Shown here one piece after another: positions 1-64,000 of a DNA stretch of 64,000 nucleotides. Numbering within the stretch: the stretch's first letter is position 1; the number at the start of each line of letters is the position of its first letter. The position numbers were made by a program, and so were the translations under genes. This DNA is from Actinoplanes oblitus. Its GTDB lineage: Bacteria; Actinomycetota; Actinomycetes; Mycobacteriales; Micromonosporaceae. The stretch spans positions 6,153,501 to 6,217,500 of the forward strand of contig NZ_CP126980.1 in assembly GCF_030252345.1 (NCBI RefSeq), given 5' to 3'. The notes beneath the pieces were generated by a model. The model was not told the origin of the DNA. It worked only from the letters and a program-made list of their open reading frames with translations, and did not search any database.

Positions 1-55
1 TGACGATCCGTCCGGGCAACGGCCTCCCGCCAGCCGGCAGGGCTCGCCACCCGTC

Positions 56-235
56 GCGCACGCCCACCGCCTACGCCTGCCGCCCACCGCCAGCCGCGAG
101 CCGCCAACGCCTGTCGCCCACCGCCAACGCCCGCCGCCCCACCGCCAACGCCCACCGCCAGCCGCCTACGCCCGCCGCCCCACCGCCACCGCCTGCCGCC
201 CACCGCCCGCCGCCCACCGCCAGCCGCTCGCCGCC
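56..235. repeat. GC-rich low-complexity repeat (CGCCCACCGCC units)
   Basis: Short units of the type CGCCCACCGCCAACGCC or CGCCGCCCACCGCCAGCC recur irregularly across this stretch. Reading frames here translate into Arg/Ala/Gly-only strings, which argues against coding. It lies just upstream of the first recognisable gene. I see no promoter motif in it. Confidence 0.75.
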
Positions 236-337
236 GTCATGACAGCCGGACATCCTTCGGGTCGCGCTGTCAGCCGGCATGACGTGCTCCGTGGGCGTGG
301 CAGCCGGCTCGGGAAGGTGCTCTGGTTAACTGTGGCC

Positions 338-703
338 ATGGGGCTGTTCACGCTGCGGGAGGCACGGTCGGAGCTGGAGCGGCTGCGCCCCGTCCTGGAG
401 GAGATTGTCACGGTGCGGGCCGACATGGTGGAGTTGTCGGCCGCGCTGGTTCCGGGTGGGGAGCCGACGCCGCTGGGTGGCCTGCCGGAGCGCAAGGCCG
501 CGGAGGCCCGGCTCAACGAACTGATGACGGTGATCCAGGAGTCCGGGGCCGAGCTGAAGGGCGTGGCGCCGCTGCTCATCGACTTCCCGGCCGACCTGGA
601 CGGGATACCGGTGCTGCTCTGCTGGCTCGAGGGCGAAGCCGAGCTGGGCTGGTACCACCGCCCTGACCTGGGCATCGCCGGCCGTCGCCGCCTCCCCGGC
701 TGA
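338..703 (+). CDS. DUF2203-like small protein
   Basis: A 121-residue protein starting MGLFTLREARSELERLRPVL. The N-terminal helix rich in Leu/Arg/Glu, the central GLPERKAAEARLNELM helix and the C-terminal GEAELGWYHRPDLGI stretch match the layout of DUF2203 proteins as I remember them; the family has no settled biochemical function. The internal ATG at 338 is preferred over a longer ORF beginning at 239, because the extra 33 residues are Arg/Ser-rich and unlike the family. It stands alone, followed by tandem repeats. It looks cytosolic, with no signal peptide or membrane segment. Confidence 0.7.
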   Translation: MGLFTLREARSELERLRPVLEEIVTVRADMVELSAALVPGGEPTPLGGLPERKAAEARLNELMTVIQESGAELKGVAPLLIDFPADLDGIPVLLCWLEGEAELGWYHRPDLGIAGRRRLPG

Positions 704-790
704 CCACCCTGCACCGGCTTCCTCAGCCGGCCACCCACCGCCCTGACCGGTCCTGGTCAGCCGCTCTCTCCCGGACGTGTCCTGGCCGCT

Positions 791-940
791 TTCACCCTGA
801 CCTGTCCTGGCCGCTCTCACCCTGACCTGCCCTGGCCGCTCTCACCCTGACCTGCCCTGGCCGCTCTCACCCTGACCTGCCCTGGCCGCTCTCACCCTGA
901 CCTGCCCTGGCCGCTCTCACCCTGACCTGCCCTGGCCGGT
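791..940. repeat. 25-bp tandem repeat, about six copies
   Basis: Six head-to-tail copies of a 25-bp unit begin at 791, 816, 841, 866, 891 and 916. Each contains CTCACCCTGACCTGCCCTGG followed by CCGCT. The first two copies differ by single bases (TTCACC; CCTGTCC) and the last ends CCGGT. A degenerate partial copy precedes it near 745-790. The repeat is intergenic, between the DUF2203-like gene and the 3' end of the diguanylate cyclase gene. The unit length is not a multiple of three. Confidence 0.9.
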
Positions 941-1065
941 CGAGGCGGATTCACACGCGCCTCGGGGTGTGCCCGCTGCGGCAGGGCACCTGGCCGGAGG
1001 ACGGCGAGCACGGCCGGTGGGTGGCACGGAGCGACTCGCGGTGTGGCGGGTGACCCCCGTCGCGA

Positions 1066-2946
1066 TCAGGAAGCGACGGCGACCGGAACCGCGCCGCGGA
1101 CCATGTCGCGACCGGCGGACTTCGCGGCATAGAGGGCGTTGTCGGCGCGCTCCAGCAACCGCTCGCTCGGCTCGGCCCCGTCCCACACCGCATACCCCAC
1201 GCTGCACGTTTCCGCAGCCGGGGTAGCGGCCCGCAACCGGTCCAGGATCTCGGCCGCCGCCGCGTCACCGCAGCCGGGCAGGGCGATCACGAACTCCTCG
1301 CCGCCCCACCGCGCGATCAGGTCGCCGTCGCGCAACTGGGAGCGGAACGCCGCCGCGGCGGTGATCAGCAGGTCGTCGCCGGCCGGGTGGCCGTACGTGT
1401 CGTTGTACCGCTTGAAGTGATCCAGGTCGGCGATCGCCACGGCCAGCGGCTGCCCGTCCGCCCGGGCCGCGGCGAGCAGCTCGGCGAACCGGGACTGCCA
1501 GGCCCGCCGGTTCGACAGTCCGGTCAGCGTGTCGGTGTACGCCATCTGCTCCAGCCGCGACAGCAACCGCTCGTGCTCCAGGGCGAGCGCCGTCTCGTCG
1601 GCGAGCAGCGCGACCGCCCGGGCGCGCAGGTCGCTGACCGAGGTGACCCGGGTCCGCCAGCTCACCACCAGGATGGCGACCACCCGGCCGTCGGCGATCA
1701 CCGGCTGCCACATCATCGAGCGGGCGCTGACCAGCCGCAGCAGGGCCGCCGACACTCGCGGGTCGTGGTCCGGGTCGGCGAGGAAGACCGGCTGCCCGTC
1801 GCGGTACACGCTCGCGATCATCGAGGTGCCGTTCATCGGGACCCGGGTGCCGGCCACCTCGACGCCGACGTCGCCGGTGACCACGAGGTCGGTGCCGTCC
1901 GGTTCGAGCAGGCTGACCGAATCGGCCTCGGCCAGCTCGCGGACCGCCTCGATGATGGTGCCACGGGCGTCCTCGCCGGTGCGGATCCGCCGGGCGGCGG
2001 CGGAGACCGCGGCCAGCAGCCGGTCCGACTCGCGGACGGTGCGTTCGGCGACGTGCCGGTCGGTGACGTCGTGCAGGTGGATCAGCATCCAGTGCCGGGT
2101 GTCCGTGCGGTCCAGCACGCCGGTCCGGCCCACTGTCAGCCACGCCCAGCGCACCGATCCGTCCGGGCGCACGTACCGCATCTCCCGCCCGGCCGGGTCG
2201 ATCGGCACGCCCGGCTCGACGTAGGCGTGACTGCTCGCCCCGACCAGTTCGTCGGCAGGCATCCCGACCAGGTCGCAGAAGGCCGGGTTGACAGCGACGA
2301 AGACACCGTGCTCGTCGGCGATCCCGACCCCGGCCGGGGACGCCTGGAACAGGTTCTCGAAGCGTTCCAGCACCACCGCCAGTTCGTCCCGGGCCGCGCG
2401 CAGGTCACGCTGCCGGCGCCGCAGCGCCTCGTGCAGGATGACGCCGAGCATCGCGGCCATGCCCAGCTGCGCGGCGTAGTAGCCGAGTTCCGGGGTGCGC
2501 AACCGCTGCTCGGTGGCGACCGCGGCCGCCCAGCCGGCGCAGCCGAGCAGGCCGGCGAGGACCGCGGTACGCCGGGCCGGGACCGCCCCGCCGACACCGA
2601 CCAGGGTCAGCAGCAACGTGGTGGTGTAGTGCAGCTGCGCGGTGATCGCGACCTGGGCCACGGCGACCAGCACCGGGAGGTAGACCAGGTTTTGCCAGGC
2701 CCGGCGGAAACCGGCTCCGCGAGTGGCCGCCACCAGCAGGACCGCCGCGGTGACGGCGGCCAGCGAAGTGAGCACGATTCGGGCTGCCCCGGTGAGCATG
2801 AGGCAGTCGGCCAGCATCAACGCGACGTAGTACGCGGCCAGCGCCGCACGCCGCCACCGCGCCGCCGGCCCGTCGTCCGGGCACCGCGCGCCTGCGGCCG
2901 TGCGGACGGTACCGCCCGGGCCGTCGTGCCGGTCAGCGCTCAACAT
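1066..2946 (-). CDS. Membrane PAS-GAF-GGDEF diguanylate cyclase
   Basis: A predicted 626-residue enzyme making the second messenger cyclic di-GMP from two GTP. The order is several hydrophobic helices (roughly 35-175), a PAS domain (about 190-310, with NLFQASPAGVGI and a trailing DVTDRHVAERT), a GAF-like domain (about 330-465) and a C-terminal GGDEF domain. The active-site signature is GGEEF at 548-552, so catalysis is plausible. No EAL domain is present. A GGGGAGG stretch lies directly before ATG 2946, and TTG at the second codon has better spacing, so the start is uncertain by one codon. The gene is monocistronic on the minus strand, downstream of the DUF5682 operon. The input signal is unknown. 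Confidence 0.9.
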   Translation of the reverse strand: MLSADRHDGPGGTVRTAAGARCPDDGPAARWRRAALAAYYVALMLADCLMLTGAARIVLTSLAAVTAAVLLVAATRGAGFRRAWQNLVYLPVLVAVAQVAITAQLHYTTTLLLTLVGVGGAVPARRTAVLAGLLGCAGWAAAVATEQRLRTPELGYYAAQLGMAAMLGVILHEALRRRQRDLRAARDELAVVLERFENLFQASPAGVGIADEHGVFVAVNPAFCDLVGMPADELVGASSHAYVEPGVPIDPAGREMRYVRPDGSVRWAWLTVGRTGVLDRTDTRHWMLIHLHDVTDRHVAERTVRESDRLLAAVSAAARRIRTGEDARGTIIEAVRELAEADSVSLLEPDGTDLVVTGDVGVEVAGTRVPMNGTSMIASVYRDGQPVFLADPDHDPRVSAALLRLVSARSMMWQPVIADGRVVAILVVSWRTRVTSVSDLRARAVALLADETALALEHERLLSRLEQMAYTDTLTGLSNRRAWQSRFAELLAAARADGQPLAVAIADLDHFKRYNDTYGHPAGDDLLITAAAAFRSQLRDGDLIARWGGEEFVIALPGCGDAAAAEILDRLRAATPAAETCSVGYAVWDGAEPSERLLERADNALYAAKSAGRDMVRGAVPVAVAS

Positions 2947-2970
2947 TCCTCCCCCTGCCGACCAGGCCAG

Positions 2971-3070
2971 TCGACCGCCGCCGCCGCGAACTGAGGAAAT
3001 AGGGACGACGGCAGTCGCCCTCGACCACCGCCGCCCCGAGCTGAGGGAACAGGGCGGCGGCGATCGCCTC
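2971..3070. repeat. Imperfect 50-bp tandem duplication
   Basis: Two adjacent, diverged 50-bp copies start at 2971 and 3021, each opening with TCGACC(G/A)CCGCCGCC, passing through GCTGAGG or ACTGAGG, and ending near a GCGGC/GTCGCC block. The second copy runs into the stop codon of the DUF5682 gene (3069). It fills most of the gap upstream of the diguanylate cyclase gene. Confidence 0.6.
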
Positions 3071-5819
3071 AGGCGCCGATCAGCGCGGCGACGGCCGCCG
3101 CGGTGTCCGGGAAGCCGGTCAGCAGGACCGCCGGCCCGGCGCTCCCCGCCGCGTCGGCGGCCACGGTCCACTCCCCCGGGCAGCCCAGCAGCCCGGCCAC
3201 CGCGTCGGTGGTCGCCGGCTGCGCCGCGAGAAACGCGCCGACCGGCCCCGCCGACGCCGTGCGCGCGGGGACCGCGGGCGCGGACTGGCGGGCGACCCAC
3301 GGCGCGGTCCACGAGTCGATCGCCGGCAGCGCCCCCGGAAACGTCCGCCCGGCCTCCCGGGTGAGCACCGGCACCAACTCCGCGGCCTGCTGTTTCAACG
3401 TGGTGATCAGGTTGGGCAGCCAGGGCAGCAGCACCGGGTCGGGCAGCTGTCCGAACGCCTTCGACAGCGTCTCCACCACGAACGGCGCCAGCCGCGGCAC
3501 CGGGTCGAGCGCCTGCACGAACCCGCTCACATACTGCGGGAACGCCGGCACCACCAGCGGGTTGCCGAGCAGTCCGTCGACCCGCTCCCGCAGCTCCGCC
3601 AGGGACAGGTCGCCGAGCTGGTTGCGCGCCGCCCAGAGCAGGGCGATCTTGGCCGGCACCTCCGGGTGCGACTGCCGGACGGCGATCTCCAGCTGGGTCC
3701 GGTCGCAGCCCAGGGACAGCGCCAGGCTCTCCATGCTGAACAGGAAGCCGAGCATCGCGCCGACCTGCCGCACCCCGGTCTCCTCGTCGACGAAGGCGGT
3801 CGGCAGCAGGGTGCAGTAGTGCGCGTACCCCTCCCGCACGAACCGCTCGCACCAGGACGGCAGCACCGGCGTGGTGGAACGGTAGTGCCCGAGCAGCCGC
3901 CGGATGCGCCGCAGCACGTGCGGTGCGTCGTCGACGGTCCGCTCGGCGGAGAGCAGCTCGACGGCGCGGACCCCCAGCTCGTCGGTGAGCCGTGGGCTCC
4001 GCAGGAACAGCATCGAGTTCTCCACCGCCTTGAGCGCGGTGGCAGCCGTCGCCTTCGGATCCCAGGCGTCACGGCGCAGCCGCTGCTCCAGGACCTGTTC
4101 GACGGTGACACCCTCGTAGCCGAGCTCGATGAGGGTCCGCTGGTGGCGGCCCAGGTCGAGGTCCCAGCTCTCCTGGATGTGTTTCTCACCGAGCCGGCGG
4201 CTGCCCATGATCGGCCGGACCGCCTGGTCGGGCAGCAGGTAGCGGAGCATCCAGAGCAGCTGCGAGCAGGCGGCCAGCTCGGGCCGGGCGGCCAGGTCGA
4301 GCAGCGCGCGCTGGATGCTGCGCTGCTGCAGGTTCAGCTCGAGCGGGGCGAGCCGGTCGTAGACGTCGCGGGCCAGCGGCGGCATCGCGGCGTAGCCGAC
4401 CTGGCCGATCCGGTCGCCGCCGAGCAGGATCTCGCAGAGCCGCTGGACGTCCCGGCGGCCCGGCACGCTGTCCTTCTCGATGCAGGTGACAGCGGCGTCC
4501 TGGAAGTCGTACGGCGTCGGCCGCGCCCGCCCCCGCATCCCGGCCAGCAGGATCGACGTCTCGAACACCGCGATGGCGTCGGCGGTGCTGGCGAGGTACC
4601 CGTTGGAGCGGGCGAGCCGGACGATGTCGACGCACCAGCCGCGCAGCTCCTCCTCGTCCAGCCCGTCGAGCGCGGGCGGCCCGGCGAGGTAGCCGGTGAG
4701 GTGGTCGGTGATCGGCCCGGTCCCGGCGACCGGCGCCGGCAGGCGGCCGCCTTTCTGCCCGTCGAGCCGGAACGGTTTCAGCCGGAACCGCGTCAGCTGT
4801 TTGCGCCAGGTGGCGGCGGCTATCGACACCGAGCCGGGCGCCAGCCCGAACTGCGCCTCGATCGCCGAGTGGCTGGACGGGATCAGCCCGTAGAGCCAGG
4901 TCGTCGCGGTCCGCGGGGTGATCGCGAAGTCCGGCGTGCCGGGCGCCGAGCCCACCTCGGGCAGGCGGCTGGCGGCGTGGAAGGCGCCGCAGACGTAGAG
5001 GCAGTCGGCCGGGTCGGCGCCGGTGGCGGCGAGGTGCTCGCGGATCCGGGTCCACATGTAGCGTTCCCGGTCCTCGTCGCTCGCGTAGCGCCTGGTGTCG
5101 TGCGGGGCCAGCCGCCGGAACAGGCTGCCGACCAGCGTCATCACCTGCCGGTACGTCTCGTGGTCCGCCCCGGCGAGGGGCTGCTCCACGTACTGGTCCC
5201 ACCACTCGGACCAGTGCCGCACCCGGCCGTGGTGCAGCAGGTGCTCCTCCAGCTCGGCGAAGCGTGGCCGCAGGTCGCCGATCTCCACGCCGACCGCGTC
5301 GCCGTGCAGGTCCTCCTCCGGCTCGGTGGCCTCGGCGTGTCCCCCGAGGTCGGGCTGCCACTGGAAGACGTGGTCGGTGGACCGGTCCACCAGCACCAGC
5401 TCGACGCCCGGTGTGTCCAGCGCGTACGCGATCGCCTGGTACTCCGCGGACGCCTCGGTGATCGGCGCGATCACCGACAGCGGTGCCGACTCCGCCGGAA
5501 AGCCGTCCAGCTCGGCGGCGAAGGCCTGCAGGGCCACCGGCAGCCGGCAGTTGCGCAACTCGGTCAGCAGCGGCTGCAGGTCCTCGCAGAGCTCCAGGTA
5601 GATCACCCGGGGCTGTTTCTCGCGCAGCCGCCGCAGCATGGCCAGCGCGGAGGACGGCGAATGGTGACAGACCGGGAAGATCTCCAACGGTTCCCGCAAC
5701 GCGTGGTCGACATCGTCGACGATTCCGGCGAGGATCTCGGGCAGCGCCGCCGGGCCGTCCGCCAGCGACTCGGCGGCGCCTAACAGTTGCGCGCGCAGCG
5801 GATCGAAGGGGTTGCTCAC
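3069..5819 (-). CDS. DUF5682-like protein of a VWA/MoxR operon
   Basis: A 916-residue protein with an N-terminal region resembling DUF5682: a PVCHHSP motif at residues 49-55, then IYLELCEDLQP, and later a YVCGAFHAAS block. The Cys-His-His/Glu pattern recalls metal-binding hydrolases of the EreA/ChaN/TraB kind; that is inference. The C-terminal half is helical and Leu/Ala-rich. The GTG start at 5819 overlaps the stop of the AAA ATPase gene by 4 bp (GTGA), implying translational coupling. It is the last gene of a five-gene operon running from 10160. Biochemical role unknown; conserved operon partners suggest a chaperone-like or conflict system. Confidence 0.8.
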   Translation of the reverse strand: MSNPFDPLRAQLLGAAESLADGPAALPEILAGIVDDVDHALREPLEIFPVCHHSPSSALAMLRRLREKQPRVIYLELCEDLQPLLTELRNCRLPVALQAFAAELDGFPAESAPLSVIAPITEASAEYQAIAYALDTPGVELVLVDRSTDHVFQWQPDLGGHAEATEPEEDLHGDAVGVEIGDLRPRFAELEEHLLHHGRVRHWSEWWDQYVEQPLAGADHETYRQVMTLVGSLFRRLAPHDTRRYASDEDRERYMWTRIREHLAATGADPADCLYVCGAFHAASRLPEVGSAPGTPDFAITPRTATTWLYGLIPSSHSAIEAQFGLAPGSVSIAAATWRKQLTRFRLKPFRLDGQKGGRLPAPVAGTGPITDHLTGYLAGPPALDGLDEEELRGWCVDIVRLARSNGYLASTADAIAVFETSILLAGMRGRARPTPYDFQDAAVTCIEKDSVPGRRDVQRLCEILLGGDRIGQVGYAAMPPLARDVYDRLAPLELNLQQRSIQRALLDLAARPELAACSQLLWMLRYLLPDQAVRPIMGSRRLGEKHIQESWDLDLGRHQRTLIELGYEGVTVEQVLEQRLRRDAWDPKATAATALKAVENSMLFLRSPRLTDELGVRAVELLSAERTVDDAPHVLRRIRRLLGHYRSTTPVLPSWCERFVREGYAHYCTLLPTAFVDEETGVRQVGAMLGFLFSMESLALSLGCDRTQLEIAVRQSHPEVPAKIALLWAARNQLGDLSLAELRERVDGLLGNPLVVPAFPQYVSGFVQALDPVPRLAPFVVETLSKAFGQLPDPVLLPWLPNLITTLKQQAAELVPVLTREAGRTFPGALPAIDSWTAPWVARQSAPAVPARTASAGPVGAFLAAQPATTDAVAGLLGCPGEWTVAADAAGSAGPAVLLTGFPDTAAAVAALIGA

Positions 5820-6928
5820 GACAGGGTCGCGATCGCCTTGCGGCCGCCGTCGAGGAAGCCGTCCCACTCGCCGCTCTGCTCCTTGGCCCGCGGCTCGATC
5901 ACGCCGTGCCAGTACTTGTTGAGGATCGCCAGGTCCTCGGGGCTGCGCCGGGCCAGCGAGCCGACCAGCGACCCGGCCAGGGTCGCCGAGGTGAGTGTGC
6001 TGGCGCCGAAGAAGTTGCTGTGCAGGATGGCGTCCTCCAGGACACCGATCTGCTCGGCTGTCGACAGCGCCGACTCCAGGCGCTCGTCGTCGCTGCTCGC
6101 CGACGCGGACGCGGCGCGCAGGTCGGCGAAGCTCTGCAGCAGCACGTCGAGCAGGGTGGGCGGCACCTCCAGCTCGATGTTGTGCCGGCGCAGCAGTTCC
6201 TCGGTGCGGAACCGGACGATCTCCGCCTCGCTCTTCTTGTTCGTCACCACCGGGATGCGGACGAAGTTGAAGCGCCGTTTCAGCGCCGAGGACAGGTCGT
6301 TGACGCCCCGGTCGCGGCTGTTCGCGGTGGCGATGATGCTGAAGCCGGGCTTGGCGAAGACGATGTTGTCGTCGTCGAGCTCGGGGATCGACACGTATTT
6401 CTCGGAGAGGATCGAGATCAGTGCGTCCTGCACGTCGCTGGTGGACCGGGTCAGCTCCTCGAAGCGGCCGATCACGCCGCCCTCCATCGCCGTCATGATC
6501 GGCGACGGGATCATCGAGGCACGGGACTGGCCCTTGGCGATCACCATCGACACGTTCCACGAGTACTTGATGTGGTCCTCGGTGGTGCCGGCGGTGCCCT
6601 GCACGACCAGCGTCGAGTTACGGCTGATCGCGGCGGCGAGCAACTCGGCGAGCCAGCTCTTGCCGGTGCCCGGATCGCCGATCAGCAGCAGGCCGCGGTC
6701 GGAGGCGAGGGTGACGATCGAACGCTCGACGAAGCTCCGGTCGCCGTACCACTTCTGCCCGATCTCGCGGTCCAGGCCGTCGGCGCGCTCGGAGCCGAGG
6801 ATGAACAGCCGCACCATCTTGGGGCTCAGCCGCCAGGAGAACGGTTTCGGGCCGTCGTCGATCGACTCCAGCCAGTCCAGCTCCTCGGCGTACTTGATCT
6901 CGGCGGGGGCGCGCAGCATGTCGGACAT
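5816..6928 (-). CDS. MoxR-type AAA+ ATPase
   Basis: A 370-residue AAA+ ATPase. Walker A is GDPGTGKS with Lys90; a sensor-1 stretch IIATANSRDRGVNDLSSALKRRF carries the Arg residues expected for inter-subunit catalysis. This matches MoxR/chelatase-like ATPases that remodel substrates with a VWA partner, which is the gene directly upstream. The ATG at 6928 has an AGGAG site about 8 bases upstream. It is separated from the VWA gene by 21 bp and overlaps the DUF5682 gene by 4 bp. Probable cytosolic hexamer acting on the other operon products. Confidence 0.9.
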   Translation of the reverse strand: MSDMLRAPAEIKYAEELDWLESIDDGPKPFSWRLSPKMVRLFILGSERADGLDREIGQKWYGDRSFVERSIVTLASDRGLLLIGDPGTGKSWLAELLAAAISRNSTLVVQGTAGTTEDHIKYSWNVSMVIAKGQSRASMIPSPIMTAMEGGVIGRFEELTRSTSDVQDALISILSEKYVSIPELDDDNIVFAKPGFSIIATANSRDRGVNDLSSALKRRFNFVRIPVVTNKKSEAEIVRFRTEELLRRHNIELEVPPTLLDVLLQSFADLRAASASASSDDERLESALSTAEQIGVLEDAILHSNFFGASTLTSATLAGSLVGSLARRSPEDLAILNKYWHGVIEPRAKEQSGEWDGFLDGGRKAIATLS

Positions 6929-6949
6929 GGGGGAAGCTCCTAACAGGGT

Positions 6950-8305
6950 TCAGACGAGGAAGTTCTTGAGCTCGGTGACGAGCTTCTTGATGTGGCCGGA
7001 CAGGACCGGGGTGCCCTGGTCCTTGAAGCGCTGCCGGAACCACGGGTTGACGCTCTGGTGGCCGCCGCTGCTGACCGAGCCGACCGGGATGAACTTGACG
7101 CCGGCCCGGTGGATGGCCTGCATGCCGGTGAAGACGGCCTGCTCCTGCCACTCGTAGAAGTCGGAGATCCAGACGACAACGGTGTTGCGCGGGTCGGTGA
7201 TCTTCGGCCGGGCCAGGTCGAGCGCGACGGTGCCGTCGGTGCCGCCGCCGAGGTGGGTGTGCAGCAGCACCTCGAACGGGTCGTGCACCCACGGGGTCAG
7301 GTCGAGCGCCCGGGTGTCGTAGGCGATCAGGTGCACGTCGACCTTGGGCAGGCCGGCGAAGATCGAGGCGAGGATGGTGCAGTTGACCATCGCGTCGACC
7401 ATCGACCCGGACTGGTCGACGACGACGATCAGCCGGGCCGGCTCGATCCGTTTCGCGGTCTGCTTGTAGTAGAGCCGGTCCACGTAGAGCCGCTCGTCCT
7501 CCGGGCTCCAGTTCGGCAGGTTCTTCCAGATGGTGCGGTCCAGGTCGAGGTTCCGGAAGATCCGTTTCGGGGGCACGGACCGGTCGACGGTGCCGGTGCT
7601 GGCCTGGGCGACCTGGGTTCGCAGTACCTCGGCGACCTCGTCGACGAACTTGCGGATCAGCGCCTTCGCGTTGGCCAGGGCCACCCCGTCGAGGTTGTCC
7701 TTGTCGCGCAGCAGCTGCTCGATCAGCGACATGCTGGGGGTGAGCTGCCTGGCCAGCCGGTTGTCGGCCAGCACCTCGCGCAGCCGCATCCGGCTGACCA
7801 GGTCGCCCTCGATCCCGGCCAGCACGCCGCCGAGCCCGGAGGCGTCCGCGGGGCTCAGCCCGGCCCCGCCCGCACCACCGATCCCGGCCGAGCCGTTGCC
7901 GGCCCCCCGGCCGCGCAGCTGCCCGGGCTGGCAGCCCATCGCCCGCTCGAACCAGCCGGCGTCCGCCTGCCAGCGCTGCAACTGCTCGGCGGTGACGTTC
8001 CCCGAGCCGGTGGCGAAGACGTTGAGCAGCAGTTTCGACACCAGGGCGGCGCGCCGGACCTCGCCGTCGCGGTCGTCGCCGGGCGCGGCCACCAGGCTGT
8101 CGAACTCGGCCTCCAGGCCGGGGAACCGCTGCACCACCGTGTCGACCGAGACCGACGGGTCGAGCAGCGCCGCGGGCAGCCCGAGGTCGCCGACGATCGC
8201 CATGCTGCCGGACTCGAGCGCCGCCTGCTCCTCCGGGTCGAAGAGCCGGGCGATCAGCCGCCAGTAGAGGACCTGCCTGCGGGTCTGGTCCGAGGAGGTG
8301 GTCAT
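6950..8305 (-). CDS. VWA-domain protein, partner of the MoxR ATPase
   Basis: A 451-residue protein with a C-terminal von Willebrand A domain. The metal-ion-dependent adhesion site is intact: DQSGSM from Asp297 (DxSxS), then a GGGTDGT threonine loop and a later VVVWISDFYEW strand. The N-terminal ~250 residues are helical, with one Gly/Ala-rich low-complexity stretch (GAGNGSAGIGGAGGAG). In MoxR-VWA pairs the VWA protein delivers or recognises substrate. Its ATG overlaps the stop of the 452-aa gene by 4 bp (ATGA). No signal peptide or membrane helix, so it probably acts in the cytosol. Confidence 0.9.
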   Translation of the reverse strand: MTTSSDQTRRQVLYWRLIARLFDPEEQAALESGSMAIVGDLGLPAALLDPSVSVDTVVQRFPGLEAEFDSLVAAPGDDRDGEVRRAALVSKLLLNVFATGSGNVTAEQLQRWQADAGWFERAMGCQPGQLRGRGAGNGSAGIGGAGGAGLSPADASGLGGVLAGIEGDLVSRMRLREVLADNRLARQLTPSMSLIEQLLRDKDNLDGVALANAKALIRKFVDEVAEVLRTQVAQASTGTVDRSVPPKRIFRNLDLDRTIWKNLPNWSPEDERLYVDRLYYKQTAKRIEPARLIVVVDQSGSMVDAMVNCTILASIFAGLPKVDVHLIAYDTRALDLTPWVHDPFEVLLHTHLGGGTDGTVALDLARPKITDPRNTVVVWISDFYEWQEQAVFTGMQAIHRAGVKFIPVGSVSSGGHQSVNPWFRQRFKDQGTPVLSGHIKKLVTELKNFLV

Positions 8306-9660
8306 TTGCGCAGCAACCTTCCCGCGCGCTCGCGCAGCACGTCGACCGCCGTGCCCGCGGCCGCCTCGGCTTTCGCCGCCTTGGCGTCGGTCGGGCCCAG
8401 CGCCCAGTCACCGACGTGCACGGCGACCGGCTTCTTTTTGACCAGCGCCTGCACGGCGAGCGGCTGCAGCAGCCACCGCCCGTCCCACCGCAGCAGCCCG
8501 AGGCAGGCCGTCGAGGCCGCCACCAGCGCCGGCGTGAGCGGCCCGGCGGCCGGCAGCCGGTCCAGGTCGAGCGCCACGCTCACCCCGCCACCGAGGTCGA
8601 ACGCCTCGCCGGCATGCCGGTAGCCCTCCAGCAGCACCGGCTCGGCGAGCACGCCGGGGTGCCTGTCGAGCGGCGCGACCGGCGGCGCGCAGGCCGCCCC
8701 GAGGCGCACCCGGGCCGCCGCGAACGGGTCGACCGGCTCCCCGGCCGCCGCCCGCGACTCGTCCCAGATCAGATCGCCGCCCGGCGTGAGCGCCATCCCG
8801 GACACCTCGACGGCCCGGTGCTCGGCGAGCACCGCCCGGAAGATCGGGAACGCGGTCAGCATCCGCCACGCCGACGGCCCGCTGATGGTGTCCACCTTGG
8901 CCGCCGCGACGCTGGTGCGGACCAGCCGGACCGCGCCGTCGGCGGTCTCCAGCAGGCCGTGCGCCTGGGCCCGGAAGACGGTCGGATGCTCGTGCAGGTC
9001 GACCCCGAGGATGACCAGCCGCCCGTCGGCCGGGGTGGTCGCGAAGGCCGGGTAGTCGTCCTGGGACAGCAGCAGGGCCCGGGACCACAGGTCGGCCCAC
9101 CGGCGCACCGGCACCCGCGGCAGCGTGGCCACCGGGGCGGCCGCGCGCAGCTCGGCCGAGAACCCGTCGAGCAGCACCGCGAGGCGGCGGCCGCCGGGCG
9201 CGGCGAGCAGCGACTGCACCGCCGTCGCGGCGCCGCCGGCCAGCTCGTGGTCGACGCCGTGCCAGCCGGCGATGGCCAGCTCGCGCAGCCAGGACCGGCT
9301 CCCGGCCAGCAGCTGCTCGGGACCCGGCACCGGAACCGCGGACAGCGGAGAGCGGGTCCGCCCGAGCGCGGTGTCCAGGACCGCCCGCAGGGCGTCGTGC
9401 GCGGCGCCCAGCAGGGCGACCCGGGCACCGGCCAGGGTGACCAGGTGCTCGTCGGTCACCGTACCGGCGATGATCTTGCCGACCGCGTCGCCGACCCGAT
9501 CCGCCAGCGGCGACCCGGCGAAGGCGGCGGCCAGCGCCCGCAGGGCGGCGGCACGCTCCTCGTCGATCCGGGCCAGGCCCGGCACCAGGGTGTCGTCGAG
9601 ACCGTCGACCAGGGTGAGCGCGTCGGCGAGGCCGTCCGGAAGCTCCCGGAGAGCGAGCAT
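8302..9660 (-). CDS. Unknown protein of the SWIM/VWA/MoxR operon
   Basis: A 452-residue protein that I do not recognise with confidence. It begins MLALRELPDGLADALTLVDG and is Ala/Leu/Arg-rich. A middle segment (DLWSRALLLSQDDYPAF, then RLVILGVDLHEHPTVFRAQAHGLLE) looks like a folded alpha/beta region, followed by a C-terminal Trp-containing part. The ATG shares one base with the upstream stop (TGATG), and its own stop overlaps the VWA start by 4 bp, so it belongs to the operon. Homologous operons in other actinomycetes often carry a DUF5691 gene here; whether this is one needs a profile search. Confidence 0.7.
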   Translation of the reverse strand: MLALRELPDGLADALTLVDGLDDTLVPGLARIDEERAAALRALAAAFAGSPLADRVGDAVGKIIAGTVTDEHLVTLAGARVALLGAAHDALRAVLDTALGRTRSPLSAVPVPGPEQLLAGSRSWLRELAIAGWHGVDHELAGGAATAVQSLLAAPGGRRLAVLLDGFSAELRAAAPVATLPRVPVRRWADLWSRALLLSQDDYPAFATTPADGRLVILGVDLHEHPTVFRAQAHGLLETADGAVRLVRTSVAAAKVDTISGPSAWRMLTAFPIFRAVLAEHRAVEVSGMALTPGGDLIWDESRAAAGEPVDPFAAARVRLGAACAPPVAPLDRHPGVLAEPVLLEGYRHAGEAFDLGGGVSVALDLDRLPAAGPLTPALVAASTACLGLLRWDGRWLLQPLAVQALVKKKPVAVHVGDWALGPTDAKAAKAEAAAGTAVDVLRERAGRLLRK

Positions 9661-10160
9661 CAGCGCACCGCCCCGGCGGCCGGGAACCAGTGCAGCTCGG
9701 CGAGCGGGTCGGTGGCCGGCTCGACCTCCAGATAGGTCAGATGGCGCAGGAAGCTGGCGAAGACCTCGGCGGCCCGGTTCGGCGCGGTGGTGGTGTGCAG
9801 GCCGGACCAGAGGTTGTCGCTGTCGTCGGCGAGCTCCGCCCTCAGATAGCGGGCGACCCGGGACAACCCGTACTGCGCGACGGCGGCGTCGGCCAGCGCG
9901 CGCAGGTGGTTGCACGGGTGGCTGCCGCCGGCGAGGCCACCGCACGGACGGTTGTTGTTGGTGTTGCAGCTCAGTCCGTGGTCACCCGCCGTGATCGACG
10001 AGACGTAGACCCGCTCGACATCGGAGCCGCTCGACACCACCCCCTGCAGGCGTCCGTCGGCCAGCTCCACGAACGGCACCTTCGCCAGCTTGCGCGCACC
10101 CACCGGCGCGATGACGAGTGCTGAGCTGCGCCGCTCGTAGGCGACGCCGTCACTTGTCAC
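9660..10160 (-). CDS. SWIM-like zinc-binding protein, first gene of operon
   Basis: A 166-residue protein with a Cys/His cluster C65-x7-C73-x9-C83-x-H85 ending HPCNHLRALADAAV. The CxH half matches the SWIM zinc-finger signature (CxCxnCxH), but the first pair is spaced CxxxxxxxC, so it is SWIM-like rather than canonical. SWIM domains bind DNA or protein. The GTG start at 10160 has a GGAGGG site 7 bases upstream, making this the promoter-proximal gene of the five-gene operon. The stop shares a base with the next ATG. A role as adaptor or regulator for the VWA/MoxR machine is inference. Confidence 0.75.
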   Translation of the reverse strand: MTSDGVAYERRSSALVIAPVGARKLAKVPFVELADGRLQGVVSSGSDVERVYVSSITAGDHGLSCNTNNNRPCGGLAGGSHPCNHLRALADAAVAQYGLSRVARYLRAELADDSDNLWSGLHTTTAPNRAAEVFASFLRHLTYLEVEPATDPLAELHWFPAAGAVR

Positions 10161-10190
10161 AACCAGTCCCTCCCTCGGGCTCGAGTGCGC

Positions 10191-11534
10191 CTAGTTGTAG
10201 CGGAGGGGTCTGACAAAAACTCCGGCGGCCGCCAGCATCCGGGGATCGACGCCACGGCCGGCCGCCGCGACGATCCGATCCGGACGGACGAGCAGCGCGT
10301 CCGGCGTACCGGAAGCCACCAGGGCGAACCCGTCGCCGAGCCGCGGATCGAGCGTCGCCGGGCACAGCCGGCCGCCGCCGCGACCGACCAGCGGGCCGCG
10401 GCCGAACGCGGGCCAGACGATCGTCGTGGCCCGGCGCTCCACGCCGGGCAGCCGGGCCGCGGCGCGCACCAGCAGACGGGGCAGCGCGCCGCCGGTCATC
10501 ACCCGGCCGATCAGGATCGCCATCCGGATCATGGTTTTCGCGTACGGCCGCCGCTCCCGTTCATAGGTGGCCAGCAGCCGATCGTCGGCGCTCCCGGCCA
10601 GCACCATCGCGAGTTTCCAGCTCAGGTTGGCCGCGTCCCGGATCCCGGCGCACATCCCCTGCCCGATGAACGGCGGCGTCAGGTGCGCCGCGTCGCCGAG
10701 CAGGAACACCCGCCGGTCCTGCCACCGATCCGCTACCGCACCGCGGAACGTGTACTCGGCCTGCCGGAGCATGGTCAGCGACGCCGGGTCCACCGCGCCG
10801 AGCCACGGGCGGATCCGCTCCGGCACGTCGATCGGCTCGCGGGCCAGGAACTCCCAGCGGTACCGGCCGGGCGTGACCATCATGAAGGTGGCCGCCCGGA
10901 CCGGGTCGCACACCTGCTGCACCCCGTCGTAGGTGTCCAGGGGCTCCGCCGACACGGCGTCCACGACCAGCCACGTCTGCTCGAAACCGAGATCCTCCCA
11001 ACCGGCGCCCAGCGCGTCGCGGACGACGCTGTTGGCACCGTCGCAGCCGAGCACGGCGTCCGCCGAGACGGTGTGCTCGGTGCCGTCCTCGACTGATCGG
11101 TAACGGACACGCACCGGGCCGGATGGGGGCTGCTCCACCCCGTACACCAGACTGCCGCCGCGGATCGTGACCCGCGGCAGCGACCGCAGGCGGGCGCGGA
11201 GCAGGCGTTCCAGATCGGGCTGGTCGAACATGTTGGCCTGCGGGAAACCGTGCGGGCCGACCGGGTCGCGGGTGAACTCGGCGAGCACCCGCAGCCGCCG
11301 GTCGACGAGCCGCATCCCGGGCGCCGGCCGGGAGATCCGCCGCAGGTCGCCGGCGAGGCCGAGCCCGGCGAGGATGCGGAACACCTCGTCGTCGAGGTGG
11401 ACCGCGCGCGGCAGCGGGTAGGGCTCCGGGAACCGGTCCAGGAGCAGGCACGCCACGCCGCGCTCGGCCAGCATGAGGGCGGCGGTCAGCCCGGTCGGCC
11501 CGGCCCCGACGATCACCACAGGCACGTGTTCCAT
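10191..11534 (-). CDS. FAD-dependent aromatic-ring monooxygenase (MhpA-like)
   Basis: A 447-residue class A flavoprotein monooxygenase. It has an N-terminal FAD-binding GAGPTGLTAALML motif, a middle LGCDGANSVVRDALG motif (the DG motif binding FAD/NADPH) and a C-terminal VFLLGDAAHLTPPFIGQGMCAGIRDAANLSWKL motif. The pattern resembles 3-(3-hydroxyphenyl)propionate hydroxylase and polyketide hydroxylases; the substrate cannot be told. The ATG at 11534 shares one base with the stop of the GIDE-like membrane gene. It ends 31 bp upstream of the SWIM gene start, so read-through into that operon is possible. Confidence 0.85.
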   Translation of the reverse strand: MEHVPVVIVGAGPTGLTAALMLAERGVACLLLDRFPEPYPLPRAVHLDDEVFRILAGLGLAGDLRRISRPAPGMRLVDRRLRVLAEFTRDPVGPHGFPQANMFDQPDLERLLRARLRSLPRVTIRGGSLVYGVEQPPSGPVRVRYRSVEDGTEHTVSADAVLGCDGANSVVRDALGAGWEDLGFEQTWLVVDAVSAEPLDTYDGVQQVCDPVRAATFMMVTPGRYRWEFLAREPIDVPERIRPWLGAVDPASLTMLRQAEYTFRGAVADRWQDRRVFLLGDAAHLTPPFIGQGMCAGIRDAANLSWKLAMVLAGSADDRLLATYERERRPYAKTMIRMAILIGRVMTGGALPRLLVRAAARLPGVERRATTIVWPAFGRGPLVGRGGGRLCPATLDPRLGDGFALVASGTPDALLVRPDRIVAAAGRGVDPRMLAAAGVFVRPLRYN

Positions 11535-12289
11535 CAGGACAGATTGCGCAGAATCACCACCGCGCCGCCAGCCAGCAGCAGTCCGGCGAGACCGCACCCG
11601 GCGATCAGGCGGCGGGCCGGGCCGAGGTCGTCGATCCGGGCGGCGAGCGCCTCGGCCCTGGTCCGGGTGGTGAAGTAGGCCGGGACCAGCCCGTCGGCGG
11701 TGGCCCGGCCGAGCGCGAACACGTCGATGCCGCTCGGCAGCCGCACCTCGGTCAGTTCGAGGCGCTCGTTCCGGCCGAGGCTGTCGACGATGTCGGGCGG
11801 GACGACGGCCGGCAGCCGGATCGGTGCCGACTTGCGGTAGCTGATCCGGGTCGTCTCGACCGCCGGCGGATCGGTGCGCACCGGGCCGTCCAGGGCGCGC
11901 GGGTCGACCGGGATCCGCCCGCTGGCGTCGGTGATCGCCGGCCAGCCGGGCGCGGTGATGTCGAGCAGGATGTCGTGGCTGTCGTCGGCGGAGCGGCGGC
12001 TGGGCTCGCGCAGCAGCCGGACGTGGTACCAGGCGCAGTCGGCGCCGCTGACCGGGCCGACCTGCCGGCCGGCGTGGCCGTACGCGGTGCGCGCCTCGGC
12101 CGCGACCCGGCCACCGTTCCACGAGGCGATCGGGGCCGGGTGCACCCGGCGCAGCGTGCGCACCTCGCGATGGTCGCCGAGATGCCGGAGCAGGAAGATG
12201 CCGGCGGCACCGAGCAGCAGCGCGCCGGCAGCGAAGCCGATCGTTACGACCGTGACCACCCGGTCAACATAGAGCGACCGGGCAACCAC
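11534..12289 (-). CDS. GIDE-domain-like membrane protein
   Basis: A 251-residue protein with one hydrophobic helix at each end (about 10-35 and 225-248) and a soluble region between. The core has the RTAYGHAGRQVGPVSGADCAWYHVRLLRE stretch typical of the bacterial GIDE-like domain (a domain shared with mitochondrial E3 ligase MUL1, without the RING part). The hairpin topology would place the domain on one face of the membrane. Function in bacteria is not known to me. It precedes the monooxygenase gene with a TGATG overlap. Confidence 0.65.
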   Translation of the reverse strand: MVARSLYVDRVVTVVTIGFAAGALLLGAAGIFLLRHLGDHREVRTLRRVHPAPIASWNGGRVAAEARTAYGHAGRQVGPVSGADCAWYHVRLLREPSRRSADDSHDILLDITAPGWPAITDASGRIPVDPRALDGPVRTDPPAVETTRISYRKSAPIRLPAVVPPDIVDSLGRNERLELTEVRLPSGIDVFALGRATADGLVPAYFTTRTRAEALAARIDDLGPARRLIAGCGLAGLLLAGGAVVILRNLS

Positions 12290-12297
12290 GTCACTCG

Positions 12298-12624
12298 TCA
12301 GTCCAGTCGCACCCGGGCGATGAGGGCCTTCAGCCGGCCGATCTCGTCGGCCAGCGCGGCGTCACCGGCCGCCGTCAGGGTGATCCAGGTACGGCCCCGC
12401 TTGCCCTCGTAGCCCTTCTCCACCCCGATCAGCCCGGCCACCTCCAGCACGCTGAGATGCTTGGACAGGTTCCCGGCGGTCAGGTCGAGCTGGGTGCGCA
12501 GGTAACCGAACTCGGCCCGGCGCGCCTCGTGCACGATCGCCAGGATCCCCAGCCGCACCCGCTGGTGGACCACCTCGTCCAGCCCGGTGACCGGGTGGGC
12601 GACGTCCGGCTCCGGGGTGGTCAT
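12298..12624 (-). CDS. Winged-helix transcriptional regulator
   Basis: A 108-residue single-domain regulator. The helix-turn-helix is in AEFGYLRTQLDLTAGNLSKHLSVLEVAGLIGVEKGY, followed by the wing GKRGRTWITLTAAGDAAL. This is the MarR/ArsR-like HTH type often encoded beside small membrane proteins. The ATG overlaps the stop of the upstream membrane-protein gene by 4 bp (ATGA), so the two are co-translated. The obvious hypothesis is that it controls its own operon; the effector is unknown. Confidence 0.85.
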   Translation of the reverse strand: MTTPEPDVAHPVTGLDEVVHQRVRLGILAIVHEARRAEFGYLRTQLDLTAGNLSKHLSVLEVAGLIGVEKGYEGKRGRTWITLTAAGDAALADEIGRLKALIARVRLD

Positions 12625-13304
12625 CGCCGCCGCCGGGCGGCCAGGCCGAAACCGATCGCGCCGAGCAGCAGCACGGTGCCGTCGATGATCTGCTGCGGCA
12701 GGAACATGGTGCGCTCCTGTCCGCTCCAGTGCCAGCCGAAGTCCACCGGCACCAGGGCCACCACCAGGTACGCGGCGGTGAACAGCAGCAGGCCCAGGTT
12801 GCGCTCGAGGCGGGCCAGCACGAGCAGCGCCACGCCGATGACGCCCCACGGCGCGACCAGGCGGTCCAGGACCATCACCCAGGACGGGAACGGGTGGTCG
12901 ACGACGTAGTGGACCAGGTAGACCCGCCAGGCGATCCAGACGGCGAGGAACAGGCCGGTCAGGGCGGCGCCGGTGTACGCGTACGGCAGCACCCGGGCGC
13001 CCAGCCCCCGGGCCCGGACGATCCGGGTGTAGCCGTAGGCGATCACCGCGTACGCCAGCAGCAGCGCGGCCGGCCAGTAGAACAGCACGCCCTGCCTGTC
13101 GAACTTGCACGGCCCGCCGGCGGCCACGCAGTCGAGGTGGAGGAAGAAGTAGTCGAACGGGATGCCGAGGAACGTCACCGCGGCCAGCACGGACAGCGCG
13201 AGCCAGGTCGCCCGCTGGTCGGCCCGCACCCGCCGGGTCAGACCGCGCACCTCCGTCAACAGCCGCCGGGCGTCGCCACCGGCGGGCACCGATTCAGTGG
13301 TCAT
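12621..13304 (-). CDS. Six-to-seven-helix membrane protein
   Basis: A 227-residue integral membrane protein of unknown function with a short charged N-terminus and about six hydrophobic segments (around residues 35, 75, 110, 150, 170 and 205). A Cys pair lies in the loop LDCVAAGGPCKFDRQ after the first helix and could form an extracellular disulfide. ATG 13304 was chosen as the first Met before a charged helix (MTTESVPAGGDARR). It is co-translated with the winged-helix regulator that follows, a common membrane-protein/regulator pairing. Confidence 0.8.
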   Translation of the reverse strand: MTTESVPAGGDARRLLTEVRGLTRRVRADQRATWLALSVLAAVTFLGIPFDYFFLHLDCVAAGGPCKFDRQGVLFYWPAALLLAYAVIAYGYTRIVRARGLGARVLPYAYTGAALTGLFLAVWIAWRVYLVHYVVDHPFPSWVMVLDRLVAPWGVIGVALLVLARLERNLGLLLFTAAYLVVALVPVDFGWHWSGQERTMFLPQQIIDGTVLLLGAIGFGLAARRRR

Positions 13305-13408
13305 GCCAATAGGTTTCCACAGCAAACCTGTTTCCGCCAGTAGCGTCCGATCGTCGACGGCATGACCTGCGGGCACCGCTCCCGGCCGGGGCGTGCCATG
13401 ATCCACCG

Positions 13409-14077
13409 ATGAACGCATGGCCCTACAACGACCGTCCCGACGGCGCCCGGTTCCTTCCCGGGCACATCGCCGAGCCGGGCCGCACCGAGATCGAGGACGA
13501 GATCTGGGCCTGGATCGTCCGCGGCGAGACCGACCCCGCCGAATACGTGCGGTACCTCGACGAGGAGCGGCACGGCGCCACCGACGAGGACCTGACCGCC
13601 GGTTACACGCGGGCGCTCGACATCCGCCGCGCCCAGCAGCGCGCCTGGGGCGAGGTGCGCAGCAACCTCACGCTCGCCTTCATCGAGCTGAACCGGCTGG
13701 GCGTGCTGGCCCGGGAGAACTTCGCCTGCTGCGGCACCTGCGCCGCCGCCGAGATCCACGACGAACGCGACGACTCCCGGCACTGGCGCGGCTACCTCTG
13801 GTACCACCAGCAGGACACCGAGTCCCTGGCCGAGAGCGAGACCGGCTCGGTCTACCTCGGCTACGGCGCCTACCCGCCCGCCGACCTGGACCGGGAGACC
13901 TTCGACGCCCTCCCGGACGCCGAGAAACAGGCCCGCTACCAGGCCGAAGTCGAACACCTGATGGACGAGGTGGTCTTCCCGGTCCTGCACGACCACGGCA
14001 TGCGGGTCACCTGGAACCGCTCCCTGTCCACCCGCATCCTGCTGACCGGCGCGCACTGGTACGCCCCGATCCCCTGA
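13409..14077 (+). CDS. DUF6891-like hypothetical protein
   Basis: A 222-residue soluble acidic protein with a FACCGTCAAAEI motif (three Cys in CCGTC) near the middle and a C-terminal VLHDHGMRVTWNRSLSTRILLTG strand. This resembles proteins annotated DUF6891, whose function is unknown; I give the family tentatively. It is transcribed divergently from the membrane-protein/regulator pair, with about 100 bp between. No signal peptide. The Cys cluster could bind metal. Confidence 0.7.
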   Translation: MNAWPYNDRPDGARFLPGHIAEPGRTEIEDEIWAWIVRGETDPAEYVRYLDEERHGATDEDLTAGYTRALDIRRAQQRAWGEVRSNLTLAFIELNRLGVLARENFACCGTCAAAEIHDERDDSRHWRGYLWYHQQDTESLAESETGSVYLGYGAYPPADLDRETFDALPDAEKQARYQAEVEHLMDEVVFPVLHDHGMRVTWNRSLSTRILLTGAHWYAPIP

Positions 14078-14490
14078 AATCCGCCCGCTCGCCGCCGGGC
14101 CGCTTCCGACCGCCATTTTCCGGTACGCGCAACGCCCGCCCGCCGGACAGCCTGGCCCCACGTCCACGCACGCGACCACTCGGACGCTTCGGGTCGCGGC
14201 CGCGCCGACCGGCCGTCCGGAGGCCCGGGAGACCACGCCGCGATCAGGGCGGGTATCCGCTGACGCGGGGCGCCGCCGGTCGCGATGCCGGGCTACTCGG
14301 CCTGCGGATCCTCGAAACCCGCGGCGCCACCGTCACCGGCTGCGGCGAAGAGCGCGGGGGCCGCGTCTTCGCCGGTCCGCGGCGAAAGCGGCAAGGTCGG
14401 TCCCGTAATCCTCGCCGCCTTCACCGCCTCCGGCACGTAGCCGAGGACAACCGCACGGTCTTACCGGCCGAGGGTGTCGAGCACCGGCGG
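14078..14490. other. 413-bp gap with a possible coding remnant
   Basis: No complete gene is visible. On the minus strand, 14460 down to 14293 reads as a coding-like stretch without a start (AVVLGYVPEAVKAARITGP, then TGEDAAPALFAAAGDGGAAG, then a TAG). It is preceded in the same frame by TAA and by VLDTLGR. It follows directly downstream of the reductase gene and may be the eroded end of a former neighbour. The 14100-14290 part shows nothing I can name. Confidence 0.25.
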
Positions 14491-15411
14491 CTACGCGGGG
14501 TTTTCGATCGGCGTAACCGTGCGGCCAACGGAGCTGAGCGACTGGGCGAGCCGGGCATAGCTGTCGTCCCCGTAGCCTGCCGCGACGGCACGGTCGATGA
14601 TCGACTGCACGGCCCGCAACGGTGCGGTGTCCAGGTCACGGGCGCTGGCGGCGGCACGGACGTGGGCGATCGCGGATCCCGCCGAGGCGATGCTCGACAC
14701 GTCGGCGGAGAAGCTCCCAGTACTGAGTTGATCGGCGAACCGGTCGCTCATGTCGGGCAGAAGGTGGCCGATTCCCCGGGCGAATCGGGCAAACGCCTCC
14801 GGCGAAATACCCTCGGCGGCGGCCAGGGCGAAAGCATGCGCGAGCCCGCCGACACACATCGTGAACAGGTCGAGCAACGCCATCTCGTACGCTGCCGCTG
14901 TGCCGGCATCCGCACCGAGATAGACGCCGGCACCCAAGCTTTCCCGCACGATCGCGCTGCGGTCGTACAGCGCGCGCGGGCCGCTGTAGAGAATCGACGC
15001 GGCCGGTGTCCCGATAGTCGGCGCGGGCGTCACGATGGCGCCGTCCAGATAGTCGATGCCCTGCCCCGCGGCCCAGCTCGCCATGTCCCGGGCCTGCGCG
15101 GCATGGCCGCTACTGAGATTGACCACCATCGCGGTCGAGCCGCTCGCGAGTCCCGCCACGACGGCGCGCGCAGCCTCGTAGTCGACTACGCAGGTGAGGA
15201 CGACCGATGCCCGGCGCGCCGCCTCGGCCGGCGTCGCGGCGACGCTCGCGCCCCGAGCCACGAGTGGGGCCGCCTTGTCGGGTGAGCGATTCCAGAGCAC
15301 CGTGGGGTGGCCCGCGGCGAGTGACGCGGCAGCCAGCGCCCGGCCCATCGGGCCAAGCCCCAGGACGGCGACGGCGGGGATTCGACTGTTCGCATTCTTG
15401 TGGTGAGTCAC
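14491..15411 (-). CDS. NAD(P)-dependent oxidoreductase, imine-reductase/6PGDH-like
   Basis: A 306-residue dehydrogenase with an N-terminal Rossmann fold (AVLGLGPMGRALA) that binds NAD(P) and an all-helical C-terminal domain. The layout is that of beta-hydroxyacid dehydrogenases and bacterial imine reductases/reductive aminases. Near position 185 the sequence is GTAAAYEMALLDLF, where classic hydroxyacid dehydrogenases have a catalytic Lys, favouring the imine-reductase-like group. The GTG at 15411 has no ribosome-binding site and lies 8 bases past a likely -10, so the mRNA is probably leaderless. It is divergent from a MerR regulator that presumably controls it. Confidence 0.85.
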   Translation of the reverse strand: MTHHKNANSRIPAVAVLGLGPMGRALAAASLAAGHPTVLWNRSPDKAAPLVARGASVAATPAEAARRASVVLTCVVDYEAARAVVAGLASGSTAMVVNLSSGHAAQARDMASWAAGQGIDYLDGAIVTPAPTIGTPAASILYSGPRALYDRSAIVRESLGAGVYLGADAGTAAAYEMALLDLFTMCVGGLAHAFALAAAEGISPEAFARFARGIGHLLPDMSDRFADQLSTGSFSADVSSIASAGSAIAHVRAAASARDLDTAPLRAVQSIIDRAVAAGYGDDSYARLAQSLSSVGRTVTPIENPA

Positions 15412-15419
15412 GGCAGGGA

Positions 15420-15454
15420 CGCTAAACCTTCACGTTGACGTGAAGGTCAAGTCC
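15420..15454 (-). promoter_or_regulatory. MerR-type promoter with perfect dyad
   Basis: A perfect inverted repeat, ACCTTCACGT (15426-15435) and ACGTGAAGGT (15438-15447), has a 2-bp spacer. On the minus strand it sits within a 19-bp gap between TTGACC (-35, 15450-15445) and TTAGCG (-10, 15425-15420). An over-long spacer holding the dyad is the classic MerR/SoxR architecture, in which the regulator untwists DNA to activate. The predicted start point falls at or next to GTG 15411. On the plus strand TTGACG at 15435 could drive the merR gene. Confidence 0.85.
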
Positions 15455-15470
15455 TGTTGTGATCTCCGGT

Positions 15471-15827
15471 ATGCGGATCAGCGAACTGGCCCGGCAGACG
15501 GGTGTCACCCCGCGGGCGTTGCGCTACTACGAGGAGCAGGGCTTGTTGAGGCCGTCCCGGTCCGCAAGCGGCTATCGCCGATACGACTCGCAGGCCGTGA
15601 TCACCGTGCGGCACATCCAACTGTTGATCTCAGCCGGCTTGAACACCATGGCGATAGCCGAGATCCTGCCCTGCGTCCCCGACGACGTGACGGTGTTGGC
15701 GCCGACCTGCCCGGAACTTCTCGACGCCCTTGCCCAGGAACGAATCCGTATCACCGGCTCCATCGAACGACTCGCCGCCGCCCGGGACATCCTGGACCGG
15801 CTCATCGAGGCCGGCGACCGTTCTTGA
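15471..15827 (+). CDS. MerR family transcriptional regulator
   Basis: A 118-residue regulator starting MRISELARQTGVTPRALRYYEEQGLL, the standard MerR winged-helix DNA-binding domain. A short coiled-coil (ERIRITGSIERLAAARDILDRLI) follows for dimerisation. There is almost no effector domain; a single Cys-containing loop (ILPCVPDD) and APTCPELL could sense redox or small molecules. ATG 15471 was chosen over GTG 15459 because family members begin with MRI. It is divergent from the reductase gene across the dyad operator. Confidence 0.9.
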   Translation: MRISELARQTGVTPRALRYYEEQGLLRPSRSASGYRRYDSQAVITVRHIQLLISAGLNTMAIAEILPCVPDDVTVLAPTCPELLDALAQERIRITGSIERLAAARDILDRLIEAGDRS

Positions 15828-16056
15828 ACGCCTCGACGGCTGACCACGCGGCCGCCGCGGAGTCGCCGTCGACCGGGGCGCCGCCCTCGAACGCCCTCGC
15901 GCCGGGCGGGTCGCTCCCGGCGTACCGGAAAGCGGCGACCGCAAGGCGAAGCGGACCCGGTGCGGGCCGGCGGCGGGAGACGAAGCGGACCTGGTGAAGG
16001 CCGGCGGCCGGAAGGTGAGGCGAACCCGGTGCGGGCCGGGGCCGGGCGGTGAGCGG

Positions 16057-16449
16057 TCAGCCGAGCAGGCGGGTGAGGGCCTCGCGGGCGGCGGCGGAGC
16101 GGGTGGCCAGACCGGACAGGACGGCGGCCAGGGCGAGCAGCCAGTCGTCGAGGTCGACAGTGGTGCGTTTGATGGTGACGCCGTGCACGACGCGGCGGAT
16201 CTCGGCGTGCACCCCGTGCCCGGTCTGGCGCAGCACGAGCTGCTCGTCCGGGGTGGTCACGGTGAGCGCCACCGGGAGGCCCGGCCGGCCGCGCATCCGG
16301 TCGGCGAGTGTCCGCCGGTGATCCACGCCGACCAGGCCGGGCGGCAGGGCGTCGCGGAGGACCGTGGTGAGCACGCGGGTGCAGGACGCGACGTCCGCGC
16401 TGTCGGCGCGCAGCGCGGCGGCGAGCAGGTGCAGGTCGGCGGCCGTCAT
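16057..16449 (-). CDS. Hypothetical protein of the YbjQ-like operon
   Basis: A 130-residue protein of unknown function. It is helical at the N-terminus (MTAADLHLLAAALRADSADVASCTRVL), then has a beta-rich segment (GLPVALTVTTPDEQLVLRQTGHGVHAEIRRVVHGVTIKRT) and a C-terminal helical part. There is no recognised motif. Its ATG overlaps the stop of the upstream YbjQ-like gene by 4 bp, and the chain 18046-16057 is a three-gene operon. Confidence 0.75.
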   Translation of the reverse strand: MTAADLHLLAAALRADSADVASCTRVLTTVLRDALPPGLVGVDHRRTLADRMRGRPGLPVALTVTTPDEQLVLRQTGHGVHAEIRRVVHGVTIKRTTVDLDDWLLALAAVLSGLATRSAAAREALTRLLG

Positions 16450-17273
16450 CGGTCGTCGGTCAGCGGAAGCACCAGCTGCGGCTTGGGGACGACGTGGCCG
16501 GGCCGGAGCGACCGGACCGCGGTGCCGATCGCGAAGAACTCGGTGGTGTGCCCGCCCCAGCGGTGCGAGTCGGCGAGCATCCGGACGCCGACCACGCCCT
16601 CCGCCCCGAGCTCCTCCGCCTCCGCCCGCATCCGGCTCATCGCCAGCTCCCGGGCGTCGTAGAGCGCCTCGGTGTACTGCGGGATCTCCACGTTCTGCCC
16701 GATCGCGCCGACCGCCTGCCAGAACCTCCGATGGCCGATGTGGTAGACGCAGCAGCCCATGGTCATGCCGAGCGGGGCGTACCCGGCCTGGATCAGCGTC
16801 CAGAAATCCTGTCCCGACAGGTCGCTGGTGAACGGTTCGCCGTGCCGGTTGCGCCAGCCGTCCCCGGTCTCCGGTGGAGTGTCGGCCCGGATCGCCGTGC
16901 CGATCGCGACGAACTCGGCCAGCTCGGTGCCGAACTCCTTGACCTCGATGTCCAGCCGTACCCCGACGACGCCGTCGGCGCCGAGCGCGTCGGCCTCCGC
17001 CGTCATCCGGGCCATCGCCAGCTCGCGGGCGTGGTACATCGCCTGGGAGAGCCGGTCGAGCTCGCCGTTGCGGCTCCACCGGCCGAGTTGGACACCGACG
17101 TGGTAGACGCTCGACCCGAGCACCAGTCCGAGCGGCCGGAACCCGGCCTCCCGGACGAGCAGGAACTCGTTGACGCTCAGGTCGGAGGTGAACAGGCCGG
17201 CCGGCTGGCCGGGGCGCGGCCGGGCGAGCCGGCGCATGGCGTCGTCGGGCACGCCGGGCACGGTGACGGTCAT
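16446..17273 (-). CDS. Tandem YbjQ/heavy-metal-binding-domain protein
   Basis: A 275-residue protein built of two related halves. Each contains FTSDLS, a GxxPLG(L/M) turn, a YH(V/I)G strand, an ARELAM helix and a (A)EALGADGVVGVRL-type stretch before an EF(V/F)AIGTA strand. This is the YbjQ (DUF74) heavy-metal-binding fold duplicated. YbjQ folds form pentamers; metal binding was proposed but the role is unclear. It overlaps both neighbours by 4 bp (ATGA). Confidence 0.8.
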   Translation of the reverse strand: MTVTVPGVPDDAMRRLARPRPGQPAGLFTSDLSVNEFLLVREAGFRPLGLVLGSSVYHVGVQLGRWSRNGELDRLSQAMYHARELAMARMTAEADALGADGVVGVRLDIEVKEFGTELAEFVAIGTAIRADTPPETGDGWRNRHGEPFTSDLSGQDFWTLIQAGYAPLGMTMGCCVYHIGHRRFWQAVGAIGQNVEIPQYTEALYDARELAMSRMRAEAEELGAEGVVGVRMLADSHRWGGHTTEFFAIGTAVRSLRPGHVVPKPQLVLPLTDDR

Positions 17274-18046
17274 CGGGTACTCCGCAACGGCAGGACGGTC
17301 GGACTGCTCGATGGAGGGTGCCCGGGGTGGAACCGGGCGACAGCGGTGCCGGTGACCACGCACTCGGCGACCTGATCAGTATGGTCCTCGCCGGCCCCGG
17401 TCGCCCACATCGCCGACCGGAGGCCGGACGTCAGCACCGCGTCGGCGCCGAGCGCCGCCGCCCGGGCCGCGACGTCCCTCCTGGCCTCGGCCCGGACGTG
17501 GGTGATCAGCTCGGTGTGCCCGGCCAGCTCGGTGTTCGGGACCAGGAAGCCGAGCGACGAGGCGGTACGCCAGTCCTCGTGCCGGACCGCGACCGCGAGT
17601 CCCCGGACGATCCCGGCCGGCACCCAGCCCGCGGCGAGCAGCGTGACGAATTCCGGCGCGGCCAGCTCGGTGCTGAACACGGCGCCGGGCCGCTGCCGCC
17701 CGCGCGAGCGGACCGCGACGCCGAGCGCCCGGAACTCCCGGGTCCGCCCGGCCAGCCGCTGCTCGGTGAACCGCACCGCGACCACGCCGTCGGCACCGAG
17801 CGCGCCGGCCGCCCGGCACATCCGGTCCAGTGCGGTGTCCCGGCCGCCGCGCAGCGCTCGGGCGTACGCCGTGTGGCCGGCCGGACGCGGCGGCAGGGCG
17901 ACGGCCGGCCCCCGGCGGCTCGGGTAGGTGGGCCGCCAGCCGCAACTCGCCCCGCCGGTCCAGCCGACATCCATCACCGTGGTGCCGAACACCGGCCCGA
18001 CCGGGTCGAATCCGGCCGCGGACAGCACCGAGGTGTGAACCGTCAC
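17270..18046 (-). CDS. Diverged tandem YbjQ-like protein
   Basis: A 258-residue protein again showing two YbjQ-like halves: FGTTVMDVG, then RMCRAAGALGADGVVAVRF and REFRALGVAVRS; then FSTELAAPEFVTLLAAGW, AAALGADAVLTSGL and ECVVTGTAVARF. It is less regular than the following paralogue, so a duplication of a duplicated gene is likely. The GTG at 18046 (VTVHTSVLSAAGF) was chosen because upstream codons run into the divergent TetR promoter. Probably first gene of the three-gene operon. Confidence 0.7.
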   Translation of the reverse strand: MTVHTSVLSAAGFDPVGPVFGTTVMDVGWTGGASCGWRPTYPSRRGPAVALPPRPAGHTAYARALRGGRDTALDRMCRAAGALGADGVVAVRFTEQRLAGRTREFRALGVAVRSRGRQRPGAVFSTELAAPEFVTLLAAGWVPAGIVRGLAVAVRHEDWRTASSLGFLVPNTELAGHTELITHVRAEARRDVAARAAALGADAVLTSGLRSAMWATGAGEDHTDQVAECVVTGTAVARFHPGHPPSSSPTVLPLRSTR

Positions 18047-18125
18047 GCCACAGTCATACGCGCCGGCGCTGTGCTTGACTAGCGCGTATGGTCTTTCGTC
18101 CGCCCGCCGCCACCCGGGTGACCCG

Positions 18126-19289
18126 GTGACGGCTGGGCCGGCCGCGGCCACCCGGCCGCGTAACCGCAGGCAGCTCATCGTCGAGGCGGCCGGGACGGTC
18201 TTCAGCGAGCGCGGCTACCACGCGGCGGCCATGGAGGAGATCGCCGCCGGGGTGGGGATCAGCGCGGCGGCGCTCTACCGGCACTTCCCGAACAAGTACG
18301 CGCTGTTCGCCGAGTGCGCGAACGTCATGGTGGACCGGCTCGTCGCGACGGTCGACGAGGCGCCGGCCGAGGCGAGCCTGGCCGAGGTGCTCGCCGCGCT
18401 CACCCGGGTCACCGTCGCGCACCGCACCTCGGGCGGCCTCTACCGGTGGGAGGCCCGCTACCTGGAGCCGGCCGACCGCCAGCGGTTGCGCGCCAAGTTC
18501 GGGCACATGGTCGGCCGGGTGACCGGCCTGGTCCGGCAGGAGTTCGCGCTGCCCGGCGAGCGGCTGCGGGCGGTGGCCGCGCTCGGCGCGATCGGGTCGA
18601 TCACCAGGCACCACACCGCTGTCGCCACGCGCCGCACCGAGGAGCTGCTGCTCGCCTCCGCGATGCGGGTGGCCGGCACCGATCCGGCGGCCGCCGCGGG
18701 CAGCGCCCGCCTGGCCGAGGTGCCCGCCCCGCCGGTGCCGCGCACCCGGCGCGCGGAGATCCTGGCCGCGGCCGTCCCGCTGTTCGCCCGCGACGGGTTC
18801 GCCACCGTGACGAACGGGCAGATCGCGCAGGCGGTCGGGCTCGCCCCGTCGGCGATCTACCGGCACTACCCCGGCAAGGTCGACATCCTGGTGGCCGCGT
18901 GCCTGCAGGCGGCCGGGCTGCTGGCCCAGGCGGTGGACCGGAGCCTGCACCAGGCGACCGACCCGCGACGGGCGGTGCTCGCGCTGACCGCGGCGTACGT
19001 CTCCTACAGCTTCGAGCACAACGCGCTGACCAGCGTCGCCGAGGCCGAGCTCGCCGGGCTGCCGGAGGACGTCCGCCGGCCACTGATCATCGCGCAGCGC
19101 GAGCACCTCGCGGTCTGGGAGCAGCAGTTGCGGCTGGCCCGCCCGGAGCTGGACGGCCGGCAGGCCCGGTTGCTGGTGCACGCCGGGTTCGGGGTGGTGG
19201 TCGAGGCCGGGCGCGCGCTGCACTGGCAGGACACCCCCGGCCACCGGGACGCCGTCACCGCCTTGGTGCTCGGCGCGCTGACCGTCTGA
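18126..19289 (+). CDS. TetR-family regulator with two DNA-binding domains
   Basis: A 387-residue protein carrying two TetR-type helix-turn-helix domains. The first is near residues 12-60 (GTVFSERGYHAAAMEEIAAGVG, then SAAALYRHFPNKYALF). The second is near 205-255 (AVPLFARDGFATVTNGQIAQAVG, then PSAIYRHYPGKVDIL). Each is followed by a helical ligand-type domain, so it is an intragenic duplication of a whole TetR protein. GTG 18126 was chosen; a TTG at 18075 would add 17 residues. It is divergent from the YbjQ operon and may regulate it. It could act as a pseudo-dimer within one chain. Confidence 0.85.
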   Translation: MTAGPAAATRPRNRRQLIVEAAGTVFSERGYHAAAMEEIAAGVGISAAALYRHFPNKYALFAECANVMVDRLVATVDEAPAEASLAEVLAALTRVTVAHRTSGGLYRWEARYLEPADRQRLRAKFGHMVGRVTGLVRQEFALPGERLRAVAALGAIGSITRHHTAVATRRTEELLLASAMRVAGTDPAAAAGSARLAEVPAPPVPRTRRAEILAAAVPLFARDGFATVTNGQIAQAVGLAPSAIYRHYPGKVDILVAACLQAAGLLAQAVDRSLHQATDPRRAVLALTAAYVSYSFEHNALTSVAEAELAGLPEDVRRPLIIAQREHLAVWEQQLRLARPELDGRQARLLVHAGFGVVVEAGRALHWQDTPGHRDAVTALVLGALTV

Positions 19290-19304
19290 TCGGGGACGGT
19301 TGCC

Positions 19305-19640
19305 GGTCGAGATGGTGATCGGGGGGTAACTGGGCGAGGTGCCCCGGCGCAGGAAGAGCATGGCCAGGCCCCTGACGAACCGGTCGAAGATCGAGAACCC
19401 GGTCGGCGTGATCGGTGACAGCCCCTCCGGAACGCGACGCAGGCCGGCCAGCCGACCTCGATCAGACCGCGGGAGACGTAGTCGCGCGGCAACCGCAGCC
19501 AGTCGCCGATCTTGTCGCTGCGCACGTAGCGGGCGAACTCGCGCTGGAACCCCTTGGCGACGCCCACGCCGGGGACTGCGGCAGCAGGTGGCGTACCGCG
19601 GCGTGGGTCAGCCGGGTCTTGGTCGAGGTGACGATGAAGT
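19305..19640 (-). pseudogene. Frameshifted gene remnant
   Basis: Minus-strand reading gives three consecutive coding-like stretches in three frames. They are STKTRLTHAAVRHLLPQ (about 19630-19575), then AKGFQREFARYVRSDKIGDW continuing to GLIEVGWPACVAF (about 19562-19425), then GLSPITPTGFSIFDRF continuing to LFLRRGTSPSYPP (about 19422-19325). Restoring one base near 19424 and one near 19570 would fuse them. The composite vaguely recalls the C-terminus of DUF2236 (MpaB-like) oxygenases, but I am not sure. It has no start and no convincing stop. Confidence 0.45.
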
Positions 19641-19644
19641 GGCC

Positions 19645-19671
19645 GGCCCGGACCCACGAGGGGTCCGGGCC
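19645..19671 (-). terminator. Hairpin terminator of the glycoside hydrolase gene
   Basis: A perfect 11-bp inverted repeat, GGCCCGGACCC and GGGTCCGGGCC, with a 5-base loop (ACGAG), begins 14 bases past the hydrolase stop at 19686. There is no U-run, as is usual in high-GC actinomycetes. Confidence 0.8.
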
Positions 19672-19685
19672 GGGCGCGGGGCCGG

Positions 19686-21725
19686 TCAGACGGTGGTGCA
19701 GACGGTGCCGTTGAGGGTGAAGGACGCCGGCAGGACGTTCGGTCCGCTGTAGTTGCCGACGAAGCCGACGCTCGTCGAGGCGCCCACGGCCAGGCTCGCG
19801 TCGCTGGTCACCCGGACGGTGCGGCCGTCCGGCGTCCAGGTGGCGTTCCAGCCGCTGCCCAGGCTCTGCCAGGCGGTGGGCCAGGCGAAGGTGAGCGTCC
19901 AGCCGTTGAGCGCGGCCGGGCCGTTGTTGGTGATGTCGATCGAGCCGACGTACCCGTTGCCCCAGTCGTTCGTGTCGCGGAACTTCACGGTGCACGCCGA
20001 GGTGGCCGGGCTGCCGGTGGTGAAGGTCAGCGGCGGCGAGGCCGGGGACAGCCGCCCGGCGCCGTCCCGGGCCAGGACGTTGACCGTGTACCGGCGGCCC
20101 GGCACCAGGTTCCGCACCGTCAGCGAGGTGCCGGTGGTCTCGCCGAGCAGCTCACTGACGCCGCCGTTCTGCCGGTACACCTCGTATTTCAGACCGGAGC
20201 CGGAAGCCGGCCAGGAGATGGTCGCGGTCCGGTCGGTAACGGTCGCGGCCGGCCGGCCCGGCGCCTTCGGCGCATTGCTTTCGGTACGGCTGGGGTGCAC
20301 CGTGACCAGCGCCAGCGAGTACGGCGCCAGGGTCTGCGTCCCGGCGGTCCCGGCCGAGGCGGTGGTCAGCCCGTCCGCGCCGTTGGCGAACGTCTCGACG
20401 ACCGGGGTCGCCGCGGACGGCGTGAACCCGTGGTAGTTCAGCGTGACGGTGTGCGCCGCGTCCGGGTCCTTGTTGACCATCAGCACCGCGAGGTCACCGT
20501 TCGGCCGCCGGACGGCGTGCGCGCTGACCAGTGCGTCGTCACTGCCGGTACCGATGAACTGGTCCCCGGTGTGCGCGAAGTCCCCGAGCAGCGACAGCGC
20601 GTGGTACGGCGCGAACGGCGTGTTCAGCGCGGGCTCGCACGCCGAGTTGTCAGCCACGCAGGTGCCGCTGGACAGCAGCCCGAAGTCGTTGAAATCGGTC
20701 TGCCCGGCGACGGTGGTGGCCTTGTCCGGACCGTTGTGCACGTTCCACCACTGCACGGTGAAGACGCCCTGGGCGAGCAGCCCGCTGTAGACATCGGCGA
20801 GGAAGAGCGCGCCGGGCTGGGTGTTGCGCCCGACGTCCACGTTGGTCTCGGTCATGCTGATCCCGATCCGGCCGGCGCCCGCGCCGGCGTACCGGTCGAT
20901 CTGCTCGCGCAGCAGGTAGACCGCGTCCTGGATCTGCGCCGGCTTGCCGAGGGCCTCGGCCGGCGTGCTCCCGCCCGGGTACCAGTGCACGTCGACGAAG
21001 TCGATGGCCGCGCCGGCCCGGGTGAGCACCTCCTGGTTCCAGGTGCCGCTGTCGCCGGCCGCCACGATGCCGTCCGGCCAGTTCCCCGGCATGGTGAGCA
21101 CCGCGCCCACCTTGATCGTCGGGTCCACCGCCTTCATCGCCTTGGCATAGGCGACGACGTTCTCCGCGTACTCCTTGGGGCTCTTGTCGGCGTGGTTGTC
21201 GGCCTCCCACGACGCGCCGTAGTGCCCGTTGCCGTAGTTCTCGTTGCCGATCGTCCAGTACCGGGCGCCGTAGCCCTTCGTCACGTTGGCGTACCGCACC
21301 CAGCCGGCCGCCTCCTCGGCGGTCCCGGTGCCGTAGTTCGCGATGATCATCGGCTGGGCGCCCGTCCGCCGCGCCCCGGCCATGAACGTGTCGAAATCGG
21401 TGTCCGGCGCGACGTAACCGCCCGGCGCGGTGTGCGTCTCCCAGTGATAGATGTCGGCGTAGGACCCGCCGGGATAGCGGACCATCTGGACGCCGGCGTC
21501 CTTGAGCAGGTCGGCCACGGCGGGCGTGCCCAGCTGCGAGTCCCAGATGGCGTGGTTGACGCCGAGCGCGGTGTCGCCGACGGTCGCGAGGCCGGCTCGG
21601 GCGTCGACGTCGACCCGGGTGTCGGTGGCGGCTGCCTGGGCGGCCGATGGCACGCCCGCGACGGCGCTGACCAGCGCGAGCAGGACGACGCCCGCCCCGG
21701 CACGCCGCCGTAGTGACAGATGCAT
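19686..21725 (-). CDS. Secreted glycoside hydrolase with Fn3 and CBM2 domains
   Basis: A 679-residue secreted polysaccharide-degrading enzyme. A signal peptide (MHLSLRRRAGAGVVLLALVSA, cleavage near AQAAA) leads into a (beta/alpha)8-type domain to about residue 390, with probable acid/base Glu in WTIGNENYGNG and nucleophile Glu in GISMTETNVD. A beta domain, an Fn3 module (about 480-570) and a C-terminal CBM2-like module (CTVKFRDTNDWGNGYVGSI) follow; the latter has two Cys and Trp residues that bind cellulose or xylan. It resembles alpha-L-arabinofuranosidase/GH39-type enzymes; exact family unverified. ATG 21725 has GGAG 7 bases upstream. A CebR-type operator lies 28 bp upstream. Confidence 0.9.
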   Translation of the reverse strand: MHLSLRRRAGAGVVLLALVSAVAGVPSAAQAAATDTRVDVDARAGLATVGDTALGVNHAIWDSQLGTPAVADLLKDAGVQMVRYPGGSYADIYHWETHTAPGGYVAPDTDFDTFMAGARRTGAQPMIIANYGTGTAEEAAGWVRYANVTKGYGARYWTIGNENYGNGHYGASWEADNHADKSPKEYAENVVAYAKAMKAVDPTIKVGAVLTMPGNWPDGIVAAGDSGTWNQEVLTRAGAAIDFVDVHWYPGGSTPAEALGKPAQIQDAVYLLREQIDRYAGAGAGRIGISMTETNVDVGRNTQPGALFLADVYSGLLAQGVFTVQWWNVHNGPDKATTVAGQTDFNDFGLLSSGTCVADNSACEPALNTPFAPYHALSLLGDFAHTGDQFIGTGSDDALVSAHAVRRPNGDLAVLMVNKDPDAAHTVTLNYHGFTPSAATPVVETFANGADGLTTASAGTAGTQTLAPYSLALVTVHPSRTESNAPKAPGRPAATVTDRTATISWPASGSGLKYEVYRQNGGVSELLGETTGTSLTVRNLVPGRRYTVNVLARDGAGRLSPASPPLTFTTGSPATSACTVKFRDTNDWGNGYVGSIDITNNGPAALNGWTLTFAWPTAWQSLGSGWNATWTPDGRTVRVTSDASLAVGASTSVGFVGNYSGPNVLPASFTLNGTVCTTV

Positions 21726-21752
21726 GAGGTTCTCCATGGGGACAGGGGATGG

Positions 21753-21766
21753 TGGGAGCGCTCCCA
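21753..21766 (-). promoter_or_regulatory. CebR-type operator TGGGAGCGCTCCCA
   Basis: A perfect 14-bp palindrome, TGGGAGCGCTCCCA, lies 28 bp upstream of the glycoside hydrolase start. It equals the known binding site of CebR, the LacI-family cellobiose-responsive repressor of cellulolytic genes in Streptomyces. Cello-oligosaccharide induction of this gene is therefore likely. Confidence 0.9.
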
Positions 21767-21865
21767 TGGTCCGGCCAGGAAAAGAGCCCTGTCAATGCCG
21801 CGATGCGGGGGCATTGACGGTACGGTACGGCGAGACCGCTCCGGGCGTACCGTAAATCGGTGTTT

Positions 21866-22609
21866 TCAGGATGAAGCGATCCGGGGGACGCGGTCCAGCT
21901 CGATGCCGAAGTGGGTTTTGTACGCGCTGAGCAGGGCCTCGTCGGAGTCCAGGACGGTCTCGGCGCGCTCGTCGCCGGCGGTGCGGATCAGGGTGCGCGC
22001 GCTCAGCGTGATGCGGTCGGCGCCGTCCAGGCGGGTGCAGACCGGGTTCTGCCGGAAGTGCGAGCCGGGCCAGGTCTGCTGCCACCAGCAGGCGGGGTCG
22101 AAATCGGTCAGCGGGCGGGGGCGGCGCTCCAGCCGGTACTGCGGTTCGCCGTCCCGGTGCACGACGACGTCGCCGTGCTCGGCGTCGGTCAGCCGGAAGA
22201 TCCCGCCCGGGTCGCTCTGGTCGCCGCGGTCGTCGAGGCGCAGCGGATAGGACGTGTGCCGGCCGAAGCCGACGTCGACCAGCCAGGCGCCGTCGACGAT
22301 CAGGGCGAGGTGGTCGAAGAGCGGGCCGAACACGCCGTCGCCGCGGTGCACCCGGCAGGCGACCCGGTCGACGGTGTGCCCCAACTCCTCGAGGAGCACG
22401 GCGAACAGGCCGTTGAGCTCGTAGCAGAAGCCGCCCCGGCGGCGCCGGACGACCTTGTCGAACAGCTCGTCCGGGTCGAGCGAGAGGGTCTCGCCGAGGT
22501 GGATGCCGAGGTTCTCGAACGGCACCGCGGTCTGGTGCGCCAGCGTCAGCTCGGGCAGCGTGGCGTCGCGCGGGACGCCGATCCGGTTCAGGTATGCGGT
22601 CACGTCCAC
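21866..22609 (-). CDS. Arylamine N-acetyltransferase
   Basis: This enzyme transfers acetyl from acetyl-CoA to arylamines or related amines. The catalytic Cys lies in RRGGFCYELNGLF, the His in the GPLFDHLALIV stretch and the Asp in LVDVGFG, so the Cys-His-Asp triad is complete. AHQTAVPFENLGIHLG is the family N-terminal signature. GTG 22609 gives 247 residues with the usual distance before AYL; a TTG at 22630 would add 7. In other actinomycetes NAT homologues also act as amide synthases in antibiotic pathways, but no such cluster is visible here. It is divergent from the DUF6282-like gene. Confidence 0.9.
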   Translation of the reverse strand: MDVTAYLNRIGVPRDATLPELTLAHQTAVPFENLGIHLGETLSLDPDELFDKVVRRRRGGFCYELNGLFAVLLEELGHTVDRVACRVHRGDGVFGPLFDHLALIVDGAWLVDVGFGRHTSYPLRLDDRGDQSDPGGIFRLTDAEHGDVVVHRDGEPQYRLERRPRPLTDFDPACWWQQTWPGSHFRQNPVCTRLDGADRITLSARTLIRTAGDERAETVLDSDEALLSAYKTHFGIELDRVPRIASS

Positions 22610-22658
22610 CGGCAAAGCGTACGTTGACAACGATGCCGGTCGCTGCGAAGGTCGGCCG

Positions 22659-23573
22659 GTGCATCCGATCCCGAGCGAGCGGGCCCGCGCGCTGGTGACC
22701 GGCGCCTACGACACGCACGTGCACGTCGCGCCGGACGTGATGGAGCGGCGGATCGACGATGTGCGCCTGGCGCGCCGGTTCGCCGAGGTGGGGCTGGCCG
22801 GGTTCGTGCTCAAGTCGCACTACGTGCCGACCGCGGAGCGCGCCGAGGTGGTGCGCGGGGTGGTGCCCGGTGTCGAGGCGCTCGGCGCGCTCACCCTGAA
22901 CGGCTCGGTCGGCGGGCTCAACCCGGTGGCCGTGGAGATCGCCGGCCGGCAGGGTGCCCGGGTCGTCTGGCTGCCGACCGTCGACAGTGCCAACGAGCGG
23001 GCCGGCCGGGCCGCGATCCCACCCGGCGCGACCCCGCCGATGTGGGCGGCGCTGCAGGACGAGCTGACCGGGCGGGGCATCGCCTGTCCGCCGATCGAGG
23101 TGGTCGACGAGGCCGGGCGGATCGTGCCGGCGCTGCACGACGTGTTCGCGGTGCTGGCCGAGCACGACATGGTGCTGGCGACCGGGCACCTGAGCGGGCC
23201 GGAGATCGTGGCGGCGGTGGACGCCGCGGCGGCGGCCGGGGTGCGGCGGATCATCGTGACCCACCCCGAGTTCACCTCGCAGCGGCTGGACGTGGCGACC
23301 CAGCGGCACCTGGCCGGGCGCGGAGCGCTGCTGGAACGGTGCTTCACCACGGCGTACACGAAGAAGGTCTCCTGGGATGCGCTGGTCGCGCACATCCGGG
23401 CGGTGGGGCCGGAGCATTCGCTGCTCTCCAGCGATCTGGGGCAGCCGTTCAATCCGCCGGTCGAGGACGGGCTCGCGCTGCTCGCCGACCGGCTGCTCGG
23501 AGCCGGCTTCGGCGACGACGAGGTGCGCACCATGGCGGTCGTCAACAGCCGGCGTATCCTCGGGCGGCCGTGA
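22659..23573 (+). CDS. DUF6282-like metal-dependent hydrolase
   Basis: A 304-residue TIM-barrel-type protein. YDTHVHVAPDVMERR carries the HxH metal motif. LKSHYVPTAERAEVV, LATGHLSGPEIV, IVTHPEFTSQRLD and LSSDLGQP add the His and Asp ligands expected of an amidohydrolase-like site. This matches proteins named DUF6282. Substrate unknown. GTG 22659 has a GAAGG site about 7 bases upstream. Its 3' end overlaps the convergent response-regulator gene by 32 bp. Confidence 0.8.
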   Translation: MHPIPSERARALVTGAYDTHVHVAPDVMERRIDDVRLARRFAEVGLAGFVLKSHYVPTAERAEVVRGVVPGVEALGALTLNGSVGGLNPVAVEIAGRQGARVVWLPTVDSANERAGRAAIPPGATPPMWAALQDELTGRGIACPPIEVVDEAGRIVPALHDVFAVLAEHDMVLATGHLSGPEIVAAVDAAAAAGVRRIIVTHPEFTSQRLDVATQRHLAGRGALLERCFTTAYTKKVSWDALVAHIRAVGPEHSLLSSDLGQPFNPPVEDGLALLADRLLGAGFGDDEVRTMAVVNSRRILGRP

Positions 23574-24201
23574 TGCCGGCGTCCCGCGCCAGCAGCGCGG
23601 CCTGCACCCGGTCGGCGACGGCCAGCCGGGTGAACAGCTGCGAGGCCCGGTTGCGCACGGTCTTCTCGCGCAGGCCGAGACGCCGGGCGATCTCCGCGTA
23701 ACTGTCCCCCGCCGCCAGCCCGGCCAGCAGGTCGAGTTCGCGTGCCGAGAGTGCGTCGAAGGGTGCGGGCAGCGGCGCCGGCCGGGGACGGACACCGCTG
23801 AGCAGCGACCCGCCGACGTTCGGGCCCAGCACGAACCCGCCGGAGGCGACCGCCCGCAGCGCGTCCACGACGGCGCCGGGGTCGGTGTCCTTGAGCACGT
23901 ATCCGTGCGCGCCGACCCGCAGCGCCCGGGCCACCAGGTCCTCGTCGTCGCTCATGGTCAGCATGAGCACCCGGGTGACCGGGCTGACCCGGGTGATCCG
24001 GTGCACCGCCTCGATGCCGTCGCCGTCCGGCAGGGCGATGTCCAGGGCGACCACGTCGACCTCTCCCCCGGTGACGCCGCGCAGCGCGCCGGCGACGGTG
24101 GCCGCCTCGAGCACCTCGGTCACCCAGCTCTCGGCCTCCAGGATGGCCCGCAGCCCGCGCCGCATGATCGGATGATCGTCGACCACCAGCACCCTGGTCA
24201 T
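23542..24201 (-). CDS. NarL/LuxR-type response regulator
   Basis: A 219-residue two-component regulator. The receiver domain has the acidic pocket Asp8-Asp9 and phospho-acceptor Asp54 (VVALDIALPDG). The C-terminal LuxR helix-turn-helix is LSARELDLLAGLAAGDSYAEIARRLGLREKTVRN. It is partner of the kinase encoded directly upstream, with a 4-bp ATGA overlap. Target genes are unknown. The 3' end overlaps the convergent DUF6282-like gene. Confidence 0.95.
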   Translation of the reverse strand: MTRVLVVDDHPIMRRGLRAILEAESWVTEVLEAATVAGALRGVTGGEVDVVALDIALPDGDGIEAVHRITRVSPVTRVLMLTMSDDEDLVARALRVGAHGYVLKDTDPGAVVDALRAVASGGFVLGPNVGGSLLSGVRPRPAPLPAPFDALSARELDLLAGLAAGDSYAEIARRLGLREKTVRNRASQLFTRLAVADRVQAALLARDAGITAARGYAGC

Positions 24202-26117
24202 GACACCGGCAGCCGGACGTGGATCGCGGTGCCGCCCGCGGGACCGGCGCCGATGTCGAAGTGGCCGCCCAGCTCGGCGGCCCGTTCGCGCATCGAGGCG
24301 AGACCGACGCCGTGGTTCCGGCCGCCGTTGATGCCGATGCCGTCGTCGACGATCTCCATGGTCAGGCACCTGTCGCGGCGTACCGCGACGGCGCAGGTGC
24401 GGGCCCACGCGTGCCGGGCCGCGTTGGTGACCGCCTCGGCGAAGATCCGGTACGCGGCCACCTCGACCGCCGGCGGCAGGCCGTCCAGCGAGCCCACCAC
24501 GGTCAGCCGGGCCGTCAGCCCGCCCTCGGTCAGCTTGCGGCAACCGGTACGCAGCGCGTTCTCCAGCCCGTCGTCGAGCGCCGGCGGCCGCAGCTGGTCG
24601 ACCAGGCGCCGGACCTCGACGACGCAGTCCCGCAGGTCGTCGGCGAGCTCGGTGGCGGTGCTCGCGGTGTGCACCCGCATCGACATCCCCATCAGCGCCG
24701 GACCGAGCCCGTCGTGCAGGTCCCGGCGCAGGCGCTGGCGTTCCTCCTCGCGGGTGAGCACCAGCCGCTCGCGGGCGTCGCGCAGGTCCCGGATCATCCG
24801 GGTGACGGCGACGGCGACGGCCGCCTGCATCGCCACGTCGCCCAGCAGCCGGCGTTCCGGTGCGGTGAACGGGCTGCCCGGACTGCGGATCGCGACGAGC
24901 AGCCGGCCGATCCGCTCGCCGTGCGCGATCATCTCGAACGACTCGGTGGCCGTCGTCGCCCGCCCGTGCTCGGCGAGCAGCCGGGGGCCGTCGCCGGTGG
25001 TGGACTCCAGTGCCACGTAGGGCACCCGCAGCGACCGGGCCACCGTCGCGGTCAGCGACGGCAGCACCGCGCTGGGGTCGACCGCCCGGCCGAGCAGGTC
25101 GCCCAGCTCGGCGATCACCCGGTACGGATCGTCCCGGTCACCGAAGAGCAGCCGTTCCACGGCGCGCTGGACCCACCGGCGCAGTGGTTCGAACGTCATC
25201 GCGATCAGGCCGGTGACCACCAGCGAGGCCACCGACGTGCGGTTGCCCAGTACCGCCCGGCCCAGCATGCCGACCAGCACGACGTAGCCGGCGATCACGA
25301 CGAGGGTCATGATCGACCACACGATCGCACGGTTCAGCACCTGGTCCAGGCCGTAGAGCCGGTGCCGGACCATGGCCACCGTCATCCCGAGCGGCACGGA
25401 GAGCGCCACCACGATCGGCGCGCCCGGCACCGCCAGGGTGTTCAGGACCAGCCCGATGGCCAGCAGCACCGCCGCGGCGAGCAGGTAGGCCAGCTGCCGC
25501 CGGGCGTCGCCGCTGGTCCGGCGCCAGCGCAGCCAGAGCGCGACCAGCATGCCGGCCATGCCGGCGGCCACCGCGACCATGCCGGCCGCCGCGGCGTGCA
25601 CCGCCGGCGACGCCGGCCCGGCGAAGGTGAAGAACCTGGTCAGCAGGTCGCGGGGGTGCTCCAGCGCGGCCACCGCGAGGCCGAGCGTGCCGAGCAGGGT
25701 GCCGCCGGCGAGGACGCCGGCGACCAGCCGCCAGTACCGGCCGGGCAGCGTGCCGTCCGGGAAGACCAGCAGGGCCAGTGCGATCAGCCCGAACGGCGGC
25801 CACCAGCACCACTGGCCGGCCCAGGCCGGGATCACGAAGTCCGACCAGCTCAACGCCAGCAGGTCGGCACAGGACACCAGCCCGGCGGCGCGCATCAGCC
25901 GGCCCACCGGGTTGCCCGGCTCGGCGGCCAGCACGAGCTCGCCCATCACCAGGTAGGCCACCGCCACCGGGGCGACGAAGAGGGTGGTCGTCACGGACAT
26001 CGCGCCGGCCCCGGCCAGCTGGCCCACTGCCACGGCTACGACGACGGCGACAGCGGTGATCAGGAGCATCAGATGCTCGCGCACCCACCGAGCGATGGTC
26101 AACGCCCTACTCCCCAC
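24198..26117 (-). CDS. Membrane sensor histidine kinase (HisKA_3 type)
   Basis: A 639-residue kinase. About nine hydrophobic segments span residues 15-300, followed by a GAF-like region (about 335-440), a HisKA_3 dimerisation domain with phospho-accepting His468 in RRDLHDGLGPALMG, and a HATPase domain with DDGIGINGGRNHGVGLASMRERA. It autophosphorylates and passes phosphate to the adjacent NarL-type regulator. The many-helix sensor suggests a membrane-linked or small hydrophobic signal. GTG 26117 is the assumed start, without a strong ribosome-binding site. Confidence 0.9.
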   Translation of the reverse strand: MGSRALTIARWVREHLMLLITAVAVVVAVAVGQLAGAGAMSVTTTLFVAPVAVAYLVMGELVLAAEPGNPVGRLMRAAGLVSCADLLALSWSDFVIPAWAGQWCWWPPFGLIALALLVFPDGTLPGRYWRLVAGVLAGGTLLGTLGLAVAALEHPRDLLTRFFTFAGPASPAVHAAAAGMVAVAAGMAGMLVALWLRWRRTSGDARRQLAYLLAAAVLLAIGLVLNTLAVPGAPIVVALSVPLGMTVAMVRHRLYGLDQVLNRAIVWSIMTLVVIAGYVVLVGMLGRAVLGNRTSVASLVVTGLIAMTFEPLRRWVQRAVERLLFGDRDDPYRVIAELGDLLGRAVDPSAVLPSLTATVARSLRVPYVALESTTGDGPRLLAEHGRATTATESFEMIAHGERIGRLLVAIRSPGSPFTAPERRLLGDVAMQAAVAVAVTRMIRDLRDARERLVLTREEERQRLRRDLHDGLGPALMGMSMRVHTASTATELADDLRDCVVEVRRLVDQLRPPALDDGLENALRTGCRKLTEGGLTARLTVVGSLDGLPPAVEVAAYRIFAEAVTNAARHAWARTCAVAVRRDRCLTMEIVDDGIGINGGRNHGVGLASMRERAAELGGHFDIGAGPAGGTAIHVRLPVS

Positions 26118-26247
26118 TTGGCGACTGGGAGGACGGTAGGCGCCGGGAACCGCCTGAGTCAGCGTTCAGTAGGGTTGCGGACAGGCCTGATGCGACAGTT
26201 GGCAGTGCGCGAAAATCGGCGCCCGGGTGGTATCACGCCACGGTTCG

Positions 26248-26709
26248 TCAGGCGTCCGCCGCGCCGTACCGGCCCGCGGTGAACAGCAGCGAGGGCTCCG
26301 GGCGCATCCCGTGCCGGAGCACCTCGCCGATCAGGATGACGTGGTCGCCGGCCGGGATCAGCCGGTGGGTCCGGCAGACCAGGTAGGCGGCCACGTCCGC
26401 CAGCAGCGGCAGGCCCTCCGGACCGGGCCGGCTGGCGGTTCCCCGGAAGCGGTCCCCCGGCCCGGCGAACCGCTCCGCCAGCTCCCGCTGCCCAGCGGCC
26501 AGCACGTTCACCGCGAACCGCGGCGTGGTCGCGAAGGCCGCGTGGCAGCGCGAGTCCCGCCGCAGGCACCACAGCACCAGCGGCGGGACCAGCGACACCG
26601 AGGTGAACGAGTTGATGGTCAGCCCGACCGCCAGTCCGTCGTGGACGGTGGTCACCACCGCGACACCGGTGGGGAACTTGCCGAGCGCGTCGCGCAGATT
26701 CCGGTGCAT
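26248..26709 (-). CDS. Flavin reductase domain protein
   Basis: A 153-residue flavin reductase of the HpaC/FRP-like split-barrel family. It starts MHRNLRDALGKFPTGVAVVTT (the family FPTGVxVVT signature), then LTINSFTSVSLVPPLVLWCL for flavin binding and FAVNVLAAGQRELAERFAG. Such proteins supply reduced FMN/FAD to a partner monooxygenase, or bind flavin as stand-alone oxidoreductases. No partner oxygenase is adjacent. It follows the TPR gene after one base and is the last gene of the candidate RiPP block, so a role in peptide oxidation is conceivable but unproven. Confidence 0.85.
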   Translation of the reverse strand: MHRNLRDALGKFPTGVAVVTTVHDGLAVGLTINSFTSVSLVPPLVLWCLRRDSRCHAAFATTPRFAVNVLAAGQRELAERFAGPGDRFRGTASRPGPEGLPLLADVAAYLVCRTHRLIPAGDHVILIGEVLRHGMRPEPSLLFTAGRYGAADA

Positions 26710-26710
26710 G

Positions 26711-28624
26711 TCATCGCCCTGCCAGTTCGGCGCGGGCCAGCCGCACGTCGGGGTCGTCGGGCGCCAGTGCGGCCGCCACGTCCAGGTCGGCCAAGGCCCG
26801 CTCCCACCGGCCGGCGCGCCGGTACAGGTACGCCCGGTTGTAACGCAGCGCCGGATCGTCCGGGGCCAGGCCGACGGCATGGTCCAGATCGGCCTCGGCC
26901 ACCTCGGTACGGCCCAGTTCGAGGGCCGCCGCGGCGCGGCCGGAGCGGGCGGTGACCAGGTCCGGGTCCGCCTCGACGGCATGGTCGAAGGAGGCCAGGG
27001 CGGCGCGGTACTGCCCGCGTTCGGCCCGGACGCTGCCCGCGATGACGTGCAGGTGCGGGTTGCCCGGTTCGCGGGCGAGCCCGGCGCGCACGTCGCACAT
27101 CGCGGCGTCCAGGTCGCCGCGCTCCAGGCGGAGGGCGGCCCGGTTGACGTACGCGTCGACGAAGTCCGGATCGAGCTCCAGCACATAGTCGAAGTCGGCC
27201 AGCGCGCCGTCGGTGTCGCCGCGGGCGGCACGCAGGTCGCCCCGGTTGTAGTACGCCTCGTGGAACGCCGGGGACAGCGCCATCACCGTCTCGTACTCGG
27301 CGAGCGCCTCGTCGTCGCGGTCCAGCCGGCGCAGCAGGTTGGCCCGGTCGAAGTGGTACTCCGGCCAGTTCGGATCGGCCTCGATCACCGCGGTGTAGTC
27401 GGCCAGCGCGTCCTCGATCCGGCCGAGCGCGACGTTGACCTGCCCGCGGTTGTAGCGCAGGACCGAGCGGTGCAGCCGGTGCTCGCCCGGCTCGAAGAAC
27501 GCGTCCATCCGGGCGATGCAGTCGTCCACCAGGCGCAGCGCCTCCGGCAGGTTCCCGTCGTGCACCTCGACCAGTGCCAGGCCGTTGCGCATGAACACGC
27601 TCTGGAAGACCCGCTCGCGCGGGTTGTCCAGCACCGAGGCGATCGCCACGGCCTGGTTGACCCAGCCGCGGGCCAGCGCCTGATCGCGGTGGTCCGGCTC
27701 GTAGTGCCGGGTGTAGAGCATGCCGGTCGCGTAGGCGGCGCCCATGTGCACGGCCGGCACCACGCTGTTCGTCCGGGCCTCCTGATACAGCGCCTCGGCC
27801 TCGGCCGGGCGCTCCAGCACCGCGAGGGCGGTGGTCAGCCGCGAGGTGATGAAGAGGTAGCGCAGCTCCGGCTGGTCCCAGCCGACCAGCCGCCGGGCGC
27901 GCTCGGCCAGGTCGATCGTCGCGTCGTAGAAGCCCATGACGCTGCAGTGGTCCACCGCGAACCGCAGGGCCGCGACGGCGTGCACGGCCGGGTCGGTGCC
28001 GCGCTCCCGGTGGTACGGGATGGCGCCGAGCCGCAGCGACACCTCGCCGGCGCGTTCCAGGTCGTCGGCCCGCCGGTCGTGCAGGCGCCGCCGCTCGTCC
28101 GGGTCCAGGGCCAGGTAGGCGGCGAGCGTCGCCGGATCCTCGGCGAGGCAGTCGCCCGCCACGTACGCCTTGGCGTCGCCGGCACCGGACGCGGCGCCGG
28201 TGCGGACGACCAGCGCGAGCGCCGACGGGTCGAGCCGGCGCCGCATCACGGTCAGCAACTCGACGTCGGTCGGGTCGGCCTGATCGGCGTTCTCGATCAC
28301 CAGGGTGCGCGGGCCGATCCGGCCGGTCAGGTCGCGCAGGAACTCGGTGAGGCCGTGCGCCAGCCGCCGGGTCCGCAGCCGCGAGTAGTACCTGGTGCGT
28401 TCGGCCGGCACCGCCAGCCCGGTCAGCGTCTCCGGCGCGGCGGGCACCAGCCCGTGCAGTTCCGGCGCCGCCGACAGGATCTCGATGGCGTGCGCGGCGA
28501 CCAGGTCCGGCGGCGCCTCGGGGACGATTGCCCGCAATATCGTGCCGGCCATGGTGTACGGCCCGCGCAGCCGGCGGTGCGCGTTCACCGGTGGGGTGAG
28601 CAGCTTCATCTTCTTGCTCCGCAT
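26711..28624 (-). CDS. TPR protein with degenerate STAND-like N-terminus
   Basis: A 637-residue protein. Residues 1-170 resemble the NTPase part of MalT/LuxR-like regulators: HRRLRGPYTMAGTILRAI, then a Walker-B-like TLVIENADQADPTDVELL. No P-loop (GxxxxGK) is visible, so it may not hydrolyse ATP. From about 250 to the end are tetratricopeptide repeats (YNRGQVNVALGRIEDALADY and about seven similar units), typical protein- or peptide-binding scaffolds. No DNA-binding domain at the C-terminus. ATG 28624 shares a base with the stop of the M50 protease gene (TGATG), so the two products are probably made together and may act on the same peptide. Confidence 0.8.
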   Translation of the reverse strand: MRSKKMKLLTPPVNAHRRLRGPYTMAGTILRAIVPEAPPDLVAAHAIEILSAAPELHGLVPAAPETLTGLAVPAERTRYYSRLRTRRLAHGLTEFLRDLTGRIGPRTLVIENADQADPTDVELLTVMRRRLDPSALALVVRTGAASGAGDAKAYVAGDCLAEDPATLAAYLALDPDERRRLHDRRADDLERAGEVSLRLGAIPYHRERGTDPAVHAVAALRFAVDHCSVMGFYDATIDLAERARRLVGWDQPELRYLFITSRLTTALAVLERPAEAEALYQEARTNSVVPAVHMGAAYATGMLYTRHYEPDHRDQALARGWVNQAVAIASVLDNPRERVFQSVFMRNGLALVEVHDGNLPEALRLVDDCIARMDAFFEPGEHRLHRSVLRYNRGQVNVALGRIEDALADYTAVIEADPNWPEYHFDRANLLRRLDRDDEALAEYETVMALSPAFHEAYYNRGDLRAARGDTDGALADFDYVLELDPDFVDAYVNRAALRLERGDLDAAMCDVRAGLAREPGNPHLHVIAGSVRAERGQYRAALASFDHAVEADPDLVTARSGRAAAALELGRTEVAEADLDHAVGLAPDDPALRYNRAYLYRRAGRWERALADLDVAAALAPDDPDVRLARAELAGR

Positions 28625-29823
28625 CAGTCGAGAACGTGGGCCGGCGCCGGTGCCCGGTCGCGCCGCGCCCGCCACAGCAGGTAGCCGAGGGCGGCGAACT
28701 GAAGCCCGTTGACCAGCAGGAAGGCCACCGAGTCGGTGACACCGGCGAGCCCCGAGCCGTCCGAGAGGTGGCCCAGCACGACACTGAACATGTGATAGGT
28801 CGCCGGGATCCCGGCCACCAGCAGGGTGCCGATCGAGAACGCGTAGCCGAGCACCAGCAGCCACGAGTACCAGCGGGCGACGGCCCGGTCGGTCGGGTGC
28901 CAGGTGCTCTCGTCCAGCACGTGGGCGTGCCGGCCGAGCAGGCGGTTCACCCGGTTGGCGACGGTGCGCCGGGCGGTCTTCTGCAGGTCGACGCAGCCGA
29001 ACACGGTGACGATCACGTGGTACAGGTCGGTCTGCAGGTAGAAGTAGAACTGCCAGACGAACCGCAGCAGGGTGGCGAACGCCATCGCCAGGCAGATGCC
29101 GCCGGCCAGCGGTTCGGTGCCGTCCGGACGGCGCAGCAGCCCGGCCACCAGGGTCAGCACCGCCACCGCCACCAGGTCGGCCAGCATGCCGGCCAGCATC
29201 GGCAGATACCGTTTGGCGCGCGGCACCGCCACCAGGCCGTCCAGCGACGTCTCGACGACCACGAAGTAGAGCCGCCGGCCGATCCCCATCCGGGACCGCA
29301 GGCCGAGGCGGCGGCCGGCGAGGGCGTGGAACGACTCGTGCAGCAGGATGAACGGGAACTGGCCGACGAAGACCACCATCACCACGACGGTCACGTACGG
29401 CGAGAAGAACAGGTTGCTGTAGTGCGGGGTCAGGCCGGGCTCGCGGATCATCGCGAGCACCGCGGCGAGCAGCAGGCCGGCGTACCCGATCATCGCGACC
29501 GGCGAGAACAGCGCGCGCCCCAGGCGCTGCCACCGGACGGTCCCGGCGGCCGCGACCGGTTCACCGGGCGCCGCGACGAACTCCATCTCGGTCATCGCCT
29601 CGAGGAACTCGACGATGTCCACCGGCTGCCCGAAAGCCCGCTCGTACCACTGGGCGGCGCGGCTCGGCGGCGTGCCGCGGATCAGTTCGCGCAGCAGCGC
29701 CGCGCCGTCGGCCGGCAGCACGCAGTACGCGTCGATGTCGGCCCGGCCGACAGTCACGTCGTCGCCCTCGTCGAGCATCGTGAGCTGGTGCAGCCGCACC
29801 GGCCGATCCAAGTCTTCGACCAT
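28624..29823 (-). CDS. PqqD-like/M50-type membrane metalloprotease
   Basis: A 399-residue protein. Residues 1-84 look like a PqqD-type winged-helix peptide-recognition element (RPVRLHQLTMLDEGDDVTVGR, then LPADGAALLRELIRG). After that come about seven membrane segments, with an HExxH zinc site H162-E163-S-F-H166 at the end of one, followed by a further conserved Asp in LAGMLADLVAVAVL. This is the layout of M50-type proteases in RiPP loci that bind a leader peptide and cleave or export it. ATG 29823 has GGGAG 8 bases upstream. A strong hairpin separates it from the 29-codon ORF upstream. Confidence 0.85.
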   Translation of the reverse strand: MVEDLDRPVRLHQLTMLDEGDDVTVGRADIDAYCVLPADGAALLRELIRGTPPSRAAQWYERAFGQPVDIVEFLEAMTEMEFVAAPGEPVAAAGTVRWQRLGRALFSPVAMIGYAGLLLAAVLAMIREPGLTPHYSNLFFSPYVTVVVMVVFVGQFPFILLHESFHALAGRRLGLRSRMGIGRRLYFVVVETSLDGLVAVPRAKRYLPMLAGMLADLVAVAVLTLVAGLLRRPDGTEPLAGGICLAMAFATLLRFVWQFYFYLQTDLYHVIVTVFGCVDLQKTARRTVANRVNRLLGRHAHVLDESTWHPTDRAVARWYSWLLVLGYAFSIGTLLVAGIPATYHMFSVVLGHLSDGSGLAGVTDSVAFLLVNGLQFAALGYLLWRARRDRAPAPAHVLD

Positions 29824-29849
29824 GATTGATCTCCCGTGCCAGGGTTGGT

Positions 29850-29871
29850 GGGGCTCCCTCGCGGGAGCCCC
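29850..29871 (-). terminator. Hairpin between peptide gene and protease gene
   Basis: A perfect 9-bp stem, GGGGCTCCC and GGGAGCCCC, has a 4-base loop and sits 8 bases past the 29-codon ORF stop and before the protease ribosome-binding site. It would cut transcription partially or stabilise the upstream mRNA end, giving more peptide than enzyme. Confidence 0.8.
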
Positions 29872-29879
29872 GTGTCTCA

Positions 29880-29969
29880 TCAGGCGACGCCACAGCTCGG
29901 GCTGTACGGACACAGCGCCGCACTCGTCAGGCGCACGGCACCGGCCTTACGCACGTTGATCTTCTTCAT
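29880..29969 (-). CDS. Candidate RiPP precursor peptide, 29 aa
   Basis: A 29-codon ORF with a strong GGGGGGAGG site 7 bases before ATG 29969. The product begins MKKINVRKAGAVRLTSAA, a basic leader-like half, and ends LCPYSPSCGVA, a core-like half with two Cys flanking PYSPS. The same strand continues into a PqqD-like/M50 protease gene, the usual partner of a short modified peptide. A hairpin follows the stop. No radical SAM, YcaO or LanM-like gene is adjacent, so the modification (disulfide, thioether, other) is open. Too short for coding statistics; support comes from the ribosome-binding site, context and leader/core layout. Confidence 0.75.
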   Translation of the reverse strand: MKKINVRKAGAVRLTSAALCPYSPSCGVA

Positions 29970-30074
29970 GGCTTTTCCTCCCCCCGGTATCTCTGAGGTC
30001 TTGCGCAGAGCATGTCCGGCGGGGATGTCCCGGGCACAGGGACAGCCATCCCGGCCGGGCGGGAAGAACGCCCG

Positions 30075-30821
30075 TCAGCAGAGGAGGTCGTGCAGCGCCG
30101 CGACGCAGTTCGCCACGTCCGCCACGTGCGCGCTGTGACCGAACGAGCGGGGCCGGGGAATCGCGACGTCGAGCACCCGGCGGACCTGTCCCGGCCGGGC
30201 GCTGAGCACCACGACACGATCGGCCAGCAGCACCGCCTCGGAGATCGAGTGCGTGACGAAGACCGTGGTGGCCGGCGCTGACATGTGCATCGCCTGCAGC
30301 TGCCCGGCCAGTTCCTCGCGGGTCAGCGCGTCCAGGGCGGAGAACGGCTCGTCCATCAGCAGCACCCGGGGCCGCTGGATCAGCGCCCGGCAGAGCGCGA
30401 CCCGCTGCTGCATGCCGCCGGAGAGCTCGTGGGGATGCCGCCGGTGGAACCCGGCCAGGCCGACCGCGTCGAGCAGTTCCGCCGCCCGCTCCCGGTACTC
30501 GGCCCGGGGCAGGCGCCGGATCTCCACCGGCAGCATGACGTTGCCCAGCACGGTCCGCCAGGGCAGCAGCGCCGGCAGCTGATGCATCAGCACCACGTCG
30601 CGGCGGGGGCGGTGGACCGGCGTACCGCCGATGGTCACGCGGCCACCGGTTGGCGCGAGCAGCCCGGCCATCAGGCGCAACAGCGTCGACTTGCCGCAGC
30701 CGGAGCGCCCGATGACGGCGACGAATTGGTTCTCGCCGATCGTCAGGTCGATGTCGCGCAGCGCCGCCACCTCGCCGGCACGGGTGGTGAACGTCCGGGA
30801 CACCCGCTCCAGCACGATCAT
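30075..30821 (-). CDS. ABC transporter ATPase, NitT/TauT type
   Basis: A 248-residue ABC ATPase. Walker A is GRSGCGKST, the signature is LSGGMQQRVALCRAL, and Walker B is VLLMDEPFSALD, followed by FVTHSISEAVLLADRVVVL. The family is that of nitrate/sulfonate/taurine/thiamine-precursor importers. The ATG overlaps the permease stop by 4 bp. It ends 105 bp before the 29-codon ORF on the same strand. Confidence 0.95.
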   Translation of the reverse strand: MIVLERVSRTFTTRAGEVAALRDIDLTIGENQFVAVIGRSGCGKSTLLRLMAGLLAPTGGRVTIGGTPVHRPRRDVVLMHQLPALLPWRTVLGNVMLPVEIRRLPRAEYRERAAELLDAVGLAGFHRRHPHELSGGMQQRVALCRALIQRPRVLLMDEPFSALDALTREELAGQLQAMHMSAPATTVFVTHSISEAVLLADRVVVLSARPGQVRRVLDVAIPRPRSFGHSAHVADVANCVAALHDLLC

Positions 30822-31564
30822 CCGGAGATCGCCCGCGCCCACGGCACCAGCCAGCGTTCCAGCACCACCACCAGGTAGAACAGAGCGGTGCTGAGCAGCG
30901 CCAGCAGGGTGATGGCGGCGAACGCGAGCGGCGTGTCCAGTGACATCCCGGACAGCACGATCACCGCGCCCAGCCCGCCGCTCGGGTTGTTGATCTCGGC
31001 GACCACCGCGCCGATCACGGCCAGGGTGACGGCGACCTTCAGGCCGGTGAACACCTGCGGGAGCGCCCACGGCAGGCGCACCTTGACGTACGTCTGCCAG
31101 CGCGACGCGGACAGCGACCGGCTCAGCTCGCCCAGCTCGGCCGGGGTCGAGGTGAGCCCGGCCATCGTCGCCACCACGATCGGGAAGACGCAGATCAGCA
31201 CCACCAGCACGATCTTCGGCCGGGCGCCGAAGCCCAGCCACACCACGAGCAGCGGGGCGAGCGCCACCTTCGGTATCGAGTTCAGCGCGACCAGCACCGG
31301 CAGAGCGGCCCGCTCCAGCGCCCGCCACGCGGTGAGCAGCACCGCGACCAGCAGGCCGAGCGCCACCGCGATGCCGAACCCGGCAAGGGTCTCGGACACC
31401 GTGGCACCGGTCTCGCGGATCAGGTAGCCGGGCTGGGCACGGAAGGCCGCCACGATGTCCGGTGGCGCGGGCAGGATGATCTGCCGGATGCCGAACACCG
31501 CGGTGGCCGCCCACCAGAGCACCACCGTGCCGACCACCCCGGCGATCGGCAGGGCGGCTCTCAC
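30818..31564 (-). CDS. ABC transporter permease, NitT/TauT type
   Basis: A 248-residue BPD-type permease with about six membrane helices. The EAA-like loop region is TPAELGELSRSLSASRWQTYVKVRLPWALPQVFTGLKVA, the segment that contacts the ATPase. GTG 31564 overlaps the methyltransferase stop by 4 bp (GTGA) and leads into a hydrophobic first helix. The substrate cannot be told from the sequence. Confidence 0.95.
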   Translation of the reverse strand: MRAALPIAGVVGTVVLWWAATAVFGIRQIILPAPPDIVAAFRAQPGYLIRETGATVSETLAGFGIAVALGLLVAVLLTAWRALERAALPVLVALNSIPKVALAPLLVVWLGFGARPKIVLVVLICVFPIVVATMAGLTSTPAELGELSRSLSASRWQTYVKVRLPWALPQVFTGLKVAVTLAVIGAVVAEINNPSGGLGAVIVLSGMSLDTPLAFAAITLLALLSTALFYLVVVLERWLVPWARAISG

Positions 31565-32349
31565 GGGTGTCGCCCGACGGTGGAGTAGGTGAGGATTCCC
31601 CGCACCACCAGCCGGGGGTCCTCGGCGAGCCGGCACAGCCGGTCGAGGTCGCGCTCGGTGAGCCCGGCGCCGAGCAGACCGGCCCGCTGCTGCTCGACGT
31701 TGACCGCGATGAGCCGCGCCCCCGCGGTGCCGCCCGGCCAGGACCGGGCCCGGACCTCGGTGGTCACGTCGACGAGCCCGGCCGCCAGCATCGCGGCGTG
31801 CAGCCGGCAGGCCCACGCCGGATCGTTGCCGTTGCCCGGCAGCAGCCGTCCCACCAGGATGTCGTAGTAGCGTTCGACCAGCTCGGCGGCGGCCTCGTCG
31901 GGCGCGGCCAGCACCACCCCGCGGATCGCCGAGGCCCATTCCTCGACGAGCAGGATCCCTTCCGGTACGAGGGACGCCGCCAGCCGTTCCAGCACCTCCA
32001 CCCGGCTGGGCAGGTGAGACAGCACCAGCCGCGCGTGGATCAGGTCCCACGGCGGTGCCGGGACCGGTTCGGTGATCAGATCGTGGCGCAGCACGTCATA
32101 GCCCGCCCCGGCCCGCAGGTGCCGCGGCTTGAGGTCGGTGGCCAGCACCGGCCCGGCCCGCTCGGCCAGCCAGGCCGCGATGCTGCCACCGCCGGCGCCG
32201 ACCTCCAGGCAGCGCCGCCCGGTGAGGTCGCCGAGGGCCGCGAGCCGCTCGACGGTGAACGGGTCGAGGATCTCGGCGAGCAGCCGGTGCCGCAGCGCCG
32301 CGATCGGATCGTCGTTGTCGAACGAGTACGTCCCCCGCCGCGTCGCCAT
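31561..32349 (-). CDS. SAM-dependent methyltransferase inside ABC operon
   Basis: A 262-residue class I methyltransferase: CLEVGAGGGSIAAWLAE is motif I binding S-adenosylmethionine, VLATDLKP is motif II, and WDLIHARLVLSHLPSRVEVLERLAASLVPEGILLVEEW covers the later motifs. It starts with RRGTYSFDNDDPIAALRHRLL, similar to natural-product methyltransferases. It is placed between the substrate-binding lipoprotein gene (4 bp away) and the permease gene (4-bp overlap), an unusual position for an import operon. The methyl acceptor is unknown; the imported compound or the peptide encoded downstream are candidates. Confidence 0.85.
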   Translation of the reverse strand: MATRRGTYSFDNDDPIAALRHRLLAEILDPFTVERLAALGDLTGRRCLEVGAGGGSIAAWLAERAGPVLATDLKPRHLRAGAGYDVLRHDLITEPVPAPPWDLIHARLVLSHLPSRVEVLERLAASLVPEGILLVEEWASAIRGVVLAAPDEAAAELVERYYDILVGRLLPGNGNDPAWACRLHAAMLAAGLVDVTTEVRARSWPGGTAGARLIAVNVEQQRAGLLGAGLTERDLDRLCRLAEDPRLVVRGILTYSTVGRHP

Positions 32350-32353
32350 CGGC

Positions 32354-33352
32354 TCAGCCCGCCGGCGCCAGCGAGAAGTCGACCACCGCGTCCGGGGTCA
32401 GGCTGCCCGGCGGGACCAGCCCGTTCCTCTCCAGCGTGGCGATCGCCGTGCCGACCCGCTGCTTGTCGATCACCCCGGACGTCTTCACGTACGGCGTCAT
32501 CAGGGTGATCTCCCCGACCGCTGCGGTCACGTCCGCCGCCGGCTGCGCCTTCTTCATGATCTCGGCGGCTTCCTGCGGGTGCTCGATCGTGTACGCCAGC
32601 CCCTTGAGCGCCGCGTCGCGGAACCGCCGGGCCAGGTCCGGATTGCCCTGCGTGATGCTCACCGACGCGATCAGCCCGTTGCCGTACAGCTCCGGCAGGT
32701 AGGTGCTGTACGGCATGACCACGGTCTTCTTGCCACCGGCCGCCTTCTCCAGACCCTTCGCCCCGATCAGGAAGGTGCTCAGCGCGTCCACCCGCCCACC
32801 GGCCAGCAGCGCCGGCAACTGCGGCGGCGGCGCGTTGACCCACTGCACCTCGCTCGCGTCGATCCCGGCGAGTTTCGCGTAGCCCGGGAAGAGCAACTGG
32901 TTCACCGAACCGGTCGCGGCGCCCAGCTTGTGCCCCTCCAGGTCGGTGGGTTTGGCGACGGCGGAACCCGCCAGCGAAATGATCGAGACCAGCGTCTGCT
33001 GGTGGATCGCGGCTATCGCGCGGACGTCCTGGTACTGGCCTTTTCCGGCCAGGATCCAGGCCCCGGTCAGATCGAGATTGGCGAATTGCGCTTTCCCGGC
33101 CGCGAGTACCTTCAGGTTCTCCCCGGTCGCCGCGCCGAGCTGAATGGTGACGTCGATCCCGGCGTCCCGGAAATACCCCTTCTCCTGGGCGACCCAGGCG
33201 AAGGCGTCACGGCCCACCGCGCCGAAGGCGGTGAGATAGGTGACCCTGTCAGCTGCCGGCCTGCCGCCGTCCGGCTGCTCGTCGTCACCACACGCGGTGA
33301 GCGACAACGTCATGGCCATGGTGGCGGCGAGCGTGGCAAAGATACGCCTCAT
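32354..33352 (-). CDS. ABC transporter substrate-binding lipoprotein
   Basis: A 332-residue lipoprotein. The signal peptide ends with the lipobox LTAC, so the Cys is lipidated and the protein is anchored outside the membrane. The mature part is an SsuA/ThiY-like periplasmic-binding fold: RVTYLTAFGAVGRDAFAWVAQEKGYFRDAGIDVTI, then KPTDLEGHKLG and VQWVNAPPPQLPALLAGGRVDAL. ATG 33352 has GGGGAAG 5 bases upstream. First gene of the operon with methyltransferase, permease and ATPase. Confidence 0.95.
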   Translation of the reverse strand: MRRIFATLAATMAMTLSLTACGDDEQPDGGRPAADRVTYLTAFGAVGRDAFAWVAQEKGYFRDAGIDVTIQLGAATGENLKVLAAGKAQFANLDLTGAWILAGKGQYQDVRAIAAIHQQTLVSIISLAGSAVAKPTDLEGHKLGAATGSVNQLLFPGYAKLAGIDASEVQWVNAPPPQLPALLAGGRVDALSTFLIGAKGLEKAAGGKKTVVMPYSTYLPELYGNGLIASVSITQGNPDLARRFRDAALKGLAYTIEHPQEAAEIMKKAQPAADVTAAVGEITLMTPYVKTSGVIDKQRVGTAIATLERNGLVPPGSLTPDAVVDFSLAPAG

Positions 33353-33711
33353 CGGACTTCCCCCGCATCGGTGACACATTGATCAACAACGATACGTTTC
33401 CGTGCGGAAGCCTAACCGATCAGTTCAGATCCGCGGTCGCCCACGACCCACCCGATTTCCGTACGCCCCGGCAGGCGCGCCGTTCTTTGCACGGCGTTCC
33501 GCGCAGCGATCGCCGCGACAGTCGTCACGGCGATCGGCGGATGCGGCCGGCCGCGCCCCGGGCCACCCAGGGTCAGCCGCATGGCGAGCAGCGACCTGCG
33601 GAGTGCGGACCCCGCTCAGCACCTCGATCCGGGCGCCGCCCAGCGACGGCGGTTGTGCCGCCGCTCAGCGACCGCGATCGTGCCGCCGCTGAGCGGCCGG
33701 AGTCATCGCGC
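33353..33711. other. Intergenic region, no gene seen
   Basis: The 359 bp contain a TTGATCAA palindrome at 33379-33386, in a good position for an operator of the ABC operon, and GC-rich sequence with GCGATCG-type and CGATCGTG motifs beyond. No coding-like frame or RNA gene was recognised. Confidence 0.5.
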
Positions 33712-33909
33712 TCAGCGGCCGAAGGAGAACCGCCGCTTCTTCTGCGGCCGGAAGCCCTGCAGCATGTCCGCGCCCTGGCGCAGCGCCCGGCTCGCCCGGG
33801 TGGTCCCCCGCCGCGATTCCAGGCGGTCACTGAGCTTGCGCGCCCCGGCAGCCGCCAGCGGCACCGCGATCGCCATCACCACAAAACGTCGAATGAAGCC
33901 GAAAATCAT
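33712..33909 (-). CDS. Small single-helix membrane protein
   Basis: A 65-residue protein: an N-terminal hydrophobic segment (MIFGFIRRFVVMAIAVPLAAAG), then a basic tail (ARKLSDRLESRRGTTRASRAL ending QKKRRFSFGR). A short membrane anchor with a positively charged cytoplasmic tail is typical of small proteins near the membrane. The function is unknown. It stands alone between the ABC operon and gpsA. Confidence 0.65.
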   Translation of the reverse strand: MIFGFIRRFVVMAIAVPLAAAGARKLSDRLESRRGTTRASRALRQGADMLQGFRPQKKRRFSFGR

Positions 33910-34020
33910 CGGAACACTCCATCATCAGGCCGGACAATGCTTCACAAATACCCGCCTGGCCAGGGAGCCAATCCCCGGGTGAAACCCGTAACGCCGACAC
34001 CACGCCCTGGTCGCCGATGG

Positions 34021-35022
34021 TCAGCCGGGTTCGGATTCGTGGCCGGCCGGGTGGGAGCGCAGCAGGCCGGCATAGGCGCGCTCGGCGGTGATGTCGCCGG
34101 TGATCACGCGGTGGATGGTGCGGGTGATCGGCATGGGCAGGCCGTGGCGGTCGGCCAGCCGGACGGCGGCGTGAACCGTCTTGACGCCCTCGGCGACCTG
34201 GCCCATCTCGGCGAGGATGTCGTCCAGGCCGCGGCCACGGCCGAGCTGCTCGCCGACGTGCCGGTTGCGGCTGTGCGGGCTGATGCACGTCGCCACCAGG
34301 TCGCCCATCCCGGCCAGCCCGGCGAGGGTGGTCGGCTCGCCGCCCATCGCGACAGCCAGCGTGGTGAGCTCGGCGAGTCCGCGGGAGATCACCCCGGCCC
34401 GGGTGTTGTCGCCGACGCCCAGGCCCTGGGCGATGCCGGTGGCGATCGCCACGACGTTCTTCAGCGCTCCGCCGACCTCGCAGCCGATCACGTCGTGGTT
34501 GGTGTAGACGCGCAGCAGGCCGCGCCGGAACACCCGCTGGATCTCGGTGGCCACGGTCAGATCCTCGGTGGCGATCACGGTGGCCGCCGCCATGCCCGCC
34601 ATGATCTCCTTGGCCAGGTTGGGGCCGGTGAGCGCGGCCGCCGGATGCCCCGGCAGCACCTCCTTGATCACCTCGGTCATCCGCAGCAGCGAGTCCCGTT
34701 CCAGCCCCTTGCTGAGGCTGACCACCGGGATCCACGGGTGCAGGTCCGGCTTGACGCGCTCCAGGGTGGCGCGGAACGCCCCGGTCGGCACGCCGACGAC
34801 GAGCAACTCCGCGTGGCCGGCCGCCTCGGCGAGGTCCGAGGTGGCACGCAGGCGGGGCGGGAGCGGGAAGCCCTGGAGGTAGCGCCCGTTGCTGTGCTTG
34901 GCGTTGATCTCGTCCGCGGTCTCGGAGCCGCGCGCCCAGATCAGCGACTCGTGGTCGCGGCGGGTGAGAACGGAGGCGACAGTGGTCCCCCACGAACCAG
35001 CGCCCAGCACAGTGATCCGCAT
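34021..35022 (-). CDS. gpsA: Glycerol-3-phosphate dehydrogenase [NAD(P)+]
   Basis: A 333-residue enzyme that reduces dihydroxyacetone phosphate to sn-glycerol 3-phosphate for phospholipid synthesis. It has an N-terminal Rossmann motif (MRITVLGAGSWGTTVASVL), SLSKGLE, the ALTGPNLAKEIMAG block, the catalytic Lys in GGALKNVVAIATGI, and NTRAGVISRGLAELTTLAVAMGG with GLAGMGDLVATC. ATG 35022 has GGAGGAGGG 6 bases upstream. It is monocistronic in the window; the 294 bp upstream hold no recognisable gene. Confidence 0.95.
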   Translation of the reverse strand: MRITVLGAGSWGTTVASVLTRRDHESLIWARGSETADEINAKHSNGRYLQGFPLPPRLRATSDLAEAAGHAELLVVGVPTGAFRATLERVKPDLHPWIPVVSLSKGLERDSLLRMTEVIKEVLPGHPAAALTGPNLAKEIMAGMAAATVIATEDLTVATEIQRVFRRGLLRVYTNHDVIGCEVGGALKNVVAIATGIAQGLGVGDNTRAGVISRGLAELTTLAVAMGGEPTTLAGLAGMGDLVATCISPHSRNRHVGEQLGRGRGLDDILAEMGQVAEGVKTVHAAVRLADRHGLPMPITRTIHRVITGDITAERAYAGLLRSHPAGHESEPG

Positions 35023-35316
35023 GATCGCCCTCCTCCTCGGCGCCTTCGGCGCGCCTTGAGGATACGGCCGCACAGACGTCCCCTAGGTCCGTCCACGCGC
35101 GACGAGCAGCCCGCCAGGATCCCGCCATCGCCACACCCGTGACCGTCGGCGTCCGCTCCTGACCCGCGGACAGCGAGCCGGGACCGGACTCCAGGCCGGC
35201 CAGCCGGAACCGCGCTGACGAATCCCGGGTCGGAACCGTCGCACGGCTGCCGGCGCGGGACCGGACTCACGTCACGGGACGTCGTCCGGTCCCGCGGGAT
35301 GCCGGCGGGAGCGGAC

Positions 35317-35706
35317 CTATTGGAAGCTGACGGCGGTCGGGCGGACGACCAGCACCACGCGGTGCTCGGCGTCGCCCGGCGGGCCGTCGAACCGCATGCC
35401 GTAGCGGTCGGCCAGCTTGGCGAAGAACTCGGCGCCCGGGTCCGGGTCGGCGCGTTCCAGGACGCCGCGGACCTCGAGGTAGCGGTAGGGCTGGTCCGGG
35501 TCGTTCACCGAGAGGCTGACCCGGGGCTCGGCTAGCAGGTTCTGGTATTTGCGGCGGATCGTGGTGTTGGTGAAGTAGAGGTACGTGCCGTCGTAGCTGA
35601 ACCACATCGGGTTGACCTGGGGCTGCCCGTCGGGGCGGACGGTACCGAGGTGGCCGAAGAGCGGGCGCTCAAGAAGATCGACATGGCTGTCCGGGATGAC
35701 ACTCAT
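35317..35706 (-). CDS. PPOX-class F420/FMN-dependent oxidoreductase
   Basis: A 129-residue split-barrel flavoprotein: FGHLGTVRPDGQPQVNPMWFSYDGTYLYFTNT, then KYQNLLAEPRVSLSVNDPDQPYRYLEVRG. Actinobacterial members of this type usually use coenzyme F420. The substrate is unknown. A minus-strand -10 TATAAG at 35720-35715 is 8 bases from the ATG, so the message is probably leaderless. It is divergent from a MarR regulator. Confidence 0.9.
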   Translation of the reverse strand: MSVIPDSHVDLLERPLFGHLGTVRPDGQPQVNPMWFSYDGTYLYFTNTTIRRKYQNLLAEPRVSLSVNDPDQPYRYLEVRGVLERADPDPGAEFFAKLADRYGMRFDGPPGDAEHRVVLVVRPTAVSFQ

Positions 35707-35755
35707 AGCTCGACCTTATAACAGAGCCCTGACACTCCGCAGTACACTGTTGCCC
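35707..35755. promoter_or_regulatory. Divergent leaderless promoters of PPOX and marR genes
   Basis: Only 49 bp separate the two starts. TATAAG (minus, 35720-35715) and TACACT (plus, 35743-35748) lie 7-8 bases from their ATGs, so both messages should be leaderless. The repeated AGTGT/ACACT words may be regulator contacts. Confidence 0.55.
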
Positions 35756-36181
35756 ATGGAACTCGGTGATCGCCTCGGCCTTGTGATCAAGCGGGCGGAG
35801 CAGGCGCTGATCGCGCGCAAGACGGCGGCCTTGCGCGAGTTCGAGCTGACCGTCCCGCAATACGCGGCGCTGCTGCTGCTGGCGTCGGCCGAGGGGATGT
35901 CGGCGGCGCAGCTGGCGCGGGAGTCGATGGTGACGCCGCAGACCATGTCGACAGTGCTGGCCAACCTGGAGGCGAAAGGCCTGATCGCCCGCGAGCCGTC
36001 CCCGATGCACCAGAAACTCGTGGTCAACCGGGTGACTCCGGCCGGTCACGCCGTGCTGCTGAGAGCCGACGCGGCGGCCAGCCGGATCGAGACCCGGCTG
36101 GCCGCCGCGTTCAGCGAGACGGAGCGCGATCAGTTCCGGTCACTGCTCGAGCGCGCCATTGCCGACCTCACCCGCGAGTGA
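35756..36181 (+). CDS. MarR family transcriptional regulator
   Basis: A 141-residue winged-helix regulator: LTVPQYAALLLLASAEGMSAAQLARESMVTPQTMSTVLANLEAKGLIAREP, then the wing and LVVNRVTPAGHAVL, and a C-terminal dimerisation helix (SETERDQFRSLLERAIADL). It is divergently transcribed from the PPOX oxidoreductase gene and is its probable repressor. The ligand is unknown. Confidence 0.95.
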   Translation: MELGDRLGLVIKRAEQALIARKTAALREFELTVPQYAALLLLASAEGMSAAQLARESMVTPQTMSTVLANLEAKGLIAREPSPMHQKLVVNRVTPAGHAVLLRADAAASRIETRLAAAFSETERDQFRSLLERAIADLTRE

Positions 36182-36207
36182 TCACCGCGAGCATCGGGGA
36201 CACGACC

Positions 36208-39200
36208 TCACGCGCGGGTGATCCAGAAGGTCAGCCCGATCGACTCGTCGGTGAAGGCCCGCGGGTCGGGCCACTCCGGCTCACCGGCGGCGAAGTCGGT
36301 GGCCAGCACCTCGTCAGCGACCAACTCACCATGCTCGGTCAGGGCCAACCCGGTCTCCCCCGCCGCACTGAAACGCAGCCGGATCCGGTCGGCGACCTCC
36401 AGGCCGCTCGACTTGCGCGCCTCCTGGATCTGGCGGATCGCGTCGCGGGCCAGGCCCGCACGGCGCAGCTCCGGCGTCAGGTGCAGGTCCAGCGCCAGCG
36501 TCGCGCCGGCGTCGGAGGCCACCGCCCAGCCCTCCCGCGGCGTCTCGGTGATCACCACCTCGTCCACGGCGAGGATCACCGGCTCCTCGCCGACGGTCAC
36601 CGTGGCGGCTCCGGTCGTCCGCAGACTGGTTTTCAGCTCCGCGGCGTCCGCGGCCTGGATGGCGGCCGCGACCTGCTGGACCGCCTTGCCGAACCGCTTG
36701 CCCAGAGCGCGGAAGTTGGCCTTGGCCGTGGTGTCGACGAGCGATCCGGCGAGTGGCTCGACCGCGTTGACGTTCAGCTCCGCGGCGATCTCGTCGAGCA
36801 GCTCGGGCGGCAGGTCGGCCGCGCCGGAGACCAGCGCGCGGGACAGCGGCTGACGGATCTTGAGACCGGACTCGGCGCGGGCGGTGCGGCCCAGCTCGAC
36901 CAGCCGCCGGGTGGCCGCCATCCGCGCGGAGAGCCGCTCGTCGACAAGCGCGGCATCCGGCTCGGGATAGGCGGCCAGGTGCACCGACTGCGGCGCCCGC
37001 GGATCGACGGGCACGATGAGGTCCTGCCAGACCTGCTCGGTGACGAACGGGGTGAGCGGCGCCATGAGCAGAGTCACGGTGCGTAGCGCTTCGTGGAGGG
37101 TGGCGAGGGCGGCCGGGTCACCCCGCCAGAACCGGCGACGGCTGCGCCGCACGTACCAATTGGAAAGATCGTCGATGAAGGCGGCGATCAGCTTGCCGGT
37201 CTCGTGCGGGTCGAACGCGGCCAGGGCCGCGTCAACCCTCGTGATGAGCTGCTGGAGCTCGGAGAGAACCCACCGGTCCAGGGCGGATCGCTGGGCGGGC
37301 GCCGGGTCCGCCTCGGTCGGCGTCCACTTCGCGGTACGCCCGTAGAGCGCCTGGAACGCGACGGTGTTCCAGTACGTCAGCAGGACCTTACGAACCACCT
37401 CTTGCAACGCCGCGTGACCGACCCGCCGGGCCGACCACGGTGAGCCGACGGCGGCCATGAACCACCGGACCGCGTCGGCGCCGTGCTGGTCCATCAGCGG
37501 GATGGGTTCGAGGATGTTGCCGAAGTGCTTGGACATCTTGCGGCCGTCCTCGGCGAGGATGTGGCCGAGGCAGACGACCGTCTCATAGGACGAGCGGTCG
37601 AAGACCAGGGTGCTGACCGCCATCAGGGTGTAGAACCAGCCGCGGGTCTGGTCGATCGCCTCCGAGATGAACTGGGCCGGGAAGCGCGACTCGAACAGCT
37701 CACGGTTCTTGTAGGGATAGCCGAACTGGGCGAACGGCATGGAACCGGAGTCGTACCAGGCGTCGATCACCTCGGGGACGCGCCGGGCCGGCGAGTGGCA
37801 CTCCGGGCACGCGAAGGTCACCTCGTCGATGAACGGCCGGTGCGGGTCCAGGCCGGACAGGTCCCGAGCCGCCAGGCCGGACAACTCCTCCCGGGACCCG
37901 ACGCAGGTGAGATGGCCGGCCTCGCAGCGCCAGATCGGCAGTGGCGTGCCCCAGTAGCGGTTCCGCGACAGCGCCCAGTCGACGTTGTTGGTCAGCCAGT
38001 CGCCGTAGCGGCCGTGCTTGAGGTTCGCCGGCTGCCAGTTGGTCCGCTCGTTCTCCCGGAGCAGGGCGTCGCGCACCGCTGTGGTGCGGACGTACCACGA
38101 CGGCTGGGCGTAGTAGATCAGTGCGGTGTGACACCGCCAGCAGTGCGGGTACTTGTGCTCATAGGGCTCGTGGCGGAACAGCAGCCCGCTCTCCCGCAGC
38201 TCCTCGACGAGCGGCCCGTTCGCCTCACGGAAGAACATGCCGCCGACCAGCTCGATCTCCGGCTCGAACGTGCCGTCGCGCCGCACCGGATTGACCATCG
38301 GCAGCCCGTAGGCCCGGCAGCTGGCCAGGTCGTCGGCGCCGAACGCCGGCGCCTGGTGCACCAGTCCGGTCCCGCTGTCGGTCGTCACATAGGTCGCCAG
38401 GATCACCAGGTGCGCGTCCGGCACGTCGACCAGCTGGAACGGAGGCTGGTAGGTCCACCGCTCCAGCTCCTTGCCCTGGAATTCCTCGCCGGTCGGCGTC
38501 CAGCCCTCGGGGATCAGCGGCTCGGCGACCACCAGGCGCTCCCTGCCGTCGGTGACCACGACGTAGGTCACCGACGGGTGCACCGCGACGGCGGTGTTGG
38601 ACACCAGGGTCCACGGTGTCGTCGTCCACACCAGCAGCGACGCGCCGCCGGCCAGCGGACCCGAGGTGAGCGGGAACCGCACGTAGACCGACGGGTCGAC
38701 GTCGGTCTCATAACCCTGGTCCAGCTCGTGATCGGAGAGCGTGGTCTGGTCGCGCGGGCACCACGGCGCCACCCGGAAGTCCTCGACCAGCAGCCCCTTG
38801 TCGAAGATCTGCTTGAGCGACCACCACACCGACTCGATGTAGTCCGGGTCCATCGTGCGGTAGGCGTCGTCCATGTCGACCCAGTAGCCCATCCGCCGGG
38901 TGAGCTCGGTGAACGCGTCGGTGTGCCGGGTCACCGACTCGCGGCACCGCGCGTTGAACGCGGCGATGCCGAACGCCTCGATGTCCTGCTTGCCGGTGAA
39001 TCCCAGCTCTTTCTCCACGGCCAGCTCGACCGGCAGGCCGTGGCAGTCCCACCCGGCCTTGCGGGCCACGTGGTAACCCTTCATCGTCCGGTATCGCGGG
39101 AACACGTCCTTGAACACGCGCGCCTCGATGTGGTGCGCGCCGGGCATCCCGTTGGCGGTCGGCGGGCCCTCGTAGAACACCCACTCCGGGCGGCCCGCGG

Positions 39201-39303
39201 ACTGCCGCAGGCTCTGCCCGAAGACGTCGCGCTCCTGCCAGAACCGCAGGATCGCGTGGTCGAGAGCCGGAAGATCAACCTGGGCGGGGACCGGACGATA
39301 CAT
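36208..39303 (-). CDS. ileS: Isoleucyl-tRNA synthetase, type 2, GAHH variant
   Basis: A 1031-residue class I synthetase charging tRNA-Ile. Length and signatures (GPPTANGMP, then RYRTMKGYHVARKAGWDCHGLPVE) place it in the eukaryote-like IleRS2 group. The usual HIGH motif reads G55-A-H-H58: the first and third residues are swapped. KMSK is intact as RKMSKHFGN. The editing domain lies around 190-400 and the anticodon-binding domain around 680-850. The start MYRPVPAQVDLPALD fits the family. No T-box leader motif was found upstream. Confidence 0.97.
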   Translation of the reverse strand: MYRPVPAQVDLPALDHAILRFWQERDVFGQSLRQSAGRPEWVFYEGPPTANGMPGAHHIEARVFKDVFPRYRTMKGYHVARKAGWDCHGLPVELAVEKELGFTGKQDIEAFGIAAFNARCRESVTRHTDAFTELTRRMGYWVDMDDAYRTMDPDYIESVWWSLKQIFDKGLLVEDFRVAPWCPRDQTTLSDHELDQGYETDVDPSVYVRFPLTSGPLAGGASLLVWTTTPWTLVSNTAVAVHPSVTYVVVTDGRERLVVAEPLIPEGWTPTGEEFQGKELERWTYQPPFQLVDVPDAHLVILATYVTTDSGTGLVHQAPAFGADDLASCRAYGLPMVNPVRRDGTFEPEIELVGGMFFREANGPLVEELRESGLLFRHEPYEHKYPHCWRCHTALIYYAQPSWYVRTTAVRDALLRENERTNWQPANLKHGRYGDWLTNNVDWALSRNRYWGTPLPIWRCEAGHLTCVGSREELSGLAARDLSGLDPHRPFIDEVTFACPECHSPARRVPEVIDAWYDSGSMPFAQFGYPYKNRELFESRFPAQFISEAIDQTRGWFYTLMAVSTLVFDRSSYETVVCLGHILAEDGRKMSKHFGNILEPIPLMDQHGADAVRWFMAAVGSPWSARRVGHAALQEVVRKVLLTYWNTVAFQALYGRTAKWTPTEADPAPAQRSALDRWVLSELQQLITRVDAALAAFDPHETGKLIAAFIDDLSNWYVRRSRRRFWRGDPAALATLHEALRTVTLLMAPLTPFVTEQVWQDLIVPVDPRAPQSVHLAAYPEPDAALVDERLSARMAATRRLVELGRTARAESGLKIRQPLSRALVSGAADLPPELLDEIAAELNVNAVEPLAGSLVDTTAKANFRALGKRFGKAVQQVAAAIQAADAAELKTSLRTTGAATVTVGEEPVILAVDEVVITETPREGWAVASDAGATLALDLHLTPELRRAGLARDAIRQIQEARKSSGLEVADRIRLRFSAAGETGLALTEHGELVADEVLATDFAAGEPEWPDPRAFTDESIGLTFWITRA

Positions 39304-39700
39304 GCGGACGACCCTACTCAGCGCCGCCCGGCGACGTGGCAGCGAACTTACCTCGGTCGCCCGGCAGAAACGCGACGTACGTCACTCGACCACGTCGGCG
39401 GCCGACTCCCGCAGCACACCGCGTCGCGGCCGGCACCTGTCGTCCACGCACCGCCCGGCGAGTACGCCGAATCTTTTCGTACGACCGTCGGGCCGATTTT
39501 GTCGGAGGCCCCCGCTACGTTGCCGTCGATGACAGCCGAACTGACGTTTCCGCACCTCCTCGCCCGTCCCGGGCCGGTGACCGATGGCCGCTCGCCGCCA
39601 CCGGATCGTGGCGGACGAGCCCGGCGGCCGGTGGCTGTGCGATGACGCGCCGGGGGCTCGCCGGATTGGTGCGCCGGTCATTCTCGGTCAGGATGGGCGG
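39304..39700. other. 397-bp intergenic region
   Basis: This separates divergent ileS and the nitrilase-family gene. I see no T-box (no TGGxACCGCG on the minus strand), no tRNA and no start-supported gene. The stretch 39529-39700 has an open plus frame (RHRIVADEPGGRWLCDDAPGA) continuous with the next gene but without a ribosome-binding site. Confidence 0.5.
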
Positions 39701-40486
39701 ATGCGAGTGTCGATCTTGGTCGGTCAGGTGCCGGCGGTGTGGGACGTGGAGACGAACCTGGCCACGGTGCGGGAGGTGGTCGGCGAGGCCCGGGCCGGGG
39801 ACGTGGTGGTGCTCCCGGAGGGGATGCTGTCGGGCTACGGCGAGGACCTGGGGCCGCTCGGCACGCTCGATCCGGCCGCGGTGACGGACGCGATCGGGCA
39901 GGTGGCGGAACTCGCCCGGCGACACGGCGTGCACGTGTTCTGCGGGACGTTGCTGCCGGAAAACGGCGGCTGGGCGAACGCCGGGCTCTACTTCGCGGCC
40001 GGCGGAGGACACCAGGTCTATCGGAAGATCAACCTGGCGATGAACGAGCGGGGGCCGCTGGTGGCGGGTGACGGCCTGCCGACGTTCGCGGTGGGCGGGG
40101 TGGCGGGGCCGGAGTTCGTCGCCGGGGTGCAGCTGTGCCGGGAGATCAGGTTTCCGGAGCAGTGGCAGCATCTCGCGGCGGCCGGGGCCGAGCTGCTGGT
40201 GTATCTGACCAACGCGGCCAATCCCCAGGAGCCGGCCGGGGTGTGGCGCAGCCATCTGATCAGCCGGGCGGCGGAGAACCAGCGGTTCCTGGTGTCGGCG
40301 AACATCGTCAGTCCGGCCCAGCACTGTCCGAGCATGGTGGTCTCGCCACGCGGCGAGGTGCTCGCGGAACTGCCCGCCGGGCAGCGTGGCCTGCTGCGGC
40401 ACACCGTCGACCTGAGGGAGAACAGCGACTGGTATCTCGGTCAGCGCCGTGCGGACGTGCTGTCCCTGGCCTATCACCGCGGCTGA
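39701..40486 (+). CDS. Nitrilase-family carbon-nitrogen hydrolase
   Basis: A 261-residue amidase-type enzyme with the Glu-Lys-Cys triad: Glu in VVLPEGMLSGYG, Lys in VYRKINL and Cys in VQLCREIRFPEQW. Family members hydrolyse amides or nitriles to acid and ammonia. QPAGVWRSHLISRAAENQRFLVSAN-like text near the end is the family dimer segment. ATG 39701 begins MRVSILVGQVP, the usual first beta strand. Substrate unknown; monocistronic. Confidence 0.9.
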   Translation: MRVSILVGQVPAVWDVETNLATVREVVGEARAGDVVVLPEGMLSGYGEDLGPLGTLDPAAVTDAIGQVAELARRHGVHVFCGTLLPENGGWANAGLYFAAGGGHQVYRKINLAMNERGPLVAGDGLPTFAVGGVAGPEFVAGVQLCREIRFPEQWQHLAAAGAELLVYLTNAANPQEPAGVWRSHLISRAAENQRFLVSANIVSPAQHCPSMVVSPRGEVLAELPAGQRGLLRHTVDLRENSDWYLGQRRADVLSLAYHRG

Positions 40487-40495
40487 GCGGGGCCG

Positions 40496-40640
40496 GAGCC
40501 AGGCGGTCTGATCAGGGCCGGCCGGGCCGGGACCAGGCAGGCTGGTCAGGGCCGGCCGAGCCGGGACCGGACAGGCGGGTCAAGGCCGAGCGGGGCCGGG
40601 GCCAGGAAACCGGGTCAGGGCCGGGAAGGGGCCGACGGCG
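40496..40640. repeat. Imperfect 34-35-bp GC repeat, about four copies
   Basis: Units of the form CCAGGC(A/G)GxCTGxTCAGGGCCGGCC followed by (G/A)GCCGGGA recur about every 34-35 bp between the nitrilase-family gene and the NDK-like gene. The last two copies run into the 3' end of the NDK-like coding sequence, whose product accordingly ends Phe-Pro-Gly-Pro-Gly-Pro. Confidence 0.55.
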
Positions 40641-41407
40641 CAGGCGGTGAGGCCGTGGGACAGCAGGGTTCGGTGGGTGCGGGAGATGGCCTCGTGGCTG
40701 CCGACGGCGATGGGGTGCTCGCCGACGCGGCCGGTGTAAAGGACCAGCATCACGGCGTGGGCCAAGGGGATGCCGGGGAGTGCCGACCACAGCGCCGTCA
40801 CCGCGGAGTCGAGGGTCTGCGAGCGGTCGGCGGCCAGGTACACCGCGGCGGCCGGGGAACGGTCGAGGCGGTGCGGGGCCGGCGCGGGTGGGTCGGCCGA
40901 CTGCACCGCCGGCCACAGGGCCTCCACCAGGGCGGGCAGGTCGTCGTCCCGGCGGAAGTCGCGGCCGGCGGGGCGGGCCGGGCCGGTGCGGGGCTCGGAC
41001 GTGACGAACGGATCCGCGCACTCGGGACAGCGGCCGAGGAGGTGGTTGGCCTGGCGGGCGAGTTCGCCGGGGTGTTCGGCGGTGTGCACCAGGTTGGCGA
41101 AGGGACCGTTCGCGTAGCGGGAGCGGATGACGCGCTTGATCCGGCGGGCGGCTTCGAAGGCGTCCGGGCCGCGCAGCACGAGGACCTCGGAGCCGGCGGT
41201 GCACAGGTAACGGTCGAGGAAGGCGTGCATCAGGACGTGGCCGTCCGCCGAGTACTCCGACCAGAGGAAACGGACGTCGGCGGGGGTCAGGGCCACCGGA
41301 TGACGGCACACCACGGACAGTCCCTCGGCGGCCACCGCGGCTTCCACGGCGGTGCTCCTGACCGTACGCAAGCAGTCGGGTTTGAGAAGAATGAACGACC
41401 GGGACAA
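40580..41407 (-). CDS. NDK-like domain fused to an unknown C-terminal domain
   Basis: A 275-residue protein. The N-terminal ~115 residues resemble nucleoside diphosphate kinase: SFILLKPDCLRT is the first strand and FANLVHTAEHPGELARQ aligns with the NDK active-site NxxHGSD region, keeping the phospho-His. VLVLRGPDAFEAARR matches the middle. About 130 further residues of unknown type follow, with a four-Cys-free CPEC pair (GRCPECADPF) that might bind metal with others. TTG 41407 is chosen because GGGAGGGGAG lies 5 bases upstream and SRSFILLKPD must be included. True NDKs are about 137 residues, so this is a diverged fusion. Confidence 0.75.
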   Translation of the reverse strand: MSRSFILLKPDCLRTVRSTAVEAAVAAEGLSVVCRHPVALTPADVRFLWSEYSADGHVLMHAFLDRYLCTAGSEVLVLRGPDAFEAARRIKRVIRSRYANGPFANLVHTAEHPGELARQANHLLGRCPECADPFVTSEPRTGPARPAGRDFRRDDDLPALVEALWPAVQSADPPAPAPHRLDRSPAAAVYLAADRSQTLDSAVTALWSALPGIPLAHAVMLVLYTGRVGEHPIAVGSHEAISRTHRTLLSHGLTACAVGPFPALTRFPGPGPARP

Positions 41408-41725
41408 ACCGCTCCCCTCCCGCCGTGCCGCCCTGACCCGCAACCTTACGGTGCCGGCCGCCGGAGGGGCCGCTCGGCGACGACCAGTTCGGTCGCGCGG
41501 TCGCAGGGCAGGCCGGGGGCGGCTTCGGCAAGTCGCTCGAGCAGGACCGGCGCCGGCGACGCTGACCGAGCGAGACCAGCCTTGGCGACACCGGGCGGGC
41601 GACACCGGGCGGGCAACACCGGACCTGGCGTCGCCGAAACGGGCACATCCTTGCGGGGCGGCAACGATCCGAGGAGAATCTGGGCAGGTTGATGACCCAG
41701 CCGACGCTTCGTGAGGAGATGGCTG

Positions 41726-42085
41726 GTGTCCGCGATCCCTGAGACCGACAGGAGTTCCGCGCAGCACCCCCAGGTGATCCACCTGGCGGGCGAGCTGGAC
41801 TGGGGCTCGACAGCGGACCTCGGTCAGCGGTTGATGAGCATCGCCGAGTCGAGTACCGCCGGCACCATCGTGCTCGACCTGTCCGCGGTGAGTTTCCTGG
41901 ACGCCCACTGCGTCCGCGACATCGTCCGATTCTGGAACGCTCTGACCGCTCGCGATCAGCAATTGTGGGTAGCTGGTCTGCATGGTGTCGCCCGCAAGAT
42001 CTTCGACATCCTGGAGCTGACACCGATGCTGGCACGTCGGACGGACGATGACGATGGCGTGAGGGAGGCCAGTGACCGAGCCTGA
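41726..42085 (+). CDS. STAS-domain anti-sigma-factor antagonist-like protein
   Basis: A 119-residue STAS protein: VIHLAGELDWGSTADLGQRL, then IVLDLSAVSFLDAHCVRDIVRF. In SpoIIAA-type proteins the motif reads D-S with a phosphorylatable Ser; here it is LDAHC, so kinase control by that Ser appears lost. GTG 41726 has GAGGAG 7 bases upstream. It overlaps the following GAF-ANTAR gene by 14 bp, so the two are coupled. Confidence 0.9.
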   Translation: MSAIPETDRSSAQHPQVIHLAGELDWGSTADLGQRLMSIAESSTAGTIVLDLSAVSFLDAHCVRDIVRFWNALTARDQQLWVAGLHGVARKIFDILELTPMLARRTDDDDGVREASDRA

Positions 42086-43556
42086 CGGACCGGTGGCCCG
42101 GCGCGACGACATTCCACCGGACGAACGCCGCCGGCGAGCCGACCTGTGGGAGGCCAGCGCCGACGAGCGCGAACGGCTCGCCGACGAGCGGGAACGGCTG
42201 GCCGACGAGCGCGAGTCCCTCGCCGACCAGCGGGAGCGGATCGACGACCGGCACGAGCAGACCCTGGACCGGCGGGAACCCGGCCGGGCGACACGTGCCT
42301 CGAGCGCCGGCCAGCCGGGCGACGACGATGACGAGGCGGCGGCGACGCTGGCGGCGGTGCGCCAGGCCGAGATGGCGGTGCGGCGCGCGGAGGCGGAACT
42401 GGAGCGGACCCGGCAGGCGGCCGCCCGGGTGCGGGCCCGCGCGGACCTGCGCCTGGCCGGTGCCGAGCGCGCCGCCACCGCGCGCGACCAGGCGGTGACC
42501 GCCGATGCCGAGGAGTCCGCCTGGCTGGCGGACCGGCGTGACTTCGTCGCCGCCGAACGCGAGGTGCAGGCCGCCGCCCGCGACGACCTGGCGGACCGGC
42601 GCGAGGAGGCCGCCGGGCAGCGCGAACGCCTCGCCGATCAGCGGGAGTACGACCTGCTGGATCGGGAGCACCGGCTGGATCGGCTCGGCCCGGCCGGCCG
42701 GCAGTCCCGGACGGCACGGTCCGGCGACGATCCGGCGCTGGACGCGAAGGCGCGGGCGGCCGGTCAGCGCCAGCGGGCCGCGGCGAGCCGGCGCGCGGCG
42801 GCGCACGACCGCGCCGAGGCGGCCCGGGTGTGGGGGCCGCAGACGTACGGGCCGATGCTGCTGGCCAGCTTCGCCCCGCTGGCCCGGCAGTTGCTGGACA
42901 ACGACGACCTGTCCGCCGCGCTCACCCAGGTGCTGAAGTTCACCGTGGAGGCCGTGGCGGGATGCGACTACGCCAGCATCACGCTGGTGCGGCACGGCCG
43001 CGTCGTCGACACCGTGACCAGCGACGCGGACGCGGCCGAACTCGACGACGTGCAGTTCGCCACCGGCATCGGCCCGGCCGTGGAGGCGATGTCCGGCGTG
43101 CAGCCGGTCCACGTCCCCGACCTGTCCGCCGGGAAACGCTGGCCGGTGCTCGCCGCCACCGCCGTCGAGCTGGGCGTCTGCAGTGCTCTCTCGTTCGGTC
43201 TCTACGTCCACCGGCCGCCCGATCGGTCGGCGCTCGGCGCCTTCACCCTGTACGCCTCGGCTCCCGGCCCGTTCGGCGAGGAGGACCACGACTTCGGGTC
43301 CATCCTGGCCGCCTATCTGTCGGTGGCCGCCGCCACGGCACAGCGCCGCGACGAGGTCGACCGCCGGGAGGCGGCGTTGCATCGGGGCCTGAGCACCCGC
43401 GACGTCATCGGGCAGGCCAAGGGGATCCTGATGGAACGCGAGCGGCTGTCCGCCGGGGAGGCCTTCGACCGGTTGCGTCGCGTCTCCCAGCGGCTCAACC
43501 GCAAGCTCACCGACGTCGCCCAGCACCTCGCGGAAACCGGCGAGCTGCCCGCCTAG
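42072..43556 (+). CDS. GAF-ANTAR protein with long Glu/Arg coiled-coil
   Basis: A 494-residue regulator. Residues 1-250 are a highly charged helical region with repeats such as ADERERLADERERLADER, and later LADRREEAAGQRERLADQRE. A GAF sensor follows (about 270-420: CDYASITLVRHGRVVDTVTSD, ATGIGPAVEAM). The C-terminal ANTAR domain (about 435-490: DVIGQAKGILMERERLSAGEAFDRLRRVSQRLN) binds paired RNA hairpins to cause antitermination. GTG 42072 has GAGGGAGG 3-4 bases upstream. The upstream STAS partner suggests control through a stress-type sigma-factor network. Confidence 0.9.
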   Translation: MTEPDGPVARRDDIPPDERRRRADLWEASADERERLADERERLADERESLADQRERIDDRHEQTLDRREPGRATRASSAGQPGDDDDEAAATLAAVRQAEMAVRRAEAELERTRQAAARVRARADLRLAGAERAATARDQAVTADAEESAWLADRRDFVAAEREVQAAARDDLADRREEAAGQRERLADQREYDLLDREHRLDRLGPAGRQSRTARSGDDPALDAKARAAGQRQRAAASRRAAAHDRAEAARVWGPQTYGPMLLASFAPLARQLLDNDDLSAALTQVLKFTVEAVAGCDYASITLVRHGRVVDTVTSDADAAELDDVQFATGIGPAVEAMSGVQPVHVPDLSAGKRWPVLAATAVELGVCSALSFGLYVHRPPDRSALGAFTLYASAPGPFGEEDHDFGSILAAYLSVAAATAQRRDEVDRREAALHRGLSTRDVIGQAKGILMERERLSAGEAFDRLRRVSQRLNRKLTDVAQHLAETGELPA

Positions 43557-43566
43557 GGACCGGGCC

Positions 43567-44076
43567 CTATGCCCACTCGTGGGTCAGGACGGCGTACAGG
43601 TCGGAGTCCCGCCAGCCGTCGCGGATCAGCTCGGTCTCGCGCATCCGGCCCTCGTGACGCATGCCGATCCGGGTGAGGACCCGGGCGGAGGCGACGTTGC
43701 GCGGGTCGCAGGTGGCGTACACCCGGTGTCGCCGGTGCTCGCCGAACGCCGCGCCCACCATCCACCGGGCCGCCGCGGTGGCCAGTCCGCGCCCCCAGAA
43801 TCCCGGGTGCAGCGAGTAGCCGATCTCGGCCTGATGCTCGCCGCGCAGGCCCAGCTCGGCACTGCCGGCGACGACGCCGTCGGCGACGATCGCGAAGACG
43901 AAACGGGTCGGGTCCGGCTGCTGCCAGGCCGCCGCTGCCGCACTGACGAACGCCTCGGTCTCCCGCGCCGTGTTCGGTCCCCACGCCTGGTACCGGCACA
44001 CGTCGAGGAGCTGCGCGAACTCGTGCACCGCCGGCCAGTCAGCGACGGTCATCGGCCGCAGCGCGACGGACGTCAT
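43567..44076 (-). CDS. GNAT family N-acetyltransferase
   Basis: A 169-residue acetyltransferase of the RimJ/RimL type: MTSVALRPMTVADWPAVHEF, then EIGYSLHPGFWGRGLATAAARWMVGAAFGEHRRHRVYATCDPRNVASARVLTRIGMRHEG, with the acetyl-CoA-binding GRGLAT loop. The substrate, protein or small molecule, is unknown. It ends 10 bp from the convergent GAF-ANTAR gene. A small upstream ORF overlaps its start by 4 bp. Confidence 0.9.
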   Translation of the reverse strand: MTSVALRPMTVADWPAVHEFAQLLDVCRYQAWGPNTARETEAFVSAAAAAWQQPDPTRFVFAIVADGVVAGSAELGLRGEHQAEIGYSLHPGFWGRGLATAAARWMVGAAFGEHRRHRVYATCDPRNVASARVLTRIGMRHEGRMRETELIRDGWRDSDLYAVLTHEWA

Positions 44077-44192
44077 CGGGCGACCGCGCTCGCCTGCCGG
44101 GCCAGCGGGCCACGGCGGTCGGTGATCGTCCGGGCGGTCGGCATGCCGCCGGCGGTGGCGAGCCGGCCGAGGGGTCCGGTGGGAGACAGCAT
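44073..44192 (-). CDS. Possible 39-aa small ORF coupled to the GNAT gene
   Basis: A 40-codon frame (MLSPTGPLGRLATAGG, then PLARQASAVAR) whose TGA overlaps the GNAT ATG by 4 bp. That arrangement is used throughout this genome for real coupled genes. There is no strong ribosome-binding site, and the product is basic without a recognised motif. It may be a real small protein or a leader ORF. Confidence 0.35.
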   Translation of the reverse strand: MLSPTGPLGRLATAGGMPTARTITDRRGPLARQASAVAR

Positions 44193-44302
44193 GCGAGGAT
44201 CATGCCGGACGGGGCAACCGCGGCGCCCATCGAGGTGACGACGGCTCGGCCGGCCTCACAGGAATCGCACATTCGTTGAGGCGGTGGCATCGCTGCGCCA
44301 GA

Positions 44303-45007
44303 ATGCCAGCCGTGACCGCCCGCATCCTCGTCGCCGACGACGATCCGAAGCACGTGCGGCTGATCCGGCTCTACCTGGAGCGGGAAGGCCATCAGGTGCT
44401 CACCGTCGGTGACGGCCGGGCGGCGCTGGAGCAGACCCGCGCCCGCCGCCCCGACCTGCTCGTCCTGGACGTGATGATGCCCCTGGTCGACGGCCTGGAC
44501 GTGTGCCGGATCCTGCGCGCCGAGGCCGACCCGGCACTGTCCGGGGTGGCGATCCTGCTGGTCACCGCCCGGTCCGCGGAGAACGACATGCTGCTCGGGC
44601 TGGACATCGGCGCCGACGACTACCTGAGCAAACCGGTCAGCCCGCGGGAGCTGACCGCCCGGATCCGGGCCCTGCTGCGCCGGGTCCGCGGCGGGGAGAA
44701 CCGCGAGGTGCTGCGGGTCGGTGACCTGGAGGTGGACGCGCCCCGGTTCGAGGTGCGGGTGGGCGGGCGGGCGGTGCGGCTGACCGCCAAGGAGTTCGCC
44801 ATCCTGGAACTGCTCGCCCGGGAGCCGGGCCGGGTGTTCACCCGCGGGCAGATCATCGACAAGACGTTCGGGTTCGAGAACGACGTCTCCGAGCGCACCG
44901 TCGACGCGCACGTGGTCAACCTGCGCCGCAAGATCGAGATGGATCCGGCCGAGCCGCGCTACGTGCAGACCGTGTACGGGCGCGGCTACCGGATGGGCGA
45001 GCGGTGA
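44303..45007 (+). CDS. OmpR/PhoB-type response regulator
   Basis: A 234-residue regulator. The receiver has acidic residues Asp12-14 and phospho-acceptor Asp56 (LLVLDVMMPLVDG), with SKPVSPRELTARI at the end. The C-terminal winged helix has RLTAKEFAILELLAREPGRVFTR and SERTVDAHVVNLRRKIEMDP. ATG 44303 was chosen; GTG 44312 would remove three residues. A 4-bp GTGA overlap couples it to the following kinase. Confidence 0.95.
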   Translation: MPAVTARILVADDDPKHVRLIRLYLEREGHQVLTVGDGRAALEQTRARRPDLLVLDVMMPLVDGLDVCRILRAEADPALSGVAILLVTARSAENDMLLGLDIGADDYLSKPVSPRELTARIRALLRRVRGGENREVLRVGDLEVDAPRFEVRVGGRAVRLTAKEFAILELLAREPGRVFTRGQIIDKTFGFENDVSERTVDAHVVNLRRKIEMDPAEPRYVQTVYGRGYRMGER

Positions 45008-46728
45008 GTTTCCGCCTGCGGATCTTCCTGCTGGTGCTGGTGGTGGCCGGCACCGCGATCGGCGCGACCGCCTGGCTCACCCTCAGCCTCACCTCCCGCG
45101 AGGTGACCCGGCTCAGCGCCGCCCGGGACCGGCACCAGGCGGAGATCGCCGGGGCGATCCGCCGGTTCGGGGTGACCAACGGGCGGTGGAACGGCGTCGA
45201 CGCGGTGGTGGCGGAGCTGTCCGAGCGCACCGGCCTGCACATCCGGGTGGAGACCGAGGGCGCCACGCTTGCCGATTCGGACGTGCTGCGCGACCAGGTC
45301 GTCGGGCCGGTGCAGCGGCTGTCCACGCCCGTCGACCCGTACCCGGTGCTGGACGCCGGGACGCCGCGGCCGGCGAGCACTGTCGCGGTCGCCGCACCGA
45401 TCCCGGCGCGGCCCGTGCTGCCGGCCGACCTGTTCGCCACCACGCCGGGCGGCAGCGGGCTGCGCACCCCGGAGCAGAGGGCGTACTTCCAGCTGGTGCA
45501 GTACCGGGCCGCACTGGTCGCGGTGCGCTGCGCGGCCGGCGAACACGCCGTCGCACTGCCCACGCTCGGCTCCGAGACCGCGCCCTACCTGACGCCGGAG
45601 CAGCGCGCCGCGGCGCCCGAGTGCGTGCGGGCCGGCCAGCGGAAAGTGCTCCACGACACGGACTGGCTCGACCAGTGGTGGGAGCAGTTCGCCCAGTGCC
45701 GGGACGATCCGCCGAGCGACTTCGAGCAGTGCCTCGGACCGGCCTTCACCGAGGCGGTGTCGACCACCGGGGCGATTCCGGTGCGGATCTATTTCGGGGC
45801 CGGGCGCGACCAGGGTCTGGCCGGGCTGGGCCGCCCCGCGCTGTTCGGTGCCGCCGGGCTGCTGGTGGCCGCGGCGCTCGGCACCGCCTGGATCGCCCGC
45901 CGGATCAGCCGGCCGGTGCGCGCGATCACCGGGGCGTCGCTGCAGCTCGCGGCGGGCCGGCTGGACGTCCGGGTGCCCGCCTCCGGCAAGGACGAGCTGG
46001 CGTTCCTGACCGCGTCGTTCAACGCGATGGCCGAGGCGATGCAGCGCAGTGAGGAACGGCAGCGGCGGCTGGTCGCCGACGTCGCCCACGAGCTGCGCAC
46101 GCCGCTGTCCAACCTGCGCGGCTACCTGGAGGGGCTGGCCGACGGGGTGGTCGAGCCGACGCCTGAGCTGTTCGCCTCGCTGCACGAGGAGACGCTGCTG
46201 CAACGCCGGATCCTCGACGACCTGCAGGTGCTGGCGCTCGCCGAGAACGGGGACCTGGCGTACGCCATCGCACCGCTGGACCTGGCGGAGCTGGCCGGGT
46301 CGGCGGTGACCGCGCACCGGGCGGTGGCCACGAACGCCGGCCTGCGCCTGCTGGTCGACGCGCCGGAGCCGGTCGAGGTGCAGGCGGATCCGGACCGGCT
46401 GCGCCAGGTGCTCGGGAACCTGCTCAGCAACGCCATCCGGTACACCGACGCCGGTGGGCAGGTCGAGGTGCGGGTGAGCCGGGACGAGCTGACGGCGATC
46501 CTGACCGTACGCGACACCGGGGTCGGGATGAGCGCCGAGGAGGTGGCCCGGGTGTTCGACAGGTTCTGGCGGGCGGACCCGGCCCGGCACCGGGCGACCG
46601 GCGGGTCCGGGCTGGGACTGACCATCTCCCGGCGGATCGCCGAGGATCACGGCGGGACGATCACCGCGAGCAGCGCGCCGGGGCTCGGGTCGACGTTCAC
46701 GGTCCGGCTGCCCGCCCGGATGCGGTAA
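45004..46728 (+). CDS. HAMP sensor histidine kinase
   Basis: A 574-residue kinase with an N-terminal membrane helix (IFLLVLVVAGTAIGATAWL), a ~250-residue extracellular sensor containing four Cys, a second helix near 280-300, HAMP (ARRISRPVRAITGASLQLAAG), and HisKA with His362 in LVADVAHELRTPLSNLRGYLEG. The HATPase domain has LLSNAIRYTDAGG, DTGVGM and GGSGLGLTISRRI. It phosphorylates the OmpR-type regulator encoded just upstream. The Cys-containing sensor (CAAGEHAV, AAPECVRA, QCRDDPPSDFEQC) could sense redox state or a ligand. Confidence 0.95.
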   Translation: MSFRLRIFLLVLVVAGTAIGATAWLTLSLTSREVTRLSAARDRHQAEIAGAIRRFGVTNGRWNGVDAVVAELSERTGLHIRVETEGATLADSDVLRDQVVGPVQRLSTPVDPYPVLDAGTPRPASTVAVAAPIPARPVLPADLFATTPGGSGLRTPEQRAYFQLVQYRAALVAVRCAAGEHAVALPTLGSETAPYLTPEQRAAAPECVRAGQRKVLHDTDWLDQWWEQFAQCRDDPPSDFEQCLGPAFTEAVSTTGAIPVRIYFGAGRDQGLAGLGRPALFGAAGLLVAAALGTAWIARRISRPVRAITGASLQLAAGRLDVRVPASGKDELAFLTASFNAMAEAMQRSEERQRRLVADVAHELRTPLSNLRGYLEGLADGVVEPTPELFASLHEETLLQRRILDDLQVLALAENGDLAYAIAPLDLAELAGSAVTAHRAVATNAGLRLLVDAPEPVEVQADPDRLRQVLGNLLSNAIRYTDAGGQVEVRVSRDELTAILTVRDTGVGMSAEEVARVFDRFWRADPARHRATGGSGLGLTISRRIAEDHGGTITASSAPGLGSTFTVRLPARMR

Positions 46729-46742
46729 GGCGGCCGCGCTCC

Positions 46743-46754
46743 GGCGTACCGGAA
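46743..46754. repeat. Dispersed 12-mer GGCGTACCGGAA
   Basis: One of five exact plus-strand copies of GGCGTACCGGAA in this window. The others start at 10303, 15919, 53144 and 61441. The 10-base core also occurs inverted (TTCCGGTACG) at 14118, 31960 and 61424. Three exact copies, including this one, are intergenic. Confidence 0.7.
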
Positions 46755-46788
46755 GCGGATCTGACCGGACGTGCCGCGGACCCGGAGC

Positions 46789-47331
46789 CTAGCGACGGGA
46801 TGTGGTCCTGTCGGCGGCGACCGGACGCGGCTCGTGGCGCGTCAGCCTGCTGCGCGGACCGGGAACGGAGCGGTGGGCGCGGGCCTCGGCCTGCGGGAAG
46901 ACGAAACGCTTGAACGCCCACAGCCGGAACACCATGGCGATCAGGGTGCCCAGGATGATGCCGCTGACGAAGTCGGCGATCTCCTGGACCGGGCGGCTGA
47001 CGTCCGGGACCCGCAGGTCCAGCAGGTAGCGGGAGACGGCGAGCGGCAGCACGTTGAGACCGATGCCGATCGCGCTGACCGCGAAGAACAGCGCCGCCTC
47101 GTGATGCTGCTCACGGCCGCCGCGGGTACGGAACGACCACTCCCGGTTCAGCACATAGGACAGGATCGTGGCGACCACGGTGGCGAAGGCCAGCGCGGTG
47201 ACCGGCTTGTCGTGCAGCACGGTGAGTTTGAGCAGATAGTTCAGGGCGGTGGTGGCGACGAAACAGATGCCGCCGACGACCAGGAACTTCGCCGCTTCAT
47301 GGTGTTTGCGCCACAGCCGGTTCAGCCACAT
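46789..47331 (-). CDS. GtrA family membrane protein
   Basis: A 180-residue protein with four membrane helices: KFLVVGGICFVATTALNYLLK, ALAFATVVATILSYVLNREWSFR, the third around LFFAVSAIGIGLNVLPLAV, and the fourth around SGIILGTLIAMVFRLWAFKRFVF. The NREWSF and WAFKRFVF motifs are typical of GtrA proteins that move polyprenyl-linked sugars across the membrane. The C-terminal tail is Arg-rich. It is convergent with the kinase gene, and no glycosyltransferase is adjacent. Confidence 0.9.
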   Translation of the reverse strand: MWLNRLWRKHHEAAKFLVVGGICFVATTALNYLLKLTVLHDKPVTALAFATVVATILSYVLNREWSFRTRGGREQHHEAALFFAVSAIGIGLNVLPLAVSRYLLDLRVPDVSRPVQEIADFVSGIILGTLIAMVFRLWAFKRFVFPQAEARAHRSVPGPRSRLTRHEPRPVAADRTTSRR

Positions 47332-47412
47332 TCGCGCGAGTCTAGAGGGGTTTTCTGAGCGCTGCCGTAAAGCGGTGGCGGCCGATCATGGGCGGCTGGG
47401 AGGCTCCGGGAC

Positions 47413-48321
47413 ATGCGCCTGAACCACCGCACCCTGGCCAGCAAGATCATCGGCAGCGACCTGCCCTACACCGTGCTCACCCCGCCGGACTGGTCGCCGG
47501 AGGAGGCGTTACCGCTGGTCCAGGTGTTGCACGGGGCGAATTCGTCGGCCGAGGTGCTCGCCATGATGCAGCCGATCGCCGAGGGGATCGACCTGCCGCG
47601 CGCGCTGATCGCGTGTGTCTCCACGCCCACCGTCGGCGGTTTCTACCTCGGTCCGTGGGAGCGGGTGGTCGCCGACGAGCTGCCGGCTGAGTTCAACGTC
47701 ACTCGGATCGCGCTGCTGGGTAGCTCGATGGGCGGGTTCGGGGCGCTGCGGATCGCGTTCGCCGACCCCCGGCGGTACAGCGCGGTCGCGGCGATCTCCC
47801 CGGCGCTGATCCCGGAGGGCGAGCCGCGCGCCCGCAACACCCTCAGCGTGCTGGCCCAGCTCGCCGAGGAGACCGACGAGGACGTCCCGCGGCGGCTGCG
47901 CGCCAACGCCGACGCGATCCGGGCCGGCGGCCTGCCGATCATGCTGCGCTGCGGCGACCGGGACGTGTTCAACATGCACGACGGCACCGAGCAGCTGCAC
48001 CGCCTGCTCTGGGACCTGGACATCGCGCACGACTACCACCTGGTGCGCGACGGCGACCATCTCGGCCCCGAGGCGACCGCGTCGCTGCGCGCGGCGTTCG
48101 CCTTCGTGGCCGGGGCGCTGACGCCGCCGAGCGCACGGGATCGCGAGCTGGAGCAGGCCTGGCGCGACTGGCAGACGGCCGGCAAACCGGGTGATCCGCC
48201 GCACCTGGACGCCTTCGGTCCGTCGGCGTCGACCGCCGTGCGGGTGATGATGGCCGACGACCTCGCCGAGGCCGCCCGCCGCGACCCGACCGCCGCCCGG
48301 CGGTACGGCGTGCTGCGATGA
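47413..48321 (+). CDS. Esterase-like alpha/beta hydrolase
   Basis: A 302-residue hydrolase of the PF00756-like esterase type. LVQVLHGANSS leads the fold, the nucleophile Ser lies in ALLGSSMGGFGALRIA, Asp in RCGDRDVFN and His in VRDGDHLG. Oxyanion and triad residues are complete. A C-terminal ~60-residue helical tail (RDRELEQAWRDWQTAG) is extra. No signal peptide, so cytosolic. The stop overlaps the next ATG by 4 bp. Confidence 0.85.
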   Translation: MRLNHRTLASKIIGSDLPYTVLTPPDWSPEEALPLVQVLHGANSSAEVLAMMQPIAEGIDLPRALIACVSTPTVGGFYLGPWERVVADELPAEFNVTRIALLGSSMGGFGALRIAFADPRRYSAVAAISPALIPEGEPRARNTLSVLAQLAEETDEDVPRRLRANADAIRAGGLPIMLRCGDRDVFNMHDGTEQLHRLLWDLDIAHDYHLVRDGDHLGPEATASLRAAFAFVAGALTPPSARDRELEQAWRDWQTAGKPGDPPHLDAFGPSASTAVRVMMADDLAEAARRDPTAARRYGVLR

Positions 48322-49160
48322 ACCCGGCGCTCGCCCGCGCCCTGATCGACGCCCAGTTCCCGCGGTGGCGTGACCTGCCGATCGAGCGGGTCGGCACGCA
48401 CGGCACCGTCAACGCCGTCTTCCGGCTCGGCGACCGGCTGTCGGCGCGTTTCCCGCAGCGGGACGAGGATCTGGCCGCCGAGGCCGCGGCCGCCCGGGAG
48501 CTGTTCGGCGCGACCCGCTTCGCCACCCCGGAGCCGGTCGCGCTCGGCGAGCCGGGCCCCGGCTTCCCCCGGCAGTGGGCCGTGCAGACCTGGCTGCCGG
48601 GCACCGTCACCAGCGAGACGTCGCACGCGGCGAGCGAGGAGCTGGCGCGCGACCTGGCCGAGTTCATCGGTGGCGTGCGGGCCCTGGACACGCGCGGGCG
48701 GACGTTCGGCGGCCGGGGCCGGGGCGGGCACCTGCCCGACCACGACGACTATCTGGCCGACTGCTTCCGGCGCAGCGAGGGCCTGCTCGACGTCCCGCGG
48801 CTCCGCCTTCTCTGGGCCCGGCTGCGGGAACTGCCCCGCGAGGCGCCGGACGCGATGTGTCACCGCGACCTGATCCCCGGCAATCTGCTCGCCGACGGCG
48901 ACCGGCTCGCCGGGGTGCTGGACGTCGGCGGCTTCGGCCCCTCGGATCCGGCCCTGGACCTGGTCTGCGCCTGGCACCTGTTCGACGCGGCCGCCCGGGA
49001 GGTGCTGCGTACCGAGCTCAGGTGTGGCGAGCTCGACTGGGAGCGGGGCCGGGCCTGGGCGTTCCAGCAGGCCATCGGCCTGGTGTGGTACTACGACCGG
49101 ACCAACCCGGTGATGGCCCGCCTCGGCCGCAGCACCCTGCGCCGCCTGCTCGACGGATAG
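48318..49160 (+). CDS. Aminoglycoside phosphotransferase-like kinase
   Basis: A 280-residue APH-fold protein. The Brenner motif CHRDLIPGNLL gives the catalytic Asp and Asn; LDVGGFGPSDPALDL replaces the usual DFxxA/D-x-D metal loop. This is the family of aminoglycoside kinases, but many members phosphorylate other small molecules, so resistance cannot be assumed. It is coupled to the esterase-like gene by a 4-bp ATGA overlap. Confidence 0.85.
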   Translation: MNPALARALIDAQFPRWRDLPIERVGTHGTVNAVFRLGDRLSARFPQRDEDLAAEAAAARELFGATRFATPEPVALGEPGPGFPRQWAVQTWLPGTVTSETSHAASEELARDLAEFIGGVRALDTRGRTFGGRGRGGHLPDHDDYLADCFRRSEGLLDVPRLRLLWARLRELPREAPDAMCHRDLIPGNLLADGDRLAGVLDVGGFGPSDPALDLVCAWHLFDAAAREVLRTELRCGELDWERGRAWAFQQAIGLVWYYDRTNPVMARLGRSTLRRLLDG

Positions 49161-49285
49161 CGGGGCCGGGCCGGGACGTTTCGGTCGTACCGGGACGAGC
49201 AGCACCCGGGGCGACCGATGATCTTGGGCTGGACCGTCCGATAGGTGGGTATGGGACGGGCGGCTCGGCGTGGAAAAGTGTCCGG

Positions 49286-52078
49286 GTGCAGATCGATCTG
49301 GGTGATGCCGCCTCGGCCGTCGGGACAGCTCGCGACGGCGGGCGGGTGGTCAGCGTCGAAACCGCGGGGCGTCGCGCGGCCGGCTGTCTGATCACCGGGC
49401 GGCTGGTGCTCACCTCGGCCCACGCCGCTCCGGCCGTCGGCTCGGAGGTGACCGTGTGCCTGGCGGCCTCCGGGCGCGGCCTCACCGGCGTAGTGGCCTG
49501 GCGGGGCACACCGGGCGGGCCGGACGACGCCGCGCTCGTCCGGATCGAGGACACCGCCGGGGCCGAGGTCGCCGGGCCGGACCCGGTGTTCGGGCGGATG
49601 GTGACGGACCGGCCGGACCGGCCGGCGCGGGCGTGGGGTGTCCAGCGGCGGGACTGGCCGGTCGGCGCGGCGCCGCGGCCGGTGGCCGGCGCGCTCCACG
49701 AGAACCGGTTCGTGCCCGGCGACGCCGGCGACCTCGGCGGCTCCGGGGAGCCGGCGGCCGGGCTGTCCGGTGCGGCGGTGTTCTGCGCCGGGCTGCTGGT
49801 CGGCGTGGTCGGCGACGGCCTCGGGGTCACGCTGGTGAGCGCGCTGTGCCGGGAGCGGGGGTTCCTCGAGGTGGCCGGGACCGCGGTGTCCCGGCTGTCG
49901 CCGGTCGAGCTGGCCGGGGCTCAGGTGACCGAGCCGGACGCGCCGCGGTCACCGGCGGCGCTGCTGCGGGCGGAGAGCCGGGTGGTCGGATTCCGCGGGC
50001 GGCACCGGCTGATGGACGAGCTGGGCGCCTGGTGTTCCGGGGCCGGGTTCGCGGCGCTGCTGCTGCACGGGCCGGCCGGGCAGGGCAAGTCGCGGGTCGG
50101 GCACGAGTTGGCCGGGCGGCTGACGGCGGCCGGCTGGGCGGTCCTGTGGCTGGGCGAGTCCGCGCCGGACGAGGCGATCGCCGCGGTCGGCGACGTGGTG
50201 GTGCCGCTGCTGATCGTGGTGGACGGGGCGGAGGACCGCGCCGGGCAGATCCGGACGCTGCTGGCGGCCTGCGCCCGGCACGACGGCGCCCGGCCGCTGC
50301 GGGTGCTGCTGCTGGCCCGCAACGCCGGCGACTGGTGGCGGATGCTGCGCGACGAGCGGCTGCTGGGCGGCACCGCCGTGGTGGACCTGCCGGTGCTCGA
50401 CGACGACCCGGACGGGCGGGCCACGGCGTACCGGGAGGCGGTGCACGCGCTGGCGGCCGCGCTGCCGGGGGTGCCCGGGCACGCCGCGCACCACTGGCCG
50501 ACCGTCGCGGAACGGCTGACCGGGCAGCCGCACGACGCCGGCGGCCGGGCACTGAGCGTGCAGATGCGGGCGCTGGCCGACCTGCTGGACACCGCCGGGT
50601 TCGGCATCGCGGCGGGCTCGCGCAAACCGGCGGAGGACCGGCTGCTGACCCACGAGCAGCGGTACTGGTCGTTCACCGCCGCCTGGCACGGCCTGGACCT
50701 GCCGGATGTGGCGGCGCAGGACGTGCTCGCCGTCGCGGTGCTGGTCAGCCCCACCGACGAGGAGCAGGCCGACCGGCTGCTGAGCGCCGTCGCCGCGCTC
50801 GCCGGCCGGCCCCGGGAGCTGCGCGACGCGGTCCGGACCTGGCTGGCCGACCTCTTCCCCGCCGCCGGCGCCCGGCCGTGGGGCGGCCTGCGGCCGGACC
50901 GGCTCGCCGACCGGTTCGCCGGGCTGCGCCTGGCGGCCTCCCCCGGCCTGGTCACCCCACTGCTACCGATCCTCACCGAGAGCCAGCGCCGGCGGGTGCT
51001 GACCCGGTGGGCGCGAGCCGCGCGGCAGCCGGATCTGACCGACCGGCTCAGCGTCCCGCTGACCAGCCTCTGCGTCCGGCACGCCGGCCTGCTCACCGAG
51101 GCCATGGTGGCGGCCGCGGCCAGCGTCGCGGGCGCCGCGCCGCTGGTCACCGCGATACGGCGGATCGGCGCCGACCCGGAGGCCGACCCGGAGGCCGGCG
51201 TGGACCGGCTGGTCGCCATCGCCGACCGGCTCCCCCGGACCGGTGACCTGGCGCCGCTGGCCGCCGAGATCACCCAGCGGATCGCCGACCGGCACCGGCG
51301 GGCCGGGCGGGAGCCGGAGCTGGCCACCGCGCTGAACAACCTGTCGGTACGCCTCGGTGACCTCGACCGGCACGCCCCGGCGCTGGCCGCGATCGAGGAG
51401 GCGGTGGTCGTGCACCGCCGGCTCGCCGCTGCGGAGCCCGCCACCTACGAGGCGGCGCTGGCCCGGTCGCTGGGCAGCCTGGCCGTCCGGCTCAGCGTGC
51501 TGGATCAGCCGGAGCCGGCGCTGGGCGCGGCGGCCGAGGCTGCCGAGATCTACGGCCGGCTCGCCGAGGCGGACCCGGACAGCCACCGGTCCGAGCTGGC
51601 CGGCGCGCTGCTGAACCTGTCCCTCGGGTTCGGTGCTGTCGAGCAGTATCCGCAGGCCCTGGCCGCCGCGGAGGAGGCGGTGGTGCTGCACCGCCGGCTC
51701 GCCGAGCAGGAGCCGGCGGAGTTCCTGCCGCAGCTGGCGGCGGCGCTCAGCGTGCTCGGCATCAACCTGGGGATCCTGGACCGCAACGAGCCGAGCCGGA
51801 CGGTGGCCGAGGAGGCGGTGGCGCTGCGGCGGCGGCTCGCCGAGCGGCAGCCGGACGCGTACCTGCCGAGTCTGGCGTCCGCGCTGACCGATCTGGCGGT
51901 GCGGCGGATCGTGCTCGGGGAGAAGGCGGCGGCCCTGGCCGCGGTGGAGGAGGCGCTGACCATCCGCTATCAGCTCGCCGAGGAGCGCCCGGAGACAGCA
52001 GGCGAGGATCTCCAGTGGTCGCTGCACGTGCATCGGGTGATCTCCGGGCAGGAGGCCGACCAGCACCCTGTCCGATAA
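49286..52078 (+). CDS. Trypsin-like protease fused to STAND NTPase and TPRs
   Basis: A 930-residue three-part protein. The N-terminal trypsin-type domain has a complete candidate triad: His46 (LVLTSAHA), Asp81 (PDDAALV) and Ser161 (GLSGAAVF). A STAND-like NTPase follows, with Walker A HGPAGQGKSR (Lys268) and Walker B LLIVVDGAED (Asp313). From about 660 come at least five TPR-like repeats, e.g. NNLSVRLGDLDRHAPALAAI. There is no signal peptide, so the protease is cytosolic. Trypsin-NTPase-TPR fusions are described as candidate conflict or self/non-self effectors in filamentous actinomycetes. GTG 49286; no clear operon partner. Confidence 0.9.
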   Translation: MQIDLGDAASAVGTARDGGRVVSVETAGRRAAGCLITGRLVLTSAHAAPAVGSEVTVCLAASGRGLTGVVAWRGTPGGPDDAALVRIEDTAGAEVAGPDPVFGRMVTDRPDRPARAWGVQRRDWPVGAAPRPVAGALHENRFVPGDAGDLGGSGEPAAGLSGAAVFCAGLLVGVVGDGLGVTLVSALCRERGFLEVAGTAVSRLSPVELAGAQVTEPDAPRSPAALLRAESRVVGFRGRHRLMDELGAWCSGAGFAALLLHGPAGQGKSRVGHELAGRLTAAGWAVLWLGESAPDEAIAAVGDVVVPLLIVVDGAEDRAGQIRTLLAACARHDGARPLRVLLLARNAGDWWRMLRDERLLGGTAVVDLPVLDDDPDGRATAYREAVHALAAALPGVPGHAAHHWPTVAERLTGQPHDAGGRALSVQMRALADLLDTAGFGIAAGSRKPAEDRLLTHEQRYWSFTAAWHGLDLPDVAAQDVLAVAVLVSPTDEEQADRLLSAVAALAGRPRELRDAVRTWLADLFPAAGARPWGGLRPDRLADRFAGLRLAASPGLVTPLLPILTESQRRRVLTRWARAARQPDLTDRLSVPLTSLCVRHAGLLTEAMVAAAASVAGAAPLVTAIRRIGADPEADPEAGVDRLVAIADRLPRTGDLAPLAAEITQRIADRHRRAGREPELATALNNLSVRLGDLDRHAPALAAIEEAVVVHRRLAAAEPATYEAALARSLGSLAVRLSVLDQPEPALGAAAEAAEIYGRLAEADPDSHRSELAGALLNLSLGFGAVEQYPQALAAAEEAVVLHRRLAEQEPAEFLPQLAAALSVLGINLGILDRNEPSRTVAEEAVALRRRLAERQPDAYLPSLASALTDLAVRRIVLGEKAAALAAVEEALTIRYQLAEERPETAGEDLQWSLHVHRVISGQEADQHPVR

Positions 52079-52124
52079 CGTTCACGGCGTTCGATGACTG
52101 CCGTGCGAGGACGAGGAGGGCGAC

Positions 52125-53129
52125 GTGGCGGTTGCGCCGATCGAGCCGGATCAGACCGGGATGCTCGACACCGGCGACGGCAACGCCGTCTACTGGGAGA
52201 CCTGCGGTAACCCGGACGGCGTACCGGTGCTGGTCGTGCACGGCGGGCCGGGTGCCGGATGCTCGGTCGGCATGCGCCGGTCCTTCGACCCGCAGCGGTA
52301 CCGCATCATCCTGTTCGACCAGCGCAACTGCGGTCGCAGCACGCCACACGCGAGCGACCCCGGGACCGACCTGAGCCGCAACACCACCGAGCATCTGATC
52401 GGTGACATGGAACGGCTGCGCGAGCACCTCGGGATCCGGACGTGGCAGCTCTTCGGCGGCTCCTGGGGTGTCACGCTGGCGCTGGCCTACGCGCAGCGCC
52501 ATCCGGACCGCGTCGCCGGCATGCTGCTGGTCAGCATCACGTCGGGGCGCCGGTCCGAGCTGGACTGGCTGTACCGGGGCGCCGGCCGGATGTTCCCCGA
52601 GGCGTGGGCGCGGTTCCGGGATTTCGCCGGTGCCGCGGACCACCGGCTGCCGACCGACGTCGAGCCGCCGATCGAGGATTTGCTGATGGCATACTCCCGG
52701 CTGCTGGACAGCGCCGACCCGGACCTGCGACGGCGAGCCGCCACCGAGTGGCTGGCCTGGGAGGACGCGCTCATCTCACTGGAGCACAACGGCAAGCCGG
52801 GACAGTACGGCAGGCGTTCCGACGAGGCGGCGCTGGCCTTCGTCCGGATCTGCGCCCACTACTTCGCGAACGGCTGCTTCCTCGACGACGGCGTGCTGCT
52901 GCGCGAGGCGGGCAGGCTGACCGGCATTCCCGCCGTCCTGGTACACGGGCGCGGCGACCTCGGCTCCCCGGTCATCACCGCGTGGGAGCTCGCGCGGGCC
53001 TGGCCCGATGCCGAGCTGGTCGTCGTCGAGGACTCCGGCCACACCGGCGGCGCCGCGATGGCCGAAGCCCTGCGGGCCGCCGGCGACAGGCTGGCCGGCC
53101 GGATCTCCGCGCGGGCGGCGGGCCACTGA
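52125..53129 (+). CDS. pip: Prolyl aminopeptidase (proline iminopeptidase)
   Basis: A 334-residue alpha/beta hydrolase releasing N-terminal proline from peptides. LVVHGGPGAGCSVGM is the oxyanion HGGPG motif, IILFDQRNCGRSTPHA is the DQRGxGxS-type signature with Asn for Gly, and the nucleophile Ser lies in FGGSWGVTLALAYAQRHPDRV. Asp (HGRGDLGSP) and His (DSGHTGGA) complete the triad. GTG 52125 has GAGGAGG upstream. It follows the trypsin-STAND gene after 46 bp, perhaps co-transcribed. Confidence 0.93.
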   Translation: MAVAPIEPDQTGMLDTGDGNAVYWETCGNPDGVPVLVVHGGPGAGCSVGMRRSFDPQRYRIILFDQRNCGRSTPHASDPGTDLSRNTTEHLIGDMERLREHLGIRTWQLFGGSWGVTLALAYAQRHPDRVAGMLLVSITSGRRSELDWLYRGAGRMFPEAWARFRDFAGAADHRLPTDVEPPIEDLLMAYSRLLDSADPDLRRRAATEWLAWEDALISLEHNGKPGQYGRRSDEAALAFVRICAHYFANGCFLDDGVLLREAGRLTGIPAVLVHGRGDLGSPVITAWELARAWPDAELVVVEDSGHTGGAAMAEALRAAGDRLAGRISARAAGH

Positions 53130-53286
53130 ACGTCGCCGGTCACGGCGTACCGGAAGCGGATTGTGAGTTTCTGGTGAAGAAGTCACACGGGTTCCGGTCA
53201 GCGCAGGGAAGCGTGCAGGAACCGCACAGGATCTTCACAAGCTGACCCTACGGTCGCCTCCTCACGACCACGAGGGGGAGGCCGAG

Positions 53287-55188
53287 ATGTGCGGTCTGAG
53301 CGCGTACTTCAGCAACCGGCCCGGTGCCGGGCCGCTGGACGAGGCGGGCGCGGCGGCCTTCGCCGCGGCATTGGCCACGATGCGGCATCGCGGGCCCGAC
53401 GACACCCGGATCGTGCACGGCGACGGGTACGCGCTGGGGTTCAACCGGCTCGCGATCATCGACCGCGAGCAGTCGGCGCAGCCGCTGCACTACGCGGACC
53501 GGTGGTCGGTGGTCTTCAACGGGGAGATCTACAACTACCACGAGTTGCGGGCCGAGCTGATCCGCGAGCACGGGGCGACGTTCGCCACGCACGGCGACAC
53601 CGAGGTGCTGGCGGCCGCGTTCCACCACTGGGGTGAGGCGGCGCTGCCCCGGCTGCGCGGGATGTTCGCGTTCGTCGCCTACGACCACCGGACCGGGACG
53701 GTGCACGCGGCCCGGGACGCGTTCGGGATCAAGCCGCTCTACCTGGTGGAGACCGCTGACGGCCTGTGGCTGGCCAGCGAGCGCAAGGCCCTCGACCCGT
53801 TCGCCGCGCCGCCCGGCGGTGCGCTCGACACCGACGCGCTCGGGCACTACCTGAGCTTCCAGTTCGTGCCGGACCCGAGCACCCTGCACCGGCACATCCG
53901 GCGGCTGCCACCGGGGCACCGGCTGGTCTGGACACCCGGCGGCGGCGTGCGCGAGCACCGCTGGTTCCGGCCGTCGCTGCGCCCGCTGCGCCTGCAACCC
54001 GAGGTCGCCCACCAGGCCATTCAGGACGCGCTGCGCGCCAGCGTACGCAAACACCTGCACGCCGAGGTCCCGGTCGGCACGTTCCTCTCCTCCGGCGTCG
54101 ACTCGTCCGCCGTCGCCGCCCTGGCCGCCGAGGCGCGACCGGGCATCCACGCGTTCACCGCCGGGTTCGCCGCCGACGGGTACTCGGAGATCGACATCGC
54201 CCAGGACACCGCCCGGCAGCTGGGCATCCCGCTGACCCCGACGGTGGTCACCGACGAGCAGGTGCTGGCCGAACTGCCGCGCATCGTGCAGCTGCTCGAC
54301 GACCCGGTCGCCGACCCGTCGCTGATCCCGCTGTACTTCCTGGCCCGCACCGCCTCCCGCCAGGTGACAGTGGTGCTCTCCGGGGAGGGCGCCGACGAGC
54401 TGTTCGGCGGTTACCGGATCTATCGCGAGCCGCTGTCGCTGGCCACCGTCGACAGGCTGCCGCCGAGCCTCAAGCGCGGCCTGCACCACCTCGCCCAGGT
54501 GCTACCGGAGGGCGTCCGGGGCCGGTCGTTCCTGGAGCGCGGCACCACGCCGATCGAGCAGCGCTATTACGGCAACGCCCGGATCTTCGACCCGGAGGAG
54601 AAGGCCCGGATCATGCGGTTCACCGCGGAACCGCACACCGCGATCACCGCCCGGCTGTACGCCGAGACCGCCGATGTGGACGAGGTGGCCTCCATGCAGT
54701 ACGTGGACCTGCACACCTGGCTGCCCGGCGACATCCTGGTCAAGGCCGACCGGATGAGCATGGCGCACAGCCTGGAGCTGCGGGTCCCGTTCCTCGACCA
54801 GCAGGTGTACGCGGCAGCCGCCGGCCTGGCCACCGACCTGAAGCTGCCGCCGGGGTCACGCACCACCAAGGCGGCGTTGCGCGAGGCGATGCGCGGGATC
54901 GTGCCGGAGTCGGTGCGCGACCGGGCCAAGCTGGGCTTCCCGACCCCGACCCGGCTGTGGCTGCGCGGCCGGATCGGCGACTGGGTCGATCACCTGCTGG
55001 CCACCTCACAGACCGGCCACCTGCTGGACCTGGAGTATGCCCGGGGTCTGCTCGCGGAGCACCGGGCCGGCACGGCCGACCGGTCGCGCAAGGTGTGGAC
55101 GGTCGCGATGTTCTGCCTCTGGCACGCGATCAATGTGGAGCGGACCATCGTGGTGCCCCGGGCGGAGCAGGTCCCGGTGCCGCACTGA
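53287..55188 (+). CDS. asnB: Asparagine synthetase (glutamine-hydrolysing)
   Basis: A 633-residue two-domain enzyme making asparagine from aspartate, glutamine and ATP. The catalytic Cys2 is exposed as MCGLSAYFS; the glutaminase part has MRHRGPDDT, NRLAIID and FNGEIYNY. The synthetase part has the PP-loop FLSSGVDSSAVAAL and SGEGADELFGGYRIY, then LKADRMSMAHSLELRVPFLD. AsnB paralogues also amidate other substrates, but nothing nearby points that way. ATG 53287 follows GGGGGAGG. Confidence 0.95.
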   Translation: MCGLSAYFSNRPGAGPLDEAGAAAFAAALATMRHRGPDDTRIVHGDGYALGFNRLAIIDREQSAQPLHYADRWSVVFNGEIYNYHELRAELIREHGATFATHGDTEVLAAAFHHWGEAALPRLRGMFAFVAYDHRTGTVHAARDAFGIKPLYLVETADGLWLASERKALDPFAAPPGGALDTDALGHYLSFQFVPDPSTLHRHIRRLPPGHRLVWTPGGGVREHRWFRPSLRPLRLQPEVAHQAIQDALRASVRKHLHAEVPVGTFLSSGVDSSAVAALAAEARPGIHAFTAGFAADGYSEIDIAQDTARQLGIPLTPTVVTDEQVLAELPRIVQLLDDPVADPSLIPLYFLARTASRQVTVVLSGEGADELFGGYRIYREPLSLATVDRLPPSLKRGLHHLAQVLPEGVRGRSFLERGTTPIEQRYYGNARIFDPEEKARIMRFTAEPHTAITARLYAETADVDEVASMQYVDLHTWLPGDILVKADRMSMAHSLELRVPFLDQQVYAAAAGLATDLKLPPGSRTTKAALREAMRGIVPESVRDRAKLGFPTPTRLWLRGRIGDWVDHLLATSQTGHLLDLEYARGLLAEHRAGTADRSRKVWTVAMFCLWHAINVERTIVVPRAEQVPVPH

Positions 55189-55272
55189 GGTCCCGGCCCT
55201 CCTGACGCTGCCGGTCGGATCACCGTCCTCCCTCGTCGCTCTGCCGACAACCGTATATCAGCATCCTTAGGT

Positions 55273-55282
55273 AAGCATGCTT
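55273..55282. promoter_or_regulatory. Possible MarR operator AAGCATGCTT
   Basis: A perfect 10-bp palindrome, AAGCATGCTT, lies 35 bp upstream of the marR-type start and overlaps an in-frame TTG. An A/T-rich TATATCAGCATCC stretch just before it may be the promoter. Confidence 0.45.
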
Positions 55283-55316
55283 GAATCAGGAGCTTGTTCT
55301 TCGTTACGCTGATCTC

Positions 55317-55757
55317 ATGGTCCGTTCGGTGAACCAGGTCGCGCTGTCCGTGCGACGCGTCCAGCACCGGCACCACCGCGCCCTGACCGCCACGCTGTCC
55401 CACCTGGGGGTCTCCCTGGTGCAGTGGGATGCCCTGCGTCACCTGCACGAGCACCCCGACGCGTCACTGCACGACCTGGCACAGCTGACCTTCCAGACCG
55501 ACCAGTCGTTCGGCACCCTGGCGGCGCGGATGATCGATCGCGGCCTCATCGAACGCGTGCCCGCACCCGGCCGGGCGATCCGGCACAGGATCACCGACGC
55601 GGGCGAGAAGATCCGCGACGAGGGCACCCGGCGGGTGTCCGCAGTGCTCGCTCAATCGTTCGCGGGGCTCGACGCGCAGCAGCTCGATCAGCTCGGTGCG
55701 CTGCTCGAGCTGGTCCTGCGGCAGCCGCTGGACCCGGAGACCACCGGCCGCGACTGA
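55317..55757 (+). CDS. MarR family transcriptional regulator
   Basis: A 146-residue regulator: GVSLVQWDALRHLHEHPDASLHDLAQLTFQTDQSFGTLAARMIDRGLIERVP is the winged helix, with GRAIRHRITDAGEKI as wing. A C-terminal dimer helix follows. ATG 55317 was preferred; a TTG at 55281 would add 12 residues (NQELVLRYADL) but falls on the palindrome. It may control the alpha/beta hydrolase gene at 56187. Confidence 0.9.
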   Translation: MVRSVNQVALSVRRVQHRHHRALTATLSHLGVSLVQWDALRHLHEHPDASLHDLAQLTFQTDQSFGTLAARMIDRGLIERVPAPGRAIRHRITDAGEKIRDEGTRRVSAVLAQSFAGLDAQQLDQLGALLELVLRQPLDPETTGRD

Positions 55758-55866
55758 TCCCGCGGCCGGCGACCGTGACTGATCCCGCGGCCGGCGGCCG
55801 TGACGTCTGGCGCGTCGATCACGGGGCGGCCCGCACTGCTCCGGTCCGGAGGATCGAGGCGCGGTA

Positions 55867-56151
55867 AATGCCGGCGCGTCCTGTCTACCGTGGCGCCGTG
55901 ATCGGCAAGGCACCGCGACGCTCGGCATTGGGCGGGCTTGGGCGCTGGCCGTCGGCGGCGCGGCGCTAGCAGCGCTGCCGGTGCTCCTGGATCCGATCAC
56001 GAGAACCACGGACTGCCCGAACTACGGCGCTGCCCGCAACGCGAGCGTGTTCGCCAATGGGGACTGGGACTTCTCCTTTCCGGGCGATCCAGGCGCCCTG
56101 GACGCGACGAGGCGGCAAACTAAGGTTCCTTATATAACCAAGCTGATATAG
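55867..56151 (+). pseudogene. Possible frameshifted small secreted protein
   Basis: ATG 55867/GTG 55897 opens a frame that hits TAG within 75 bases. A second frame then reads ALAVGGAALAALPVLLDPIT, RTTDCPNYGAARNASVFANG and DWDFSFPGDPG, ending at TAG 56149. A hydrophobic N-terminal segment followed by a Cys/Asn/Trp-rich tail suggests a small secreted protein broken by one frameshift near 55925. The A/T-rich TTATATAA at 56129 probably belongs to the promoter of the next gene. Confidence 0.3.
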
Positions 56152-56186
56152 GATGGTGTCACCGAAACGAGAGAAAAGAGCCCGGC

Positions 56187-57002
56187 ATGACGACGACCTC
56201 GCCGACCGTGTACACCGTTCACCGGCCCGGCACCACTGCGGTCCCGCTCACCGTCGACGAGGCCGGCGCCGGGCACCCGTTCCTGCTGCTGCACGGCGGC
56301 GCCGGCCCCGCCTCCGTCCTACCGTTCGCCGCGCAGCTGGCCGCACAGCGACCGGCCCGGGTCCTGACGCCCACCCACCCCGGCTTCAACGGCACCCCGA
56401 GACCCGACGACATCACCGACGTGCGCGCCCTGGCCCACCTCTACGTCGCCCTGCTCGACCAGCTCGACCTCCACGACGTCACCCTGGTCGGCAGCTCCAT
56501 CGGCGGCTGGATCACCGCCGAGATCGCCCTGCTGGCCAGCCCTCGCATCGCCAGCGTGATCATCATCAACGGCGTCGGCGTCGACGTCCCCGCCCACCCG
56601 GTCGCCGACTTCTTCGCCCTCACCCTCGACCAGCTGACCGACCTGTCCTACCACGACCCCGACCGGTTCCGGCTCGATCCCGCCACCGTCACGGACCGCC
56701 AGAAAGCGCTCATGGGCGCCAACCGGCAAGCCATCGCCCTCTACGGCGGCAGCTCCATGACCGACCCCACCCTCGCTGGCCGCCTCACCCGGGTCACCGT
56801 CCCCACACTCGTCCTGTGGGGCCAGAGCGACCGCATCGCCACCCCCGACTACGGACGCGCGTACGCCGCCGCCATCCCCGGCGCCCGCTACCAAGCCCTC
56901 GACCAGGCCGGCCACCTCCCCCAGATCGAAACCCCCGCGGCCACCCTCACCGCCGTCTGGGGCTTCGCCGACCAGCACGCCACCGCGCGCCCCACCCACT
57001 GA
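56187..57002 (+). CDS. Alpha/beta hydrolase
   Basis: A 271-residue alpha/beta hydrolase. LLLHGGAGPASVLPF is the oxyanion segment, the nucleophile Ser lies in LVGSSIGGWITAEIAL, Asp in LWGQSDRIATPDY and His in DQAGHLPQIE. The substrate is unknown. ATG 56187 follows a GAGAG site. A TTATATAA-containing promoter-like region lies 55 bp upstream. It is downstream of the MarR gene, the likely regulator. Confidence 0.92.
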   Translation: MTTTSPTVYTVHRPGTTAVPLTVDEAGAGHPFLLLHGGAGPASVLPFAAQLAAQRPARVLTPTHPGFNGTPRPDDITDVRALAHLYVALLDQLDLHDVTLVGSSIGGWITAEIALLASPRIASVIIINGVGVDVPAHPVADFFALTLDQLTDLSYHDPDRFRLDPATVTDRQKALMGANRQAIALYGGSSMTDPTLAGRLTRVTVPTLVLWGQSDRIATPDYGRAYAAAIPGARYQALDQAGHLPQIETPAATLTAVWGFADQHATARPTH

Positions 57003-57113
57003 TCAGGCACTGACTCCCGCCCTGGGGCAGCCCGGGCCGACCGGCAGTGGGTGGCCGTTGACCGGTGACGTCAACCTGTCGGTCAACAGAACGAGCCCGG
57101 CGGAGCTGACGGG

Positions 57114-57397
57114 ATGACGAGCCTGTGGCGCAACCGGGACTTCACCGCCCGGTGAACCGGTCAGGTGATCGCCACCGGCTCGGCGCGCGACGCCGGGCTC
57201 GTCGGTGCGGCCGGGTCGCTGCCCTGGGGTGTGCTGCCGCGGGGTCGCTGCCGGCGGGGTTCCGGCTCGACGAGGTCGGTCCGACGGGGACTGTCTGGGC
57301 GCCGACCGGCATCATGTTCGTCACCGCCGACGCGGCCACCGTCGGCCCGGCGGTCCGCAAGGCGCCCCGGCTGGTCCCGGACGGAGCCGCACGGTGA
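57114..57397 (+). pseudogene. MFS transporter pseudogene (ends only)
   Basis: The 5' part reads MTSLWRNRDFTAR, then TGA at 57153 where a Trp is expected, then TGQVIATGSA. This is the standard start of actinobacterial MFS exporters. The 3' part, in another frame, reads SLPAGFRLDEVGPTGTVWAP and RKAPRLVP, a typical C-terminus. About 1.1 kb of the normal gene is missing between. A deletion plus a nonsense mutation explains it. GTCAACCTGTCGGTCAAC just upstream may be the old promoter or operator. Confidence 0.8.
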
Positions 57398-57456
57398 GGA
57401 TCAGCCCACCCGCCGGCGCCGCGTGAAAGGCGGCGGCCGGTGCCGGCCGATCAGGA

Positions 57457-58005
57457 TCAGCCGGCCCGCCGGCGCGCCCGCCTGGCCGCCAGCTCGTCAC
57501 CCGCGGCCGGCCCCTCGGGCCGCTCGTCGACCGGCTGCGGCGCGGCCGGCTCGGCCGGCAGGTGCGACAACGAACCCTGGATCTCCTTGAACGCACCGCC
57601 GATCGCGATGCCGAACACGCCCTGGCCGCCCTGCAGCAGGTCGACGACCTCCTCCGGGGAGCGGCACTCGTAGACGGTGGTGCCGTCCGAGATCAGCGTG
57701 ATCCCGGCCAGGTCCTCGACACCGTGCGAGCGCAGCGTCTCGATCGCCCGGCGGATGTTCTGCAGCGACACCCCGGCGTCCAGCAGACGCTTGACGACCT
57801 TGAGGACCACCAGGTCGCGGAAGGAGTAGAGGCGGGAAGTGCCGGAACCGGAGGCGTCCCGCACGCTCGGCACCACCAGCGTGGTCCGCGCCCAGTAGTC
57901 GAGCTGGCGGTAGCTGATGCCGACCGCCTGGCAAGCCGTCACTCCGCGATAGCCGACCGAGCCGTCCTCGCCGACGAGTGGGCCTTCAAGAGGCTGCTCG
58001 TGCAC
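57457..58005 (-). CDS. MerR-like regulator (Rv1830-like)
   Basis: A 182-residue MerR-type protein: GVTACQAVGISYRQLDYWARTTLVVPSVRDASGSGTSRLYSFRDLVVLKVVKRLLDAGVSLQNIRRAIE. The rest is a C-terminal region and a basic tail. GTG 58005 has GGGGAGG 7 bases upstream. The position at the end of the PgsA-DUF881-GcvH-GarA-FtsR-nuclease block equals mycobacterial Rv1830. Targets are unknown here. Confidence 0.92.
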   Translation of the reverse strand: MHEQPLEGPLVGEDGSVGYRGVTACQAVGISYRQLDYWARTTLVVPSVRDASGSGTSRLYSFRDLVVLKVVKRLLDAGVSLQNIRRAIETLRSHGVEDLAGITLISDGTTVYECRSPEEVVDLLQGGQGVFGIAIGGAFKEIQGSLSHLPAEPAAPQPVDERPEGPAAGDELAARRARRRAG

Positions 58006-58188
58006 GCGACTACCTCCCCGCTGCCCATGATCAACAGATCTGGGCGGTGCCGGTTCACCTGGACTTCACGAGCGTATATCTCAGTCACTGGCGAAACATG
58101 GAGGTAACCGCACGACACGCCGCGTTCGGACGAGCGACACGCCGACGCGCCGTTACTCTCCGGCGCGTCTCGGTGTTTTCCGCCACTT

Positions 58189-58653
58189 TCAGCCGGCGAA
58201 GTCCTCGGGCCGCACCTGGTCGAGGAACTCGCGGAATTTCTCCACCTCGTCCTCCTGCTCGTCGGGGATCACGATGCCGGCCTCGGTCAGCACCTGATCG
58301 GCGCACCGGATCGGCGCGCCCACCCGCAACGCCAGGGCGATCGAGTCGCTCGGCCGGGCCGACACCCGGAGGTTCTCCCCGATCAGCAGATCGGCGTAGA
58401 AGACGTTGTCCTTCAGCTCGGTGATCTCCACGGCCTTCAGCGGCTGCTGCACCGCCGCCAGGATGTCCCGCAGCAGGTCGTGGGTGAGCGGCCGGGCCGG
58501 TTTCACACCCTGCTGCTCGTAGGCGATAGCTGTCGCCTCCACCGCGCCGATCCAGATCGGCAGGTACCGGTCACCGTCGACTTCCCGCAGCAACACGATC
58601 GGCTGGTTGCTGGGCAGCTCCACCCGGACCCCGACCACGCTCAGCTCGCGCAC
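58189..58653 (-). CDS. Bifunctional nuclease family protein (DUF151)
   Basis: A 154-residue protein: MRELSVVGVRVELPSNQPIVLLREVDGDRYLPIWIGAVEATAIA, then RPLTHDLL, DNVFYADLLI and VSARPSDSIALALR, the DUF151 signature. Some members have DNase/RNase activity, though the enzymology is not firmly settled. The C-terminus is acidic. It corresponds to Rv1829 by position. Confidence 0.93.
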   Translation of the reverse strand: MRELSVVGVRVELPSNQPIVLLREVDGDRYLPIWIGAVEATAIAYEQQGVKPARPLTHDLLRDILAAVQQPLKAVEITELKDNVFYADLLIGENLRVSARPSDSIALALRVGAPIRCADQVLTEAGIVIPDEQEDEVEKFREFLDQVRPEDFAG

Positions 58654-58778
58654 CGCCCGCCTCCGTGTTCGTTGTTGTCGCCGCCCCCAGACGGCCGCCC
58701 CTTACCCTGCACGGTACACGCACGCGGTGCTGATCCGCCCCGCGCGGGACACCCCGCACAGGGTAGGCCCACCGCGGC

Positions 58779-59519
58779 TCAACGCCCCAGTTCGCCGCGC
58801 AGTCCGGTCCGTACCAGCGCCGCGTGCAGCCGCTGCGACAGTGCCTGCAGCTCACGCGCGGTGTCGCTGGCGCGGGCCCGGGCCGCCGGATCCTGCTGGC
58901 GCACCAACGGCGCCAGCAACTGGGCGAACAGGCCCACCTCGCGGTCGGCCGAGTTCTTGAACGCCCGCAGGTGACGCACCTCCAGGCCGAACTTGGTCAG
59001 CCCGACGACGGCCTCCACGATGATCACCGCGTCGGCGTCGTACCAGCCCGGCGGGCGCGCCACGACCAGGCCGATCTGCTCCAGCTCGGCGAGCAGCGGC
59101 TCGTCCACCCCGGTCCGCTCGACCAGCTCGGCCGTCGGGATGCGGGCGTCGGCCGGATCGGCGGCCCGCTGCGTGCCGACCGCCACCAGCGTCGGCCGCT
59201 GCGGGACCACCGGCTCCTGCTCCATCCGGTCCAACTGCTCCCGGATCACCCGCAGGGGGAGGTACTGATCACGTTGCGCGGTCAGCACGAACCGCAGCCG
59301 TGCCACGTCGTTCCACGAGTACTTGCGGTACCCGGAGGCGGTGCGCTGCGGGTCGACGAGACCCTCCGCCTCCAGGAACCGCAATTTGGAGATCGTGGTG
59401 TCGGGGAACTCGGTGCGCAGATGGGCCAGCACCTCCCCGATGCTCATCAGCGCACCCTCGCGCCCGGCCTGGGGGCGCGAAGCCCCCGGGTCGCGTGCGG
59501 CCGCCCCCGACGGGTTCAC
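58779..59519 (-). CDS. ftsR: MerR-like cell-division regulator FtsR
   Basis: A MerR-like DNA-binding protein: MSIGEVLAHLRTEFPDTTISKLRFLEAEGLVDPQRTASGYRKYSWNDVARLRFVLTAQRDQYLPLRVI. A second winged-helix-like part follows at PTAELVERTGVDEPLLAELEQIGLV. In Corynebacterium the homologue activates ftsZ. GTG 59519 overlaps the garA stop by 4 bp and gives 246 residues; ATG 59447 gives 222 and is the closest to the conserved domain. Corresponds to Rv1828. Confidence 0.9.
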   Translation of the reverse strand: MNPSGAAARDPGASRPQAGREGALMSIGEVLAHLRTEFPDTTISKLRFLEAEGLVDPQRTASGYRKYSWNDVARLRFVLTAQRDQYLPLRVIREQLDRMEQEPVVPQRPTLVAVGTQRAADPADARIPTAELVERTGVDEPLLAELEQIGLVVARPPGWYDADAVIIVEAVVGLTKFGLEVRHLRAFKNSADREVGLFAQLLAPLVRQQDPAARARASDTARELQALSQRLHAALVRTGLRGELGR

Positions 59520-59968
59520 GCCCGGCCGCCCTCGCCCTCCGGCCGCGGACCGGCGATGAACACCAGACGGAACTTGCCGATCTGGACCTCGTCGCCGTTG
59601 CTCAGCGTCGCGGCCTCGACCCGCTCACGGTTCACATACGTGCCGTTGAGCGAGCCCACGTCGCGGACGGTGAACACGCCCCCGTCGCGGTGGAACTCGG
59701 CGTGGCGACGGGAAACCGTCACGTCGTCGAGGAAGATGTCACTGTCCGGGTGCCGCCCGCTGGTCGTCACGTCGTGATCGAGCAGGAACCGGGCGCCCGC
59801 GTTCGGGCCACGGCGGACCACGAGCAGGGCCATGCCGGGAGGCAGGGAGCCGGACATGCGGCTGGGCACCACGTCGGTCTCGGGACCCTCGAGCACCTCG
59901 TCAAGGGCGCCAAGGTTCAGCGTGGACGTGACGTCGAGCGGGGGGAACTCGTCGTCTGGGCGCGTCAT
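59516..59968 (-). CDS. garA: FHA-domain protein GarA
   Basis: A 150-residue FHA protein: the N-terminal DVTSTLNLG segment (Thr14/Thr16) is the phosphorylation-site region read by Ser/Thr kinases PknB/PknG. The FHA domain has TTSGRHPDSDIFLDDVTVSRRHAEFHRDGGVFTVRDVGSLNGTYVN with the phosphothreonine-binding Arg and Ser. GarA controls 2-oxoglutarate metabolism in mycobacteria. It is followed by ftsR with a GTGA overlap. Confidence 0.95.
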   Translation of the reverse strand: MTRPDDEFPPLDVTSTLNLGALDEVLEGPETDVVPSRMSGSLPPGMALLVVRRGPNAGARFLLDHDVTTSGRHPDSDIFLDDVTVSRRHAEFHRDGGVFTVRDVGSLNGTYVNRERVEAATLSNGDEVQIGKFRLVFIAGPRPEGEGGRA

Positions 59969-60157
59969 CGGACCACCTCACGGATCAGTTGGTCGTCGCC
60001 TCGACCGGCAAGGTCATGATGTTGCGACCTCGCCGAGGCCATCAAGGCCCGACGCACGACTATCGGTTTCGAAGGAATAACAGTTCTACATGTGCCCCGC
60101 GAGCCTAGTCAGCGCCAATATCGCGGGGCAACCAGACTCGCGGGTCGATGCTTCGGT

Positions 60158-60556
60158 CTAGCTCTCGGTGAGCGCCTGGTACGCCGCGGCGTCCAGCAGC
60201 TCGCTCACCGCCGCCGGATCGGCCGGGGCGATCTCCACGAGCCAGCCGGCCGCGTACGGCTCCGCGTTGATCAGCTCGGGCTCGTCACCCAGCGTGTCGT
60301 TGCGGGCCACCACCGTCCCGGCGATCGGCGCGTAGATCTCCGAGACGCTCTTGGTCGACTCCACCTCGCCCATCGAGTCGCCCGCCGCCAGCTCGGTGCC
60401 CTCCTCGGGCAGCTGCACGTAGACGATGTCACCGAGCGCGTCCTGCGCGAAGTGGGTGATCCCCACCCGCACGGGGCCACTGCCGTCACCGGCGACCCAC
60501 TCGTGCTCCGCGGTGTACCGCAGATCCTCAGGAATCAACACTTCCTCCGTAGTCAC
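60158..60556 (-). CDS. gcvH: Glycine cleavage system H protein
   Basis: A 132-residue lipoyl carrier of the glycine cleavage system. Lys69 in GEVESTKSVSEIYAPIAG is the lipoylation site. DLRYTAEHEWV and the C-terminal GWLVEIAP complete the family. GTG 60556 overlaps the DUF881 gene stop by 4 bp, and 189 bp separate it from garA. The P and T protein genes are not in this block, as in mycobacteria. Confidence 0.97.
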   Translation of the reverse strand: MTTEEVLIPEDLRYTAEHEWVAGDGSGPVRVGITHFAQDALGDIVYVQLPEEGTELAAGDSMGEVESTKSVSEIYAPIAGTVVARNDTLGDEPELINAEPYAAGWLVEIAPADPAAVSELLDAAAYQALTES

Positions 60557-61617
60557 GAAACCGGACGTGCGTACTGCAGGGCAGTCGCCTTACGCACCGC
60601 GGTCACCTCGACCATGCTGCGCGAGTCCATGGTCACGCTACCGCCGCCGCTCTTCACCGACGCCACCACCCCGCCCGGGATCTGCAACGCCGTACTCATC
60701 GTGCCGGGCGGGCCGATCACGAGAAGGCGGAACGGCCCCGTCAGATGCTCACCGTCGGCGATGATGCCACCACTGGGCGCGTCGATGAAGTAGGTGGACG
60801 CGACGATCCGTACCGAGGCTCCGGTCCCGCTGTTGATCTGCATCACCTCGCCGCCCGCCCCGCGCAGCTCCTGCACGGTGTTCAGCACGTCGGACGCCTC
60901 GACCTTGGTCAGCGTGATCTCCAGGCCCGGGCCCCGGCCGGCGATGGTGCCGGCCAGCAGGCCCAGCTCCTGACTGCGCTTGTTCGCCTCGTCGAGCGCC
61001 GCCTCGCGGCCGGCCACCCCCGAGGTGAGCTGCTGCTTGCTGCGCTCCAGCGCCTCGATGTCGGTGTTCAGCCGGCTGTCCCGGGCCTCCAGGTCGCTCA
61101 GGATCCGGACCAGGTCCTCCTGCCGCACGGTGGACAGGCCGCTGTCCGCGTCGTTGCTGCGCAGCTGCACCACCAGGGTGAACCCGAGCAGCGCCAGCAG
61201 CACCCAGATCAGCGTGCCGGCCGCCGCGGGCCGCTTCCGGCCCGGCTCCGGCTCCGCCGCCGCGCGATCAAGATCACTTTCCGGATCGGCCGGCTCGGGC
61301 GTGTCGCGCGTCGACTCATCGGGTGACGTGTCGGAAATCTCCGGCTCACCCTCCCGGGTGCGGACCGCCTCGGCTTCCGGTGCGCCGTCCGCCACCGGAT
61401 CCGCCGCGTCGCTTTCCGGTACGACCTCGGCGCGCTCCCCGGCGTACCGGAAATCGTCAGCGGCCTCGGCCGAAGCGGGCCGCAAGTCGAACGTCGGCTC
61501 CTCCGCCACCACCGGCGGGCCCGCGGTGCCGCCGTCCCCGGCCTGCGGCTTGCGCCCGGCGGTGGGCATGCCGAAAGCCGGCGCCTGCTCGCGCTCGTTC
61601 TCCTCGCGCTCGGTCAT
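60553..61617 (-). CDS. DUF881 membrane protein with long acidic N-terminus
   Basis: A 354-residue protein: a ~130-residue Glu/Asp/Pro-rich disordered N-terminus, one membrane helix (AAAGTLIWVLLALLGFTLVV), a coiled-coil (about 165-215) and the DUF881 domain (GRGPGLEITL, then ELRGAGGEVMQINS, VRIVASTYF, LLVIGPPGTM). It corresponds to Rv1825. The domain is thought to act outside the cell in envelope or division processes, but no biochemical role is established. The start at ATG 61617 is the first after a GTGACC-free stretch. Confidence 0.92.
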   Translation of the reverse strand: MTEREENEREQAPAFGMPTAGRKPQAGDGGTAGPPVVAEEPTFDLRPASAEAADDFRYAGERAEVVPESDAADPVADGAPEAEAVRTREGEPEISDTSPDESTRDTPEPADPESDLDRAAAEPEPGRKRPAAAGTLIWVLLALLGFTLVVQLRSNDADSGLSTVRQEDLVRILSDLEARDSRLNTDIEALERSKQQLTSGVAGREAALDEANKRSQELGLLAGTIAGRGPGLEITLTKVEASDVLNTVQELRGAGGEVMQINSGTGASVRIVASTYFIDAPSGGIIADGEHLTGPFRLLVIGPPGTMSTALQIPGGVVASVKSGGGSVTMDSRSMVEVTAVRKATALQYARPVS

Positions 61618-61654
61618 CGCGTCCCCTCGTCGGCCAGCATCCGGATCCGGGCCC

Positions 61655-61987
61655 TCAGGCCCGGAAGAGGTGCCGGCGGATCGCCGCGACGTTACCGAAG
61701 ATCCGCACGCCCAGCACCACCACGACACCGATGGACAGCTGGTTACCCACCCCCAGCTGGTCGCCGACGTAGACGATCAGGCCGGAGACCAGCACGTTCG
61801 AGATGAACGACACGACGAACTGCTTGTCGTCGAAGATGCCGTCCAGCTTGGCCCGCACCCCGCCGAACACCGCGTCGAGCGCCGCCACCACGGCGATCGG
61901 CAGGTACGGCACCAGCTCGTGCGGGACCGTCGGGTGGAACACGATGCCCAGCAGGACACCGCCGAGCAGAGCGAGAACGGGGATCAT
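61655..61987 (-). CDS. Small basic family membrane protein
   Basis: A 110-residue protein with three membrane segments: IPVLALLGGVLLGIVF, LVPYLPIAVVAALDAVFGGVRAKLDG and a C-terminal helix before VRIFGNVAAIRRHLF. It is the small basic protein family that always sits between the two DUF881 genes (Rv1824 in mycobacteria). ATG 61987 overlaps the upstream DUF881 stop by 4 bp. No function is established. Confidence 0.95.
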   Translation of the reverse strand: MIPVLALLGGVLLGIVFHPTVPHELVPYLPIAVVAALDAVFGGVRAKLDGIFDDKQFVVSFISNVLVSGLIVYVGDQLGVGNQLSIGVVVVLGVRIFGNVAAIRRHLFRA

Positions 61988-62991
61988 CGGCCGCCTTCCG
62001 AGGGTGAGCCGGCCGTCGACGGCGAGCCCTCGGGCACACCGGAGACGGCCACGGACGAGGCGCCCGACGGAGCGGGCGGAGGGGTGCTCGGCGCCGCCGA
62101 CCGCAGCTTCAGCTCCGGCGCCGCGTTCAGGGTGACGCTCTTGACCTTGGACGACTCGAACGACAGGCCGAACCGGGCCGACAACGTCTGGAAGAAACTC
62201 CCGGCGTACCCGTCCCGGAAGTCCTTGGCCAGATCGCCCGGACCGATCGCCGTCACCTCGTACGGCGTGGTCACCGGCCGGGTGTCGACCAGGATCGCCT
62301 CACCGGCCTGCCGGATCGTCGAGGTGGCGGTCAGCCGCTGCCCGTTGATGGCGATCGCCTCGGCGCCCGCCGACCACAGCGCGTTCGCCGCCAGCTGCAG
62401 GTCGGTGTCCTTGACCTGCCCCTCGGTGCGCCGCTCGCCGGTCACCGGGTCCACCGACGTCGGCCCGTCCGCCAGGATGATCTTCGCGCCCGGGCCGCGC
62501 ACCGGGGCCAGCCCGGTGGCCGCCTCCAGGTCGCCGATCCCGGCCACCGCGGCACCGCCCAGCTCGCGCTCGCGCAGCTGGGCGACCTGCTCGGCGAGCA
62601 GGTCGGCGCGCGCCTGCAGCGTCTCGGTCTGCGTCCGGCGTTTCTCCACCTGGGCCACCAGGGCGTCGCGCGCCTTGGTCCGGCCCGGCTCGTCGGCCAC
62701 CGTCTGCTGATAACCGACCACCAGCAGGAAGCCGATCACGCCGGTGGTGACGATGGCCAGCCCGCTGGTCAGCCGCTTGCGGGCACCGGTGCGCCGGTAG
62801 CCCTCGGCGCGGCGGGCGGCGGCGTCCGCGTAACCCGGGTCGAGCGGGTTCTGGAACAGCGCGGTGAGGAAGTCCGGGCCGTAGGTCCGCTTCCCGGACG
62901 CCTCGCCGTCGGGATCCGGCGCCGCAACCGCCGGTTTCCTCCCGGCCGGCTCACCGCCGGGCTCCGGCGCCGGAGCCGCCGGGGTGGTCAC
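61984..62991 (-). CDS. DUF881 membrane protein
   Basis: A 335-residue DUF881 protein: a disordered N-terminus, YGPDFLTALFQNPLDPGYADAA, one membrane helix (GLAIVTTGVIGFLLVVGY), a coiled-coil (about 115-155) and the domain core (VRGPGAKIILADGPTSVD, VKDTDLQLAANALWSAGAEAIAINGQRLT). GTG 62991 overlaps the pgsA stop by 4 bp (GTGA). Corresponds to Rv1823. Pro/Ser-rich C-terminus. Confidence 0.92.
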   Translation of the reverse strand: MTTPAAPAPEPGGEPAGRKPAVAAPDPDGEASGKRTYGPDFLTALFQNPLDPGYADAAARRAEGYRRTGARKRLTSGLAIVTTGVIGFLLVVGYQQTVADEPGRTKARDALVAQVEKRRTQTETLQARADLLAEQVAQLRERELGGAAVAGIGDLEAATGLAPVRGPGAKIILADGPTSVDPVTGERRTEGQVKDTDLQLAANALWSAGAEAIAINGQRLTATSTIRQAGEAILVDTRPVTTPYEVTAIGPGDLAKDFRDGYAGSFFQTLSARFGLSFESSKVKSVTLNAAPELKLRSAAPSTPPPAPSGASSVAVSGVPEGSPSTAGSPSEGGR

Positions 62992-63608
62992 GGCGCGACC
63001 GCCGGTGCGGCGCCCGGCCCGTCCCGGTCGGCGCGCAGCAGCCGCGCGGCCTGCATCAGATAGAGCACACCGGCCGCCCAGTACAACCCGAGCGCCCACC
63101 AGGCCAGGCCCCAGCCGACCGGGACGGCCCAGCTGTCGATCGACGGCACCGCGTCCGCCAGCAGGATCACCGGGAACGCGGCGAGCAGCACGAACGTGCC
63201 GGTCTTGCCCACGTAGTGCACCGGCGGCGGCCCGTAACCGTGCCGGCGCAGGACCAGCAGCGCGATCCCGACCACCACCTCGCGCAGCAGCAGCGCGCCG
63301 GTCAGCCACCACGGGACGACGCCGCGCATGGTGAAGCCGATCAGGGTGGCCAGGATGTAGAGCCGATCGGCGAACGGGTCGAGCAGCTCACCCAGCCGGG
63401 ACACCGAGTTCATCCGGCGGGCCACGTAGCCGTCGACCCAGTCGGTGGTGCCGCCGACCGCGAGCACGATCACCGCGGCCACGTCGTTCTCCGGGCCGAG
63501 CAGCAGATAGAGGAAGAGCGGGACGCCGAGCAACCGGACGAAGCTGATCACGTTCGGAATCGTGAAGATCCGGTTGGAGGTCTCGATGGACGGCGCGGGC
63601 TGCGACAT
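62988..63608 (-). CDS. pgsA: CDP-alcohol phosphatidyltransferase
   Basis: A 206-residue membrane enzyme of phospholipid synthesis. The motif D-G-x2-A-R-x8-G-x3-D-x3-D is present (TDWVDGYVARRMNSVSRLGELLDPFADRL), with six helices around it. In mycobacteria the homologue at this place (PgsA2, Rv1822) is a CDP-alcohol phosphatidyltransferase; the acceptor alcohol here cannot be read off. ATG 63608 is the assumed start; GTG 63614 is closer to the GAGAGGAA site. Confidence 0.93.
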   Translation of the reverse strand: MSQPAPSIETSNRIFTIPNVISFVRLLGVPLFLYLLLGPENDVAAVIVLAVGGTTDWVDGYVARRMNSVSRLGELLDPFADRLYILATLIGFTMRGVVPWWLTGALLLREVVVGIALLVLRRHGYGPPPVHYVGKTGTFVLLAAFPVILLADAVPSIDSWAVPVGWGLAWWALGLYWAAGVLYLMQAARLLRADRDGPGAAPAVAP

Positions 63609-63751
63609 CGCCACGACTTCCTCTCCCCCTGGGCTGCGACTTCCGGGCCCGGGCACGGAGATGCCGGGGGTCGCTCGCCGAGCCACTATAACCACCTGCC
63701 TACCGAGTGCCGTGGCGCAGTCACGCCCGCCACACCCGCTAATGCGTCCTA

Positions 63752-63777
63752 GGAGGCTAGGCACCTGCCTAGCCTCC
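63752..63777. terminator. Perfect 26-bp palindrome, terminator or operator
   Basis: Two 12-bp arms, GGAGGCTAGGCA and TGCCTAGCCTCC, are separated by 2 bases. It lies between the gene cut by the window end and pgsA, 144 bp before the pgsA start. As a terminator it would have a very tight loop; as a regulator site it would be large. No U-run follows. Confidence 0.6.
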
Positions 63778-63893
63778 GCTCCGGGGCGGCATGCCCCCGC
63801 GGCCGAGCGGGCCTGTGCCGTCGTGCCGATCGAGAAAACACGCGGCGAGGTCCAGGTAGCCGCGGTGCGGGACCTGGGCCGCTGATGGGAGCG

Positions 63894-64000
63894 TCAGTGA
63901 CGCTGGAACAGCGACCACAACGACGGCACGACCGGCGCCGGCAACCGCCAGCCCGTCGTCTCCAGCCACGTCGTGGTGTTGCTCACCCGGCCGTCCACGA
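63894..64000 (-). CDS. C-terminus of an unidentified gene, cut by window end
   Basis: The minus-strand frame is open from the window edge to a TGA at 63894. It reads DGRVSNTTTWLETTGWRLPA followed by PVVPSLWSLFQRH. Amino-acid usage is natural and unlike the Arg/Ala shadows. The family is not recognisable from 35 residues. The 26-bp palindrome downstream could be its terminator. Confidence 0.45.
   Translation of the reverse strand, partial: VDGRVSNTTTWLETTGWRLPAPVVPSLWSLFQRH

Follow-up and report, generated by a model that had tools for sequence, protein, structure and literature searches.

Organization of the peptide, protease and TPR locus

The window analysed here, a stretch of 64,000 nucleotides from Actinoplanes oblitus (contig NZ_CP126980.1), belongs to a genome of 9.8 Mb in a single contig and carries on its minus strand four successive genes, in the order 29-codon ORF, protease gene, TPR gene and flavin reductase gene. 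As a sequence-only reading of the same DNA had described, the 29-codon ORF is preceded by a strong ribosome-binding site, the protease stop codon overlaps the TPR start codon in TGATG, and a 1-bp gap separates the TPR stop codon from the flavin reductase start codon. The features, in window coordinates, are:

29977..29985, minus strand: ribosome-binding site GGGGGGAGG of the peptide gene, read from the sequence, 7 nt before the ATG
29880..29969, minus strand: putative precursor peptide gene, 29 aa, MKKINVRKAGAVRLTSAALCPYSPSCGVA; leader motif in homologous loci and none in controls, purifying selection on the leader
29916..29969, minus strand: leader, residues 1-18, from positional entropy and codon changes, its boundary placed by conservation
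29883..29915, minus strand: putative core LCPYSPSCGVA, with Tyr22 and Cys26 at family positions and a near-identical core in Yinghuangia
29850..29871, minus strand: GC-rich hairpin of 9 bp between precursor and protease genes, z -2.71
28624..29823, minus strand: RRE-fused membrane metalloprotease of the site-2 protease type, 399 aa, predicted from an AlphaFold2 model (pLDDT 87) and its fold matches
29566..29805, minus strand: predicted RRE domain of the protease, residues 7-86
28795..29400, minus strand: site-2 protease core, residues 142-343, with HExxH at 162-166 and D195 or D266 as candidate third zinc ligands
26711..28624, minus strand: TPR protein, 637 aa, a degenerate AAA/STAND-like N-terminus followed by a TPR superhelix of about 425 residues (Pfam TPR, weak AAA_16; model pLDDT 94)
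26248..26709, minus strand: flavin reductase (accessory), 153 aa, PF01613, E 4.1e-40

Upstream of these genes, at 30075-33379, lies an ABC transporter operon of the sulfonate/nitrate type, in which a methyltransferase gene stands between those for the binding protein and the permease. Directly downstream of the flavin reductase, at 23542-26117, a histidine kinase and a LuxR-type response regulator are encoded, likewise in the nearest relative. The transporter and methyltransferase were rejected as parts of the system, since among 40 neighbourhoods the methyltransferase and binding protein occur only in the window and in its nearest relative, L038; in the same 40, ABC ATPase matches in other loci and one permease match (L055) lie at varying distances. 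A known defence system was also rejected, PADLOC returning nothing beyond a weak TPR match (18.6 bits).

A conserved small ORF with a leader under purifying selection

Homologous loci were collected in two sets. The first comprises 32 neighbourhoods from the window's family, fetched out of 33 places with a full-length protease of at least 42% identity in 300 genomes; for the second, 117 relatives were identified in named genomes (Streptomyces, Kitasatospora, Lentzea, Streptosporangium, Actinokineospora and others) and the best 80 retained. Together they give 112 loci, 106 of them distinct (duplicates L040/L078, L041/L096, L051/L138, L052/L141, L053/L144 and L054/L152); gene calls were made in this analysis, and loci within one genus are not independent in the counts that follow. 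The closest protease relative among the matches listed, at 91%, is from Actinoplanes ianthinogenes. Public proteins hold at least 1,238 protease relatives of any closeness (7,994 candidates scored) and at least 655 relatives of the TPR N-terminus (7,993 scored), and a scan of 396 genomes of the phylum, with 4 candidates per genome scored, found at least 4 with a match.

The sequence-only reading had named homologous loci lacking a conserved small ORF as the outcome that would count against it; instead, the leader motif MKKIxVRKxGxVRLTxAA precedes the protease gene in 111 of the 112 loci (105 of 106 distinct), L153 being the sole exception, and a profile built from 30 first-set precursors recovered the precursor in 74 of the 80 named loci. 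In 274 kb upstream of the 112 protease homologues the motif has 151 sense matches and no antisense match, and none occurs on either strand of 1.43 Mb of downstream control DNA. Because the matches are confined to the sense strand, with zero in the controls, the ORF stands far beyond chance. The motif was composed after the family had been seen, hence the invariance of R7 and T15; its fixed positions are not independent evidence, but the zero controls are. Independent features outside the motif are A18, present in 110 of 116 distinct precursors, and Tyr22, present in 103.

Codon changes were counted in 148 locus pairs, with one precursor each, picked by protease DNA identity (78-99.9%) and not by peptide; 16 pairs differ in length, and the pairs overlap and so are not independent. 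Of the differences in the first 14 leader codons, 318 are synonymous and 102 non-synonymous; the corresponding numbers are 113 and 15 for residues 16-18, and 114 and 177 for the core. This contrast, which bears out the earlier division of the peptide into a basic leader-like half and a core, is expected if the leader is recognised and the core is freer to change. Between the window and its nearest relative, the peptide gene differs at 2 nucleotides, both synonymous. A smaller count within groups of identical peptides gave 61 synonymous and 0 non-synonymous differences, a zero that carries little weight because the groups were chosen as already sharing the peptide. A chance ORF is ruled out by the empty 1.43-Mb control together with the selection on the leader, and on this comparative evidence the 29-aa ORF is real. 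No convincing paralogous precursor was found elsewhere in the genome (next best E 0.07), and NCBIfam yielded no precursor family, with one match at chance level. At about 24-57 codons, such precursor genes are easily missed.

The family thus has a short precursor with a conserved leader and a variable core beside its putative enzymes, one of the general RiPP criteria. The precursor is nearly fixed to residue 18 and varies beyond it in sequence and length, with 10-25 residues after RLT and in one case 35. Cys and Tyr are each found in 110 of 111 distinct cores, the exception being a degenerate copy in L103; the first Tyr stands seven residues after RLT in 96 of the 111, Y-x3-C occurs in 50 and C-x2-Y in 27. 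The Cys-x5-Cys spacing that had first been taken as a core feature is not kept by the family, in which Cys26 is present in 59 of 116 distinct precursors against the 103 with Tyr22. The window core LCPYSPSCGVA is nearly repeated, as LCPYNPKCGVLPA, in Yinghuangia (L077). Tandem precursors, 2 to 10 copies with differing tails, occur in nine loci (L152 repeats L054, and the degenerate L103 copy is among them). The arrays of L059 and L054, with 10 and 6 precursors, have a divergent one at the far end, MKRITVRRL.PVRLPATA.AIYDGDS.GWPGCDPVFHEPPA.

A hairpin follows the precursor gene in many loci. Stems of at least 11 bp within 60 nt of the stop codon were found in 67 of 105 distinct stretches, compared with a mean of 0.8 in dinucleotide shuffles; in the named loci, such a stem stands behind 47 of the 79 precursor stops and 20 of the 78 TPR stops, but behind none of the 80 protease stops. 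The window hairpin matches no Rfam family and was dropped as a known RNA element. Hairpins behind highly expressed precursor genes are seen in other RiPP operons, and the one described here would fit partial termination behind a strongly expressed precursor gene.

A membrane protease with a predicted RRE domain

Fold matches of the AlphaFold2 model predict that the protease N-terminus, PqqD-like in the sequence-only reading, is an RRE domain, to which a site-2 protease part is joined. A predicted RRE (PqqD-type) fold, a general hallmark of RiPP clusters, is thus present. Its best RRE matches are lasso-peptide RREs solved with their leader, TbiB1 (5v1u) and 6jx3, at 16-19% identity. The HExxH motif, which reads HESFH, lies in a predicted membrane helix and is joined by a candidate third Asp ligand, as expected of an M50 site-2 protease. 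An RRE-fused intramembrane peptidase is also a feature of daptide clusters, and the membrane part matches at modest Z. No protein of solved structure proved to be related to the protease in sequence. In agreement with the earlier reading, no radical SAM enzyme, YcaO protein or lanthionine synthetase is encoded among the 15 neighbouring ORFs scanned (17.3-39.3 kb).

An invariant TPR gene with variable accessory genes

The TPR gene is present in all 112 loci. The N-terminus of its product has a weak AAA_16 Pfam match and a nucleotide-binding fold that seemingly lacks a P-loop. Beyond protease, TPR, SARP and flavin reductase, no gene cluster recurs in more than 12 of the 112 loci. Nor do the loci have an enzyme in common that would modify the core. 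The flavin reductase itself was rejected as a core component, as it stands behind the TPR gene in only 58 of 112 loci (53 of 106 distinct). An Old Yellow Enzyme replaces it in six named loci of Sphaerisporangium, Streptosporangium, Planobispora and Sphaerimonospora (one member tested, PF00724), and a nitroreductase is additionally present in two distinct loci, or four entries (one tested, PF00881). Loci with the core …LYCTDCC (L061, L063-L068) encode a flavoprotein of a single cluster in six of seven cases (one tested, PF02441); in the seventh, the caller did not resolve the gene. These loci also carry a LuxR-type regulator, and their flavoprotein is divergent and EpiD-like. We take this link to resemble the EpiD-type decarboxylation of a C-terminal Cys, and decarboxylation of the Cys in …LYCTDCC cores is possible by analogy.

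SARP-type regulators (BTAD plus Trans_reg_C in both members tested) cluster beside the unit. Counted in 2-kb bins, they number 0.16 per bin at -2 to 0 kb and 0.23 at +4 to +6 kb, against 0.10 at -4 to -2 kb, 0.00-0.05 further out and 0.04 across the unit. In seven Streptomycetaceae loci (L081, L086, L087, L120, L129, L149 and L155), an XRE-like regulator, an HExxH protein and a membrane protein recur, wholly or partly, beside the unit; these names were given by eye, and the HExxH protein has no Pfam match.

Branches without the protease or the TPR protein

A search of the same 300 genomes with the TPR protein as query located 52 places; the protease is adjacent at 33 of them and missing at 19. 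Among the 19, a peptide is present in 16, none was found in two, and one lies at a contig start. In 15 TPR-only loci a 27-aa peptide, for example MKKMTIRRTSTLRLLSGARRLWIEWCW, is encoded directly upstream, and the TPR-only locus L168 has MKKLQVHKVGPMRLTGAAIGCYTTPSCSCDENGF. Across the protease-less branch (L168, L169, L171-L184 and L205), a peptide of 27-34 aa, mostly ending in …SGARRLWIEWCW (…RRLWIEWCW), directly precedes the TPR gene; L205 is the one case in 394 genomes of peptide and TPR genes without the protease in another family. A hairpin of 10-13 bp lies between peptide and TPR genes in the 15 loci examined, counted without a shuffle control. In our reading of the alignment, the 27-aa peptides probably match the window-type precursor without gaps, sharing L-[YW]-x3-C.

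A second branch lacks the TPR protein. Eight of 28 distinct remote proteases have an upstream peptide of the pattern MKKLxVRKLExVKTSAxA…; these 8 are at 26-30% identity with no TPR match nearby, and the pattern was not found near the other 20. In the loci concerned (L071, L074, L186-L190 and L192), the peptides contain Cys and precede remote RRE/M50-type proteases; three unrelated 12-aa hits to the pattern, in L191, L196 and L202, were discarded. Both branches are new here. On a linear Streptomyces plasmid (L206, NZ_CP109482.1 267815-282804), peptide, protease and TPR genes are flanked by transposase genes, and the peptide has neither Cys nor Tyr.

Interpretation of the system

Several features are supported by computation: the peptide is conserved and under selection, the protease model shows an RRE fold and a site-2 protease signature, the TPR gene is invariant, precursors can stand in tandem, and a hairpin follows the precursor gene. 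The combination of a precursor divided into leader and core, a protease-borne RRE, tandem variants and a nearby regulator makes a RiPP-type system the best explanation, probably one in which an RRE guides a RiPP or peptide signal that is released at the membrane, with a pseudo-STAND TPR protein as obligate partner. The initial suggestion of a peptide natural product or signal is likewise supported. We infer that the ORF is translated, that its leader is bound, where the precursor is cut and what the TPR protein does, as well as tailoring and any secretion. A small ribosomal peptide would be made from the leader-core precursor: the RRE domain of the membrane metalloprotease would bind the basic leader (residues 1 to about 18), and the site-2 protease part would then cut near the leader/core boundary, freeing a core of about 11 residues with Tyr and Cys. 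The TPR protein, with its putative peptide-binding superhelix, may be an indispensable partner in holding, delivering or sensing the precursor or the mature peptide, and the locus-variable flavin enzymes may tailor the Cys-containing core or keep it reduced. Given the absence of a class-defining enzyme among the neighbours scanned, the optional flavin enzymes and the branch with peptide and TPR protein, the product may be a peptide modified to a greater or lesser extent, or a signal sensed by the TPR protein.

More speculatively, leader peptide and pseudo-STAND TPR protein could constitute the two-gene core of an as yet undescribed system, widespread among actinobacteria, to which the RRE-site-2 protease and interchangeable flavin enzymes have been added, with the TPR protein recognising the leader and acting as maturation partner or receptor for an aromatic-x3-Cys peptide; we offer this as a tentative proposal, somewhat against the balance of probability.

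We think it unlikely that the locus encodes an intracellular signalling pair of the RRNPPA kind, in which the TPR protein would act as receptor for a pheromone peptide and the adjacent SARP would carry the output. Such a pair would suit the peptide-TPR combination, which is the most constant unit and persists without the protease in 16 of 19 TPR-only loci and L205, as well as the enrichment of SARP genes next door. Among the top structural matches of the TPR model are TPR proteins, LGN for one, whose solved structures contain a bound peptide or protein fragment, but this says little because TPR folds resemble one another generically. Against a signalling pair, neither an HTH domain nor a Rap-type output domain appears among the families listed (25 of 37) for 27 TPR members, the peptides show no hydrophobic signal sequence by eye, and the RRE is a RiPP hallmark that, to our knowledge, has not been found in RRNPPA systems. 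Very improbable is a regulatory leader ORF, or attenuator, at which ribosomes stalling at Tyr, Trp or Cys codons would control the hairpin and the genes behind it: the Cys- and Tyr-rich tails and the strong hairpins close behind the stop codon would suit it, but conservation is highest at the N-terminus, whose amino acids are of no use to an attenuator, tandem arrays reaching ten copies are at odds with it, the protease bears a domain of a leader-binding type, and the hairpin is also compatible with a RiPP operon. Equally improbable is a conserved microprotein acting as subunit or regulator of a protease-TPR complex: no product is known, and there are protease-less loci with peptide and TPR genes, but behind a fixed leader the tails differ in sequence and length, and several copies with different tails share a locus.

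If the RiPP-type reading is true, many actinomycetes harbour an undescribed peptide system. New peptides or signals from Streptomyces, Kitasatospora, Lentzea and Actinoplanes would then be within short, testable reach, and the question would arise of how a P-loop-less STAND/TPR protein uses a leader peptide.

Comparison with known systems

No description of this peptide-protease-TPR system was found in open-licence PMC text, and the available main-text portions of two RRE papers (PMC12710340 and PMC7470986) mention neither M50 nor TPR proteins. Daptides have an RRE-dependent intramembrane peptidase, MpaP, and short ORFs with a conserved leader, on average 2.3 per cluster (PMC10036551). The present system resembles daptides in its RRE-peptidase fusion adjoining short ORFs with a conserved leader. 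It differs in that the daptide leader motif ELExMEAP is absent, and no C-terminal Thr is invariant, the window peptide ending in CGVA and the listed precursors sharing no such end. Moreover, oxidative decarboxylase, aminotransferase and methyltransferase are not constant partners here, the window methyltransferase being common only to the nearest relative among 40 neighbourhoods, and the TPR protein is invariant instead.

The membrane M50 type is shared with the epipeptide protease EpeP, also called YydH, and with the pearlin proteases TglG and TmoG. All three release RiPP products, and EpeP is thought to cleave and export (PMC10885120). Unlike in epipeptides and pearlins, neither a radical SAM enzyme nor a lanthipeptide-dehydratase-like (PEARL) enzyme is found among the 15 scanned neighbours. 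The lasso RRE proteins TbiB1 (5v1u) and 6jx3 share the RRE fold, yet no lasso cyclase is among the same 15 neighbours.

In the RRNPPA quorum systems of Firmicutes, a small peptide gene lies beside a TPR gene (PMC9765709), an arrangement that recurs here. The present system is distinguished by its RRE, its degenerate STAND-like N-terminus and its actinobacterial hosts, and neither an HTH nor a phosphatase part is among the families listed. Some RRNPPA signals are matured by M50 proteases of the Eep type. The FxSxx-COOH RiPP system has an NB-ARC/TPR protein and a radical SAM enzyme; although no radical SAM enzyme is among the 15 scanned neighbours of the window, the present locus similarly joins a RiPP-type precursor gene to a STAND/TPR protein.
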